Below are positions 1 to 64,000 of a stretch of DNA of 64,000 nucleotides, in pieces. The stretch is taken from contig PPXM03000009.1 of NCBI GenBank assembly GCA_003707065.3, forward strand, positions 124,001 to 188,000, given 5' to 3'. This DNA is from Trigonopsis variabilis. Lineage: Eukaryota > Ascomycota > Trigonopsidomycetes > Trigonopsidales > Trigonopsidaceae. The position numbers and the translations under genes were made by a program. The notes beneath the pieces were generated by a model that worked only from the letters and a program-made list of their open reading frames with translations, ran no database searches and was not told the DNA's origin. Position 1 is the first letter of the stretch. Each line of letters begins with the position of its first letter.

Positions 1-593
1 TCGTCGTCCAGCGGCGAACCCGGCGGCGGTTTAAGAAACGAGTCCTTCATCCTTTGCGAGAGGTTGTTCCAGATACGAAAGTACTCGTCTGTCCACGTTG
101 TTCCATCTGGAGGTTGGGCGTAGAACGATCCGTCAGGCTGGGTCTGGTACGACGTTCCATTGTACTCAGCGCGAGCGGCAGACTGATCAAGAACCAGAAT
201 CCGCCCCTTGAAGCGAAACTGCTCTTGGAACTTGGGAAAGTAAAAGACGGCCTCGTAGGGAGGGTGTACAGCTAGAGAAGGAGAGGACGAGTTAGAGAGA
301 GGAGGATAGTTGATGATATCGGTGAATTTGGCCATTCGTTTGTCGGTACAAAGAGTCATCACTGAGGTGGACGGATCATTGAAGAGCCAAGATCGAAAGA
401 CGCAGGTTCTCGATCGAGGCTGGACCTCGTACGATCGATCCACTGGTGCACCGTCGTCCGAAGGTTGGCGACTATAGTAAGGATTGGCGCTTTTTGGAAC
501 ATAGGCCACAGTCGACAAGGTAAACAGGACAGGCTCAGTCAAGCTTTCCAGCCTCGATCTAAATCGAGGAGACCATAGCGGAGTTATGGGCAT
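1..593 (-). CDS. PPOX-like FMN-binding protein (Alr4036 family), partial at the left edge
   Basis: The frame is open from an ATG at 593 to the window edge, about 197 codons, so the C-terminus is missing. The protein starts MPITPLWSPRFRSRLES. It then carries the pattern of the pyridoxamine 5'-phosphate oxidase-like Alr4036 family: LCTDKRMAKFTDI, a segment ending EAVFYFPKFQEQFRFKG, and LSQRMKDSFLKPPPG. In related proteins these parts build the split-barrel FMN site and the RxxFxxPxPGxP end. The substrate is unknown; vitamin B6 oxidation itself is not implied. It lies in tandem behind ARC1, 271 bp from its stop. No intron is needed in the visible part. Confidence 0.75.
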   Translation of the reverse strand, partial: MPITPLWSPRFRSRLESLTEPVLFTLSTVAYVPKSANPYYSRQPSDDGAPVDRSYEVQPRSRTCVFRSWLFNDPSTSVMTLCTDKRMAKFTDIINYPPLSNSSSPSLAVHPPYEAVFYFPKFQEQFRFKGRILVLDQSAARAEYNGTSYQTQPDGSFYAQPPDGTTWTDEYFRIWNNLSQRMKDSFLKPPPGSPLDD

Positions 594-864
594 TTTCGTG
601 AATCTTAGTCAGATTTCGTCGCCCCGGTCCCGCGTGGTGTCGGGGACCTTTTTGTCACCATCACGTGCGGGCGCTACCTGACCCTGCATCTCTGGGGCCC
701 TTAAGGATTTGGATCATCGCAGGCGAGGTTCACATCGCCGCGATAGAATTACGGAAGCAATGGGGAGTACAGATATTACTCCTGGTCATACAGCCAAAGA
801 GATTCGCCATGTGCAAGGGGAAGATACTTTGGTCTCCTTACAGCAACTCGCAGACTATGCATAT

Positions 865-2171
865 CTAAGAACAAGGGACTCCAACCAAACTTGGAACTTT
901 GCATGGCTTACCAGACACGGTGTTGATGAGGCGGTGCTCAGAGCCATCTGGGGCCCGGTAAAGGACCTCTAAATCAGGAGAGGTGATGAAACCAGGCTGA
1001 ACGGTCTCCCAAATCTTCTTTTTGGGATTGAGTTGTTTTTCGGGGACGATGTCTTCGTATCCAGCGAACGAAAGCTTATCGCCAGGCTTGGAGCCCTCGG
1101 GAGGAGCAATGATCTCGACTGCAGACTTGTCGGGAGTGCACGCGCACAGGACCATGGCCTGGCTCTTGACTCCTCGCATGGTGACGGGTTTCAAGTTGGC
1201 AATGAGGACGATGTAACGGTGCTGCATTTCCTCCAAGGGCACAAAAGAAACAAGACCAGAACAGACGGTACGGGGGCCCTCAGGGTCGCCCGCTTGGATA
1301 GTAGAAACATAGAGAGAATCAGCATCGGGGTGCTTGATAGCCTTCTCAATATAGCCCACCCGAAGATCGACCATTCCAGGTGTAATGACCAATTCTTCTT
1401 TCTTAGGTTGGGGCTTGGGCTTCTTTTCCTTCTTTTCCTTCTTTTCTTTCTTTTCCTTTTTCGCGCCTTCTCCTTTAGGAGCCTGGGCAGCAGTCTCTTT
1501 GGAACCTTCTTTAGCTGAGGCCTCTTTGTCTCCTTTGGCTCCCTTGTCTCCCTTGGCTTCCTTGGCTCCTTTGGCTCCCTTGGCAGGCTCTTTGGCCTTC
1601 AGTTCTCGTGGGACCTGGGCATCGACGTCGATCTTGAGCAGGTCTGATGGCTCGAACTTGAGCCATGACGTGTGATGAATTAAATCGACCCATCGAATAA
1701 TATGTCTAAACGTAGCCAACGACGATTGACCTTCCTCAAGCCATTTCTGAACAAATGGACGAGCCCTAGCAAAAGCAGCAGTATCAGCCAGAGATGGGCT
1801 GGTCGTATTTAGTAGATATGTCCTAGATGATAGGGTTTTATTAAGATCATCCAGCCTGTTGGGAAACTGAGACGAAAAAGTCAACCATTGAGCTTGCTCA
1901 GCCTTTTGGGCATTATCAAGGGCTGGAAACGGATTAGAAGATGACGACTCAATAGCCTGTAATAAGCCATTCAAGACAGTGTTGGACCCCGACACTTGGG
2001 AAGAGGTAGGAAGGACAAGACTGGACTAGAAGCGTCAGCTAAGCACTTGAGTCATGAGATTACCTGAGGAGCAGTTGAATCCTCGACGCTGAGATCAAGA
2101 GTGGAGAACGATTTCACCAACAGATCCACTGCTGAATCTCCTTTTGCTATATGGACGATTGGTTTACTCAT
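865..2171 (-). CDS. ARC1: ARC1-type tRNA-binding cofactor of aminoacyl-tRNA synthetases
   Basis: Two exons, 2064-2171 and 865-2025, with a 38-nt intron (2026-2063, GTAATC...TAG), give 422 residues. The N-terminal ~140 residues resemble a GST-like domain. A Lys/Glu/Ala-rich linker with repeated KKEK follows. The last ~175 residues are an EMAPII/Arc1 OB-fold (VDLRVGYIEKAIKHPDADSL, VCSGLV, NLKPVTMRGVKSQAMVL). In yeast Arc1 binds tRNA and docks MetRS and GluRS in the cytosol. The domain order and length match (yeast Arc1 has 376 residues). The ATG at 2171 was chosen because it restores an N-terminus in frame across the intron. Without the intron the frame would have only a GTG start. Confidence 0.88.
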
Positions 2172-3911
2172 GGTAGTTAGGTGACGAGAAAGATGGAACA
2201 TGAAGATTTTGTAACGGCGGGCAAGAGTAGGGTGTAACGATCTACTCGTCTGGAAACGAAACTATGCGAAAGATATTCTATTTGCTATCTATTCTATAGC
2301 TCATGTTTTATGTCACTTACTTATGATGTCTGAAAGTTTAGATTCTTGAATTTTATCGCAGTTCAACTTCTAAAGGCACCAGCTGTGTTGATGAGCTAAA
2401 CGGTTCTTAGCTACGTCGTCACGAGGCGGATGAACATGAGAGAACGTAGTCTGAGAAATGGATCTGTTGAGAGAGAAAACTGCAATCTGGAACTAGGTCT
2501 GTTGAGATCATAATTGTAGAGAGAGAGTGCCATTACAGGGAGAGCGGGCACGACTCAGTTGGAAGACACTTACATCCTCATTTTATCCCAGAATATTATC
2601 ACTTAATATACAATGTGAAGAGAGATCTAATTTGAAGATTTATCAGGAGGAGGTCCAATCGGATGGACCATTTTCTAACGTCAGTAAGACCCAGTTCTGA
2701 ACCTACCTCGATGAATCTTGTCTGGACTTTAGAGACTGGCTCGTTAAATGCTATTGAAAAGTATTCCATCAGCGGGGGGTGTCCAACATATGAGGCTAAA
2801 GAATCTCTATGGACATTTGACTGCCATTCGCTAACGTTAGATGATATTCACACAACTGCTTACTATTTGGTGATATCAGGATGTCCCACACCGATGAACC
2901 GGTTCTGTAATTGCTCAAATTGCTGTTGAGCTCTTAATCGATCGGCCTGATGGTGGTCAGAAATGACAGTAGACACAACATACCATTAGGGAATGATGCC
3001 AGTGATAGTACTGAAAGCGTTGGAGTGGAAGAGGTTGCACTGTAGCGCGACTGAGACGACATGGCGAGACATCTGAACTAATGACTAGAGCAAGAGACGA
3101 ATATGCATGTTAAATGGTACAATAGTTGTGATAAGCTCATTCTGAATACTATGCTATAGTTCTGCCCGTTGTAATAGTACCTTGGGTGTGGGTGTCTCCA
3201 TAATACTACTGAGATCATAGTACTTGCGTCTTGAAAAGTTACTAGATCGATTCAATTGTTGTAAAAACTTTCGCAATGATAGTTAGTTAATAATTCGTGG
3301 ACTTTAATTGTGCCTATTGAAACTGCTCGAACTGGCTTATTCAACTGGGCAGTTATTCCCTTGGTGTTATACTGCTAGCAAGAAAGATCTATGATAGTTC
3401 TGCCATATCATGGCAAGATCAAGCGAGCTTATGTAGAGATTATCGAGATCGAGTCAGATTCTCGACCACTCATCTGGGAAGACGGAGCAGCCAGTCCAAT
3501 GAAATAAAACAGGAAGGACATTTTATCTTTTGCAAGGATTATATACTTATCGAAACAAGGTTCGACTCGTAAAGTACAATCCTTGCTCATGCAGTCGTAC
3601 TGTGTTCTATTTTTGTAGCCGATTCCGGGGACCCGCGGCCACTCGGCTTCATAGTCGGTCCACAGATCACAAATTCCTGGCCATTCCTGGTCACCATGTC
3701 TGGTGAACGAATAGCAAAGTATAGATAGCAGTATAAAAGACTTTCTACTGGTGTAGTGGCGCGCCTGGCAAAAGATGATGACTCTCACCGTAACGCCCGA
3801 ACGCCAGCCGCGCTCCCAAGTCGAGTGGAGTCCATCGTCAGGACTACACTTCAAGCCTCTTGCATCCCGTCTGAAGATTTCATTTCGAATCCTGTCTGGT
3901 GAATGTAATTA
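2172..3911. other. 1.7 kb stretch without a supported gene
   Basis: This is AT-rich intergenic DNA between ARC1 (reading left) and the Lst4/FNIP gene (reading right), so it holds the promoters of both. Two open frames occur, 88 codons at 2663-2929 (+) and 141 codons at 3429-3854 (-). Neither shows a recognisable domain or a convincing start. A TATAAAAG lies at about 3732 in the plus direction, roughly 180 bp before the Lst4/FNIP ATG, and could serve as its TATA box. Confidence 0.4.
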
Positions 3912-5879
3912 ATGCTAGGAAGGTTGTTTTCGTCTTCCCAGCAAGCGGATCCTACGGCGGGCCTTCTTTCACCTCTTCCTCATCCACCTCCGGATTTCTC
4001 CTCGGCTAATATTCGAGTGTTGGTGATTCAGGACTCTTTTGATAAATTGAAGGATCCTTTATATGATTCTTCTAGTTGTTCGGGTTCCAATACCTCTGTT
4101 TCAAATCCTCCTGCTGGACTAAACGCGCGTCGACGGATCTCAACTAAAGTCGCTACTGCCCCCTGTTCTCCATCTCATTTAAACCTCGAATTCTCGCCCT
4201 CCTCTTTGAGGACACCGTCGAAGAGTGTTCTTGGCCTGCATAGTCTAGGAGATCAAGTTTGTTCATGCTCGATCGCACAAATCACTGAATATGTATTTGG
4301 AACGGTCCCTTTAGCCTACAAAGGAACTAACGTTCGCTTGATGCCGCTGCCAAGTCCCAAAGATCGGTCAACCATCCTGGTAGCAAAGACGTTTACTGTC
4401 CTGACTGGTACCACCTTGCCTTCGCTGCCTTCTAATCCCTATAATATCGAAGCCCTCCAGGTATATGGAGATGTTTATATCCCCAATGAGAGCACGTCAG
4501 ATTGGCAACCTACGAGAACTCTGGGCGACAGTCTACCCAGGGCCAGAGGGCGTTCACCTGTCTACGCTGTCGCTGCGATTATATCGCTACCTTTAGAGTC
4601 GTCACTTATCCAGGATCACTGGTCAGGCGTGTCAAAAGCTCTCGGAAAGCTGGAACGGGCCGTCTACTTAACCTTGACGGCTTGTTCTCAAACCACACTT
4701 TCCCCTCATTCATTTGCGGACGACTCGGATGACTTTGTCTCTCGACTGGTGACCCTATTGACTACACAGAGAGTATCTTGTCATCAAAATCGCTGGCATG
4801 AATTTTCTACAGTATCGTTGGCTTTAGCCCAGTCTCATGGCCTGGCTTTTTTAGGCGCTCTTATCACCTCGTTTTGTCTTGCCAACCCTGGTCTAATCAG
4901 TTGCCGCCCTCTATATCACAACTTAACTACTACTCCATTGATCATTTTCTCTAATGACATGCCTCTGGCGTGCAAAGCGGTGTTCTTAGTCACGTCCCTC
5001 TTGAACCGACAACATCAACCCTTGTCTGATGATATGGTATTACAGGTCGATACTGGAAAGGTGGGATTACACGATAATACCAGCCAGACAAGCGTCACTA
5101 CAACCGTTTCAGACTCTAACAGTGCTGTCTCGACTCCAGCAAGACCATTATCATTAAAGAAGACATCCGTGGGATGGAAGATTCCTTCGAGTCGAAAAAC
5201 TGCCGTTCCTGGAACGGAGGCTGTTTATCTAAGTGCCAGCGTCTCCACGCAAGGATCAGCGATGAATGCGGATGAAGACGAGCCAAGCCTTCCAAGTGTG
5301 CAGTACCACTTCGATTATGACAGCGACGATGGCTCTGCATCATCTGGCTTGGATGAAGACTGCATTAGAGTCAAAGTGAAGCCACGCGATAGACTGCCTC
5401 GCCAGCGTCGATCTCTACAGAGACTAAAGGCGGTGATGACCTCAGATACCAGTGTTGATGGAGACTGTGTCGGATATATCACCAGAACCTCTCCCGACTT
5501 TCTTGTTCAAGCCAACCCAACCAGTGCTCATGACCCCACCCACTTGATGCAAATGATGGAAGAACAGGCAGAGATCTATGGCGTACGCCCGGGCGTGTTG
5601 GAAGGCCTCACAGATTCAGAGGCATTCAAGGCCATAATAAAGGCCGAGTTTAGTTTAGTTGGCGAATTAGTAGCAGCTGACTTGGACCGACAGAAATTAT
5701 GGCTCTATCGTCTCTATCGGCTAGGATCAGGACCAAAATGTCTTCAGACGCTTGTTCGAACGCCGATAAAATTAGATGACCAGATGAAGCGAATCGGTGA
5801 GCAGATAACTACAAGTGACGATGTCCCAGCTCGGATCGAAGCTATAATGACGGAATTTCAAGTCTACGACAAGACATAA
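3912..5879 (+). CDS. LST4: Lst4/FNIP-like folliculin-interacting DENN protein
   Basis: A single exon of 655 residues. The N-terminus (MLGRLFSS, then IRVLVIQDS about 35 residues in) matches FNIP/Lst4 proteins. Next come YVFGTVPLAYKGTNVRL and LVAKTFTVLTG at ~130-165, the counterpart of the FNIP FGS-MSYKG segment. YAVAAIISLPLE (~220) and FLGALITSFCLANPGL (~315) fit the longin/DENN core. A Ser/Asp-rich insert precedes a C-terminal helical part. In yeast Lst4 pairs with Lst7 (folliculin) as a GTPase-activating factor for the Rag/Gtr GTPases at the vacuole, in amino-acid signalling to TORC1. The role here is inferred from that family. Confidence 0.75.
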   Translation: MLGRLFSSSQQADPTAGLLSPLPHPPPDFSSANIRVLVIQDSFDKLKDPLYDSSSCSGSNTSVSNPPAGLNARRRISTKVATAPCSPSHLNLEFSPSSLRTPSKSVLGLHSLGDQVCSCSIAQITEYVFGTVPLAYKGTNVRLMPLPSPKDRSTILVAKTFTVLTGTTLPSLPSNPYNIEALQVYGDVYIPNESTSDWQPTRTLGDSLPRARGRSPVYAVAAIISLPLESSLIQDHWSGVSKALGKLERAVYLTLTACSQTTLSPHSFADDSDDFVSRLVTLLTTQRVSCHQNRWHEFSTVSLALAQSHGLAFLGALITSFCLANPGLISCRPLYHNLTTTPLIIFSNDMPLACKAVFLVTSLLNRQHQPLSDDMVLQVDTGKVGLHDNTSQTSVTTTVSDSNSAVSTPARPLSLKKTSVGWKIPSSRKTAVPGTEAVYLSASVSTQGSAMNADEDEPSLPSVQYHFDYDSDDGSASSGLDEDCIRVKVKPRDRLPRQRRSLQRLKAVMTSDTSVDGDCVGYITRTSPDFLVQANPTSAHDPTHLMQMMEEQAEIYGVRPGVLEGLTDSEAFKAIIKAEFSLVGELVAADLDRQKLWLYRLYRLGSGPKCLQTLVRTPIKLDDQMKRIGEQITTSDDVPARIEAIMTEFQVYDKT

Positions 5880-5901
5880 AGTGAAAGACCATTCAATTGA
5901 C

Positions 5902-6267
5902 TTAGGATTGCTTGTTCATTCTACCCTCAATGTAATTCTGGGGTTAGCGGCGCTTGTCGGGTTAACTCACAATGGCCTTGTCCTCATAGCTCTTCAGATT
6001 GTCACTCTTGTGCGCAGTATCGATGCCAAAAGCGTTCTTCTCAACATAATCCAAGCCTTGCTGGATGTACTTGGCCTCGCCAGTTCTTTGCTGGCTGCTG
6101 CCTTGCTGATTGCCGCCTTGCTGATTGTTGCTGCCTTGCTGCTGGTTTCCTTGATTTCCTTGGCTGCTCTGCTGTTGATTTCCTTGCTGGTTACCTGAAC
6201 CAGAAGTAAATTTCTGAGCCAATTCTTGTTCTCCGTAACTTTCAGCCTTCTTAAGTAAACTGTCCAT
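5902..6267 (-). CDS. Small Q/N-rich protein
   Basis: Two exons, 5971-6267 and 5902-5937, with a 33-nt intron (GTGAGT...GCTAACCCCAG), give 110 residues. The protein has three parts. First is a charged helix, MDSLLKKAESYGEQELAQKF. Then come ~40 residues of GNQQ/GSNNQQ low complexity. The tail is helical, from YIQQGLDYVEKNAFGID to EDKAINYIEGRMNKQS. Splicing was inferred because it continues the helical tail in a similar style. The layout resembles small fungal stress-type proteins with a helix and a repeated YV/YI..G..Y.EK pattern, but I cannot name the family. It converges with the Lst4/FNIP gene, with only 22 bp between the stops. Confidence 0.6.
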
Positions 6268-6640
6268 GGTTGTTGGAGTGTTATGTGGCTTTCAGGTCCT
6301 TATATAGATATTACTTAATCGTGGATTATAGAGCAAGTCCTATTCGTTGCGTGGTGGCCAAACGTATACTATTGGTACGTCGTTTCCCTGTCTGGTTAGT
6401 TGATGCCAGTAGGTCGTCTCATTTAGGACGACGGCGACGGAAAACGGCCTACCGCGATTCCTACTAATGTAAGAACAGTGGGCTTTATCAAAGGGGAGAC
6501 CTGTCGTTCTAAAGAGACTTTCCTTGCCGGTCACTTGCGTCTGTTGCTGCCCCACCAGGTTCCAGTGTGCTTCGAGAAGTATCATGGCTTCTTTGATCTT
6601 ACCTTATCCATCTAAGCGCTACCGCCTCCTGAGTGCCGAA

Positions 6641-6915
6641 CCGGGTAACAATGATAATAGATACTCATGATGAGCCTTTACTAGGGCTGCGAGAGGAGAG
6701 ATTAGTTCATCCTCACATTCTATTGTGGGGCCAGTGCTGCTCGATCAAGCTCATCGATGATTGCGTTATCTTTGGTGTCGAAGACATTTCGGAATAGGTT
6801 GTCATGTGATCCATGTCTAACGCTAATTAATGCACAAATGAGTTCCGGGTAACAGAAGGTGGAAGCTTGTTGCTTCAGGGTAAATGTCACTGTTGCGAGA
6901 TTACTGCCGGGTAAC
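6641..6915 (+). promoter_or_regulatory. Three Reb1-like CCGGGTAAC sites upstream of MCM6
   Basis: The string CCGGGTAAC occurs at 6641, 6845 and 6907, that is 348, 144 and 82 bp before the MCM6 ATG, all in the same orientation. Its core CGGGTAA is the known yeast Reb1 recognition sequence (TTACCCG on the other strand). Reb1 is a general regulatory factor that clears nucleosomes from promoters. That the same factor binds here is inference. Confidence 0.6.
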
Positions 6916-6954
6916 AAGCATTCCAGAATAGGAAAAGAAATTAAATCTGGTCTA

Positions 6955-6960
6955 ACGCGT
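6955..6960. promoter_or_regulatory. MCB element (ACGCGT) before MCM6
   Basis: ACGCGT lies 29 bp before the MCM6 ATG and is followed by TGCGCGC. In yeasts this MluI cell-cycle box is bound by MBF and drives G1/S expression of replication genes, which fits MCM6. One six-base match is weak evidence alone, but POL32 in this window has one equally close to its start. Confidence 0.5.
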
Positions 6961-6988
6961 TGCGCGCTTCCCATCCCTTTCAAGCGTC

Positions 6989-9740
<2,752 letters not shown>

Positions 9741-9871
9741 AGAGACGAGAAAGCGTGTATTTTAGGTAATGGTGTAAGGCTTTTAATATTTGCAACGACT
9801 TGAATCCCTTAGTTCCCTCTGTAAGTTACCGGATCAAGATGGTATGCCAAGGGGTCGGGTACGCGCAAGCG

Positions 9872-9878
9872 TTACCCG
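9872..9878 (-). promoter_or_regulatory. Reb1-like site upstream of CHO2
   Basis: GTTACCCGG at 9871-9879, the reverse complement of the string found three times before MCM6. It ends about 39 bp before the CHO2 ATG, in the 177-bp gap after MCM6. Confidence 0.5.
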
Positions 9879-9917
9879 GAGTAGCGCTCTCCAGTCCTTC
9901 CCTTATACTCAAGCGCC

Positions 9918-12743
9918 ATGACCGCAACGGAGCTGGGTGTTGGATCTAATACTGGCTCGCCTGTTGAGAGATCTAAGAATGATGAGATCCCTGTTAAGGA
10001 AGCGGTTCTGCCGGATAAAAAGCCCGGAGTTGTCCAAGGTCGCACGGCTTCCGGACAAGGTGAGTTTAGATAAGTTGGCTTGCAAGCTCCAAAACGCGAG
10101 AGTCGAGTCTTTGTATCTAATAAAAGACTTGATCCCTTGGCCAATTGAACGATCGGTGTGTTCTGCAGGTGGATCAGCGTCCGAGCGTCCATGGGGCTTG
10201 CAGGTCTTTGAAGCTATTGACTAGTGCTGATAACAGTGTTTGCCGTTCCAAAGACCAGCGATATGATGTCGTCTTTGTTTGACCCTCGAGTCAAGAAGAG
10301 TTTATCAGATTTGACGGTGTTGGCAGTTTTGTCCTTCTATGTGGCCTGCTTTGTGTTTATGCCTCGCCCGCTGTCGAAATGGTTCTTCTTGGTGAATTTT
10401 TTCTTTTGGCGATTGGCGTATAACCTGGGAATCGGCATTCTGCTTCGAATCCAGTCCGAGCATAACACGTTGGTGAAGTGGGCTAAATCAAGCAACATTT
10501 TTGATCCCAATTCCAAATCACAGCTCTCGAAAATCGTTCGAAAGGATCTCGAGACTCCAATGGGCCCAGACTATGATTTCGATAAAGTTCCAATCGAGTT
10601 CAACACATGGCTGTTGTTTAGAAGGCTTGTTGATTTGATCTTGATGTGTGACTTTACGACTTACTGTCTGTTTGGCTTTTGCTGTTTCAGAGTCCCTCCC
10701 AATCATAACCTGATCATGCACCTATCGCGCTGGATCTTGGGGATCGCCCTGACTTTATTTAACCTCTGGGTCAAAATTGATGCTCATCGCGTTGTGCATG
10801 ACTATGCCTGGTTCTGGGGGGATTTCTTCTTCCTTGAAGACGTGGAACTTACCTTTGATGGCGTATTCGAGATGGCTCCCCATCCTATGTATTCAGTCGG
10901 CTATGCTGGCTACTATGGCTTGTCCCTCATGGCGGGTTCGTATTTGCTTCTTTTTGTGTCTTTGGCAGCCCACGCAGCTCAGTTTGCGTTCTTGTTGGCT
11001 GTTGAGAACCCTCATATCGAAAAGACCTACAATCCTCCTCAGCCACGGCGCTCCAAGAGACTTTCTTCAATTGGAGAAGAGGCGCGGTCGAACCCCACTC
11101 GTCCTGCAATGATTCTACTCGATAACTTTGATCTTACGAGGCCTGCAGATATCTTGACCGTTGTCCTCGCCGTCTTCTCCTTGGCCCCTATCTTTTTTCC
11201 TAGAACTCAACCTTTGACAACTTTGACTTTCCTATTCTGTTTGGTATCGCGGTTGATCCATAACGTCGGTCTTGGATACCTGCTACGCAATCAATCCCGA
11301 GATAAGGCTTGGACTCGATTATTCTTAAAATATGGTAAAGATCCTCAAGAAGCATGGGATGCTTGGAAGGTCTTTTACAACACGTCTTTGATCCTTATGT
11401 ATAACAGTCTTTTTGTCCTCTCAATTAAGGAGTTCCGTGGATTTGGCTGCTTCGCTTTGTTGCGAGTAGTCATGGGCTGTCTATTGATTGGCTTGCATAT
11501 CTGGACAGCTTTCAGTGTACATGAATCGTTGGGCGAGTATGGCTGGTATTACGGAGACTTCTTTGTTGAACCTAAAGGTCAATTGACCTACTCAGGAATC
11601 TACCGGTATCTCAACAACCCTGAGCGTTTGATCGGTTCAGCCACCGTTTGGGCCGCCTATCTAATCGTCGATTCCTGGAAATTGCTCGTCTTGGCTCTTA
11701 TCTGGACTCTTGGAAACATCGCTTTCATTCAACTTGTCGAGGCTCCCCACATGAGAAAGCTGTATGGCAACAATCTCCGTCGCGAGGCTGGACTGACTAA
11801 GTCTTTACGTCGAGCCACTCATCAATCTCGTCTGGTGCAACCGGTTGAACGAAAGGTCCGAGAAATAAGTGGCTCGTTGGACAAAGTTTTTGGCGAGACA
11901 GCTTCCGCGGTCGAGGAATTTATTGTGCAGACAACGCCCAAGATTCAAGCTGGGGTTAAGGGCGCTCTTTATACGACTAGATTCAAACTTTATTCTTATC
12001 CAGCGAGATTGATCATCCGCCATGTCCCTGAAGATCTTCTTCAAGTCGACTTTTCCGCTTATAGCTTGAAAGTCCTGGGTCATAACGGTTCTGGTCCTCT
12101 TCGTTTTCCCTTTGGGACTCCAATCAAGGTCCAGTGGACTTCTGATGGAGCTGCGACATCCAGAGATTGGATTGGACTTTACCCCGTCTCGGCTAACGCC
12201 AACCAGGAAGTCTCTAACGTTTCGTCTAAAGGACACTGGTGCGGAGTCTCAAAAGATGGATACAAAGACCATGTTGACGGAGTCATTTCGAACGATGGAA
12301 AAGAAGGCCAGGTGGAGTTTAGTGGCAGCAGTCTCTACTGGCGACAAGGTGTCTATGAGCTTCGTTATCATCGAGATGGAGGCCATCATGTCCTCGCTGT
12401 GTCATCTCCGTTGGAGATCTATGTCCCAACTTTCGACCTTGGGCCTGTTAAAGATACGGAGGGGCCTGAATTTGAACGTTTAGAGGACAATTTACTCGCT
12501 CTTGTGCAAAAGTGCTGCTCCGGAGCTCAAGTTGAAGTTCCGCAGGCCGCTCAGGACGAGTGGGATCTCGATGATGAGGACAAAGAAGTTTTGAACCGAA
12601 TACAGTATGGTGTTCAAGCCGAGTATGGAATCGAGCTAGCTCCTCAAGTCATTGTTTCCGATGGATCAGTGGAGAGGCTTGCCAGGCGGTTGGTTGCAGT
12701 AAAAAAGGCTCTTGAGCCAGTAGTGTCGGGTGACTGTATATAG
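9918..12743 (+). CDS. CHO2: Phosphatidylethanolamine N-methyltransferase CHO2
   Basis: Two exons, 9918-10059 and 10237-12743, give 882 residues (yeast Cho2 has 869). The junction rebuilds GRTASGQVFAVPKTSDM, which matches the family N-terminus, so the unusually long 177-nt intron is well supported. Two methyltransferase halves each contain many membrane helices and a conserved face (ELTFDGVFEMAPHPMYSVGY at ~210; GQLTYSGIYRYLNNPERLIG at ~450). A soluble C-terminal domain follows (WIGLYPVSAN). The enzyme makes the first methylation of phosphatidylethanolamine towards phosphatidylcholine in the ER membrane (EC 2.1.1.17). It follows MCM6 in tandem and, like INO1 in this window, has a Reb1-like site upstream. 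Confidence 0.95.
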
Positions 12744-12853
12744 AGTGGACCGCTAATGAATGGATGGTGTAGTGATGTTTTCGTATTCAAGATGCATACA
12801 TTACAAGAATATGAACCAAAGACATACTAACCGTAAATAATATACAATCTAGA

Positions 12854-13720
12854 TCAAGCCAGTAGACCTGCTAGATAAGCGTTTATGAACTTTCTCGTGT
12901 CTAGCGATGCCTGGCGAGTCTTCTCAACCAATGCGGTGACCTTTTCTTGATCTTGCGTAGAGGCTATGGCAATCAAGCCCGAAATTTCAGCCCTAGCTTC
13001 CATTGAGCTGAGAAGGCAAATTGTATGGTCACTTGGATAAGGTAAAAGTGAATTGGTAACCGGTTCGTTCCCATCTTCAGGAAGGGCAGCACTCGCACAC
13101 GAGACCAAGTCCCAAGCCTGGATCTCAGCGTTAGCTAGTGCCAGTGAAGTAGCGTTGACTGCCATTGCTTGATTTGTATATTGATTAGTAGAAGCCGAGA
13201 TGATGTTTATATGGACCTCGATGCCACTTTTCGGGTAGGCATCCAGACGAAGAGAAGATCGGATTGAGGTTTGGATAAAATCAGCTACATCCCGCTCTTG
13301 AGCATTCATAGCCGAAGTCGTCGAAGGGTTTTCTACCACAGCTTTTAGCGGGACTGCAGATTGGAGAAATTTGCATTCAACCGTGAACTTGGCCGTTGGG
13401 GTAAACGACGACCGAATAGGACGAGGACCAAAGCTAAAGATGGTTAGGACCTAGAGAGTACAACATTGGTACATACACTGAAGCAAGAACTTTTATGTTT
13501 CCATATTCCAAATAAGCTGACCCTTGGCAAGTGGCTATTAGCCCGGTTTCTAGATCTGATATCTTAGATGACACGTAAGCACCTCACACTTACAAATAGA
13601 CTGTGGATCAAACGGTTCATGTTCTGACGGTCGGAGAGTAGAACCCGGAGAAGAAGATGCAAACGTCAAAGGAACCGTATTACTTGGCCCTAGAACCCTT
13701 CTTCGATCGGTCACGCTCAT
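12854..13720 (-). CDS. MTR3: Exosome subunit MTR3 (RNase PH-like)
   Basis: Three exons, 13594-13720, 13477-13555 and 12854-13433, with introns of 38 and 43 nt, give 261 residues. The spliced protein begins MSVTDRRRVLGPSN. It then reads SIYLETGLIATCQGSAYLEYG and VLASVFGPRPIRSSFTP, the RNase PH-fold start typical of Mtr3. The large exon adds ERDVADFIQTSIRSSLRLDAYPKS and the later strands of the fold. Mtr3 is one of six non-catalytic ring subunits of the RNA exosome in nucleus and cytoplasm. Rrp46 or Rrp41 are less likely, because the DRRR...LETG pattern is Mtr3-like. It converges on CHO2, with 110 bp between the stops. Confidence 0.72.
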
Positions 13721-14205
13721 GATCAAACGGTTAAGGGAAATAGTTGTTACAGCAGTATCGTTGTGAGAAGATGCAATCGTTACAGGTTAGACTGCGAAAT
13801 CGTATTAGTAGCCTCGCGCAGTTAATTGAGTTTAAGGTCTCAATAATTACTTTATCTCTCTACTTGAATACCTCACATTCGTCCGCCGCTGAGCCTTCGT
13901 CGAACAATCGCTTGAAGAAGACAAGGTCAATTTGACAAGTCTCAAACAATAGCAGCTTTACTGCATGAGCATAACAGCACTAACAAACGTAACTATATCG
14001 TAAGGTCAACTCATACTTTTAATAACCAAACAAGACCAATCCAGTCAGCCCTTTTTGGATCTATGCCAGTCAAGAGACTTTCGACGAAACGCGGGAGATC
14101 TATGGAGGACACATAGTAGAAAAAGGCGAGCGATCTCAGGTAATAGGGACGTATAAAGGCTACATTTCAGTCTCTTTTCTTAAGGTGACTACTTTTTATA
14201 ATACA
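13721..14205. other. Gene-free stretch between MTR3 and RPS12
   Basis: 485 bp holding the promoter of MTR3 and the 3' region of RPS12. A 63-codon frame at 13744-13935 (+) has no recognisable features. I see no RNA gene or repeat here. Confidence 0.4.
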
Positions 14206-14678
14206 CTAGTCAGAGAAAGAAGACAAGAGAACGTTGCGTTCCTCAGAGTCCTCACCCCAGTCCTTAACGACGACGCAGGAGCATCCAACAACCTTTCGAG
14301 CCTCACCGCTTCGGTCAAGCTTGCAAAGACCGGCCCATTCGCCCAAAAGTTTGGCATCAGCGACCTTGATCAAAGGAACCTTCTCGTTACCAGAGTTGCA
14401 CAAGGCCTCGATGAGTTGGACGTATTGAGTCTCAGTGCAGGATTCGCAAAGGACGCAAAGCTGGGCAGTACCAGCAGAAAGGGCCTTGGTGGCTTCACGG
14501 AGACCACGGGCAAGACCGTCATTGATCAAAGCCCGACGAAGGACACCCTTGAGAGCATCTTCCTGGGAAATGCCTCCGGCAGGAGCAGCATCAGCAACAA
14601 CCTCGACTTCCTCTCCAGCATAAACTTCTTCGTTATCAGACTGCTGTCAGCATCTTGTCGACTTCAGTATCTTACCAT
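14206..14678 (-). CDS. RPS12: 40S ribosomal protein S12 (eS12)
   Basis: Exon 1 is only the ATG (14676-14678). A 35-nt intron (14641-14675) follows, then exon 2 (14206-14640). The product of 145 residues, [16 protein letters not shown]..., has the L7Ae-like eS12 core. This includes [54 protein letters not shown] and the end [16 protein letters not shown]. Yeast Rps12 has nearly the same length. It sits in the beak of the small ribosomal subunit. An intron right after the start codon is common in fungal ribosomal protein genes. The promoter has a HomolD-like box. Confidence 0.97.
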
Positions 14679-14749
14679 TTTATTTATGACTTCTTCGCTC
14701 TTATGAACTCAGTAAGGTGTTGCGTCGTCGTGGTGGCTGTTTGTTACGA

Positions 14750-14759
14750 CAGTCACGTG
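14750..14759 (+). promoter_or_regulatory. HomolD-like box and E-box upstream of RPS12
   Basis: CAGTCACG (14750-14757) overlaps CACGTG (14754-14759), 72 bp upstream of the RPS12 ATG on the other strand. CAGTCACA is the HomolD core-promoter element of ribosomal protein genes in Schizosaccharomyces and related fungi. The match is seven of eight bases. The rest of 14679-14981 holds nothing else I can name. Confidence 0.45.
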
Positions 14760-14981
14760 TAGCAGTCCTTTCTGGCCGGCTCGGTAACCCTGAGTCAACG
14801 GTGGGACCTGTGAACGCTACAAACTGTTACTGATCACGAATGTGAGCTCCGCTTGGGGCATTGGAGATGAATCATGGATATGGTACCGGTACTCTACAAT
14901 AAAATAGCTCTATAGGTTATAGTTATTATTGTAGCAGATAGGAAAAACATGTGATAACCCGAAATTCTATCTTCCAAGCGT

Positions 14982-15767
14982 CTATTTTTCGGATTTGAAA
15001 TGCACAGACAAGCCTTGTTCGCCAGGAAGAATATCTTGACGAAGAGTAAGATTAGGCATATCATAATCACCGTGATTTTGGCACCGGAAAGGAATTGGCT
15101 CATCTGTGAAGAAATTCCTTAGCCGCTGACGATAGATTTGGGATTCCTTCTCAAATCTGGCTTCGTCGGTATGATCTTGATCATAGAAAAGGATTGGAGG
15201 CAGGACCTCGAATCCGCCATAGAACAAGATCCCATGGTTGATGGGGAAAAGCAACTCCTTTTCATATCCGTTAATACCTCTTGCGCTGAATTCGCCCGGA
15301 TCGCCTCCTATAGTGATAGATAGAACGGCTCGTTTACCGGCAAAAGTGCCTTCTCCATATTTATCAGACGGATGTGTCGGAGTGTAAGGGCCAACCCCAT
15401 AACCAAACCCACTAGTGAATACCCGGTCAACCCATCCTTTAAGTATTGCGGGCATATAAAACCACCATAGAGGAAATTGTAAGATCAAGGCGTCTGCCCA
15501 AATCAGCTTATCCTGTTCTTTCTTTATGTCTGCCGGAATATGGTGGTGACGAGCCGAAACCTTCGAAGCGTGGGTCACTTTCAATCGTTCGCCTGGTGCT
15601 AGGTCCTGAAAGTCGTCACGATCAATTGTTGGCTTCCATTTCATCGCGTACAGATCAGAGACCTGGACCTCATGGCCCAGTTTCGTCAATTCGTCAATGG
15701 CCACATCTCGAAGAGACGCGTTGAGAGATTTCTCCTCCGGATGCGCAAACACAATCAAAAACTTCAT
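14982..15767 (-). CDS. NQO1-like NAD(P)H:quinone reductase, copy 1
   Basis: A single exon of 261 residues with a flavodoxin-like fold. It starts MKFLIVFAHPEEKSLNASL (FAD phosphate loop). The centre reads LQFPLWWFYMPAILKGWVDRVF (~105-125), then AGKRAVLSITIGG and the C-terminal INHGILFYGGFEVLPP and GEQGLSVHF. The C-terminal extension is of the DT-diaphorase (NQO1/NQO2) type rather than the short bacterial modulator-of-drug-activity type. The likely reaction is two-electron reduction of quinones in the cytosol, which protects against oxidative stress. It is the downstream member of a tandem pair; copy 2 is about 80% similar by eye. A Yap1-type site lies 52 bp upstream. Confidence 0.85.
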   Translation of the reverse strand: MKFLIVFAHPEEKSLNASLRDVAIDELTKLGHEVQVSDLYAMKWKPTIDRDDFQDLAPGERLKVTHASKVSARHHHIPADIKKEQDKLIWADALILQFPLWWFYMPAILKGWVDRVFTSGFGYGVGPYTPTHPSDKYGEGTFAGKRAVLSITIGGDPGEFSARGINGYEKELLFPINHGILFYGGFEVLPPILFYDQDHTDEARFEKESQIYRQRLRNFFTDEPIPFRCQNHGDYDMPNLTLRQDILPGEQGLSVHFKSEK

Positions 15768-15818
15768 GTCACGAATATCGAAGGCGCTTGCAAAGATATT
15801 TGAAGTCGATTTCCATGC

Positions 15819-15825
15819 TTACTAA
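15819..15825 (+). promoter_or_regulatory. Yap1/Pap1-type element upstream of quinone reductase copy 1
   Basis: TTACTAA at 15819-15825 (TTAGTAA in the gene's direction), 52 bp before the start codon. TTACTAA/TTAGTAA is the recognition sequence of the oxidative-stress bZIP factors Yap1 and Pap1. Confidence 0.55.
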
Positions 15826-16875
15826 TGGCGAGGCGGTATCGCATCTTAAGACATGATGCCACATTAGGATGGTCCAAACAGCCGTGATTGATAACGAGAG
15901 TATTTCTAAGCTGAAAATTATCACTCGTCATTGGCTGCCCTTCAACATTCGTCGACAGTCTAAAGTCTTATCTCTCCTTTGATGGGAAAGACGATACACC
16001 GGCTTATCGATATCGGCACGATAAATAAAAAATAAAAAAGTCAGGATATTTACAATCTAGGCTGATTCATTGCCGTCGAGCAATTTATCCTTTCAGCTGC
16101 TAGACTCAGCTGCCCATTGAAACCTATGAAGAGGCTATCTTTGATCACGTAAATAACAACAGCATTGAACTTGTAACCACTCCAGTTAGTCTTAAACAAA
16201 AGCCTTAAATTTGTTCTTGAAATAATATCACGTCATTCGCTTATGTAGACCTAGGAGATCTCTGCCATTGCATTCACTGTGTTCACCAATAATGGAAGAG
16301 ACATAGTTTCTAGACAGTCTCACGTGAAGAATATAACGATAATAATTGTCTATATTGTGCGTGTATCCGTTGAGTTTTCAATCTAATCGTTGCTGGAATA
16401 TTTCGATCAACTTCGACGTTATTACTGTATCCAGCATGTTGGCTGTGCTTGCGCTTCTCGTTAAGTATTCAGGGAGTCAATTCGAGTTCATTCGAGACAC
16501 ATTGGAACATTTACCCCGACATTGTTTAGCATTATACCGCGAGTAAATTGTTATTCGCGACTCTCCGGCGTTCTCTGCCTTCCTGCATCGTCGAAAGCTG
16601 ACGCGTGAACTGATGCTTAGGACTTACGACCCTAGTACGAGACGAGAGCGACGACAACATTATACCAGTCACTTTCACTGATACCAACTTGTGTCTGCTG
16701 CACATAGGTATATTGATGTGATTTCGGGAATATACTGCTGTTTCTTTCTTCATTAACCCCAGCTACTTTCTTCATTCGATGAAGATGATACTCTACTGGT
16801 TAAATAACTCGGTTTATATTTTTTATATCGTGACAGATAGCACATAATAAGACGTCTCGATCAATCTTTAACTGT
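15826..16875. other. Spacer between the tandem quinone reductases
   Basis: About 1.05 kb without a supported gene. It holds the promoter of copy 1 and the 3' region of copy 2. Short frames at 16346-16546 (+) and 16532-16753 (-) have no recognisable features. I see no remnant of a third copy. Confidence 0.4.
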
Positions 16876-17661
16876 CTATTTTTCGGTTTTGAAGTGCACA
16901 GACAAGCCTTGTTCGCCAGGGAGAATATCTTCACGAAGGGTAAGATCAGGCATATCATAGTCACCGCGGTTTTGGAACCGGAAAGGAATTGGCTTATCAG
17001 TGAAGAAGTCCTTGAGCCGTTGGCGATAGATTTGAGCTTCTTTCTCAAATCCGCGTTCGTCAAGGCTGTCTTGTTCATAGAAAAGAAGAGAAGGAAGGAC
17101 TTGATACCCAAAGTAAAACAAGATGCCATGACTGATTGGGAATAACAGTTCCTTTTCATAACCATTGATTCCTCTCGGGCTGAACTCACTGGCACTACAC
17201 CCTATTGTAATCGAGAGAAGGGCTCGTTTTCCAGCCAACATCCCTTCTCCATACTTATCAAAAGGATGGGTTGGAGTATAAGGGCCGACTGCATATCCAA
17301 ACCCGCTGGTGAACACCCGGTCGACCCATCCTTTAAGGATTGCAGGCATATGAAACCACCAAAGAGGAAATTGCAAGATTAAAGCATCTGCCCAGATCAG
17401 TTTCTCTTGTTCTTTTTTGATCTCCTCTGGAATGTGATTATCACGAAAGGCGGCTTCCGAAGCGGCCATTATCTTCAACCGTTCCCCTGGAACCAAATCC
17501 GGAAAGTCCTCGCGATCAATTATCGATTTCCATTTCATGGCATACAAATCAGACACCTGAACCTCGTGTCCCAACCTTCTCAGCTCGTCCACAGCCACAT
17601 CTCTCAAAGATGCATTAAGAGATCTCTCTTCCGGGTGAGCAAATACTATCAAGAATTTCAT
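16876..17661 (-). CDS. NQO1-like NAD(P)H:quinone reductase, copy 2
   Basis: A single exon of 261 residues, the same length as copy 1 and colinear with it. Motifs are MKFLIVFAHPEERSLNASL, LQFPLWWFHMPAILKGWVDR, AGKRALLSITIG and GEQGLSVHFKTEK. Differences lie in surface segments, for instance MAASEAAFRDNHIPEEIKK against THASKVSARHHHIPADIKK in copy 1. The active-site region is kept in both, so both are probably working enzymes. The pair arose by tandem duplication. A Yap1-type site lies 50 bp upstream, almost the same place as in copy 1. Confidence 0.85.
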   Translation of the reverse strand: MKFLIVFAHPEERSLNASLRDVAVDELRRLGHEVQVSDLYAMKWKSIIDREDFPDLVPGERLKIMAASEAAFRDNHIPEEIKKEQEKLIWADALILQFPLWWFHMPAILKGWVDRVFTSGFGYAVGPYTPTHPFDKYGEGMLAGKRALLSITIGCSASEFSPRGINGYEKELLFPISHGILFYFGYQVLPSLLFYEQDSLDERGFEKEAQIYRQRLKDFFTDKPIPFRFQNRGDYDMPDLTLREDILPGEQGLSVHFKTEK

Positions 17662-18278
17662 AGGAGGGAAACAAGCACGCTACGAAGCCTTTTCGAAGTT
17701 GGTTATGTCCTTAGTAAACTGCCGTGACAGTATCACACGCTTGACCCGTAAGGCCACTTTCATCGAATCTGAAGCAGCTCGTGACTGGTAGTGACGACCA
17801 ATACGCCTCTCTCTAAATCCGGGCAAGTTCTCAGCTTTAATTGGTTACCACTCCATGACCATCAAGCAAAGTGACTGGTCTTGGAACTTGTGTCCCAAAG
17901 TATATTTATCCGTAATAAGCGGGGCTAGACCTGGACCGTTTGGAGTTGTAGTGATGTCTATGGCGCAAACAGTAGAAAGAGGATCAGCCTTACGCTGAGG
18001 GGACAGAGCTAACGCCAGGGAAGAGATGGATGATCCTCTTTTAGGCAAGCAAACGTTGTCGATAAGGTCAAGCAAGCCATTCCTCTCCAAGAATCAATGT
18101 AAAATGGTGGACCACATTCAATATATGATTCTTGATCTACAGGCAAACATGCTAGAACACAGTCGTACGCTTCACTGTTTCCGAAGTATCCATTGTCTGA
18201 GACACATCGCTACTCAAACACAGCAACTGTCAAAACAAAAACACAGCCACACGTGACAGTATATATCGCAACGACGGA
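17662..18278. promoter_or_regulatory. Divergent promoter between quinone reductase copy 2 and the GH125 gene
   Basis: 617 bp. TTAGTAA at 17711-17717 lies 50 bp upstream of the quinone reductase start, a Yap1/Pap1-type site. An open frame at 17845-18090 (-) has no recognisable features. TATATATC precedes the GH125 ATG by about 20 bp. Nothing else is supported. Confidence 0.5.
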
Positions 18279-20088
18279 ATGTTGTGCGGATATCCAATCC
18301 ACCGTTACCACTGGGGGTATCTGGATCTGGTCGACTTTGTTACTCTCCCAATCGCCTGGGCTCCCATGCTTGTGTTTCTCATTCTTCTTCCGCTTGTTTA
18401 TTCAGCGAGCCATCTTCAATTTGTCGGCGATGTTTTGAAACCTCTTATCCAAGAATGTCCAGATTATACGAGCTATTCTAAACGGCCTCACGGGCCGTAC
18501 AGTAAAGGTAAGCATGCAGCGAGGAGGAGTGTCGATTGGACTGCAAACTAAGCCATAGGAAAATTACACATTCCTTACATGCGGCCGATTGAACAATGTC
18601 GAACATTTAAATCCCCAGCTATTGAGCAGGTGATTCAAGACGTGACCAGTCGAATCAAAGATCCAGATCTGGCTCGATTATTCGAAAATTGCTTCCCTAA
18701 TACTTTGGACACAACGATAAAGTGGCACTCTAAAGGCAAGGATCCAAAGACTTTTGTAGTTACTGGCGATATGTAGGTCACGGACCAAGCAGGGGGAATA
18801 CTAACTATAGAAACGCCGAGTGGTTGCGAGATTCTACTCACCAATTAAGCAACTACCATACGTTAGCAAAGAAAGACCCTTATTTGGATACTTTGTTGCT
18901 TGGTGCCATCAACCTCCAGGCTCAGTATGTCAGGCGATCTCCCTACTGTAACGCCTTTCAGCCTCCGATTGAAAGCCATTTGCGTCTTAGTTACAATAAT
19001 TTCGATGATAGAGTTCATCCCAACTATCACCCCTCCTACGTCTTTGAATGTAAATATGAGCTGGACTCCCTGGCCTCTTTTCTGGACCTATCGGCGAGCT
19101 ACTATGAAAGCACGGGTGATTTGCAATTCGCAACTCAATCCTGGCTCACTGCGTTTCAGTCAATCTGGAAGCTTATTCAGGAACAGGCGCTTACTACTTA
19201 TGATCCTGTCACAGGACGGGAACGAAGGCAATTCTATACTTTCCAGCGTTTCACTGATATTGGGGTATGTCATTTAGTACTGAAGAGTATCTAGCTAACT
19301 GTCCTAGTCGGAAACTTTACCTCTACGCGGTGCTGGCAACCCTACTAATGTTAATACAAGTCTCATCCGATCAGCCTTCAGGCCATCCGATGATGCCACC
19401 ATTCTTCAGTTTTTCATTCCGGCTAATGCTTATATGGCCGTGCAATTACAACGAATTGCCAAAGTCTTTGAAGCTAAAGGAATGACTTCGGTTGCCGAGC
19501 AAGTACAGACGCGGGGAGAAGAACTGCAGCAGGCTGTCTGGGAGCATGGCACTTATGAACATAAAGTGTTTGGAAAAGTGTTTGCATATGAAGTTGACGG
19601 CTACGGAGGAATAATCAACATGGACGATGCAAACCTTCCTTCACTTTTATCTTTACCCCTCCTTGGCTTCTGTTCCAGCCAAGACCCCGTTTACCTCAAT
19701 ACTAGACAGATGCTCTTGTCCAAAGAAGGAAACCCTTACTATCTCCAAGGACCTGCATTTGCCGGCATTGGAGGACCCCACATTAGCACAAGGCACGCGT
19801 GGCCAATGAGTCTTTTGACCGCGATCCGAACATCAGACGATGACAGAGAGATTATGCACTTGCTCGATATGGTCACCGACGTCTCATCTTCTCTCGGCTT
19901 GATGCACGAGTCAGTCAATGTCGCTCAGAGCGCAGACTACACAAGAAGTAAGTATTAACATGAGAAGGATGCGCTGACCCCTAGGCTGGTTTTCTTGGTG
20001 TAACAGTGAATTCGCAAAGACAATCCTAGACCTTGCCACGCGGAAGCCTCATCTGATCCTCTCTAGTGCGGAGCCCTACCGGATGTGA
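18279..20088 (+). CDS. Membrane-anchored GH125 alpha-mannosidase
   Basis: Five exons: 18279-18507, 18559-18772, 18811-19264, 19308-19947 and 19985-20088. Introns are 51, 38, 43 and 37 nt, and the product has 546 residues. The N-terminus has a hydrophobic segment (~20-45, LPIAWAPMLVFLILLPLVYS), a likely type II anchor. The catalytic part starts RPIEQCRTFKSPAIEQ and contains FVVTGDINAEWLRDST, GRERRQFYTFQRFTDIGSET, YLQGPAFAGIGGPHISTRHAW and YTRSWFSWCNSEFAKTI. These are hallmarks of glycoside hydrolase family 125 (formerly DUF1237), metal-independent exo-alpha-1,6-mannosidases. Golgi or cell-surface glycan trimming is the likely role. Each splice restores these motifs. Confidence 0.88.
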
Positions 20089-20158
20089 GGATCGAACACG
20101 CGGAGAATCTTGCAGATCGCGCATGGCTGCTAACTTTTGAGCCCGGATACCTACCCGA

Positions 20159-21356
20159 CTATGATTTCTTTTTGAAGAAGCCCATAATGCTGGCTTGATT
20201 TTTTGGTGGTTTTTTGGTTTTGGATTTGTTAGCTGGGGACTTTGAAGGTTGAGCTGCCGGTGAAAGGCGTGCCTCTTTTTGAGCTGGAGGCTTTTCTTCC
20301 TCGTCCGACACCTCTTCCCATACTTCTTCGTTCTTAGTCACAAGATAGCCTTGATCGTCGACACTCGTAACCGGCTTGAGCACCTTACGTCGGCGTTTGC
20401 CTTTGACGGTTTCCTCTGGGGCTGATTCCGCAGCACTTGGCTCGCGGGACTCGGGTGACGGAGAGCGTTCCCATTCAATATCTTCTTTCTCGCCGTCCGA
20501 ATTGTCTTTCGATTCATGGGCAGAGTCTTTGGCGGGAATATCCTCATCAAACAAGGTGGATAATTTATCTGTCGAGGCGTCTTTCATTTCAACGTCTTGG
20601 TCATTTCCAGCATTTTCATCCTCTTCCTCTTCTTCCTCATCGAATTCTTCTGGTATTGTCGTCTGTTTTCTCCCTTTGACTTTTGCTATGCCTTTGATTG
20701 AAGCATCTGTAGGCGTTAGAGGACTAGGCTTGGGAGGATTCTTCGTTCTAGCCTGAAGGGCAGCCGCCGCAGCTTTTTCTAACTTGGTCTCTTTTTGTTG
20801 CTCTGTGATGATTTCCTGCATTGAATAAGACGAAGGAGTAATTGATTGAGGGAAATGAGTGTTTATTATCGTGCATGGAGTGAGATCGGTGGGAGAGTGG
20901 TTGACTGAGTTGGATAGAAAAGACCAGTTAGAGACTTTGGTTGGCTGTAGAGAATAAATCTCCTTCCACAGTACTGTAGCGAACCGTTTGGATGTATCTA
21001 TGTATTAAAAGAGAACGATATAGATGGCATACCTTCGACCTGGTCATCGTTGCAGAGACAGACACTCATGCCGAGAAGATCACTGTCATGATTGGCTTCA
21101 GTATAGCCGCCAATGACAAAGGTAGCATGGATATCATGACCTTGGGAGGTCAGTTTCGTGTAGACGTCACTAAGAGATCTGGCCATCAGACGTTGTTCTG
21201 CAGATAGGCTCACCTTCGCGCTTCACTGAGAGAGATTTTTTTGGTTCGAGTGAGCTCACGAGCAATGATCTGGGATTAGAGCGAAGGTTGTCTCATGATA
21301 CATACCGTTTCTTGGTCATCCAAGACTTTGGCGACGAGAAATTGCTCAAGATCCAT
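20159..21356 (-). CDS. CDC27: DNA polymerase delta subunit 3 (Cdc27/Pol32)
   Basis: Four exons: 21306-21356, 21214-21269, 21033-21178 and 20159-20997. Introns are 36, 35 and 35 nt, and the product has 363 residues (S. pombe Cdc27 has 372). The N-terminal winged-helix part reads MDLEQFLVAKVLDDQET and ISLSEARRSLSDVYTKL. A long acidic, disordered centre follows. The end has KRRRKVLKPV, DQGYLVTKNEEVWEEVSDEE and a PCNA-binding PIP box, QASIMGFFKKKS. It links Pol delta to PCNA and Pol alpha. The second intron is chosen over an implausible 16-nt alternative because both the 35-nt size and the frame fit. An MCB box lies just upstream. Confidence 0.9.
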
Positions 21357-21366
21357 AGTTAACAGG

Positions 21367-21372
21367 ACGCGT
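21367..21372. promoter_or_regulatory. MCB element (ACGCGT) before CDC27/POL32
   Basis: ACGCGT lies 11 bp before the start codon of the Pol delta subunit gene. In yeasts MBF uses this site to switch on replication genes at G1/S. The close position may put it inside the transcribed leader. Confidence 0.4.
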
Positions 21373-21586
21373 CGAGGTGTGAGTGTGGAGCGTCACCGTT
21401 GCCTACGGGAGCCCAACCAGGCATATCGAAAGGAGCCATCACACTGCAGCTTCCAGGACGATCTACACATAAAAGTGAAGATGTTTGTGTATTACAGGAT
21501 GCAGATGGATGTTTGTGTTATTTTTACGCCATTCCTCATAATACCGTAGCTATAATGACAAGTTTTGCATGCTCAATATTCCTTGA

Positions 21587-23005
21587 TCATTGTAGTCTTC
21601 CTCTCATCCATCCCCAAAATCGACTAGTCATACTCTTTGGTTGCTCTATAATTTTTTCGGTTTCATGGGTTTTTTTCCGCCGTCGGAGACTCAGGCTCCG
21701 TCTAATCTTGCCAGCAGCCGACTCCTTTGATTTGTCGGAGCTACTATCCTTAAGCGCACTGGTAGAGCGTGCAACGCTGATTGCACTAACATTTCTTGCA
21801 GGGTCATATCCATTCAAGCGTGGGCTTTCATCATCGCGGAATTCAGGTCCAGGCTCCCCAAAAGCAAAGCCCTGGTCTTTTGTTTCTTCGAAAAAGACCG
21901 GGCTATTATCCTGTCCAAAGACCGACTGTTTGCCATTCTCCATCTGCACATCCCCATCGGGCTCTTGAAGATCATTAGCCAGCGTTCTCGACATTGTTCT
22001 CGAATGAGAGCGGAAATGTCGATATGAATCTCCATCGAGACCCAATCCAATTGGGCCTTCTGTACTGTTGTTTCTTGAAACTCGCTGTTCGGTGCTCTGG
22101 CTGGGAGGTTCAAACTGTTCAGAAAGGTCTGGCGGTGTATCCTCTGGAGTAGGTAGGAGAGCCGAAGGGTCTTCTTCTTCGGGCTCCTCGATCAAAGCAG
22201 ACATTTTGCGTTTCATTCCACGAGAGCCAGCTCTAGCGGCAGCATACTTGGACCATTTTTCCCGTTGTTCCACAGTTGCTATTTCTGGCGCCGATTCAGA
22301 GCGACGATGAAAAGGAGCCCAGAAAGCCCGCTGGGATCCAAAAGGATCGTATTTCGTGCCATCACCAGATGCGTCGAAGCCTAGGGCTTCGTCGAGGTCG
22401 ATGAAAGCGGGGCAGTGTGGTGAGTCACTGTGAGGTGATTGCTCAAGAACGGTGGTTGGAACATAAGAAGAAGATTCAAAAATAGGAGTTGTCGTGATAG
22501 AAGGCTGGGATTTTTTGGATTTGCTCAATAGCCGGATGCCCGCAGTCCAGGACTTGACTTTCTTGTGACGATGAGGAGCCCCGGGAGAAGGGCTAGTCTG
22601 AGTAGCGGTAGAAACCATCGAAGGAGGAGGAGTATGAGCCTGGGGAATATATTCCAGGCAGGATGCAAAAGAAACTTTGGATTGGCGGTTTGGAGATAAA
22701 TTGAGACCATCTCTGGACGAGTCCAGCGACACCGGTGGCTCGGTGTGATCAAGGCTGGGAGACGGTAAATCCGGAGTCAATAGGACCGGAGGCTTCTCAT
22801 TATAATTTTGCTGGCTTGGTCCAAACACGTCCGAGTTATCTAAATCGACAGAAATGGCCGCCGACCGGCGATGGGTATGCTTTCTTGCCGGCGACCTCGG
22901 AGGAGGTAGAGGGCCATTCTGAGTCGAGAAAGACCCGTTTTCTTTCGGCGAGGGACTAGATGATGGTTTAGGAGGAAAAAGATAACGAGCGTTGGATTGC
23001 ATCAT
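21587..23005 (-). CDS. Proline/serine-rich protein of a fungal family
   Basis: A single exon of 472 residues, mostly disordered and rich in Pro, Ser and charged residues. It starts MMQSNARYLFPPKPSSSPSP. It has repeated basophilic kinase-type sites: HRRSAAIS (~47), FHRRSESAPE (~230) and RRSLSLRRRKK near the end. The closing motif SRFWGWMRGRLQ could form an amphipathic membrane-binding helix. The HRRSAAIS and HRRSESAPE motifs recur in fungal proteins annotated as cell wall proline-rich proteins. There is no signal peptide, so an intracellular phosphoprotein is more likely than a wall protein. The name is tentative. Confidence 0.65.
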   Translation of the reverse strand: MMQSNARYLFPPKPSSSPSPKENGSFSTQNGPLPPPRSPARKHTHRRSAAISVDLDNSDVFGPSQQNYNEKPPVLLTPDLPSPSLDHTEPPVSLDSSRDGLNLSPNRQSKVSFASCLEYIPQAHTPPPSMVSTATQTSPSPGAPHRHKKVKSWTAGIRLLSKSKKSQPSITTTPIFESSSYVPTTVLEQSPHSDSPHCPAFIDLDEALGFDASGDGTKYDPFGSQRAFWAPFHRRSESAPEIATVEQREKWSKYAAARAGSRGMKRKMSALIEEPEEEDPSALLPTPEDTPPDLSEQFEPPSQSTEQRVSRNNSTEGPIGLGLDGDSYRHFRSHSRTMSRTLANDLQEPDGDVQMENGKQSVFGQDNSPVFFEETKDQGFAFGEPGPEFRDDESPRLNGYDPARNVSAISVARSTSALKDSSSDKSKESAAGKIRRSLSLRRRKKTHETEKIIEQPKSMTSRFWGWMRGRLQ

Positions 23006-24946
23006 TAGCTCAGATGTCCGCCGACACCCACAACAGAGAGAGACAATAGAAGGAGAGACTTTGAATAAGAAAAAATAAAGGAGTGACAGGAGTTGACTTC
23101 AGTCGAACTGGAACTTTATTGGCTCTAGACCTTGTCCTCGCGCTCGGATGACGATGAGGTTCAAGTTTTTTTTAACCACGAGTGGAGGGACTAAAGGAGC
23201 CTTATCATCTAAGTCGTAATGGGACAACAAAGCCGGGTAAGAACAAAACACCCAAACCCAAAAGTCCAAACCCTCTCGTTCGATCGAGAGTAAAAGTAAA
23301 GATTGCAAGTGAAATACGACCGCTGCACAAACTTTTAAATGCAGTTTCCCGGATTGTCTTCGGTCTCGCCTGGACTTTGATTTTGATGCCTCTACAGACA
23401 CTTATGGCAGTCCCAGCTGGAATAAGCCAGGCTTGTTACGGCCCTAACCCAACTGGAGCGGCCAGTACGGCAGTACGGCGAGAAAAGGCCAAGAAGGACC
23501 CCCAATCCGAGGTGGAGTCCCGAGAAACGAAGTCCAATGTATACGCTGGCCTTACGAGTTAAGCGATGACTCGAGACAGACTCATTTCTTGGCTCTCCCA
23601 GGACAGGCCTGTGAGTGGTCAATAGAGACCGTTGGTCGGCTGATATACGAGGGGTATACCCAAAATACCCAAAATGGGCGTAGAATAAATTCAGACAGCG
23701 TAAAATGATGGCCGCCCTGGAGAATAACCATGATCGCCATGGGCAGTGGGCGAAACGATCCGATGATCGTCCAAAGTCGTTGATCACCCCTTGGTGTGAG
23801 ACCCCCTGGACACGCACAAGGGAATCGTCTAGACCTACATGTATCCAACGAGGATTGATATGGGCATTTGACAGTGACACTGAGGATTGTTGCCGTGAGG
23901 TCTAGAGCCCGCTCGTACGTTGAGATGAGGAGTCGCTACCGAGGTTCATGACAAAAATTTGAAGCAACGCGGAGAAAGATGTGATTACAAAGGAAAGGGC
24001 CCGCGCACGGCAAAATATGGTCATTTTCGGGCACCTTCATCCATTAAGGATGGCTCTTTTAGTAAATCGTATGAGACTGCTTTCGAGAACGTGTCCAGAA
24101 CGGGGTTGTGTCCGTCCAGGCACCAGAGACTGTCATGTAGTCGCCGGTTCAGCACTCCCGGTCTCATACCAGTCCTCGATTCATTTTAGGTCAACTTGCA
24201 TAGATTTGGAGCTAGATGGCTTAGTGTCGTATAATATAAACTGCGACTTTGCTTTAAGCAGCTCTTTTCAGGAAACTCCGTACGGTCACTGTGCTTTCTT
24301 CATCCGTAGCGCTTAACGTTGGTCACGAGACTACTAACGTTCAGTTAAAGTCGCTGGTTTTGAAAAATTGTTCTTTGTTCAATTGATCGATCGAGGACTA
24401 AAGTGTTGGAATGGCTTCTCTTTTCATTTATTCCACATATGTTCTATATCGAATTATCGATTAGATGACGGCGAGTCAGAAAAAAAAACATAAGTCACAA
24501 AGGTTGCCTGAACATACTCATAGTCTCTCGGTTTTAAATGGACCGAGTTGCTTTTGGTGACGAGGCAGTTACGAATATTCATTCATGATCACGGTCTGAT
24601 GTGTAATCTCTTGTCTTTTTTATGTCCTCTAAATCCACTCGTGTTGTCTCTTCAGTCGTCTCCAAAGTCCTCACTAGCGTCCTTGCTAGCGTCCCTTCTT
24701 TTGTACTCTTGTTCCCATCTGTGCCTTATTAAACCTTACTCCCTCTCTCAGTTAGATTCTACATGTAAAGCATTGTTCTTAGCCAGACATTATAATCAAA
24801 TCAAATTGTCACGTCGAATTTCTCCAAATTACCGTTACCGCGAGCACTCGTACCGCCTGTTTGTAGCACCGCGCGCGTAAACAGAGTCTTCCCATAGCAA
24901 CTCCATTCTTTTACTCTTAGCACTCCAGTGGTTTCTCTTGTTTGGT
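23006..24946. other. 1.9 kb stretch without a supported gene
   Basis: This region lies between the proline/serine-rich gene (reading left) and the homeobox gene (reading right). A frame at 23182-23562 (+) of 126 codons has one hydrophobic segment but only a GTG at its head and an in-frame stop just upstream; I do not call it. CCGGGTAAG at 23233-23241 is one base off the Reb1-like string. The last ~900 bp are presumably the promoter of the homeobox gene. Confidence 0.4.
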
Positions 24947-25921
24947 ATGCTATCGCCGTCGGAATTGAATAATTCCACCTATGCATTTATAATTCATTCT
25001 CCAGATACTTATCCTGAAAACTCTCCGACAATCACCAACGTCTTACTTGCCCGTCAGCGTCGTCGACGAACAAGTCCTCAGGAATTACAGATTCTGGAAG
25101 AAGAGTTTTCTAAATGCCAAAAGCCGTCGGTTGGTCAACGTCAAGAGATTTCTCGACGCGTGGGAATGCCTCCAAAGGCCGTCCAGGTACGTCACAAGGT
25201 GATACTTGCCAGTCGCCCTAACCTCTAGATCTGGTTTCAAAATAAACGTCAGGCTCTCAGACGGCAATCTTCACGCTCATCAATTACTAGCTCCAGCTCG
25301 AATTCGAGCTCTTCCGCTTCTCAGACGCCTAAATCATCAAAGGACAGTATTGCCCGGCAACCTTTGGCAAGTCTAAGTGATTCTTCTTTAAATAAATCAT
25401 TTCCCCCTCCCACCATTAAACCACCATTAACGCGGACAATAAGCTTGCCCGTCAAACCAGGGCTCGAAAGCCCTCAAAAGCTCCACGTCCGCCTTTCGAT
25501 GCTTCACGACGGAAAAGCTCAAGTTTTCATGCAAAGCCCTGCATCCAGACGGCTAAAACCAATCCTGACTACTCCTGAAAAATCGAAACGATCATCCAAT
25601 TCGGCATGTCGCGCCCTGTTCGACCAGAAACCGTCGTCATCCTCTTCTGCGTTTTCAATTCATTCCGATGACGATTTCTCTCCGTCGTCGTCTCCAGAAC
25701 CCCACAGATCCACCTCAAAATCGTCAAACTCTTCCAAGACTGACGGTTCTCTTTGTCTTCCATCAATTTCCTCCCTCATTCCTCCCCGCGACTATAAGAA
25801 CTCGCTATCGACTATCGAGACATCCAGTCTTCGGGTCCTGGAACCGCGCATTCCCGCCCAGGAGGCAGAATGTATCCATAATCTCCTTAGTCTCAAACAA
25901 GGCCGCGTTGGTGGAGCTTAA
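24947..25921 (+). CDS. YOX1: Yox1-type homeobox transcription factor
   Basis: Two exons, 24947-25186 and 25229-25921, with a 42-nt intron (GTACGT...CTAACCTCTAG), give 310 residues. The homeodomain spans ~32-92. It begins ARQRRRRTSPQELQILEEEF, continues VGMPPKAVQ and, across the splice, IWFQNKRQALRRQSS. The third-helix signature WFQNKRQ is that of fungal Yox1/Yhp1. The rest is Ser-rich and disordered. In yeasts Yox1 represses MCM/G1 genes in S. cerevisiae and MBF targets in S. pombe. That regulatory target is inferred, but the window contains plausible MBF targets (MCM6, CDC27). Confidence 0.78.
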
Positions 25922-26138
25922 TCCAGATTGGTTTCGTCGGTACTTACACGTCTCCCCGGTGGAAGCAGATTGGATTAAATGGACACGAAATCTATACTAC
26001 ACATCGTCATGTGAACCGGCTGATAGGGTAATATAATCATCCATACATACATCTCTCGTAATCGCCACAAGACAAACAACTACGTTCAAATGGCCGGAGG
26101 CCATCACCCACGAGTCGTTCACCCAAACTGGTCAATAT

Positions 26139-26692
26139 CTATGGTACAGTGAGCTTCTTAACATCCTTGACGACCTCATCAAAATTCTCCCGGTAATCCT
26201 CAACAGCACTTGCATTTTTAGCCTTGGCGCCTCCGCCAGGAACGATGAAAATACATGAAGTCGGCCGTTTCGTGGCACCAGCCGATCCGAGGTCTTGTTT
26301 AGAAGGAACAAAAATATACGGGACACCGTAATCTTCGCATAAGACTGGTAAATGGGAAATCACATCCATAGGTGATATATCTCCAGCAATAACGACCAGT
26401 CCTTTTTCTCCTTTACGCAGGGCTTTCACTACCTCTTTAACACCTCGTTTGATATGCTTGGCTTTGGCAGCTGGCGTTAGAACCTTCTCTTGCATTTTTT
26501 TTCCTTACCTTTCTTGATCGTCTTCATCGTCCGTTTGTTGAGTTTCCGAGTCGCCAAAGGATGAGCAAAGGGCAGCACCAGAGCAGCTTTGGCCTCGTAT
26601 TCAGCATCCTCATTCACTTCAGGAGGTCCTGGCAATATCTCCGTGCCTTCTTCTGTTCCAATGTCGCTCTTTCGTTTCTTGTCTTTGCCCAT
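26139..26692 (-). CDS. NHP2: H/ACA snoRNP protein NHP2
   Basis: Two exons, 26509-26692 and 26139-26470, with a 38-nt intron (GTAAGG...TCTAACGCCAG), give 171 residues. It starts MGKDKKRKSD. It continues PFAHPLATRKLNKRTMKTIKKAAKAKHIK across the splice, then RGVKEVVKALRKGEKGLVV, CEDYGVPYIFVPSKQDLG and ATKRPTSCIFIVPG. This is the L7Ae/Nhp2 RNA-binding fold and agrees with yeast Nhp2 almost throughout. It binds H/ACA guide RNAs in the nucleolus for pseudouridylation and rRNA processing. It is convergent with the homeobox gene. Confidence 0.95.
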
Positions 26693-27039
26693 TGGAAAAT
26701 TTTACTGGTGAGCCTGTCGAAGCTTTCTCCGCCCGATACAATCTGACCTCGGCCTAGCAACGCAACAGACTCTTGTCACTTGACGACAGGATACAGAGCA
26801 GTCTTGAGAAAAATAAAGATCCTGTTTTTTTATCATCCTGCTACTCATACAGTCCAAGGAGAAACGTACGAGATAGTGCATTGGTCGAAGAGCGAGCAGT
26901 TTAGTGGCATTATTCGCTTTCCTGGCCTTGTACATCCTCTACACCAACTGAGTAGGATATCATTTCTATTCTCTCTTCCACCACAAGTTCATTCAAACCA
27001 CAATCATCTTAACATAAAACTTACAGTACAAATACTTCG
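26693..27039. other. Gap between CDC14 and NHP2
   Basis: 347 bp containing the NHP2 promoter and the CDC14 3' region. A 77-codon minus frame (26702-26935) looks like chance. Confidence 0.35.
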
Positions 27040-28789
27040 TCACAATGTTGCGGTCACCACCCGTTTTTTTGACCGAGGTACTTGCTTCTTGATCCTCGCC
27101 GCGCTCCCCAGCGTCGCACTTGGTTTACGTCGTCCACCAGAGGCCAACCGGGAGCTTACCCGTGTTGGGCTTCCCGGCCCATCTTGTTCGTACATTAAAC
27201 TGACTGATCTTGCCTGTTGGGGCTTGCGCAGTTTCTGAATCGAGATGTTTTCGATACCCTCCATCTCGCAGTCGCTCGTCATCTCCTCATCAGTACTATC
27301 TCCTCCAAATAAACAAGTGCGTGGAGCAGGAACCGCATTTCTCACCGGTGATTTGCGAGGCTGTCCAGGGGTTGGCGCGGGCAGGTTACCATTGCTCTCC
27401 TCCACGTCTCCAAGCACGCTTCTAGTGGGAGTAACTGACCCGTATGACGCCTGGCGAGGAGGAGTCCGAGGCAATCCTCCTCCATCTTCACCTCCCATGA
27501 CATCTCGCGCCACACGCGGAGCGGCGCGGGCCGCTTGGGCGGCGGCCGCTTTTGACCCAAGCCCAAGTTGTTGGAAGTGGCTGTCGGCCTGGTAGGCTGG
27601 AACCAGACTCGAGTATCCTGCGAGGGAACTTGACATTCGGGGCGAGACTTTCATGGTATATTGCCATTCCCGGAAGGTGTTTTGGTTTAGATAAAGCCAG
27701 TGCTGTTGAGGACCGACCACCATGCCAGGCCTGAGGAAACGCATGTAGGCAATGACTTCTTGGGCGGTAAAACCGTAAGCGTAAATTAGATAAGCGCCGA
27801 TGAGACAGCCCGTTCTTCCAAGCCCGGCCTTACAATGGACGGCAATGAGACCGTCTTCCTTGATTACGGTCTCGCAAGCTCCAATGAAGCCTCGAACCAT
27901 CTCCAGCGTGGGGCATGTTCCATCTTCGAAGACCATATCGACATGCTTAATACCCCTTTTTTCAAATTCGCGTTTATCATAGAGATGAGAGTTTAATCTA
28001 AAGACAAGTTTGACGTTGTTAGATGAGAAGAAGTCGAGGACAGACTTGAAAGCAAACGGGAGTCTAGAGTGAGCGGATTCCGAGAGAGGGTGCTGAGGAG
28101 AAGCAAAGGCAATGAAATGGGGATAAATGATATTGAAGTCACCGGTGTGTACTTGCTCATAGTGTTCATATTGGTCCAGGTTGAAGGATTTAATGTCAAG
28201 GAGGTCTTTTTCTTTGGCTTTCCAGAGAGCGTAGACAACGTCTTGGATAGATATAGTAAAGTCAGCTACAGAGTAGCCGGCATCCCGAAAAGGCATCAAA
28301 GGAGGGGTGATTTGAGAAATGGGGGCCAGGGCGAGATGAGGAGGCCAAGATTGAATGAGAACCTGCGCAAGTCAGCAGGTGTGTCTCTTTCGTACTCACC
28401 ATGTAACAACATAACAAAGCAGCGGTATTAGCTCGATTCCGCGGATCGGTATCGGAATAAAGAGTGACAGCCTTGTGTTTATTTTCGGGTTCCTTGGAGT
28501 TAATCATCACAACTCAAATAAGCGCTAGCTACTTACGCCTAGAATCTCATGTAAAGTAACGGCAAAACGATATAAATGACCAATATGAAAAGGTCCAAAG
28601 TCATGATGAAAGGCGTTATAAAACAGTGAGTCGTCTACTGTGAAATAGATCATATCTGATTCATCCTGGGGAGCATCATCAAATGCGCCCAGGTACACTC
28701 GATCTTGATTGTTAGTTTATCATGCCCCCAGCGATCGCTCACTTACCTTTGAGGAACTCAACGACCGGGATCTCATTCTCTTCACCCAT
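27040..28789 (-). CDS. CDC14: Cdc14/Clp1 dual-specificity phosphatase
   Basis: Four exons: 28747-28789, 28537-28703, 28400-28492 and 27040-28362. Introns are 43, 44 and 37 nt, and the product has 541 residues. The N-terminal domain reads MGEENEIPVVEFLKDRVYLG and NAFHHDFGPFHIGHLYR. The catalytic loop HCKAGLGRTGCLIGAYLIY carries the Cys and Arg of the CX5R signature, with the WPD-loop Asp region (VFEDGTCPTLEMV) before it. The basic, disordered C-terminus holds several SP/TP sites and ends RIKKQVPRSKKRVV. Cdc14 reverses CDK phosphorylation at mitotic exit and cytokinesis. The splices rebuild the conserved family sequence. Confidence 0.95.
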
Positions 28790-29689
28790 GATTATTCGAC
28801 AGGAGGGTAAAGTGATGTTATAATAAAGTGGAAGATAAAAAAAATGTCCGTCTAGCTAGGGATGAAGTACTTCTTCAATCCGATGTCGAGGACGTCTGGG
28901 CTGGATTATGAAACAAGGTTGGTGGAGGGTTGATGTTGTGTTTGGCTGGGATGTCGTTGTTTGTTTTCTTTTGGGCCAGGTTACCCTGGTAACGCCCCAG
29001 GTCTCGGTTCTAGACCTCCTTGTCCGAACCTCAACCAAGGACCCACCGCTATCAATCTTGGCAATTCTTTTCTTTCTTGCTGTTTTATTCATCTGTCTTT
29101 TCTTAATCCTGTTCTTTCCGGTCGAAGAGCATCTTTCTTCTAGCTTACGTCACATTACCATTTGTGGTAGTCGGCAGCGTCATAGTTACTGTCATTGAAT
29201 CTAAGTAGCGCTTCATCTTATCTGCAGTGCTACCTCCAAACATGCAGACAAAGAAGTCTACACATTTTCCATGAGTTATCGGTATATTAGTGAAAACCAC
29301 TTTCACCAGTTGCCGAAATTCCCTCTCGAGGTTAATCCTTTATTCATGTTCCCGCCTGGCGCTACTCAGCCTTTCTTCTAGAAGCATGTCATCAGGGCAC
29401 TAGACCCCTCACTATAAATAGTGCCTGCGAGCCACTACTGATTCTTAGTTCAACGTCAAAGGGAATATTACTATTGCAATCTTGAAGAAATATGATCGTA
29501 TCTTTTCCTCTGAACTACATTACTAGTCCAATATATCTAATAAGAGTCCATTGCGCTTTACTTCGAAAATGTAGCGCACATGCACGCGTCCTATTATTGG
29601 ACGACGCGTGCCGTCGTGCTACCTCGAAAGAAATTCCCAAAGAGGAAGGGTAGTGTCATAATTATACATGACGATCGGTGCTCAATTTC
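28790..29689. other. CDC14 promoter and edge of the FunK1-like island
   Basis: About 900 bp without a gene. GTTACCCTGGTAAC (28980-28993) is an inverted pair of GTTACC halves 191 bp upstream of CDC14. A TATAAATAG lies at about 29415. ACGCGT occurs twice (about 29585 and 29605) within a short inverted repeat, GCACGCGTC...GACGCGTGC. No coding potential was recognised. Confidence 0.4.
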
Positions 29690-30260
29690 AGTTACAATCA
29701 ATTGATTTATTATTAGAGCTTCTTCCGCAAATAGCAAAGGTGTTTCCTATACATAGCATTCTGACATGGTTACAAATGTGAGAGTTGATTGAAATTTCGC
29801 TCTTCTGCTGAGATAAAATATCCACCAGGAAGAATTATCGAAGACCTGAAAGAATATTGGTAAGCTATTCCCAAATACGCGGTGGAGACCGTATACAACT
29901 TTCCAAAACAAACGTCTTAGGGTGGTTTGCGAAGAGCGTGAAGCGATCTCGCTATAAGCTAAAATAAATGGTTACGACGGAATCCCTTGTTTTTTTGTAG
30001 GATATGAAAAGGGCGAAGTGGTAGAGAAAGCATTATATCAGGTTGTGGAATTCGCCTTCGCGATTTTGAATTCCGATTTGTCTCGAAATTATCTCTTGGT
30101 AGCTCAGGTTGATATACCAAATTGCAAGCCTCTTCTCATTTTCCACATTGGACATTAACGAGGATAAAGACAGGCTTGTAAAATTATTTTTGGGCCATAA
30201 AGCATTGCTCGTTGAAAGGTTGGGTATTTATAAGGAACCGTCGATGGGTTTTCATCTTTT
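29690..30260 (+). pseudogene. Broken FunK1-like gene copy, plus strand
   Basis: Segments in several frames match the intact minus-strand gene at 31090-33360. Examples are PPGRIIEDLK, ALYQVVEFAFAILNSDLSRNY (about 30030-30090) and FSFSTLDINEDKDRLVKLF (about 30125-30185). They follow the order of the intact gene, but stops and frame changes separate them and the kinase-like part is missing. DNA identity in the AFAILNSDLSRNY region is high, so the duplication is fairly recent. It is a dead host-gene copy. Confidence 0.75.
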
Positions 30261-30465
30261 TATCTTTCAGATGCTCGATAATTTCTGCTCGTAGTTAGAT
30301 TATCTCATTGATAGAATAAGTAGAAGACCCGAAATAAATAAATTCGGACAAATCACAATCAATTGAATATCGGTGACAGGGTAACCGTTCATTGTCCTTG
30401 TTTCGGTAGTGTTTAGATTTAGAGGCTTTTGAAACTCTATTCTCGATGGTTCTTCCGCTAATGCG
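30261..30465 (-). pseudogene. Broken FunK1-like gene copy, minus strand
   Basis: The plus-strand DNA from TATCTTTCAGATGCTCGATA onward is closely similar to about 32621-32800 inside the intact gene. On the minus strand it encodes a matching piece (RYSIDCDLSEFIYFGSST). The segment abuts the plus-strand relic end to end, so parts of two copies lie tail to tail. Only this middle piece of the gene is left. Confidence 0.7.
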
Positions 30466-31089
30466 AACTCTTTTAGTGATCATGCAAGGAGAATGAAATA
30501 GACCGCTGCAAAGTCCAGTCAGCGTTACCCTGATCTGAGCAGACAAGAGCCAAAAAGGGACAGGCGTGTTTGGTCCGGCGCAAATCCGACAATACCACAG
30601 AAATGAATCTCGTTTGAGCTATTTCAAAGCAGCTAGGGCACAAACAGAAAAGAATTGAAATTACAAAAGCTCATATAGAAAATACATTGTCTATTTATCA
30701 ATAAATTAAACTAGTGGAAATGCATTTCACTTCCTGGGTGTATACCTAGCAGATACTTATTCATCCAATGAGAACGGCGAAGGTCTCTAGACTCCTAGCT
30801 CTACATGGTCAGCTTAGGGCAGTCAGAGCAGCTGCGAGCTTACATATTATGAATAAATGGGTATACGTGTCTGAAAGTAACACGCTGGTGATCAAATTTG
30901 TTATATTATAGGCAGTAGGGAAGGGAAGCAGACTTGACTCAATTCATGGACTACAATCGTTTCATTATCCCAGATGGTTGAAGAGTCCTGTGCCAGTCAT
31001 TAAGGGGCCAAACTAGTATGGCAAGTTCTCTCAGATTCAGATTCACCACCGCATACTTTGAGAATTGTACGCTACCCATAAAATTGCCT
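30466..31089. other. Gap with the first 175-bp direct repeat
   Basis: It contains repeat copy 1 (30566-30740, listed separately). The rest is 3' flank of the FunK1-like gene. No other gene was seen. Confidence 0.4.
30566..30740 (+). repeat. Direct repeat copy 1 flanking the FunK1-like gene
   Basis: About 175 bp, from GTGTTTGGTCCGGCGCAAAT to CACTTCCTGGGTG, nearly 90% identical by eye to 33858-34035 in the same orientation. The ends are not TG...CA and I see no target-site duplication, so it does not look like an LTR. It is better explained as flanking DNA carried along in a tandem duplication of the gene. Confidence 0.75.
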
Positions 31090-33360
31090 TCACTTTATAA
31101 AGTATCCATTGTCTTCAGTCCTGCTTACCTGTAGATAAGCCATCCTCAAATTTAGCAGCACTTGTTGGTAGAGATAGTGCGCACATGCATGCGCGTTCGT
31201 ACTGTACTGTTCCAAAAGAAATCTTGCCCAAGCAGCAACAAGATCCCAAAGTCCCCTGAAGCAAGGTCTGAAGTATTCATCATAAAGGAGAGATGAGTCT
31301 TGGAAACCCTGGTTTAGTTCCTCAAGGAAAACACCCTTGGAGATCGACGAAGTCAAGTTTTGAATGACCTCCTCGGTCTTGGAATCATTCACTTTGATTA
31401 ACAATCCATCTTGCAAGTCATATGCACTCATCAGCCACACTAGAACCCAAAAAAAAGATTCGAGTTCAGTCAAGACTGTAAAGTCCTTTCCGCTTCTCAC
31501 AACATGCGACATGAATATCCCTGGGGCGAAAAACCGGCCTCTCGGTCGGGTCGCCTGGTAAAATACAGAATTCTGTAAATCAAGCAAGCATCCTTTTCTT
31601 TTTTCTTGGTCATAAACGATATTGGCCAAACACACACCCCGGTGTAATATCCCTAGCTCGAATAAATCACGATGTCCTTTTTATTAGATTGAACGGTGCT
31701 ATCTCACTTACCAGTTACTGCGTCTTCTAGTGTTATTAAGATATCTTGAATACTGTGAGCTGAACTCACTAGGTCGGAGCCTTCGTATGTTAGAAAAAAG
31801 CGCTGTCTTTTCAGGACCTTAGGGATACCCCTCGCGTCTGTGTAGCCATTTCCGCCAACAGGCACAACTGAGCTCTTCACCAAAAAAGCTCCTAGGTGGT
31901 CAATCGTAACGTCTTCGTAGTCTTCCGAGTCTTGCAATCGAGGAAGATACCTTGATTGCCGGTGTTTCTTGATATATTTAAAAAGGTCTAGTTCAGTAGG
32001 GCAATCGGCATTCTTCCAGCAATCTTTGACTACAATGAAGTCACCACCACGATTGGCCAACATGAAACTGGCACTGTCGATCTCAAAAGGCCTATCAGGC
32101 ACTTTCAAAGGTGAAAGTTGACGAAAATGTTTCTCTTTCAGAGCTCTATGTAGGTCCCATTCGTTGTAAATGCCCAAACGTCTCAACGAGCAATGCTTTA
32201 TAGCCCAGAAAAGTTCTAGAAGCCTGTATTTATCCTCGTTAATGTCCAATGTGGAAAATGAGAAAAGGCCAGACCTGTCCAACATATGAGCTTGCAATTT
32301 GGTATTATTAACTTGAGCTACCAAGACATAATTCCGAGACAAATCGGAATTCAAAATCGCGAACGCGAATTCCGCAATCCGACTCAACGTTTTCTCTACA
32401 ATTTCGCTCATTTGCAAATCTAACAAAAAAACAAGGGACTCCGTCGTAGCCGTGTTATTTCGGCTTATAGCGAGATCGAATTCACGCTCTCCATAAATAG
32501 TCTTAACACGTTCGTTTTGGAAAGTTGTATACGATTCACCATATTTGGAAACAGCCTCCCAGTATCTTAGGAGGTATCCAGACACCTTTCTTTCTTCAAA
32601 GGGTTCACTCACCTTTCTATCTTTCAGATGTTCGATAATTTCTGCTGGTGGATAGATTATCTCATCGAAAGGATCAGTAGAAGGGCCGAAGTAAAGAAAT
32701 TCGGACAAATCACAATTAATTGAGTATTGGTGACCTGGCAAACGGTTCCTCATCATTGTCATTGCTTCGGTGACATTTAGGGCCTCTGAAATTCTATTCT
32801 CGATGATTCCTAGGCTATTTCGACCTCCTTCTCCCGCCAAGAGACCTATATATTGAGCAGCTAAAGCATGAGGGCTTAACAGTCGCATCAGAGCCGGAGA
32901 CCCGTAACTTTCGTGGTACATAACATCATCCGATATCTTTCCTTGTTCAAATTTTTCAATTAGAAGGGATAGGCAACTAGTTTCTGCTGGGATCATGCGT
33001 TCTCGCACTTCAGACATCAAATCAGAAATATTCAACTGCACTTGAAATATTAGTATATTAAATATAAGGGACGAGTGTTTACCGAAGTCGATAACTCTTT
33101 GCTTTTCAAAGTCGGAAGACAACGAATAACCAAGGATCAGAATGTGCCCAAGGGCTGCAGGATCGAGATCGAATCCACAAAACGCTCTGTAGGTTTCTAG
33201 TAGGTTAATGACAATCCGGATGGGTAATTGTTCAAGTATTTCGACGATGTCGCTGTATCCTGGAATCATTAACGTTTATTAAATCCTATTATGTACCTTC
33301 AAACTGAACATTGTATCTTTCCAAGAACTTCAGCAGTAGGGTCTTGTTATTGTTTGCCAT
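31090..33360 (-). CDS. FunK1-type kinase-like protein A
   Basis: Four exons: 33297-33360, 33083-33259, 31712-33040 and 31090-31676. Introns are 37, 42 and 35 nt, and the product has about 718 residues. The layout is that of fungal FunK1 proteins. DLAISRN and NSDLSRNYVLVAQV lead to DRSGLFSFSTLDI, then FIVVKDCW (beta-3 Lys at ~415), LGILHRGVCLANIVYD (~530) and GCLLDLQNS. The end is TELESFFWVLVWLMSAYDLQDG. The catalytic-loop HRD is HRG (31636-31644), so the catalytic Asp is absent; the DFG-type Asp is kept (LLDLQ). The 42-nt intron is in frame and free of stops, so its removal is likely but not forced. The C-terminal end is uncertain. The substrate is unknown. Confidence 0.7.
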
Positions 33361-34163
33361 GATGTTTTATTTGTAAATCAAAGAAGATGAGAAATGTTGG
33401 ATGTCTTTAAAATTGGAGAGCAATGGAAGCATTTATCCTCGCTATTTATGTCTAAGCTCGTATGAACTACTCAAACGAAACGTAAACAAAGAAGTTGATG
33501 AATCATTATCCAAGCTCAAGGCATTAATATGATTGGAGAACAGTTGATCTGAGCAGGAAGGTGGCATTCACGACGGTCTCTCTATCCTTTGTGCTCCCTT
33601 TATGTCCAAGACTTCTGACAACATTTGCCTTTTCTATAATAAAAATACGATCAGACACGAGATTTATCAAAAAGACGGCTGCTCCTGACTTTTTGACAAA
33701 ACGCATTATTGTTAATCACAATGACATGCTGCAAATGTCTGGTGACCGATCGCCAAAGCTTTGTATTCCAAGGGACAAAATATGTATTATTTACGAAAGA
33801 GGAATGCACAGGTCATCGTTCTCTGGGTACGCCGCCACGCCGCACGGATAGTAAGGTGTGTTTGATCTGGCGCAAAACGGACGATACCACAGAAATAAAT
33901 CTCGTTTGACCAGCTATTTCTAAGCAGGTCAGGCATAAAGGGAAAAGAATTGAAATTACAAAAGCTCATATAGCAAATACAGTGTCTATTTATTAATAAA
34001 TTAAACTAGTGGAAATGCGTTTCACTTCCTGGGCGTAAAAGTGTATTTATACATGATTCACATGAACCTAGCGGAGGTCATTTAGTAGAGTCTATATCAC
34101 ACTATAAGATTGCTAGCCTGTGGTGTTTAACCCACCTACTTAACTCAACCACACCCTGAGTCC
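33361..34163. other. Divergent promoter region between the two FunK1-like genes
   Basis: 803 bp between genes A (minus) and B (plus), including repeat copy 2. A 96-codon frame at 33561-33851 (+) has no recognisable features. Confidence 0.4.
33858..34035 (+). repeat. Direct repeat copy 2 flanking the FunK1-like gene
   Basis: About 178 bp, close to 30566-30740 over its whole length. Both share the stretch TAATAAATTAAACTAGTGGA (with one change) and end at CACTTCCTGGGYG. It lies 498 bp upstream of gene A and 128 bp before the start of gene B. Confidence 0.75.
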
Positions 34164-35939
34164 ATGGCACTTACGAGAGCAGAACCTCATCTAGCTGCTG
34201 CCACATATGGGAGCATCGTTTGGGAAGATGGATGTGGAAAGAAAGGAAGTCCCTTTGAAAAGACACCTCTGGTTGGGATAGAGACCGAGATGGCACAGGC
34301 GCTCATAAAAAATGAACTTGTTGAGCACACATACTCTATCAATTGTGATTTCTCCGAGTTCGCTAAATCGAAATCTTCCTTATGTAATTGTTGGGAGATG
34401 AGAAAATATCCATCTGCCTCAATTATCAAAAACATGAAAGAAGCTAATTGCTCGTCCTTCGATGAAAAAGATGTGGCATCGTATCTCATCAAATGTTGGA
34501 CGATTGCTTCGAAAGCCTCTAGCAGCAAGTATAGGATTGACAGCAACGTGAAGCTTCCAACTAGTCATGGTGATAGAGTGCTTGATCTAGCAATTACGAG
34601 GGCTCGCCTTGCAATCCCGGAGAATGTTGGGTTTATTTTCAAGCTAGAAACCGTTGACGTGGGTGAACGAATTGAACAAGTCATTGAGTTGGCTTTCGCG
34701 GTCCTCAACACCGACCTAGCTCGAAACTATGTATTCTTCGCTCAGGTGAACGGCCATGTATTATCCCCGTATATGCTAGACAGATCTGGTCTCTTTTGTT
34801 TTTATCCTTTCGACGTGGTAAAAGATCAAGACAAGTTGCTGGACTTTTTCTGCGTTCTTCAATATTCTCAATGGGATGGTTTGGGGAATTCTGACCAGGC
34901 ATGGTCACGATCTCAAACTCTCAGCAACAGAGAATTGCAGCTCATCACGTCATTGAAAAGCGCAGATACGGCTTTTGGCACTGGAAACGTTGCCTTCAAG
35001 ACCGCTGACGATGAAGGCAAGTTCTTTGTGCTCAGAGATTGCTGGAGGCCTATCGATCGAGGGTCAGAATTCGACATGTTGAGATGCGTCAAGTTCTCTA
35101 AATACCTTCCAAAGCTGAGAAGCAAGATACTAGATCTAGAACGGACTTCTTGCCACTTGAGGGGTTTGGGGCCTAGAGAACAAACCTCACTCCGGTACTC
35201 AGGAGTACGTGTAGTCCCAGTTGGAATGCATGGTTACCCTAGAATCTTAGAGAGAGAGCGATTTTTTTTATCATACGAAGGCGCCGAGCTGGTCACCTCT
35301 GTCGGTAGTATTCAGGACATTTTGATTGCCTTACGCGATGCTATAACAGGTAAAAATCTAACATGCTAGTGAAATCTAACAAAAGGTCATTATCAACTGA
35401 GAGAGTTGGGGATAGTACACCGGGGCGTGTGTTTGAGAAACATCGCCTACGACCCTGAACGACGGAAAGGATGTCTATTGAATCTAGAAAATGCTACTTA
35501 TTACAAAGAACAACCAAGCGGATACTTTTTCAGCCCCGAGCTATTCATGTCGTCTGCTGTGGAAAATGGAACAGATTACTCAACCTGGTCGGAGCTCGAG
35601 TCTTTCCTTTGGGTACTGGTGTGGCTGATGTATGCTTACGAGCTGCGAGACGGATCATTAAAGGAAGTAAATGACGCATTAAGCAAACAAGTTTTTGACC
35701 TCTTGGTTGTGCGTGGGTCCAAACGTTCTTTTCTCCTATCCCTACAGTCGACACCTCCACCTGAGATTGCTATGCCAGTCATGCCTTTCAGACCTTGTTT
35801 TCGGGAGCTCCAGCCTCTTGTGTCTCGTTGGGTTGACGTTCTTTTCAAAGGCTTAAACATTGCTGACCTATACTTGGAAGTGCTGTATTGCTTTGATGAC
35901 TATCTACTCCCAGAAAGCAAGAGAACCAGCCACATATGA
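34164..35939 (+). CDS. FunK1-type kinase-like protein B
   Basis: Two exons, 34164-35349 and 35386-35939, with a 36-nt intron at the same place as the last intron of gene A, give 579 residues. It shares with A the segments YSINCDFSEF, LDLAITRARL, VLNTDLARNYVFFAQVNG, DRSGLFCFYPFD and LVTSVGSIQDILIALRDAITG. It lacks the first ~180 residues of A. Kinase motifs have changed further: FFVLRDCW has Arg for the beta-3 Lys, HRG replaces HRD (35418-35426) and NLE replaces the DFG-type motif (35481). A pseudokinase or binding role is therefore likely. A further exon giving an acidic tail (DDYYLPEEDSDGDIDY, 35955-36000) is possible but unproven. Confidence 0.68.
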
Positions 35940-36154
35940 CAAATGTCTAGCAGATGACTACTATTTACCGGAGGAGGATAGTGACGGCGATATAGATTAT
36001 TGACTCTGCATGCTCAGATTAGCGCTGCCAAACCAGATGGTAAAGTAGTTAGTAATCTATATCGTCTTCAATATCACTCGGTTACATAGTCATCTGCTAG
36101 TCAATCGTCATCTATCGCTGGTTTCTTGTTTTCTGGCAGTGGTAGTCATCAAAG
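35891..36154. repeat. Large imperfect inverted repeat at the end of FunK1-like gene B
   Basis: The left arm (35891-36004) covers the last codons of gene B and its 3' flank. The right arm (36048-36154) is an inverted copy with small gaps, and the spacer is 43 nt. Matching pieces are CTTTGATGACTA, CTAGCAGATGACTA and CGATATAGATTA. The right arm is the tail of another, inverted gene copy now reduced to a fragment. Confidence 0.7.
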
Positions 36155-36160
36155 AAAGCC

Positions 36161-37197
36161 AAGAATGCCGAGCGGTAAATACCGTTAATAGTATGAATAA
36201 ATGATCAAATTTACCGCGAGTCTTGGAGAATGCCGTGCCAGAAGCGTATTGTCTTCTTCTTCTCACGTATGGTCTCATGGATATGCAAGAAACCGCTTTT
36301 ATTGATAATTCCATCGCTCCATAGACAAAAGGAAGTACTGGTCATGGAGCCCCGAGAAATCACTCTTCTCTGATATTAATCTTATTATTAGTGAACTTTT
36401 TTATTAATATAAATTCTAAATAATCGCCTGAAAACGTAATTTTTTTTTTCATTTAATTGGTTCAAGTCTATATGTCTGTAACGTTTAAATATATAGTCTT
36501 TCATCATATTTATATTTATTATCGAGATGGTCAATACAAGATCGTCTGATGCTACTGGTTAAAAATATCTTGGCATAATGATGAATGGCTCTGATCAGGC
36601 GCTGCTTGGTATTCTGACGGAGATTATTGCTTTCAAAGCTGAACAAAAAAGTACATTCATTTGGTCCTATCTGTTTCAGGAGAGATTACTCTGGATAGCA
36701 TGATCGAAATTAAGCAACTTAGTGTTGACCATCACTAAGTAAGTTCGGCTCAGTAAGTGATTATTCTTATTGGTGACCCAAGTGATGGATAACAGATAGC
36801 CTTTTCTATTATCGATACATACACGAATATTAGACTAATATAGTCTAGTTTATCCCAATATTCGTTAATCGTACTGTCAGAAATCGATTGCCTTAACGTA
36901 TACAAGTCTTTATCCAATTGACTGGGAGACTGTCAGAATAATAGTGTCAACGGAGTTAAAGACATAGATTGAGATCAGTGATTTATGGAATTATTTAGCC
37001 AATTTCCAGATAGAGGTCAACATGCAAGAGAGACTCATGATTTATTTATAAATAAATTTTATTTTGATCATTTATTAAATAATATTGTATTACGATATTC
37101 TTTATATTTTGCGCGGCCACCGAGGGAAGGTTGTATTATGAGGAAGAATTCCAACTACGGACGGAGTCATATTATGTATCTATACATTTTTATAGAT
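36161..37197. other. AT-rich degenerate stretch
   Basis: About 1 kb, visibly richer in A and T than the surrounding genes, with runs such as TTATTAATATAAATTC. It contains a possible 5S-derived relic (listed separately) and short frames without recognisable features. It separates the FunK1-like island from CPS1. Confidence 0.4.
36691..36800 (+). other. Possible 5S rRNA-derived relic
   Basis: GATCGAAATTAAGCAACTTAG (from 36703), CTCAGTAAGT, and TTGGTGACCCAAGTGATGGAT then a T-rich end follow the order of internal 5S rRNA landmarks. In 5S genes these read GATC..AGTTAAGC, then TTAGTAC and GGGTGACC, then GGGAATA. The spacing between the second and third landmarks is too long, and the 5' third of the gene is not visible. 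If 5S-derived, it is a mutated fragment. Confidence is low. Confidence 0.25.
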
Positions 37198-37251
37198 TGT
37201 TTAAAGGGTTCTCAGGGATATCATTTGATACCTCTGAGAATCCTTTAAACA
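37198..37251. terminator. Strong hairpin directly after the CPS1 stop
   Basis: Two 25-nt arms (37198-37222 and 37227-37251) pair at 22 of 25 positions around a 4-nt ATTT loop. The left arm starts TGTTTAAAGG and the right arm ends CCTTTAAACA. It begins 6 nt beyond the CPS1 stop codon, so it lies in that gene's 3' UTR. It could affect 3'-end formation, or be the remains of a small inverted-repeat element. Confidence 0.65.
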
Positions 37252-37257
37252 GTGCTG

Positions 37258-39253
37258 CTAAGGCAATTCGGCCTCATCTGCATTCAATATCAATTCAGAG
37301 TAAAAGAGGGCCGCATGAAGGTGTTCCTGAATGTCGACAAACTCATTTACTGTATGAGCGTTATTTAAATGTTCAGATATTCGCATCGGAAAGAAGCGAA
37401 AGATATGATCAGTGACATTCCAATAGTATCGTGTGTCGGTATTACCAGTGTCGATGCCCGGAGTCACAACAATTTCTTTATCGTAAGCATCGGCAAGGGA
37501 GTCTTTAATAGTTCCAGCCAACAACTTGAACTCGGAAGACCCTGTGGGAGAGACTGGAGCAGGTTCAAGTGCATTACCGTCCACTCGCAGCTCTAGCCGG
37601 AATTTACTCGACGACTTATCTGCCCCTGGTCTAAATGGGTAGTATTCAAGATCAAATCGGTAGGCGATGGCTTTCAATAGGTATGTGTAATGGCGCTTGA
37701 CTTCCTCAACGGACGATTCAACGCTGATTCTGATATTCACCTCGGCAGAGGAAGATTCAGGCAGAGCATTGATTTTGATGCCGCCTTTGATTTTGTTAAC
37801 GGCCTGGCTTGTGGTGACTAAATATCGGGTATTTATATCTTCGGCAATAATCTTTCCCAGACGATATTCGGCCTTTTCACTACCGTTGTTGATGGAAGCT
37901 AGAAGATCGCTCATGAAGGGAGGAAAATCGTCCCCATATTCATCCATACACTCAAGCATTCCAAAAGCGGGATTTAAAGGCGAGACTCGAGACTTGAAAG
38001 GATGCTTTTCTAACAGATCGATGGCTGTAGAGAGAATGCCAATGCCGGTATGATCAGGAGGGATTGATCCGTGTCCGCCTGCCGTGTGAACTTTGATTTG
38101 AAGATTCATAGATCCTTTTTCTCCAGTGCCAACCACAGCAAATGGTTTCCCATACTTTTCAACAATCGGAGATCCTTCATCAATCATTAGTAGCACTCCA
38201 AGAGGTCCATAAGTTTCCTCAATATAAGGAGCCAGATTTTTAGCCCCTCGTTTCCCACCGACCTCTTCATCAAATCCAAAGCCGATTAGGACGGTTCGAG
38301 TAGGTTCAAATCCGACGTCGATAAGCTTGCTTACTGCCTCGAGAATTGCTATCAGAGAACTCTTATCATCAAATGCCCCTCTTCCCCAAACTCTTTCTCC
38401 ATCAAAATACCCTTCAAAGGGAGGATAAGTCCATTGAGATATGGTATCAGGTAGAACAGGAACGACATCCTGATGAGCAGTGAATAAGATGGGCTTAAGA
38501 TCAGGATCAGATCCTTTCCAAGTCAAGATCAAGTTATGACTATTGGTGTGGACCAATTCAAGCTTCTCGAATACAAGAGGAAAGCTATCCTTGAGATAAT
38601 TCTCCACCTCGAAAAAGACATCCCATCGAGGATCCTCGCCAACCTCCCCCAAATCATCATACGATTCAGAAGGGATATTAACCAGGCCGCCTAAAAGCTC
38701 GGCTGATGTCTTGAGGTACTCAGGGTCATGGAATAATCCTTTGACTTTATCCAGAATCCCGGCATTGCGTTTCGGTGATAGAGGATCCACTTGGGGACAA
38801 GTGCTTAATCGAGCACCTGAGTTAGGTCAGATATACTGAGAGCCATGACAATTGCTTACCTTGGTGTGAATCAATATCTTTATCGGTCGAGATCTTAGTG
38901 AGATACTCCGATAACGAAGAGCCTGTCTCCTGAAAGTCAATCAAGTACTCTTCGAACTTGAACTCATCAATCCTCTTGCCTCTTTCATGTTCATATTTCT
39001 CAAGCTCAGATTCGATCCTGGAACGCAAGAACTTGATCTCGTCCCTAGCGGTCCCAAGGGTACGAACAGGTCCATATCCATGGTAAATTCGAAGAAGGAT
39101 CTCGGAATGATGATAAATCCAGTTGCTAGCGAGAAATCCACAAATTGCAAGAACAGCATAGTATACCACTATCCTTAGACTGAATCGCCTACCATGACGA
39201 TTAATCGGTCGATATTCTTCCAGGTCTATATTTCGCTTGCGCCGAACAGGCAT
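37258..39253 (-). CDS. CPS1: Vacuolar M20 carboxypeptidase (CPS1-like)
   Basis: Two exons, 38860-39253 and 37258-38816, with a 43-nt intron, give 650 residues. The N-terminus is basic (MPVRRKRNIDLEEY) and is followed by one membrane helix (~32-50), as in yeast Cps1, a type II vacuolar protein. The catalytic part has FTAHQDVVPV (zinc His and Asp), RGAFDDKSSLIA (bridging Asp), GFDEEVGGKRGA (catalytic Glu pair) and HTAGGHGSIPP. The late segment GIDTGNTDTRYYWN completes the M20 active site. The splice rebuilds SHQGARLSTCPQVDPL, the usual start of the mature domain. It releases C-terminal residues from peptides in the vacuole. A hairpin follows the stop. Confidence 0.88.
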
Positions 39254-40204
39254 TGTATAAAGGACTGACAAGTCGGTTATCGATTCCTCAGGCCTGTGCT
39301 CTTTTATATTGATAACGCGATAGGGCCTATCAGCAGAACAACGTGAGCCGCACTGTCTTTATTCTTTCCACAATCTCGACAAGCCGCCATCCTTTTAACC
39401 CTATACTTGGGGACCTCTCTTTTTCTTTTCCTTTGTCCTATTTCTTTGTTTCTTTGTATTACGATCTTTATTGCTCACTCATCAGCTGCCGCTTCTCATG
39501 AACAAAAAACCTGCAACCACGGAAATACCGAATACTTCAAAAGAACCTTTCTCTCTTGTTTCAAAATAAAACATCGTTGTTCTCTACTGTTTCTAACTCA
39601 TTGTTTTCGAGCCGTTGCTGTCTTTGCTTAAGCGAGACAAGCTAGGGAATTAAACCCCGTGACACTTTTCGGATACCATGCGGCGGTTTGCTACCAAACT
39701 TTCGACGTAGAGAAAAGGAATCAATAAAAGGAATCGTTCGATTCTGCCTTCGCTTGTCCATAAAACGAACAAACTGAAACAAAGTCAGACAGCTGCTCTA
39801 TACCCAATTTGAAAATGCTCAACACCTAAGAAATTGATTGCAATTGAACCATTTCCGTTGAAGGAAAAAGACAAGGCCGTTGGTTCTCTCTGCTGCTGTT
39901 GCTGTGAGACCACTCGGATTCCGAGTGACGAGCTCTTTCGGGACTGCGTGATTGTAGTCAGGGTAATTTACCAGCATGTGCAGGAGGAAATTCTGGAAGA
40001 ATAAGAATGACTCATATGATCTCAGTTAATCCATATGGATGCATACTAAGAAGAGTACAGTAGACCGAATTGCACAGAATCAATCGAGGCATCTGTACTG
40101 AGTTGTACTTTTAATGTACAACTCGTCCGGCTAGGAGTGCGCTAGTAGCGCTACCGAATAAGCCCAGACTAGCATTCAAGATCCAACCAACTTTACCTCT
40201 CTCA
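39254..40204. other. Divergent promoter region between CPS1 and FMO
   Basis: 951 bp. Short frames have no ATG or recognisable features. Two perfect palindromes lie close to the FMO start (listed separately), and CACTCGGATTCCGAGTG occurs near 39911. Confidence 0.45.
40100..40151. promoter_or_regulatory. Palindromes upstream of the FMO gene
   Basis: GAGTTGTAC (40100-40108) and GTACAACTC (40116-40124) are perfect 9-bp arms around a 7-nt spacer. GCGCTAGTAGCGC (40139-40151) is a 13-nt palindrome. Both lie within 105 bp of the FMO ATG at 40205. The form suits a site for a dimeric regulator; no known factor was recognised. Confidence 0.5.
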
Positions 40205-41617
40205 ATGAGCATTAGGAAGGTCTGCGTCGTTGGAGCTGGTCCTTGTGGAGCTTCCACGGCTGATATATTCAAGAGAGCGGGCTTGAAAGTGACGGTGTAT
40301 GAGCGCCGTTCCGGTTTTGGCGGGCTGTGGAATTACAGCTCCAATACTGATCATTTACCTCGAGTACCATTAGAAGACCCAAATTTCATCCAAAAGCCTT
40401 TATATGATTCGGGAAAACCCTACTGGCCTAGCGCTATCTATGATGATCTGGATTCTAATGTCCCATGCTCAGTAATGTCTTATCCAGATTCTCCATTTGA
40501 CGAGGACGTCGCTTTTTTTGCTACAAGAGACCAAGTTCTCGATTACGCCGTTCAATACGCCAAGCAGCGAATAGGTGACTGTACTCAGTTCAATACCGCC
40601 GTCAAAGATATCCGGAAACTGGTTCCTCCCGCTAGCGCAGACATCACTCATAAATGGCAGGTGACTTTGACCAATACTCTCCAGCCGACAGATCCGCCAA
40701 CTGTGGAGTATTTTGATGCAATTGCTTTAGCTTGTGGCAAATATGATCTTCCTTATGTTCCAAAATTTCCAGGACTCGAGGAATGGAACAAGCTCCATCC
40801 GGGGTCAATCACGCATTCTAAATATTATAGAAATCCCGCCGTTTATAAAGGAAAACGAGTTCTCATCATCGGAAATGCAGCCTCTGGACAGGATCTTTCA
40901 TTTCAAATCGCCCCTCTGGCGCAGGCTCTTTATCGCTCGTCTCGCTCGAACTTCCAAATGGCATCCTTGGATCAAAGCGATATCGTCGATGTTGGCCCTA
41001 TTGATCAGTTCTTACCTGAGTCACGTTCAGTCATCCTTAAAGATGGCTCGCACATCTCACATATCGACGCCGTCATCTTCTGCACGGGTTATCTCAAATC
41101 TTTCCCCGCCTTGGCAGAAATAAACTCTGGACCTCATCCAATTATCACTTCTGGTGAACGTGCGCTTAATCTCTATCGCCATTGCATCTACATTTACGAC
41201 CCATCGCTGGCAATAATCTGTATTCCTCAGCAGGTCTTGCCAATGTCAATCGCTCCAGCCCAGGCTGCCTATATTGCTCGCGTCTGGCAGAACCGCATCA
41301 CTCTCCCTTCAATACCCGACATGATCGCTGACAATGAAGCTATAGAATCCGTAAAGGGCACTGGAAAGGAATTTCACAACCTCAACTTCCCCGAGGATGC
41401 GGCCTATGTCGATGAGCTGCTCACCCTCAGCCATAATGCTCCCGGCGAAAAAGATTCCATCCCGCCTACGTGGTCTCCAGAACGGAGACGCCTGAGAGGA
41501 GAAGCTAAAGTGCTCAAGAACGCTTTCTACAAGTACCGGCAGCAGACTGGGAAACGGGCCAGATCACGCGATGACCTTGAAAGGGCTGGCTTGCTTGAAG
41601 CTCACAGCGCCGAATAG
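40205..41617 (+). CDS. Flavin-containing monooxygenase
   Basis: A single exon of 470 residues. The FAD-binding Rossmann motif is at the start (VCVVGAGPCGASTADIF). GFGGLWNYS follows, with the typical GG.W of FMOs. The NADP-binding motif is GKRVLIIGNAASGQDLS (~215-235). Near ~300 DAVIFCTGYLKSFP gives the ATGY-type motif, here CTGY. Length fits fungal FMO1 (yeast 432, S. pombe 447). Such enzymes oxygenate soft nucleophiles such as thiols at the ER face or in the cytosol; yeast Fmo1 oxidises thiols. The substrate here is unknown. No intron was seen. Confidence 0.88.
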   Translation: MSIRKVCVVGAGPCGASTADIFKRAGLKVTVYERRSGFGGLWNYSSNTDHLPRVPLEDPNFIQKPLYDSGKPYWPSAIYDDLDSNVPCSVMSYPDSPFDEDVAFFATRDQVLDYAVQYAKQRIGDCTQFNTAVKDIRKLVPPASADITHKWQVTLTNTLQPTDPPTVEYFDAIALACGKYDLPYVPKFPGLEEWNKLHPGSITHSKYYRNPAVYKGKRVLIIGNAASGQDLSFQIAPLAQALYRSSRSNFQMASLDQSDIVDVGPIDQFLPESRSVILKDGSHISHIDAVIFCTGYLKSFPALAEINSGPHPIITSGERALNLYRHCIYIYDPSLAIICIPQQVLPMSIAPAQAAYIARVWQNRITLPSIPDMIADNEAIESVKGTGKEFHNLNFPEDAAYVDELLTLSHNAPGEKDSIPPTWSPERRRLRGEAKVLKNAFYKYRQQTGKRARSRDDLERAGLLEAHSAE

Positions 41618-41734
41618 ATTCAACCTACGATCTTTTGTAACTACTACAGACCATTTTCTAGATACACTGATAAATATAGACAGGTTCTGTTGAAGATCCC
41701 TGAAACTCATTGTTGAAGATCAGACGGTAGCATC

Positions 41735-43333
41735 TTAGAGAAGACGTTCCTCAAGTTTCAAATCGTTTTGAGGAGCAAGACCAATCAAGGCCCTGATGAG
41801 ATTCTCAAGAGCGTTTCGCTGTTTATTGAGTCCGTTAACGGGATCGTAGCCCGGACGGGTCAAAGGAGCCTTGAGCCAGTAGCTAAGGAAAGACAAGACA
41901 GAGTGAAGACGTTCGTATTCAGACTCACCTTCCTTCTTGTAGCTAATACGGCTGAGGAATTCGGTCATGACACACAAGTCAATGATCAAGGGAGTAGCAA
42001 GTAAGGAGTCCTCACAGATGTTGTGGATGGAAATGGTGTTGTGGCCTCCCATCATAATCTCTGAATGATACTCATCCATGGCAACCTTGGAATCTCCAAC
42101 GGCCTTGAGGTATTTGATCACAATACAGTGGTCCACGGTTCTGCCCTTCTTGTCATTGTAGAGAATCTCATTAGACTCAATCATATCATCAATAACAGAT
42201 TGCTTGGAAATCTCCTTGGAGCGGAATTGCTTGGGGGCACTGAGATTGTAACCATCGTTGTTACCAAGATGGTTATAAGAAGCCACCGAGACAGGTCGGA
42301 TACCAGCATCAATAAGATACTGAGCCAGGACGGACTTGATCTTGGTTTGACCAGACTTGAAGTCATCACCTCCGATAAACGCCCGCTCACGTTCAGCAAG
42401 TTCAATGCAGCCAGGAACAAAGGTGTTTTGAGGACTTCCATTCACGAAGGGAACGTGTTCAAGAATAGCAGCAACGGCGAAGATGGTCGAAGGAGCAATT
42501 TCGTCATGACCAGCCTTGATGGCCTTGAGCAAGTTATCGGCAGTGTCATTGATACCAGGAATAATCTCGGCATATCGTTCAGTATTGGCAGTCCATACAA
42601 TGATAACTTTCTCGAGTTCATTAGCTTCCTTGAAATCCCGAATATCTTGACGAATGCGTTCGACATGTTCCCATTTATCATTTCCGGGGATCACATTATC
42701 GGCACGTTCACCCTGGTTAGCAGCAATGAAATCGGGGTAGTAAACAGAAGGCAATGGCTTGAAGTTGGCCAAATATTTAGCAACCTTGTGCTGCAAATCA
42801 ATGTCAAGAACTTTAGCTCGCTTGATGGCTTCGGATAAGTCTAAGGAGGAGATATCCCAACCTCCAAGAATGAGGTCGTTGGGATGAAGCATTGGCACCA
42901 CGTGGTTGAACGGAACGTAGACATCCTTTCCATTCTCATCGATTCCCAGTTTAAGGGTTGACGATTGGGTGACGGATCCATAATAGTTGGGTTCCACGGT
43001 TCCATTCTTAGTCTCAAAAGAAATGTTGTATTTATTTGCGACAATAGTGGCAGCCAAAGTGGAACCATTGTTACCACCAAGACCGACCAACATCAATCCG
43101 GTTTTAGGAACTTTCTTTTCCAATTTGAAATCATAGGTAGTCTTTGTAGGCTGAACGTTATAAAAGTCGTTGGTTTTTTCAACAACGGCGTTTTCGTAGA
43201 CATAAGTCGATTTGATAGAGTCTTCAGTCACAGCCACCTTATCAGAAGCTACATGCACGCATGTATAACCCGAATGAGCCTTAGGGTCAGAATGAGGGGT
43301 AGAAGAGGACGAAGTAGAAGCAATTGGGGCCAT
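41735..43333 (-). CDS. INO1: Inositol-3-phosphate synthase INO1
   Basis: A single exon of 532 residues. It has the NAD-binding loop [20 protein letters not shown] (~75-95) and [13 protein letters not shown]. The catalytic core includes [29 protein letters not shown] and [11 protein letters not shown], then [11 protein letters not shown]. The enzyme turns glucose 6-phosphate into inositol 3-phosphate in the cytosol, the committed step of inositol and phosphatidylinositol synthesis. The ATG at 43333 gives the usual N-terminus after a short Ser-rich start. A Reb1-like site lies 214 bp upstream. No inositol-responsive CATGTG element was noticed. It converges with the FMO gene, 117 bp between stops. 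Confidence 0.97.
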
Positions 43334-44701
43334 TTTCGATTAAAAAAATAATATGGCTGTTGATCCTTCCTGGGCAGGGCTACAGCGAGAGCTTTGATAA
43401 GGGTGGTGTGCTGATCCTAATAGATTCGCAAACGTTGTAAAGATAATGCACAGGCGCTTTCCTGTGCAAACTTCAAGAGAAAAAGTGTAAAAAAGAAAAG
43501 TAAAGTCTTGCGAGGTCCTTTTCTTTTATAGGACGTGGCCCCGCGTCCGGGTAACGTCTTCTTGTTGGGGCCAGAACGGAGCACGGGATCGTCCCATCCG
43601 GATCCGGAACAAGAACGCGTGTGTTGATTGCTTAATTGAGATGACTACGAGACTGTCACTGACTCGGGCCAGAGTCCCTGCCAAGTTTAGTTTCCAAGGA
43701 CGCTCACTACTCGAGAGCTCCCTCGAGCTCACTTAAAGCAGCCAGTTAAAAATGAAGCGGAGAGCCTTAGATAAGCAATCTCGGCTGGAAAGACCGAAAG
43801 ACTCGGATAATGTATAATGAACAATAGAATCTACCATGACTTGAACTGATTTTACGTTCAATTGACCACCCACGAAAGCGCAAGCAAAATAAGGCAAGAT
43901 CGATCGTCCCAAGAAAGAATACGATGTGACAAGAACTCTAGGGACCTTTTCTGCTATAGAGAGGTATCAAAAGTGACCTATATAGTGTCAGCGTGTTAAA
44001 AACGTTGAGGCTAACTTTAATCTTGCATTAGAATAATAGAAGTAGCCTTCATTTGTATGTCATCATTTGATGGCGTACACCTATGGTCTACTCGGAACTC
44101 TGGGCTAGTGACTCGTTACAAGACTAAGATTGATGAATATCCATTCTTCAAAAGATGATCTGCTCTTTTTTTTCAATTTTCGTTCACGTCTCACCGTTGA
44201 TCTCAAGACTGTCTCCAGGAGCCTGTGTCAGATAGAGACAAAGGGCAATAAATGTCGCGTTGCTTATCCCTTCATCTCCCTAGATAATGGTGCGAGAAGC
44301 AGACGAGGTTGTAGAGCCACCCTCATGGTGACTTAATTAATATCTCAACATCTTTGTCGTTGTCTTTTAGATCATTACAAATTCAAAGAAACATGAAAAT
44401 TGTCCTCACGCGCGCCTTCACGTGACCGTATCGACCAGTGTCGCGAGAAACAAGGACAGGGGAGGGCCATCAGGGTCTTTTTATAGAATCAAAGCAACAG
44501 AGGCCCTTCCACGGTTTCGGCAATTTCATCGCTCTAAAAGTCTCTCTTTTCTTCCTACTGGTTGTCTTTCTTTTTTTTTTTATTCTAGATAGCGGAAACC
44601 GCCTGCAACCTATAACCAATATACAGCGTGCCTGAAACTGGGGTAGGACACGGATCAAGAATTATATAAACCAAACGAGTCCTAAGACCGTCTGCCGACT
44701 A
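43334..44701. promoter_or_regulatory. Divergent promoter region between INO1 and the LIM gene
   Basis: 1.37 kb without a supported gene. CCGGGTAAC at 43547-43555 is the fifth exact copy of the Reb1-like string in the window. Short frames here have no recognisable features. A T-run near 44570 and CACGTG at about 44418 lie on the LIM gene side. Confidence 0.45.
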
Positions 44702-46672
44702 ATGGAGAAGCCAAGTTTATATATCGACTCTAACCTTGCGAATTCGTCTTTTACCTTTAGATCGGCATCCCCTGCTGTCGGGTCGACGTCGGGAGATGTG
44801 TCTCCAGCATGTTCGAAGGTTATCGATCAGGTTCCTATGTCGGGGAGGAACTTAGTTTATCCGTTTCCTCCCTTTCCTGGGGCGACAGCCAAATCTGTCT
44901 ATGAATTGGCGGGGTTTGACGTGAATCGGAACGTGCGATCGCAGTCTTCTCCGTCCCTTAGTTCTCAGTCTCCTCAATTTAATGATCGCAAGTTATCTTT
45001 TAAATCCACAGACTATATTCCTTACTCGAACCCCTCACCTAAAAGTTCAATATCTGCTGCTTCTGTTCATTCTTCTTCTCGGGCTCCTGAAGGACCGCCT
45101 GCTAGCGCACGCTCTCGACAGGGCTCCCATCCTAGCATTAACCAGGAGCCTGCAGCAAATCCCAAACTGGCATCCCATACAATACTGAATAGAAATAACC
45201 AGGTCGACATACCTTCAGCTTCTCCAAGGTTACTGTTAACTCCTGATCCCACTCCCAAGCAAGGGAAATTTAAGATAAGGATGCCATTTGGCTTCGGGAA
45301 GGCCAAAAGGGCTTCCGCGTCCTCATCAACGTACTCTCCTGTTATGGATCACCCTCATACGCCGCGATTAGAATCTCCTTTGTCCGATGATGGCTCTAAT
45401 GAGGAAGTCTTTCAAGGGCAAGAAGCTCGCTTATCTACTCAGTCTTTAAGCGATTATGGGGAAGAAGATGACGAAGACGAACCACTGTCGATTCAGCAGC
45501 CAAACACTCAGCAGCCTTCTTTTCCTAGTAGAGGTGATTCTTTAAATCGGCGATCGGCCGCTCCAAGACCTCTCAAGCTCAAAAATACTATGGAAAAATC
45601 TTCCGAAGATGCTGAAGCTGCTCAAGAGATCGATCCGCTAGAAAAAGATATCTCGGTGCCGTCACTTTCTCTGAAGACTCAGGACCTTTCTCTTTCCGAA
45701 GCGGCTGCTAATACATCGCCTAATAAGTCACCACTCTCTATGACTTCGTCTCTATCATCATCGGGGTCTCGTTCAGACAAGTCACGACATTCTAGAGCTG
45801 ATGCACCTGACATGGTTGAATCTCCTGGAATCTTTCATGATCCTTCGCTTGAAGCACAAAGGCCTACACCAGACTCGTATAGGCTGCCAGTTGGTGGGAC
45901 AACTTCTCCTACCTCACGAATGTCCATATCGGCATTGTCGCATCGCACTAAGTCTCCATCGATAGCTAGTAATACTACAAGCTCGTCTGTCCGCAGTAAT
46001 CCAATGGAAGCGCCAACATTGCCAAGGATTCACCCTCCCTCTATAACATTAGCAGCTCCGTTAGCGTCTAGTCGAGTCACCCCTCCTCACTCACACTCAA
46101 CTTCATCGTCTAGCACTGCTGTCTATGGTGCCAACACTTATCGAGAACCGACTCCAGACCTTTCTCATTCTGAACGCGAGTCTTCTTGTGAAGTGGAAGA
46201 AGGACACTGTCGAGGATGTGGGAAATTGATTGAAGGACGGTCGCTGCGATCTCGTGACGGAAGACTGACGGGTCGATGGCATAAGGAGTGTTTTAAATGC
46301 GTCACTTGCCATGTGAGTCTTCTAGCTGATGCAGATCGTCTATATGTCTGGAACGATTTGCCCATGTGTCGGCGGGACTACCATGTTCATAATGGCTCTT
46401 TATGCAAAGCTTGTAAGGAGCCCATTGAGGGGTCGTGTGTTGAGAACGAACAAGCTGCTCGATTTCATCCATCTTGCTTGGTTTGTGCAGAATGTGGCGA
46501 CAATCTATGCGAATCAAATTACTACTATGAGGTGAATGGTAAGCCCTTATGCCTCGAAGATGCTACTCATTTTGGCAATGGTACTGGGTCTGGTCGGCGG
46601 CCAAGACAGGGGGGATTATACAATCGTGAGAGTATCGTTGAGAAGCGACGGACTCGAGCGATGGTTATATAG
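44702..46672 (+). CDS. PXL1: Paxillin-like LIM-domain protein
   Basis: A single exon of 656 residues. The first ~495 are Ser/Pro-rich and disordered. The C-terminus has two LIM domains. The first (CRGCGKLIEG ... GRWHKECFKCVTC ... PMCRRDYH) spans ~500-560. The second (CKACKEPIEG ... RFHPSCLVCAECG ... PLCLED) spans ~562-625. A basic tail follows. The disordered N-terminus and C-terminal LIM pair match yeast Pxl1. Pxl1 acts at sites of polarised growth and the cytokinetic ring and binds Rho1 or myosin regulators. Other fungal LIM proteins carry RhoGAP domains, which are absent here. Confidence 0.75.
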   Translation: MEKPSLYIDSNLANSSFTFRSASPAVGSTSGDVSPACSKVIDQVPMSGRNLVYPFPPFPGATAKSVYELAGFDVNRNVRSQSSPSLSSQSPQFNDRKLSFKSTDYIPYSNPSPKSSISAASVHSSSRAPEGPPASARSRQGSHPSINQEPAANPKLASHTILNRNNQVDIPSASPRLLLTPDPTPKQGKFKIRMPFGFGKAKRASASSSTYSPVMDHPHTPRLESPLSDDGSNEEVFQGQEARLSTQSLSDYGEEDDEDEPLSIQQPNTQQPSFPSRGDSLNRRSAAPRPLKLKNTMEKSSEDAEAAQEIDPLEKDISVPSLSLKTQDLSLSEAAANTSPNKSPLSMTSSLSSSGSRSDKSRHSRADAPDMVESPGIFHDPSLEAQRPTPDSYRLPVGGTTSPTSRMSISALSHRTKSPSIASNTTSSSVRSNPMEAPTLPRIHPPSITLAAPLASSRVTPPHSHSTSSSSTAVYGANTYREPTPDLSHSERESSCEVEEGHCRGCGKLIEGRSLRSRDGRLTGRWHKECFKCVTCHVSLLADADRLYVWNDLPMCRRDYHVHNGSLCKACKEPIEGSCVENEQAARFHPSCLVCAECGDNLCESNYYYEVNGKPLCLEDATHFGNGTGSGRRPRQGGLYNRESIVEKRRTRAMVI

Positions 46673-46746
46673 TTCGCAGTTATATAAAATTGGGGTAAGT
46701 TAATCTAGCATTTTATTTTATCTTGCAGTCATTAGATATTATACAT

Positions 46747-47609
46747 TTAGAAAAGGTCATTAAGTTTATCGTCCATTGTAGGAAAAGATTGACGAAAGAT
46801 GGGGGGTTCATTATTCGGGTCAGGAGGAGGTGAACGTCGATGTTCCTTAGACGCTCGTTGGTTCAGTTTAGCGTTAATTCTAGTTAATGTAATCCTCATC
46901 CGATCCAGCTCCTCTGCAAGAGGTCCTCGGTGATACTCAATATTGGGCTGAATAATTGATCTGGTGGTCTTAGGAGGGACGGGAGAAAGAAGAGCCAATC
47001 TCTCGGCTAGGAGACGACAATAATTCAACTGGGCATATTTGTCCTTGCGTTCATCACACACGTCTATCAGTTTTTGTCGCAGCTCTTCATATCTCCTTTG
47101 TTTACCCACGATGGCTTTGTCTTGATCCGGATCAACGTTCAGCTCAGGTAAAAGTGATGAGATCTTCATGATCTTGTCGGGTGACAACAAATTGGAATGT
47201 TTCAAATTATCAGGAAGATTTAAGCTATCCTGAAAAAGCAGACGATTTCCTGAAAATGTTTCATCTTGACTAAGATATCGTCGCTCCACTGCTTGGATCT
47301 GGAGAGCTACGTGATTAATAGCCTGAGAAGAAAACAGCCGTTTATAGTGACGCGACATGAGAAGGTTTACTTCGAATGTTAGTGAAAGGCAGGGCCAAAC
47401 CACTTACATTTATACAAAACTCGATTCAGTGTGGCCTTACTGATTGCGTCGTCACTCTCGTCGTCGCTGTCTTCTTCATGTCGCCGTTTCCGAGAACCTT
47501 GGCTTTTATGAGCTTGGTATAACTCATATATCATCTCACCGTCGATTGGGCGCGTCAATCGCTCGGCTTGAGCATCCAAAAATGCCTTGGTTTGTTCATA
47601 GATAGACAT
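46747..47609 (-). CDS. Fta4/CENP-U-like kinetochore protein
   Basis: Two exons, 47408-47609 and 46747-47369, with a 38-nt intron, give 274 residues. The N-terminus is helical (MSIYEQTKAFLDAQAERLTRPI). An acidic patch is followed by ATLNRVLYKLNLLMSRHYKRLF across the splice and SSQAINHVALQIQAVERRYL, the pattern of the Fta4 (CENP-U/CENP-50) family. A coiled-coil-rich second half ends in a Pro-rich tail. Fta4 belongs to the inner-kinetochore Sim4/COMA group. I rely on remembered motifs, so the assignment is moderate. Confidence 0.5.
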
Positions 47610-47929
47610 TTCGCGATAAACCCCAAGGGTCTCTTTACGAAATGTAAAGACTCAAGAGAATGTCAGCGATATTAATGCAGAATCTAGGCGCGAAAAAAAA
47701 TAACGTCTCAAAATTCGATATCTTCCTTGGAGATGGTCTTTCGAAATGTAGCGGCTGTATGAAGCGCGCTGGTCTTAGTGTAGCGTGTTCTGGGCATCAA
47801 TGCAGTGATGACGAGATGACCTTAATTTTGATCAGCTGAATCTTGTATCTTCTCGTATGCAACAGACATGTGTTTGTCTGGTATGTTCGTAAAAACTTAA
47901 GTAAAATATTCTTGGCCATCAATGGTGCC
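47610..47929. other. Divergent promoter between the Fta4-like and TPR genes
   Basis: 320 bp, no gene seen. The reading frame of the TPR gene stays open upstream to 47843 but without an ATG. Confidence 0.35.
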
Positions 47930-49087
47930 ATGTACCTCAGTGTCCAACCTCTTCCCACTTCTCTTCCTCACGTCATCTCGGCATGCATAGCGCTGATTTC
48001 GACTCGAGGTATGCATTCAGAGGATCTCACTGACAGCAGGAGACTGGAAGACTTCACAGAACTTGTTAATCCTGATCTTTTTGATCCTTTACCGGAAGAA
48101 TATGTGCCTCCTCGACTTGAAGCTCTTGAACAAAAACGAACTGAGCTTTCGTTAGATCAGATGTTTGAGTCTAAACTGTATCATTTAGCTGCTTGGAAAT
48201 CCCAAAGGGAAATTCTATCATCTTCGACAGATGATTCAAAAATCCTCGATCTTTGGTATCTTCATTTACAATCTTTGATCAAAGCTGGACTACTGGATAT
48301 AGCTAGGACTGAAGCGTGCCGGATCCGTGATTTAAATCACAATACTTTGATCGACTATCCCTGGAATTTGATGTTGCTTGTCTTTCAGTTGTCTTACAGT
48401 GATAACCTATCAGGATTGTTGATTAAATACTACTCAATTGGCTTCGAAGTGAGACGTATCGTGACCCAGTTGCGATCGCAAGAGTCAGAGTATATCCAGG
48501 ACTTGAGTGAAAGAGAATGGCTGGGCCGCTTGACGGAGCTTGGTATTTATGTCGGCATTGTCCTTTTCAAATTAAAAGACCACTCTACATCCATCCGTCA
48601 TTTATTATCTTTGCTCCAAGATTGCTCTGATGAATCTTATAAGCCAAAAATATACCGCCTCCTGGCTTTAATTTTCCTTTATGTCGGTGACATCCTTGCC
48701 TCTTCCCACTGGATAGAACAATACCTACAGGCTAAATCTGTCAAGGAAGAAATAGCAGCTCCTGACGACGAAAAAGTGCTTTTGCAATCGATCGCTTTAA
48801 TTGAAGATGGGGAATATTCCTCTGCCGAATCCATGCTTCGTCAACTTGGACCCAACCCAATAGCAAAGTGTAATTTAGCCGTCTGCTTGGTTTATCAAAA
48901 TAAACCTACCGAGGCTATCGAGGAATTGGTACAAGTTGTCTCCAAAGATTCCTCCCCTACGGTGACCTCAAATCTTTGCTCGCTTTACGATCTTTCATCG
49001 CACCCGAGCACTCTCAAGAACGCCTTGATGGATAAAATCATTGAATCCGGCTCGCTAGGTCTACCTTCCTATCACATGTTCCGATAA
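47930..49087 (+). CDS. TRAPPC12-like TPR protein
   Basis: A single exon of 385 residues from the first in-frame ATG (47930); a start at 48014 (MHSEDLTDSRR) is possible. The body is a series of helical pairs of TPR type. Examples are ILDLWYLHLQSLIKAGLLDIAR, LGIYVGIVLFKLKDHSTSIRHL, ALIEDGEYSSAESMLRQL and CNLAVCLVYQNKPTEAIEEL. It ends with NLCSLYDLSSHPSTLKNALMDK, like the C-terminal domain of TRAPP complex subunit 12. TRAPP is a tethering and Rab-exchange complex of the secretory pathway. A different TPR protein cannot be excluded. Confidence 0.55.
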   Translation: MYLSVQPLPTSLPHVISACIALISTRGMHSEDLTDSRRLEDFTELVNPDLFDPLPEEYVPPRLEALEQKRTELSLDQMFESKLYHLAAWKSQREILSSSTDDSKILDLWYLHLQSLIKAGLLDIARTEACRIRDLNHNTLIDYPWNLMLLVFQLSYSDNLSGLLIKYYSIGFEVRRIVTQLRSQESEYIQDLSEREWLGRLTELGIYVGIVLFKLKDHSTSIRHLLSLLQDCSDESYKPKIYRLLALIFLYVGDILASSHWIEQYLQAKSVKEEIAAPDDEKVLLQSIALIEDGEYSSAESMLRQLGPNPIAKCNLAVCLVYQNKPTEAIEELVQVVSKDSSPTVTSNLCSLYDLSSHPSTLKNALMDKIIESGSLGLPSYHMFR

Positions 49088-49144
49088 CCCTCTACGCTTT
49101 GGTTTTTTCATTCCGAAATCCTATTGCTCTCTTCAACTATGAGC

Positions 49145-50605
49145 CTATCGTACATCTCGAGTTTCAATATCTCCTTCAGACGTTGGTGCGCTAGCATCAT
49201 TCTTACTTTCTATTGTGTTTTCACTCGGTCCTGCTGTTCCTGCTTCTTCAGTCGAGGTAACTGTAGTGACAGTTGCCTCCGCCTCTATTTCAGACTTCAT
49301 TTTTTGGTCGAGCTCCTTCCTATTAGCGCTTTCACCTTCGCCCTCTTCTTCCCGCTTGACTGTATTGCCTTCATCATTACCCATTTCCTGTTCGATTTGT
49401 TCCCGTTCATTTTGCTCAATTGCAATATCGCTGAGTTTGACGCCCAGCTTGGCGAGTTGAGTCATTTCTTCATGCAGCTCACCCGTTTCAGTCTTAATTT
49501 CTTGTTTGATTTCTCGAGTATCCCCCTTCAGTTCATCGATAATAGCTCGCGCACGCTTAACTTGCTCTCTAAATTCCGCTTCAGGATCATCCGCTCGGAT
49601 AACGGGTGGAAGAGTCTGCGAATAGTCTGGGGGACGAGAAGAACTTGATGAGAAACGAGTATATAGAATAAGGCCTGAAAGGGCTGTCGCTGACAAGAGC
49701 GACATCCAGATGAGGGAGATGCCAACTATAGCAGAAGTGAAGAAGTATTTCCTCATCCAGTATCTCATACCGGCCCATTCGACAACAAGGATGAGATGTG
49801 ATGAGTAAATCTCGACTGGCTTACTTAGCCGAAGCTGTATCCAATCAACTTTTTGGTCGGATGTCAATTTCCAGCCTCGAGCCATGATGATCTGCTGCGA
49901 TTCTGATTCGTCTAACCAGCCAAGGATATACAACGGTGCCCAGAGGAGATTGGAAAGTGTCTTTATTAGTGGACTTTTATAATGCAGAATGGCCGGCCGC
50001 TGAGAATCGATGACAGGGACATCCGAGCGCCGACGAGCTCTTTCTCCATCTGACTTTTCGCTAATTATTACTGGGTCTCTTTTGCTTTTGATAAATATCT
50101 GAAGGTCTAGCATGAAGTTGCCATGCTTGAAGTTTGTATCACTTAGAGGCATGTCCAAGTCAATCATGACAGTATATGAGAGGCCAGGACGGATCGTGTT
50201 TAGTGTCACTGGTAGCCCATCGTGAGCTAATTTGGAAGCGGAATTTAGAGAAAAGGCGGCCATTGGGTAGGCGTTGGCCGAGGTATTATAATTGAGGTAA
50301 ATGGGGATTTTAACGGAATCAAGAGGGATATAGTAATTGTAAAAAAGCCAATAAAGAAAGATGCTAGTGAATAGAAGACATGAGGCCACCAAGGAGACCA
50401 CGATGAGACCTACAAAAATATATAAGACTCTTGAAAAAAAGCGAGGAAAATTAAAGGAAGGACCATATGACAAACGAAGGGAACGAGGGGGGCGACGAAT
50501 AGGCTGAAAGTGTAAAAGGGCGAAGAAAAGAGAAGCGATCAGGCTCTGACTGTAATCTCCTATAGACTTCAGATGAATAAAGACACATTCGTGACCGAGT
50601 ATCAT
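49145..50605 (-). CDS. SEI1: Seipin-like lipid-droplet protein
   Basis: A single exon of about 486 residues from the ATG at 50605; the start is uncertain. Two membrane helices flank a luminal domain. The first is at ~60-85 and is followed by LYWLFYNYYIPLDSVKIPIYLNY. The luminal part contains SYTVMIDLDMPLSDTNFKHGNFMLDL. The second helix is near 285 (IVGISLIWMSLLSATALSGLILY). The long acidic C-terminal tail has many Glu/Lys heptads. This is the seipin (BSCL2) pattern. Seipin oligomers sit at ER-lipid droplet contacts and control droplet size and phospholipid balance. It converges with the TPR gene, 57 bp between stops. Confidence 0.82.
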   Translation of the reverse strand: MILGHECVFIHLKSIGDYSQSLIASLFFALLHFQPIRRPPRSLRLSYGPSFNFPRFFSRVLYIFVGLIVVSLVASCLLFTSIFLYWLFYNYYIPLDSVKIPIYLNYNTSANAYPMAAFSLNSASKLAHDGLPVTLNTIRPGLSYTVMIDLDMPLSDTNFKHGNFMLDLQIFIKSKRDPVIISEKSDGERARRRSDVPVIDSQRPAILHYKSPLIKTLSNLLWAPLYILGWLDESESQQIIMARGWKLTSDQKVDWIQLRLSKPVEIYSSHLILVVEWAGMRYWMRKYFFTSAIVGISLIWMSLLSATALSGLILYTRFSSSSSRPPDYSQTLPPVIRADDPEAEFREQVKRARAIIDELKGDTREIKQEIKTETGELHEEMTQLAKLGVKLSDIAIEQNEREQIEQEMGNDEGNTVKREEEGEGESANRKELDQKMKSEIEAEATVTTVTSTEEAGTAGPSENTIESKNDASAPTSEGDIETRDVR

Positions 50606-51104
50606 ATGATACGCATTCAAAGAGAAGCTGAAATGAGAACAAAAACAGCTATGTATCTGAGACTCGATAGGAAGACCAGGATCTCCTCTCGATGAGCTAG
50701 CGATCGCTTCCGTACTTCGCCGTGACGGGTCGTTTTAGTCAATTGAAGAACAGAAACACGTACCTTGGGAGAACCTAGGTCCAAAGAGCCCATCTCGTCT
50801 CTGTATAAGGCAAAGACAAGTGCAATGCCAAGGCGCGTTAATGTGGAGGATAGTCAAACAAAGAGGCTTACATAGCAACGCCGGGACCCGCCTTAGATGT
50901 AACAGATGCGATGAGCTCTTATGTGTACTTTCAATTGGTCTCCCAATTAGGTGCGCAGTAAAAGAGCTGATGGTAATAGTGTAAAATGTCTTGTTTAGAA
51001 CCGGATCAAAGAGTCAACTCGAGTTCTCGGTATTGCTTACGAAGAGCAGAGATACACGAACGAGAAACCATTAATATTTCACTGTACAAAATCTAAAAGA
51101 ACCA
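50606..51104. other. Gap between the Thr/Ser-rich secreted protein gene and seipin
   Basis: About 500 bp. A first seipin exon could lie here, but none was found. No RNA gene or repeat was recognised. Confidence 0.35.
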
Positions 51105-52784
51105 TTAATAGACAGTAATAGTCGAGGTAATGGTGGATGTCGATGTCGCGGAAGCAGAATCCGTGATGTAACTGACATCGCTATACCATGAACATGATGA
51201 GTATAATTGAGCAAATTGCTGGTCCGACAAGTCATCAGGGTCAACTGATGATGTTGAGGAGGGAGAATAAGAAGTTGTGGAGTCAGAATCAACTGAGGAG
51301 GTCGACGTAGGAGAATAAGAAAGATAGATGGCATCCACAGTACCTGTCGCAGTGGGAGAAGTCGTCAGCAGCTCGGTATGGGATGAACTGGGCGACGCTG
51401 TTGGCTCTGGCGATGAAGTAGAGCTTGTAGAGTCATCGTCCTCGTCATCAGATGATGGTGAGGTTGTCGCAGCTTGAACAGTCGTCGTCGTGAGAGGAAC
51501 AGGAACGGAAGTCGTAACAGGTTCACCATTAGGATAGACTGTCGTCTCACTAAGGACCGTGACGACGTACTGGCTGGTAATGATTTCAGGCTCTAGTTCC
51601 ACCACGGAGTAGACCACCGAAGAAACTACTTCGATTGCACGCTTCTCGAAAAATCTTGCCGAGGGCGTCACGGTAAAATACTCGGTGCTTTGGGCCGGAA
51701 GAGAAGTGGTGAATAGGACCGTGCTGACAGTGACATCGATAGTGCCTGTCGTGATTGTAGTGGTCGGTTCATCGCTTCCACTGCGAGTCTTTGTAACGTA
51801 GACCCACTCGTCGTCGGTGGCTGTCACAGTACTAGTAATATATGTAGTCGAAGAGTCTGACGCACGACGAGCTGATCGGGTGACGGTTGAGTTGTCCCAA
51901 TGGTGCGCTGTGGACAACGACGCAACGTCAGGATCAATGGCACCGGCGCGAGAAGACGAGGCCAACGCAGTTGTAGTTTCCTCAGCCACTGAAGTAGTAA
52001 CGGTAGGCTTCTTAACTAAAGAAGTCGAAGTTGACTCAGCAAGAGCAGTTACGGTTTCTCCGAGGTAAAGAGTAGAAGCTTCTACCACAACCTTGCCATT
52101 AATAGTCTTGGTGATGTAGATCGTCGTACAATCAACGCTAGTGGTAGTCTCTTGCGCACTGGGAGCCACAGTAGCGGTAGGGTAGATAGTAGAAGGAAAG
52201 ACGACAACGACGCCTTCAATAATAGAAGTGACGAGGATTGTGGTACATTCTCCCTCTTCTGATGACTTTGTCTCGGTGCTTGTTTCAATAGGAGACAATG
52301 TAGTTGTTGGGAGGGGTTTGGTTTCGGTAGTAGAAATTGCTTCTGTCGACGCGACCGACTTCTTTGTCTGAGGTTTCGATGGAGTCTCGGTCTCGACAGG
52401 TACGTTAGTAGTTTCGGTATGGACGACAGTGGTCTGTTTAGTAGTTTCAACTCCAGCGTGGGTTTCAACGGCAGTGACAGTCTCCGTCTCGACGATGGTC
52501 GTTGCTTGGTTCACCGTTGGAGCAACGTTCACGACAGGATAGCCGGTCGAAGAAGGGGCGAGTACTGATGAAGGACACTCGCAATTGTCGCCCTGGACGT
52601 AAACATAATGGACTTCTTGAACGACAACGACGGCTGAAGCATCAGAAGGCACACCATATTGGTCGTAGAAGTTTGGGTTGGTGACCGTGGTGTTGGAGAT
52701 GACGGTGGTGTTTGATCCAAGAACGGTCGCAGCAGCTAACGCGGTCTGAACAAAGGCTGCAGCAAAAAGAAGGACAGAATACAT
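51105..52784 (-). CDS. Thr/Ser-rich secreted mucin-like protein
   Basis: A single exon of 559 residues. MYSVLLFAAAFVQTALAAA is a signal peptide with likely cleavage after ALA. A small globular part follows (YDQYGVPSDA, VVQEVHYVYVQGDNCECP). About 400 residues are rich in Thr, Ser and Val. They contain a repeated beta-type unit of the form CTTIxVTxxIxGxVVV..STxY (about 52085-52270). Near the end are two PTSTSSVDSD-type repeats and a short conserved-looking end, FAQLYSSCSWYSDVSYITDS. There is no clear GPI-anchor tail. It is probably heavily O-glycosylated and sits in or on the cell wall. The exact function is unknown. Confidence 0.75.
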   Translation of the reverse strand: MYSVLLFAAAFVQTALAAATVLGSNTTVISNTTVTNPNFYDQYGVPSDASAVVVVQEVHYVYVQGDNCECPSSVLAPSSTGYPVVNVAPTVNQATTIVETETVTAVETHAGVETTKQTTVVHTETTNVPVETETPSKPQTKKSVASTEAISTTETKPLPTTTLSPIETSTETKSSEEGECTTILVTSIIEGVVVVFPSTIYPTATVAPSAQETTTSVDCTTIYITKTINGKVVVEASTLYLGETVTALAESTSTSLVKKPTVTTSVAEETTTALASSSRAGAIDPDVASLSTAHHWDNSTVTRSARRASDSSTTYITSTVTATDDEWVYVTKTRSGSDEPTTTITTGTIDVTVSTVLFTTSLPAQSTEYFTVTPSARFFEKRAIEVVSSVVYSVVELEPEIITSQYVVTVLSETTVYPNGEPVTTSVPVPLTTTTVQAATTSPSSDDEDDDSTSSTSSPEPTASPSSSHTELLTTSPTATGTVDAIYLSYSPTSTSSVDSDSTTSYSPSSTSSVDPDDLSDQQFAQLYSSCSWYSDVSYITDSASATSTSTITSTITVY

Positions 52785-53895
52785 TGGTAAAAGCACAGCA
52801 AAAAGAAAGACTGGGTTAAGAGAGCGTAAGGCTAAAACGAAGGAGCCAAGACGACCAAAAACTGGCGATTGAAAGAAAAAGAAAGACTCGGTAAGTAAAA
52901 AGAGAGAAAGGTGTCAAGAAGAAAGAACCGACCAGATGAAAAGGATTTCCATGGTGGCTATCATATCTAACCTCCAACCAAGCGAGGTTGGACCGTATTT
53001 CCTAATTGGGCAATGTCACCGACCACAAATTCCAAATTGGGTATGACGTTGTCGAGAGTGGTCCCAATGATCTACCGTTTTGGACCACACCATTGCCAAA
53101 TCTGGTCGGATCGATGATAGTTACACGAACCAGCCTCCACCGCCAGGTTGTGCACACTTAAAGATTGGTCAGTTCATTACTAGCCACTTTCGGCGAATCG
53201 ACGAGGGAGGCTGGTCAAGAGCTCAAGATCTTCTTTGAACTGCGCGATTCATTCATTGAGAGTGAATTTGAATAGCTCAGCTGATGATGCCCTTGACCGT
53301 GATCTGCGTGAATTTCTTGTGGCTAGCAAAACCAACAAGAGTAGGACACACAATACATAGTCCGATTTTCTGCATTGCGCAGCATGAAGTATAAAAACGG
53401 ATTAGCTGGCATTTGGTGTCCAACGATGTGTAGCAATCAAAATGACTGTATCCTCTCAAAGAAGCTAGACTAAATTCCTTTTCCGTCATTAAAGTCGAAT
53501 ATGTGTATTCTAATAGAGCATTTTATAAAAATGTGCTATAAAGATGCTCTGTTGCCTTGGCTTCACATGGAATGCTGGTGACCTTCGAATTAGTTGCACA
53601 AAAGGAGCCTTCTGGCAAAAGAACGCCAGCGTCACCTGACCTAGGTCGTTGGAAATGTGACGATCGGCCAGAAAAATCATCGCCGAGATCGGGTTATCGC
53701 TCCATATGCTTGGTGTGAAATTTATAGAATATTAATTCCGGTTTTTTATTTGATGCTTGATACTCGGAATGAGCGTCTGAAATCCCCTTGTTCCCAGGGT
53801 GCGACACGTGACAGGCACCATCACAAAAACAACGCGACTACGCGTCTCAAGCAGTTCTCCCACCTCAACCGATTTGTACTGGCGCCCAGTCAACA
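52785..53895. other. 1.1 kb gene-free stretch
   Basis: Divergent promoter region. TCCAACCAAGCGAGGTTGGA (from 52974) is a short hairpin with 7-bp arms. Several ATTGGG/CCAAT-type strings follow within 100 bp. A 70-codon minus frame at 53277-53489 has no recognisable features. Confidence 0.35.
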
Positions 53896-54267
53896 ATGTC
53901 TCAAGGGTATCGAGACCGGACTTCGACAGGATCAAATGATTCAACTGCTTCAACATCAAGTACATGGTCCAATTCATCGTCCAAGTCGAGGATAGAAATG
54001 CTCGAAGACCGCCAAAGCCATATCGAGGCCCACCTCAACATGATCAAGAAACAAATCAAAACACTGGACAACCTATTACCACCAAACCCCTCGACTCATG
54101 ATATCAAAGCTCGCCAACGACTCGTTGAAGAACGAGATCGCCTAAAGACTCAGATTCCCGAGCTGGAACGAGAATCATTTGAAGTTGGTCGACTGATGTG
54201 CCGGAACTGGAAACGATATTATAAGACCGGTGGCGAGGGGGTTTCTTTTCTTAGTATGGAGGATTAA
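53896..54267 (+). CDS. Small coiled-coil protein, unknown function
   Basis: A frame of 123 codons from a good ATG. After a Ser/Thr-rich head come two charged helices: RIEMLEDRQSHIEAHLNMIK and, after a PPNPSTHD turn, RQRLVEERDRLKTQIPELER. The end is VGRLMCRNWKRYYKTGG. The regular heptads and the absence of low-complexity codon use suggest a real gene. I do not recognise the family. It is also possible that this is one exon of a larger gene. Confidence 0.5.
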   Translation: MSQGYRDRTSTGSNDSTASTSSTWSNSSSKSRIEMLEDRQSHIEAHLNMIKKQIKTLDNLLPPNPSTHDIKARQRLVEERDRLKTQIPELERESFEVGRLMCRNWKRYYKTGGEGVSFLSMED

Positions 54268-55160
54268 TGTACAATAAAGGGGCTGGGGATGGTCTAATGT
54301 ATAATTCTGTAATATAGTCTATCGATTCAATTAATGATTGTGGAGTAGTTTACAATAGACAACCGGTCGTTTTCTGGGGTCCACCGCGTACTATGGTTGA
54401 TTTCCTTATTAAGCTAACTAGGCGGCCCTGTCAGCAGATGTCGCACACAACCATGCCCAATCGGGAGTATCGTCTTGCCTAGAAAGGATAGAATCTACCG
54501 TCTTAATATAATGACGATGACGGTAGTATTTTCTCGAGAATAGGAATGTTCTATGAGCGTTTCATCGTGTGCCTTGTCCGTGTACTCCAGTTTTTACACA
54601 TAGGCCACATTAGCCACATTTCCCAACGACACAGACAATAAAGGGATCGTAGAGCACACGTGACCTGAGATGATGCTCTGTCTTCTATATAGGCGGGATG
54701 ATTCATTTATTTGAGCCAGATTCAAAGTCCAACCGTTGCTTTGGATAATACAATATATATATATATCTTATAGTAGCTGCTAGAATGGATAGAACAAACG
54801 CCAGGCTTTTTTTTCACAGTTTGTTATACTGACAATTCTTTCCAAGGAATCTGCGAATGTAATCTACCATATAATATCACAGAATTACATAATATTAACA
54901 TTCTTCCGAGTTCTAGTTCCATAGTACATGACCTTGTCACATTATCAATAATTCACCCGTGACCTCATTAATTTAGCAGATTTCCAAAAGCATCGCAGTG
55001 CATCCGTTCTAGTCCCATAATAATCGAACATACTATAAAGCATACCAAAAGCATTACCCACAACTCGCCCACACTAATCATTTCGATCATTCACCCCAAT
55101 CAGTGACCAACCCAAACGTTCCTAACGATTCTTATCATTCATCCATAATCCCTCTTCTTT
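54268..55160. other. Gene-free stretch with AT-rich DNA
   Basis: About 890 bp between two converging small genes. It holds a (TA)n tract near 54754 and otherwise nothing recognisable. Confidence 0.35.
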
Positions 55161-55760
55161 TCACCCAGCTTCATCAGGAGCAATCTCTCGCTCTTGAACC
55201 GTCTCGTAACTCTCATCACTTTCCTGTCTAGTCCACCTCAACTGCGACCTTTTTTCACCCTTTTCCTCGGTTTTCTCCGAGCCATCTTTCCCCCAACCCC
55301 ACCCTTTTTTCACTCCTAACGGAGCTTCGATGTAAACCTCTTCCTTTGTTGTTCTTGATTTTTCAAAAGAGTAAGGAGATCTTCGACTCTGTCTTGCCCG
55401 CCGTAAATAGCGACTTGCCACCTGTCCTCCTCCTTTCACTTTAGCAACCGCATTATATGCCCCAAATTTGGATCCAACGGTGTCCAATAGAGCTCCTCGT
55501 CGGGGCAAGGTCCAGGCTGGCGTAGCCTTGCATCCTTCCGAAATTCCATCCAGCTCAGTCGAGCTTCGACTAACCTGTTGACTCCGCCACGAAAAGGCAA
55601 TAGAAGAAGTCCTTGGATCTGTCCAGCTGTATCGTCCTTCGCTCACCGATTCCGCCAGATCCAGGGCTTTGATGTTGGCAGTCAAACTTGCTCTCGGGCT
55701 GGCGCCAAGACTGCCGATGGAACCAATGCTGTTGACCGAGCTCCGTACTTCAAGAGACAT
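55161..55760 (-). CDS. Unknown basic Ser/Gly-rich protein
   Basis: A single exon of 199 residues starting MSLEVRSSVNSIGSIGSLGA. It is rich in Ser, Arg and Gly and mostly disordered. A more ordered segment sits in the middle (PRRGALLDTVGSKFGAYNAV, then ASRYLRRARQSRRSPYSF), with an acidic/Lys-rich end. There is no signal peptide or membrane segment. The central segment looks constrained, so I think it is a real gene, but I cannot name a family. Confidence 0.5.
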   Translation of the reverse strand: MSLEVRSSVNSIGSIGSLGASPRASLTANIKALDLAESVSEGRYSWTDPRTSSIAFSWRSQQVSRSSTELDGISEGCKATPAWTLPRRGALLDTVGSKFGAYNAVAKVKGGGQVASRYLRRARQSRRSPYSFEKSRTTKEEVYIEAPLGVKKGWGWGKDGSEKTEEKGEKRSQLRWTRQESDESYETVQEREIAPDEAG

Positions 55761-56061
55761 TAGCGGAATCCCTTCCTCTTAAGTATTATCAGAATCGTTC
55801 TGTCTAGCTCTTTTCCCAACCGTCAATAGTGGTGGTGAAGAGGCACCGCTGTATCCCGGATATATTTATGGCCACTTCCGCTGTGCTCGGAGATAACAAG
55901 CACCGTAACACCCAACCGTCAGGCACAAGTTCAAACAATAATGGGTCCAAAGGGTGATCTACTTGAGTGTTTTTTCCCAAAGATCTCTAATGGAAGATGT
56001 TGATATAGTGTTCTGATAAGGGTACGTTCTTATAGACGTCATCGTTCTATATAAACACTTT
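55761..56061. other. Short gap between the unknown gene and KEX2
   Basis: 301 bp holding the unknown gene's promoter and the KEX2 3' region. Nothing else was seen. Confidence 0.35.
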
Positions 56062-58362
56062 TTACCTTCCATCGCTGTCATGACCACCATTATCATCATC
56101 GTCTTCTCCCAGTCCATCAAGAGAATCCTTGCTTCCCTCATCATCTGAAAATACAAATGCGCCTTCAGTTGGAAGCATCTCGAACTCATAATCGGCTTGT
56201 TGTTGTCGCCGTTTTCGTCTCTGCCACCATAAATATCCTCCTAATCCAAGAATAAATATGACAATCAACACTATGGCCCCCACTATCCACGACACCGAGG
56301 CATTCTCGAACGAGGGTAGCCACCAACTGCCCTCCTGCGTATCATCGTTGGAAGCATCACTGGTGCTCTCGGCGACTGCAGTGTCGATAGCGCTAGTAGC
56401 TGAAACGACTAGACTAGTTCCCGTCGCTAACAAGCTTGTAGTGCTAGCAGCAAGACCTGCAGACGTTGTGACTTGCTCTATACTGGTCACTCGTGTTGTC
56501 GAGGCTTCTGGTGTTCCGGTGTTCGACTCCAGCAAACTGATCCTCGTACTTGTAGGTTGCACTGACGTTGTGCTTGACTCCAAATCTTCGCCCGGCCAAG
56601 GACGTGAATCCCCAGGAAGGGGAGCAAGGCGACCCTTACCATCCGACGCAAGACCCCATAGTCGAGCACTCCATCTTTTAAACATTCCGTTTGTTTCAAA
56701 GTCTTTTGCTCCTTCGACATGAAGCTTCCATTCTCCCACAGGACTTTCTCCCCAATGCACGACACTCATATACGTCCAATCGACCAGCGGAGAAGAAGAA
56801 GCATCATTCTGACGAGGAAGACCGAGCTTTGAGATGATTCCTCCCGGGCTTTCGATCCAGATATTTATCGCACCTCGCTGTGGATATTGACAAGTAACAG
56901 TGACCTGGATATGCTCTAACTTATCCATAACTGCCTGTTTGACATCCTCTTCCGAGACCGTAAAGGACGTTACTAGCGGCTTGTCTGCACTAAACTCCTC
57001 ATTGACCGCAATCTCATCAATATCTAGATAAGTCTGGGGAGCCACCAATTCCCAAGATCGTGCTGCCTCGACCAAAGCATAAGCATCGACCTTTCCAAAC
57101 CCATATCGATGAGAATAAGGCTTTCCTGAAGCCGTTATTTGAGACTCAGCATCGTCATTCTCCATTGTCACGGAGGTATTGAGTACAAGGTACTGCATAT
57201 CTCTCCAACCCAGCTCGGGTCTGACCGAAAGAGCTAACGAAAAAATTCCCGCAGCTAGAGGAGCTGCGGCAGACGTTCCACTATGATGATCGGTACATTT
57301 AACAGAGCCTGCATCTGTGGTATGGATGTATTCCCCAGAGCCAGACGAATAGGTCACGGCCATCACAGCGCTGCAATCTTCGGCATAAGGAGGATGGTTG
57401 TCATAAGTGTCGATAGCAGAGATAGTAATAGAGTAAATGCTATTAGTATAACCATCATAGTTGCAATTATCACCATAATAGCCGCCATTACCACTCGCAA
57501 ACACAAAGATACTTCCCTTTCCATCTCTGCCGTTGCGAACACCGTTCACAAAAGCACGTTTAAGAATAGTTGTAGGACCATCGACTGTTTTCCCATCGTC
57601 TCTGGGGCCCCACGAACAGCTATAGATATGGTTATCATTGAAAGCATAATTTAACGCCTCTGCCTCGTCCAAATCAGTCAAGTCCCCCGACAAAATGCGA
57701 ACTCCAGCAACTTTAGCATTCCATGCCACCCCAATACCACATATATCGTTTTTCACCGCCGCGATTTCTCCAGCACATCGAGTTCCATGTTGATCGTTTG
57801 ACAAAACAGGAATGGGATCGTCGTCGTGATCATTGAAATCATAACTTCCAGCAGCAAAATAATTGTCTTTCAAATCAGGATTATTATAATCAATGCCATC
57901 ATCCAATATCGCAACAACAACCCCTTCGCCGTGAACGCCCTGAGCCCACACCCCTGTTACGTTGACGTCGTGACCCGGGTTGAGGGTGTTGAACAAGTGC
58001 CACTGTCTTGGGAATAAAGGATCATGTATGCTTTCAACCTCCTGAAGTAGCTCTAGTTCCTCCATGGCTTCTTCAGAAGGGCCTATGGCAGCTCGTTTAA
58101 ATAGCTGCCGCTTTGAAGCTTTATCGAACCAGATGATCGGTTCACCTAATCCTCGTCTAGCTAGTCTTTGGTTTATTAATTCAACGGGGTGATCCAATAG
58201 TCCCTCAGGCGCCGAGACGACATAATGATCGTCGAGAAACTTCATCCGCCGCTCAAAGCGAATAGAATTTATCCCTAATTCTTCATTTAGATTCCTGATT
58301 ATATCACGAACTTCTTTCTCATTCCGACAATGAACCGAATAAGTACTCCTGCCAACAGACAT
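56062..58362 (-). CDS. KEX2: Kexin (Kex2-type proprotein convertase)
   Basis: A single exon of 766 residues. The prodomain (~1-105) is followed by the S8 catalytic domain. Asp lies in VAILDDGIDYNNPDL, His in NDQHGTRCAGEIAA, the oxyanion Asn in FVFASGNGG and Ser in GTSAAAPLAAGIF. A P domain (~440-580; WTYMSVVHWGESPVGEWKL) and a Ser/Thr-rich stalk come next. One membrane helix (VSWIVGAIVLIVIFILGLGG, ~690) precedes an acidic cytosolic tail (YEFEMLPTEGAFVF). It cuts secretory proproteins after paired basic residues in the late Golgi. The predicted start, MSVGRSTYSVHCRNE, begins directly with the prodomain and has no signal peptide; an upstream exon may be missing. Confidence 0.93.
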   Translation of the reverse strand: MSVGRSTYSVHCRNEKEVRDIIRNLNEELGINSIRFERRMKFLDDHYVVSAPEGLLDHPVELINQRLARRGLGEPIIWFDKASKRQLFKRAAIGPSEEAMEELELLQEVESIHDPLFPRQWHLFNTLNPGHDVNVTGVWAQGVHGEGVVVAILDDGIDYNNPDLKDNYFAAGSYDFNDHDDDPIPVLSNDQHGTRCAGEIAAVKNDICGIGVAWNAKVAGVRILSGDLTDLDEAEALNYAFNDNHIYSCSWGPRDDGKTVDGPTTILKRAFVNGVRNGRDGKGSIFVFASGNGGYYGDNCNYDGYTNSIYSITISAIDTYDNHPPYAEDCSAVMAVTYSSGSGEYIHTTDAGSVKCTDHHSGTSAAAPLAAGIFSLALSVRPELGWRDMQYLVLNTSVTMENDDAESQITASGKPYSHRYGFGKVDAYALVEAARSWELVAPQTYLDIDEIAVNEEFSADKPLVTSFTVSEEDVKQAVMDKLEHIQVTVTCQYPQRGAINIWIESPGGIISKLGLPRQNDASSSPLVDWTYMSVVHWGESPVGEWKLHVEGAKDFETNGMFKRWSARLWGLASDGKGRLAPLPGDSRPWPGEDLESSTTSVQPTSTRISLLESNTGTPEASTTRVTSIEQVTTSAGLAASTTSLLATGTSLVVSATSAIDTAVAESTSDASNDDTQEGSWWLPSFENASVSWIVGAIVLIVIFILGLGGYLWWQRRKRRQQQADYEFEMLPTEGAFVFSDDEGSKDSLDGLGEDDDDNGGHDSDGR

Positions 58363-58991
58363 GGCGGATAGATCTTAAAGAAAATCAATCAGAGATTAAA
58401 CGAAACAAGACAAGTCGACCAAAAAGCCGATCCTTCAGACAAGAAAATCAGATGAGGATCTTTTCTAATCTTATTTCTCGCTCGAAACCCCAAGCCAAGA
58501 CTATTCAAAGAGGCGTTGCTGTAGTAAAGAGGTCTCCCCTGGTCCTGTAACCAAGGAGCGCGGCGGGCAGTTAGACAAAGAATGTGCTTGCTACTCTCAC
58601 GCTTCTCCCATTACCCTCCACGTCGCATAACTAGAATCAAAAAAATGCTTTGCAGTTACTGTTGGTAATAGAAATGTCTGGAAAAAATTGTCTTTCGAAG
58701 AGCTTTGCTTGTGCCCGTGATAATGAGCTTTCCGCGTACGAAGCTTTTGATGATAGACTATCTACTTTAGGCTATGATTGGCGTATGCTCGTCGGGTATG
58801 ACCTCTTTATGTTCATCACCTGTCTGCATGCGCTCGCTTTAGCGCCTGTAACTGCTACTCAAATAGTTGACAACTAGATGGTACAGTCAGTTAAATGAGC
58901 TTTGTATGGACAAGTCCTTGTAGTTCATAACTTTGTTCAAGCCTGTCTACGCCTTGAATTTTTCAACAGTTTTTAACTCGCATACATCGCC
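58363..58991. other. KEX2 upstream region
   Basis: 629 bp. I searched the minus strand for an exon encoding a signal peptide and found no ATG followed by a hydrophobic run. A 75-codon frame at 58650-58877 (+) has no recognisable features. Confidence 0.4.
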
Positions 58992-59504
58992 TTAAGAGGA
59001 TTTGGTTCTGGAAAAGATAGACTTGATGAAGAGGTCGACCTTGGTAACTATTCGAGGCACGTGGAATTTAGAAGGGCGGAAGCGTCTGAAAAGGTTGCGA
59101 CGGTAAGAGCATCTCTTGACTTGGCCTTCAAGCTCACCGTCCCACCACTGCTGAGGAAGGTCCAAAGCGACGACCGCTAAAGACGGAAAGTCAATGCAGA
59201 CATCACCATAAGAGTTGAGGTTAACGGCAAGGTCATTTTCTTTTCCTTTCTTAATGGCAGGAGAGGGCTCTTTGGAGTCGGCTTCAAGGGTCGCTTTGGT
59301 AATAAGCTTCAGATTCTCATCGTAGCGTATAAGGCGGTTGTCAGGTTTGGAGGCTGTCTCGGTCACGAGTTTCTTTTCAGAATACCAGTCAAAGCGGTTG
59401 TCGTTGACAATAGTCGCATTGGGAGCTCGGATGTAGGGGATATAGTTGTTCATTTGGATTTCTGTTGTCCTTAATGCTTGGCAGAAGGCCGAATTTATAT
59501 TCAT
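58992..59504 (-). CDS. Unknown 170-residue protein
   Basis: An open frame with ATG at 59504; a second ATG 17 codons on (MNNYIPYIRAPNATIVNDNR) may be the true start, because the first codons overlap the repeat-like upstream DNA. The middle is lysine/glutamate-rich. The second half reads YGDVCIDFPSLAVVALDLPQ and QWWDGELEGQ, then a strongly basic end, YRRNLFRRFRPSKFHVPR. I do not recognise it; it could be a species-specific gene. Confidence 0.4.
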   Translation of the reverse strand: MNINSAFCQALRTTEIQMNNYIPYIRAPNATIVNDNRFDWYSEKKLVTETASKPDNRLIRYDENLKLITKATLEADSKEPSPAIKKGKENDLAVNLNSYGDVCIDFPSLAVVALDLPQQWWDGELEGQVKRCSYRRNLFRRFRPSKFHVPRIVTKVDLFIKSIFSRTKSS

Positions 59505-59590
59505 TTACTGAGGCATTCGCAAGGCGATAAGGCAACTAAGGCATTCTGTTAAGGCATTACCTTGGCAGAGTAAGGCAATGCCTTGACTAG
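59505..59590 (-). repeat. Cluster of TGCCTTA-type repeats before the unknown gene
   Basis: On the minus strand about seven short units follow one another at irregular spacing. Three are AATGCCTTA or AATGCCTC and two are TTGCCTTA; TCGCCTTG and TGCCAAGG also occur. They lie directly before the ATG at 59504. CAAGGCATTGCCTT within it is nearly palindromic. It could be an array of transcription-factor sites or a decayed minisatellite. Confidence 0.6.
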
Positions 59591-59939
59591 CCTCTGTCCG
59601 CCTCGACCAAAGCCTCATCGCCTACGCTCATCTCTCGTAGGTCGAAGCTTATGGAAATCCCAGTCTGAAGTAAGGGCATACGCAGAGCATGCAATTTGAG
59701 TATCTCCTTAAGTGCTGTCATTAGATAACTAGGTATGGGGCTTATAAGACCTAATCCCACACACTATTCAGGGGTGCATGAGAACTCTACCAAAGAATGA
59801 AGCCGATACCACTTCTCAGAAATCTCGATATAAACAGAATGTCGTTTGACTCAGATACTCGACGCAAGAATTAGAAATGAGACTTGTACCAAGTGGTATA
59901 TAAAGTATTGTATAAACCGTTTTTATTCGTTATCCAGTC
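59591..59939. other. Promoter of the secreted repeat protein
   Basis: About 350 bp without a gene. TATAAAGTATTG at about 59899 is a plausible TATA box 40 bp before the ATG. Confidence 0.4.
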
Positions 59940-60569
59940 ATGAAGTTCTCATTTGGTCTTTCTCTTGTTGCTCTTGGAAGTCTTTCGCATGCTCTGATTC
60001 CGCATCGAGGCTTAGCTGCCGGACAGCAATTGAGCCAAATTGCAGCACAGAATCAGAACCGTCTCGTGCCCCAAACTATGCCTCAACTCATCACTGGGCC
60101 AGGTCCTGTTTATCCTTCTGCCACTCCTACCGAAACACCTGCCCAAAATCACGAGGGCTTTATTTTAGGAAATAATCCATATCTTTTCAGAGGCCCTGGG
60201 CCTGTCCTTCCTTCTGCTGCTCCTACGGAAGTACCTGCCCAAAATCACGAGGGCTTTATTTTAGAAAATAATCCCTATCTTTTCAGAGGCCCTGGGCCTG
60301 TCCTTCCTTCCGCTGCTCCTACAAGCACGGCTGTCCAAGTAGAGGAAGCCCTTACTTCTGTTGAAAACGACCCTTTCCTCTTCAAAGGACCAGGACCCGT
60401 TACCGTTACCGGTAATGACTTGGAATGGAAGAATCAATTTGGGCCTATACTCACTATGGCGAACCCCTTTGCGACATCTCCTTCTGCCACCTCTCAAAAC
60501 TTTGCCAATCCTACTCGTTATACCAAAGATATTCCTATTGGGAATATTATGGAGTCTTCTTCTGAATAG
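59940..60569 (+). CDS. Secreted protein with 32-residue tandem repeats
   Basis: A single exon of 209 residues. MKFSFGLSLVALGSLSHALI is a clear signal peptide. The body is four units of the form GPGPVxPSxxPTxxPAQNHEGFILxNNPYLFR; the two middle ones are almost identical in DNA (60138-60233 and 60234-60329). The last unit is diverged (VQVEEALTSVENDPFLFKGPGP), and a short Ser/Asn-rich end follows. Cysteines and paired basic Kex2 sites are absent from the repeats, so it is not a classic Kex2-processed repeat peptide. A small secreted effector, wall or matrix peptide is possible. The family was not recognised. Confidence 0.7.
   Translation: MKFSFGLSLVALGSLSHALIPHRGLAAGQQLSQIAAQNQNRLVPQTMPQLITGPGPVYPSATPTETPAQNHEGFILGNNPYLFRGPGPVLPSAAPTEVPAQNHEGFILENNPYLFRGPGPVLPSAAPTSTAVQVEEALTSVENDPFLFKGPGPVTVTGNDLEWKNQFGPILTMANPFATSPSATSQNFANPTRYTKDIPIGNIMESSSE
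60138..60329 (+). repeat. 96-bp coding tandem repeat, two near-identical units
   Basis: Units 60138-60233 and 60234-60329 differ at few positions, mostly in the last codons. Each encodes 32 residues starting PAQNHEGFIL. The unit length is a multiple of three, so copy-number change would keep the frame. Confidence 0.85.
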
Positions 60570-61119
60570 TCGTCAATAGAATAACTGTCTTCCTCTATGA
60601 AAGCTTTCGTAGCCGTCAAAAGTACTCAAAAGACCTAAGACTGGCCATGTCAAGCAAGCCATCGATATCAAGAATATCAGCGTGTGCGAGCTAGTCTAAA
60701 AAGTCGATACGCTACGTCAAAAGCTACCTCACGTTCAAATAAACATTGACTACCAATACTACGCACTCAATTGAACTCACACCATGGAGTGGTCGGTGGT
60801 CTTTAGCTTTTCGGTGGTCGTTGATTCTTTACCTTTTCAGTGGGCGTCACAATGAGGGCAGAGTGATGAGTGTGCCTTCATTCTCTATGATGTAACATGA
60901 GTGATCACTCGCTCATTGACTGCTCTAGACGCTGTAGTGACCAAACAAAAGACCAGAGTATTTCTCGAATCTGTATAGAAAATGGTATATTCTGTTACCA
61001 ACCATTTAGCCATTTGGCGTCCTTAGTCTGTGTGACGTTGTCTTAAGCCATGCGTCATGGGCTGGTTGTGTGTAAAACGTTGCACTGGGGACGCTTCTCT
61101 TCCTTCTCCTCCTACCACC
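60570..61119. other. Pyruvate kinase promoter region
   Basis: 550 bp without a gene. CGGTGGTC occurs at two places near 60794 and 60814. Nothing else was recognised. Confidence 0.35.
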
Positions 61120-62991
61120 ATGTCTGCTGCAATGGAGTATAACACTGAGATCAATTCCCGTACCAAATGGCTTTCGACGCTTGATGTCGAAAACCATCCT
61201 ACGAGGAACCAGCGTCGAACTTCTATCATTGGCACGATTGGTGAGTTGCTGGTTAAGTGCGGATGGACTGACGGATAGGCCCCAAGACCAATTCGGTTGA
61301 AATGATGAATAAATTACGTACCGGTGAGTCAATGCTTTACAGCCGTTCTTATTTTAAGCTGGTTTGAATATTGTTCGGATGAATTTCTCTCATGGTACCC
61401 ACGAGTATCACCAGACCGTCATTGATAACGCTCGCAAAGCGGAAAAACTTCAAGCCGGACGTCCCTTGGCCATTGCCCTTGATACTGTAAGTTGGTTCGG
61501 CCATTGCCTCTGCTCTTTGAGAGCCACTTAATTTATGTGTTACTTTTCTTTTTAATCGCGCCTTCTTCAGTTTTTCTTTTTTAATACCCCTCCTCAAAAT
61601 TTGAGGAGGGGTAGCGAGGTGGAAAAAATCGTTACCGGGTGATGCAGAGTGCTACGACTGAGCCGCATACGCCGAAAGATTGAAATCTTTGAGAAGGGCA
61701 CTGTGATGCAAGATGGTGCTAATCATTCTAGAAAGGACCCGAGATCCGAACTGGAGAGACCCCTGGTAATAAGGATATCCCTATTACCATTGGCCATCGA
61801 TTGATCGTCACAACTGACCCTGCCTACGAGAAGCAATGTGGTTTAGATCACCTTTATGTTGATTATAAGAACATCACCAAAGTCTTGATTCCAGGCCGTC
61901 ATATTTATGTTGATGATGGTGTGCTTACTTTCTCGGTGCTCGAAATCAAAGATGACAAGAACATTCTCGTCGAGTGCATGAATAACGGCAGCATTTCATC
62001 TCGCAAAGGAGTGAATCTCCCGAAGACGCCTGTGGATCTCCCCGCCTTATCGGAGAAAGATGTGCAAGATCTCGAGTTTGGTGTTCGCAACAATGTCGAT
62101 ATGGTTTTTGCCTCGTTTATCCGATCTGGCGCTGATATCCGCCACATTCGGAAGGTGCTGGGCGAGGCCGGCAAGCACATTCAAATCATCGCCAAGATTG
62201 AAAGCCAGCAAGGAGTCGACAACTTTGATGCTATCCTCAAGGAGACTGATGGAATCATGGTTGCTCGCGGTGACTTGGGTATCGAGATTCCCTTGAGTCA
62301 GGTGTTCATCGCCCAAAAGATGATGATTGCTAAATGCAACATTGTCGGAAAGCCATGTATCTGCGCTACCCAGATGCTCGAATCTATGACTTACAACCCC
62401 CGCCCTACTCGAGCCGAAGTTTCGGACGTTGGTAACGCCGTCCTCGATGGAGCTGATTGTGTCATGCTTTCGGGAGAGACTGCCAAGGGAAACTATCCTT
62501 GCGAAGCTGTCGCTGTCATGGCTGAGACCTGTTTGTTGGCTGAAGCTGCTATCCCTTATGGCTCCAACTTCAACGATCTCCGGTCGCTCACTCTTCGTCC
62601 CACCGAGACCGTCGAGACTATTGCCATTGCTGCTGTTTCGGCTTCGTTCGAGCAACAGGCCAAGGCCATCATTGTTCTGTCGACTTCTGGCACCACTGCT
62701 CGTTTATGTTCGAAATATCGTCCTGTCGCTCCTATTCTGATGGTCACCCGGAACGCTTCTGCGTCGAGGTACTCCCATCTTTACCGTGGAGTTTATCCTT
62801 TCTTCTATGATCAACCCAAGACTAATGATATTGCTCTTTGGAACCAGGACGTTGAGGAACGTCTCCGTTGGGGTATGCACGAGGCTGTCAAACTCTCCAT
62901 TCTCTCCAAAGGCGATGTTGTTGTTGCCATCCAAGGCTGGCGTGGAGGTCTCGGACATACAAACACTTTACGCATTCTCGAATGTGTCTAA
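61120..62991 (+). CDS. PYK1: Pyruvate kinase
   Basis: Four exons: 61120-61240, 61279-61323, 61359-61486 and 61732-62991. Introns are 38, 35 and 245 nt, and the product has 517 residues. The splices rebuild the conserved start: [40 protein letters not shown] and [11 protein letters not shown]. Next are [15 protein letters not shown], the [12 protein letters not shown] loop, [20 protein letters not shown] and [10 protein letters not shown]. The C-terminal effector domain ends [14 protein letters not shown]. It makes ATP and pyruvate from phosphoenolpyruvate in the cytosol (EC 2.7.1.40). The third intron is about six times longer than most introns here and carries a strong palindrome. Confidence 0.97.
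61585..61613. promoter_or_regulatory. 29-nt palindrome inside pyruvate kinase intron 3
   Basis: Perfect 14-bp arms, TACCCCTCCTCAAA and its complement, around a single A. Each arm contains CCCCT, the core of the yeast stress response element bound by Msn2/Msn4. Downstream, GTTACCGGGT (61631) and a second small hairpin (AAAGATTGAAATCTTT, 61674-61689) lie in the same intron. An intronic regulatory site is likely; no snoRNA could be confirmed. Confidence 0.5.
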
Positions 62992-63104
62992 GCCGATATC
63001 GAGGGATAGAATAAGCACAAATGAATATTATTATTTTGGTTGTTTATGTAGACAGTATTTACAGGTAGAGATCTCCTCGTTTTAGGTAGAAAGATGTGCA
63101 TGCC

Positions 63105-64000
63105 CTATACAACTTTTATGTGGTATTGCTCCAACTGGGCATTGGTGACATGTGAGGGAGAGCCCACCATAACATCGGCACCAGCCGAAGTCTTTGGAAA
63201 AGCAATCACGTCTCTTATAGAGTCGGTTCCCACAAGCATAGCAACCAAACGATCAAAGCCAATAGCCAATCCGGCATGAGGAGGGCATCCGCAGGCCAGA
63301 GCATTAAGAAGATGGGTAAAAGGATGAGCTGAATCACTTTCGAGACCAAGGACTGAATGTAAAATATGCTTTTGCAACTCGGCATCGTGGACTCTAGTGC
63401 TACCTCCTCCAACTTCGCAGCCATTGATAACAGCGTCATAATGTTGGCCTCTGACTTTGAGAGGGTCGGAATCGAGCAATTCAACATCTTCGAGACGACA
63501 CATGGTGAAAGGGTGATGGGTTGCAGTCAATTTCGAATAGTCGAACTGAGGATAAGCTCCCAAGTCACACGTGGGCGCAGTCTCCACAGGACTAAATAAA
63601 GGAAAGTCGACCACCCAGAGAGGGGCAAACTTTGCACGAGTCGACCAAGTTTCAGGAAAGTCCTTTGTAAGAATCTGTCGCACAAGACCGAGCGGAGTGG
63701 GATTTTCAAACGGAACTTCCTGGCGATCGGAGACATAGAGCAAGTCGCCAATAGATAGACCAAGACTAGCATTTATCTCGTCAATACTGCGGCTCGGTGA
63801 AGCAGAGACAGTATTGAACTGGTCGAGCCATGATTTCAACGTTTCTTCTGAATCAATAGCAATTGCTTTCAATCGTCCTGCAGTTCTATCCATAACTTTG
63901 TACTGCTTGAAAGCTTTAGAGATCTTTTTACCGAGCTTAAGTCCCTCAGGAACTCGAAGAGCTTCAACAACGGGATAATCTGATGGGCCGTGGGCTTTAA
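63105..64000 (-). CDS. MSD1: Aspartyl-tRNA synthetase, bacterial/mitochondrial type, partial
   Basis: The frame is open from the stop at 63105 to the right edge, about 298 codons; the N-terminal half lies outside. At the start of the visible part, YPVVEALRVPEGLKLGKKIS and the following residues look like the GAD insertion of bacterial-type AspRS. The class II core follows: FAPLWVVDFPLF, then THHPFTMCRLEDVELLDSDP. The end has YDAVINGCEVGGGSTRVHD and motif 3, HAGLAIGFDRLVAMLVGTDS, then IRDVIAFPKTSAG. This type charges mitochondrial tRNA-Asp. It converges with pyruvate kinase, 113 bp between stops. Confidence 0.88.
   Translation of the reverse strand, partial: KAHGPSDYPVVEALRVPEGLKLGKKISKAFKQYKVMDRTAGRLKAIAIDSEETLKSWLDQFNTVSASPSRSIDEINASLGLSIGDLLYVSDRQEVPFENPTPLGLVRQILTKDFPETWSTRAKFAPLWVVDFPLFSPVETAPTCDLGAYPQFDYSKLTATHHPFTMCRLEDVELLDSDPLKVRGQHYDAVINGCEVGGGSTRVHDAELQKHILHSVLGLESDSAHPFTHLLNALACGCPPHAGLAIGFDRLVAMLVGTDSIRDVIAFPKTSAGADVMVGSPSHVTNAQLEQYHIKVV

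Follow-up and report, generated by a model that had tools for sequence, protein, structure and literature searches.

Can a FunK1-type kinase gene be maintained once residues of its catalytic center are gone? Although FunK1 (PF17667) expansions have been reported in Coprinopsis, Paracoccidioides and Fusarium, the literature surveyed gives no function for the family, and a constrained branch that lacks the catalytic Asp allows what the fold does to be told apart from what catalysis does. Two neighboring genes, designated A and B, raise the question in the window analyzed here, a stretch of 64,000 nucleotides from Trigonopsis variabilis (contig PPXM03000009.1, positions 124,001 to 188,000). A preliminary description had proposed a stepwise change toward pseudokinases within one paralogous pair. 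Features are collected in Table 1, with positions numbered within the window.

Table 1. Genes, domains and repeated sequences at the FunK1 locus.
Feature	Position	Strand	Description
Gene A	31090..33360	minus	FunK1 (PF17667), 718 aa, 4 exons; Lys kept, HRG, DFG-type Asp kept
Gene A last exon, kinase C-lobe	31090..31676	minus	HRGVCLANI, CLLDL, LESFFWVLVWL
Gene A PD-(D/E)XK-like region	32238..32600	minus	Asp kept (REFDLAI); E-x-K replaced (DLQ)
Gene B	34164..35939	plus	FunK1 (PF17667), 579 aa, 2 exons; Arg for the beta-3 Lys, HRG for HRD, Asn for the DFG-type Asp
Gene B last exon, kinase C-lobe	35386..35939	plus	HRGVCLRNI, CLLNL, LESFLWVLVWL
Gene B PD-(D/E)XK-like region	34458..34820	plus	residues 99-219; Asp kept (RVLDLAI); E-x-K replaced (KLE)
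184-bp stretch directly upstream of gene B	33854..34037	plus	duplicated at 30562-30742
Second copy of the 184-bp stretch	30562..30742	plus	88% identity
Third copy of gene A exon 3, broken and partly inverted	29809..30473		three matching segments

Catalytic residues of genes A and B

Gene A was modeled with GT..AG introns at 33260-33296, 33041-33082 and 31677-31711, and gene B with a single GT..AG intron at 35350-35385. The rebuilt models uphold the open frames of 579 to 718 codons first described, and profile PF17667 recognizes both proteins as FunK1, scoring 110.3 bits on spliced gene B and 41.9 and 44.1 bits on the two stop-to-stop frames that carry the main exons of gene A (curated cut-off, 24.1). 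The gene A N-terminus is longer than in ten other intact paralogue models, which were built without an upstream-exon search. The residues also read as originally reported: K419 (VVKDCW), E430, G537 (HRGVC) and D556 (CLLDL) in gene A, and R291 (VLRDCW), E302, G409 (HRGVC) and N428 (CLLNL) in gene B. The degree of loss differs, with one of three catalytic residues gone in A and all three in B.

In the FunK1 profile alignment the family's HRD and L-x-D-L fall on the HRD and L-I-D-W of CK2, respectively, so the Gly of both genes occupies the catalytic Asp column. A shifted or misaligned catalytic Asp was considered and rejected, as the alignment shows neither a conserved Asp at the catalytic position of A and B nor one displaced from it. 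The Asn that follows HRD is invariant in the 18 exon-2 rows aligned. Catalytic-loop position 8 is Cys in both A and B; among the 24 readable loops of the genome it is Ser in 16 and Cys in eight. FunK1 kinases have Ser at this position according to one figure legend (PMC3203195, Figure 5). Lacking that Ser, A and B are therefore treated as a derived branch inside PF17667 rather than as canonical FunK1 kinases.

A subfamily with altered HRD

Twenty-six PF17667 places (numbered with the prefix L) were studied in the 11.35 Mb genome. Seven genes on six contigs carry HR[G/N]VC, with HRG in A, B, L018, L024 and L028 and HRN in L026 and L030, and all seven share a further mark, a Cys three residues ahead of the DFG-type residue. 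Sequencing or assembly error is an unlikely source of the HRG in A and B, because the altered motif is common to these seven genes and HRG is read in L031 as well. The DFG-type residue is Asn in B, L024, L026 and L030. The Lys to Arg change of gene B is unique among places read, Lys being present in A and at all 17 places where the motif was found. Lys, the Asn that follows HRD and the DFG-type Asp are retained in A, L018 and L028; in A and L018 the alpha-C Glu is retained as well. Copies of this branch also die often: the frame of L024 is interrupted several times, that of L028 is disrupted at least once, and both L026 and L030 are apparently shortened.

One loss or two

In trees of the paralogues of this genome, A and B are nested with other FunK1 genes, the nearest HRD-bearing relatives being L015, L016 and L021. 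The full-length tree unites A, B and L018 in one clade (support 99/99) and pairs B with L018 (96/96), so that A and B are not sisters. A tree constrained to unite A and B is worse by 9.3 log units (p-AU 0.052), an arrangement disfavored and not firmly rejected; with exon-2 data the same grouping has p-AU 0.29, and resolution of the group is poorer in the shorter exon-2 trees. The proposed stepwise decay inside a sister pair is thus unsupported, because L018, L024, L028, L026 and L030 have lost the HRD as well, and B groups with L018.

The exon-2 trees bear on whether the Asp was lost more than once. In the 20-row tree six HRG/HRN genes group with support of only 65/63. In the 12-row tree A lies outside the other five together with the HRD genes L015, L016 and L021 (80/90), a placement that would allow two separate Asp losses; a single HRG/HRN clade is not rejected (p-AU 0.31). 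Most simply, the catalytic Asp would have been lost once, before A, B and their kin split, with loss of the DFG-type Asp (in B, L024, L026 and L030, which read Asn) and of the beta-3 Lys (B alone) presumably following. The trees do not settle the order of these two later losses.

Constraint and decay

The frames of A and B are constrained. Across A, B, L018 and L028 (524 codons), omega is 0.409, with lnL -6368.9 against -6432.2 at omega 1, and the unsaturated pair L018-L028 gives 0.43 (about 0.34-0.56; likelihood ratio test, p 9e-10). The dN/dS near 1 that neutral decay would produce is not what these paralogues of the genome show. Because the reading frames are constrained, A and B most likely act without phosphotransfer, and the earlier suggestion of a function apart from ordinary phosphotransfer remains sound in view of the open frames and the residue losses. 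We favor, with moderate confidence, a retained non-catalytic FunK1 branch that acts by binding. The kinase fold would serve as a binding or regulatory module, and A and B perhaps pair or compete with those FunK1 proteins of this genome that have HRD, of which L015, L016 and L021 are nearest.

The foremost rival explanation, which we rate as unlikely, is slow decay, with A and B as birth-and-death copies on the way to pseudogenes, still intact since constraint ended only recently. Broken copies are indeed common: frames are interrupted in L017, L020, L027 and L031 as well as in L024, and the apparent shortening of L026 and L030 points the same way. The locus itself holds a relic of gene A exon 3 (Table 1), which supplies an internal yardstick of decay; over 594 aligned bp (two of the three matching segments) it differs from gene A by 11 frame-shifting indels and 15.7% mismatches, while the gene A frame, by contrast, is open. 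The mismatches fall 38/23/32 by codon position, without third-position excess. This favors slow decay, and it means that recent constraint on the residues of gene A, unlike that on its frame, is not demonstrated. Under decay, however, A and B should hold many stops and shifts, as the relic does and as a neutral simulation along the branch length of B predicts (none of 1000 copies stayed open, with 14.2 stops on average). Moreover, if the loss of the Asp predates the divergence of A, B, L018 and L028, omega is 0.41, not 1, for the whole time since. At least some subfamily copies still look to be kept intact by selection. A genome search for the 184-bp stretch that precedes gene B found only the two copies listed in Table 1.

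The region upstream of the kinase

The domain ahead of the kinase has an order of elements like that of a PD-(D/E)XK nuclease. A two-sequence model of gene B residues 99-219 gives the order alpha-beta-beta-beta-alpha-beta plus a short helix and two strands (pLDDT 56.7, pTM 0.41); AlphaFold on exon 1 of gene B by itself reached pLDDT 36.5. Foldseek with the 121-residue model returned 741 matches to E 10, of which not one reached 0.001 (the best had E 0.037 and TM 0.30). Among the high-ranking matches, several are proteins with PD-(D/E)XK domains (R2 retrotransposon proteins, CidB, MspJI) and others are unrelated, and we do not count them as evidence. A PDB profile search with the domain found no relative, only four chance matches (best E 0.41); a Pfam scan of 14 exon-1 rows found PF17667 in all 14, no PD-(D/E)XK family and otherwise chance matches; the HSDR_N and HSDR_N_2 profiles matched nothing in the genome; and 15 pattern matches in viral contigs included no relative. 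The domain looks like such a nuclease, but profile and structure searches did not confirm the fold. Six of the eight intact HRD paralogues carry E-x-K; A, B and L018 all lack it, although A and B keep the Asp. Because E-x-K is also gone, these three are probably doubly inactive, as kinase and as putative nuclease.

Should the upstream domain prove to be a nuclease, it may become necessary to view the FunK1 expansions as conflict genes and not as signaling kinases, a possibility that can be tested directly. In SPOK3, according to PMC6660238, the nuclease Lys is needed for killing and the kinase Asp for resistance. By analogy, the FunK1 proteins of this fungus could be nuclease-kinase toxins and antidotes, with the retained branch, stripped of E-x-K and kinase Asp, left to immunity or decoy binding; we consider this improbable. 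The domain order matches, nuclease-like then kinase, and 12 of the 26 FunK1 places lie no more than 15 kb from a contig end, a zone making up 4% of the genome. No intact gene joins E-x-K to an Asp-less kinase (all three intact Asp-less genes lack it), although this co-loss may be a single clade-level event; L017 (HRS) and L031 (HRG) do read E-x-K, both with interrupted frames. It counts against the analogy that the nuclease-like Asp is missing from the HRD genes L012, L013 and L023, and E-x-K from L010 and L023, and that L014 has both alongside a DFG-type Asn. The young HRD pair L016-L021 shows omega 1.16 (about 0.71-1.92), but fast change is not general among HRD pairs, since six others give exon-2 values of 0.36-0.63 (NG86). 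Against the analogy stand also the unconfirmed fold and the absence of the SPOK cluster C-x3-C-x13-C before the kinase from all 11 intact proteins (second gap allowed 11-15).

Least probable, and to our minds doubtful at best, is an unusual phosphate- or nucleotide-transferring enzyme of the kind known among kinase folds that work without the HRD Asp: A, L018 and L028 could bind Mg-ATP because they keep Lys, the Asn after HRD and the DFG-type Asp, and the Cys replacing the FunK1 Ser is conserved in the branch, but Gly cannot serve as a base, B has also lost Lys and DFG-type Asp, and L024, L026 and L030 have lost the latter.

Comparison with known systems

The branch of A and B resembles FunK1 kinases in its Pfam family, its HR-x-x-x-x-x-N-I loop and its many paralogues in one genome, many near contig ends; it differs in that A and B lack the catalytic Asp and have Cys for Ser at position 8, and B lacks the Lys and DFG-type Asp as well. 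With the SPOK spore-killer proteins of Podospora and Fusarium it shares the placing of a nuclease-like domain ahead of a kinase in a single protein, and copies that multiply and decay; A and B are, however, without E-x-K, kinase Asp and cysteine cluster, and the likeness considered here is one of layout. Classical pseudokinases with altered HRD, such as HER3, replace the catalytic-loop Asp and keep the fold and the following Asn. Genes A and B do the same, but in another kinase group, as members of a multi-copy branch of a fungal family.

FunK1 gene models and their distribution

Genes A and B are arranged head to head with a gap of about 800 bp, and both match the FunK1 profile PF17667 by Pfam profile score. 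Their models, with GT..AG introns of 35-42 nt, are free of stops and encode proteins of 718 and 579 amino acids. Gene A has the beta-3 Lys, the alpha-C Glu, a catalytic loop reading HRG, the loop Asn and the DFG-type Asp; gene B has the same Glu, HRG and Asn, with Arg at the beta-3 position and Asn at the DFG-type position. When CK2 was compared with the FunK1 profile (18 exon-2 rows), HRD fell on HRD and L-x-D-L on L-I-D-W. Gene models, profile match and residue alignment together confirm the active-site residues given in the preliminary description.

Features of the window and of one paralogous locus
Feature	Position	Strand	Remarks
Gene A	31090-33360	minus	FunK1 gene
Gene B	34164-35939	plus	FunK1 gene
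N-terminal extension of gene A	33360-33083	minus	with start of exon 3; reaches past the other ten intact paralogues as modelled (upstream exons of those not sought)
Relic of gene A exon 3	29809-30473		part-inverted, broken
184-bp stretch upstream of gene B	33854-34037		one other copy found in genome, 30562-30742, 88% identical
Imperfect inverted repeat (84%) at gene B end	35924-35960 and 36087-36123		
Two nearby similar open frames	14982-15818 and 16876-17679	minus	NAD(P)H quinone reductase-type flavoprotein look (by eye)
L014 (paralogue)	C11:124900-128500		different loss pattern: HRD kept, DFG-type Asn, nuclease-like D and E-x-K intact, Cys for FunK1 Ser

A profile search of the 11.35 Mb genome (15 contigs) returned 50 exon-level PF17667 matches. 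We studied 26 places, comprising 24 fetched stretches (L-numbered paralogues) plus A and B, and omitted eight weaker C-lobe matches elsewhere, which are probably ordinary kinases. Eleven genes are intact according to models whose start codons were our choice: L009, L010, L012, L013, L014, L016, L018, L021, L023, A and B. Regions less than 15 kb from a contig end make up 4% of the genome and hold twelve of the 26 places (binomial p 9e-11, with tandem copies not independent); breakage of contigs at such repeats may be an alternative source of this excess. Of the 150 bases inspected at the ends of contigs C7 and C14 (L039, L042), about the final 100 are common to both, and the starts of C2 and C12 (L038, L040) are nearly identical across 150 bases, so that contig ends carry common subtelomere-like sequence. 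No simple telomere repeat was seen by eye in the 15 contig ends inspected.

A shared loss of the catalytic aspartate

The catalytic Asp is present in 15 of 24 readable loops (those of L022 and L032, being unreadable, fall outside the count). The nine others read HRG in A, B, L018, L024, L028 and L031, HRN in L026 and L030, and HRS in L017. A catalytic-loop Ser is described as a FunK1 feature in the Figure 5 legend of PMC3203195. It is replaced by Cys only in L014 and in the seven Asp-less genes that read HR[G/N]VC, namely A, B, L018, L024, L026, L028 and L030 (Fisher p 7e-4, a descriptive value since the genes are related); L031 and L017 retain Ser and have interrupted frames. A second Cys, three residues ahead of the DFG-type residue, occurs in all seven HR[G/N]VC genes and in no other readable loop. 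The DFG-type Asp has become Asn in B, L024, L026, L030 and the HRD-bearing L014, and Gly in L029. Arg replaces the beta-3 Lys in B alone, Lys being present in A and in 17/17 places where the motif was found.

A 20-row exon-2 tree, from which the two trait columns were removed and L017, L020, L022, L024 and L025 dropped as too short, unites the six HRG/HRN genes of sufficient length (A, B, L018, L026, L028, L030) with support 65/63; their neighbours are the HRD genes L015, L016 and L021, together with the broken L031. In a 12-row exon-2 tree A instead branches outside a group formed by the other five with L015, L016 and L021 (80/90), a placement that argues against the Asp having been lost only once; the same data do not reject one clade of Asp-less genes (p-AU 0.31). 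The full-length tree, whose ten rows omit L013 and the first exons of A, recovers an A+B+L018 clade at 99/99 and disfavours, short of rejecting, A and B as sisters (p-AU 0.052). Stepwise change towards pseudokinases within the A and B pair, as originally proposed, is therefore not borne out, since HRD loss is common to other genes and B pairs with L018 (96/96). The Asp loss is more simply read as older and shared, with further losses under continuing constraint.

Sequence constraint

Over A, B, L018 and L028 (M0, 524 codons, fixed tree), omega is 0.409 with lnL -6368.9, against lnL -6432.2 when omega is set to 1 (kappa 2.4). Pairwise omega is 0.43 (about 0.34-0.56) for L018-L028 and, with dS near or above 1, 0.44 (0.39-0.50) for B-L018 and 0.27 (0.19-0.35) for A-L018. 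The young HRD duplicates L016 and L021 give 1.16 (0.71-1.92), not different from 1, and by NG86 1.15 for exon 1 and 0.64 for exon 2; exon-2 values for six other HRD pairs are 0.36-0.63 (NG86). Segments of the relic are 78-84% identical to gene A, and 594 aligned bp, from two of its three matching segments, show 15.7% mismatches and 12 indel events, 11 of them frame-shifting. At that rate about 40 frame-shifting indels would be expected in the coding sequence of A, whose frame is open; the mismatches by codon position (38/23/32) do not on their own indicate constraint on A. In a neutral simulation of B, none of 1000 copies stayed open, with a mean of 14.2 stops. Genes A and B would most likely act by binding without catalysis.

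The domain before the kinase and comparison with Spok

The PD-(D/E)XK core runs helix, three strands, helix, strand. A two-sequence structure model of the FunK1 pre-kinase region (pLDDT 56.7) runs helix, three strands, helix, short helix, strands. No firm relative emerged when it was searched by sequence, profile and fold, so the nuclease label is hypothetical. A D...E-x-K pattern occurs in L009, L014, L016 and L021. Its Asp is replaced by Ser in L012 and L013 and by Ala in L023, and the Lys is missing from L010 and L023. The E-x-K columns read DLQ in A, KLE in B, KVK in L018 and KLK in the frames of L024 and L028; among non-intact genes, L027 has E-x-K with Ser for Asp, L020 has ELE and L025 has DLN.

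No paper naming FunK1 together with spore killers turned up in the literature searched. The available text of the one paper using both "FunK1" and "pseudokinase" does not apply the second term to the first, and Asp-less members go without mention in the accessible portions of PMC3203195, PMC3591445, PMC6001611 and PMC5852033. The nuclease-kinase architecture is widespread according to a passage of PMC12693581, which cites a 2016 paper. As described in the sections available of PMC6660238 and PMC9972908, SPOK3 carries a PD-(D/E)XK domain ahead of its kinase; a protein altered at the nuclease Lys no longer kills and still confers resistance, and one lacking the kinase Asp is toxic except where wild-type SPOK3 is present. 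Unlike Spok proteins, all 11 intact FunK1 proteins here lack the Spok cysteine cluster. If FunK1 worked like SPOK3, a gene that has lost the kinase Asp would be expected to persist only if its nuclease is inactive. The three intact Asp-less genes (A, B and L018) fit this expectation, since all three lack E-x-K, a joint absence that may be one clade-level event.
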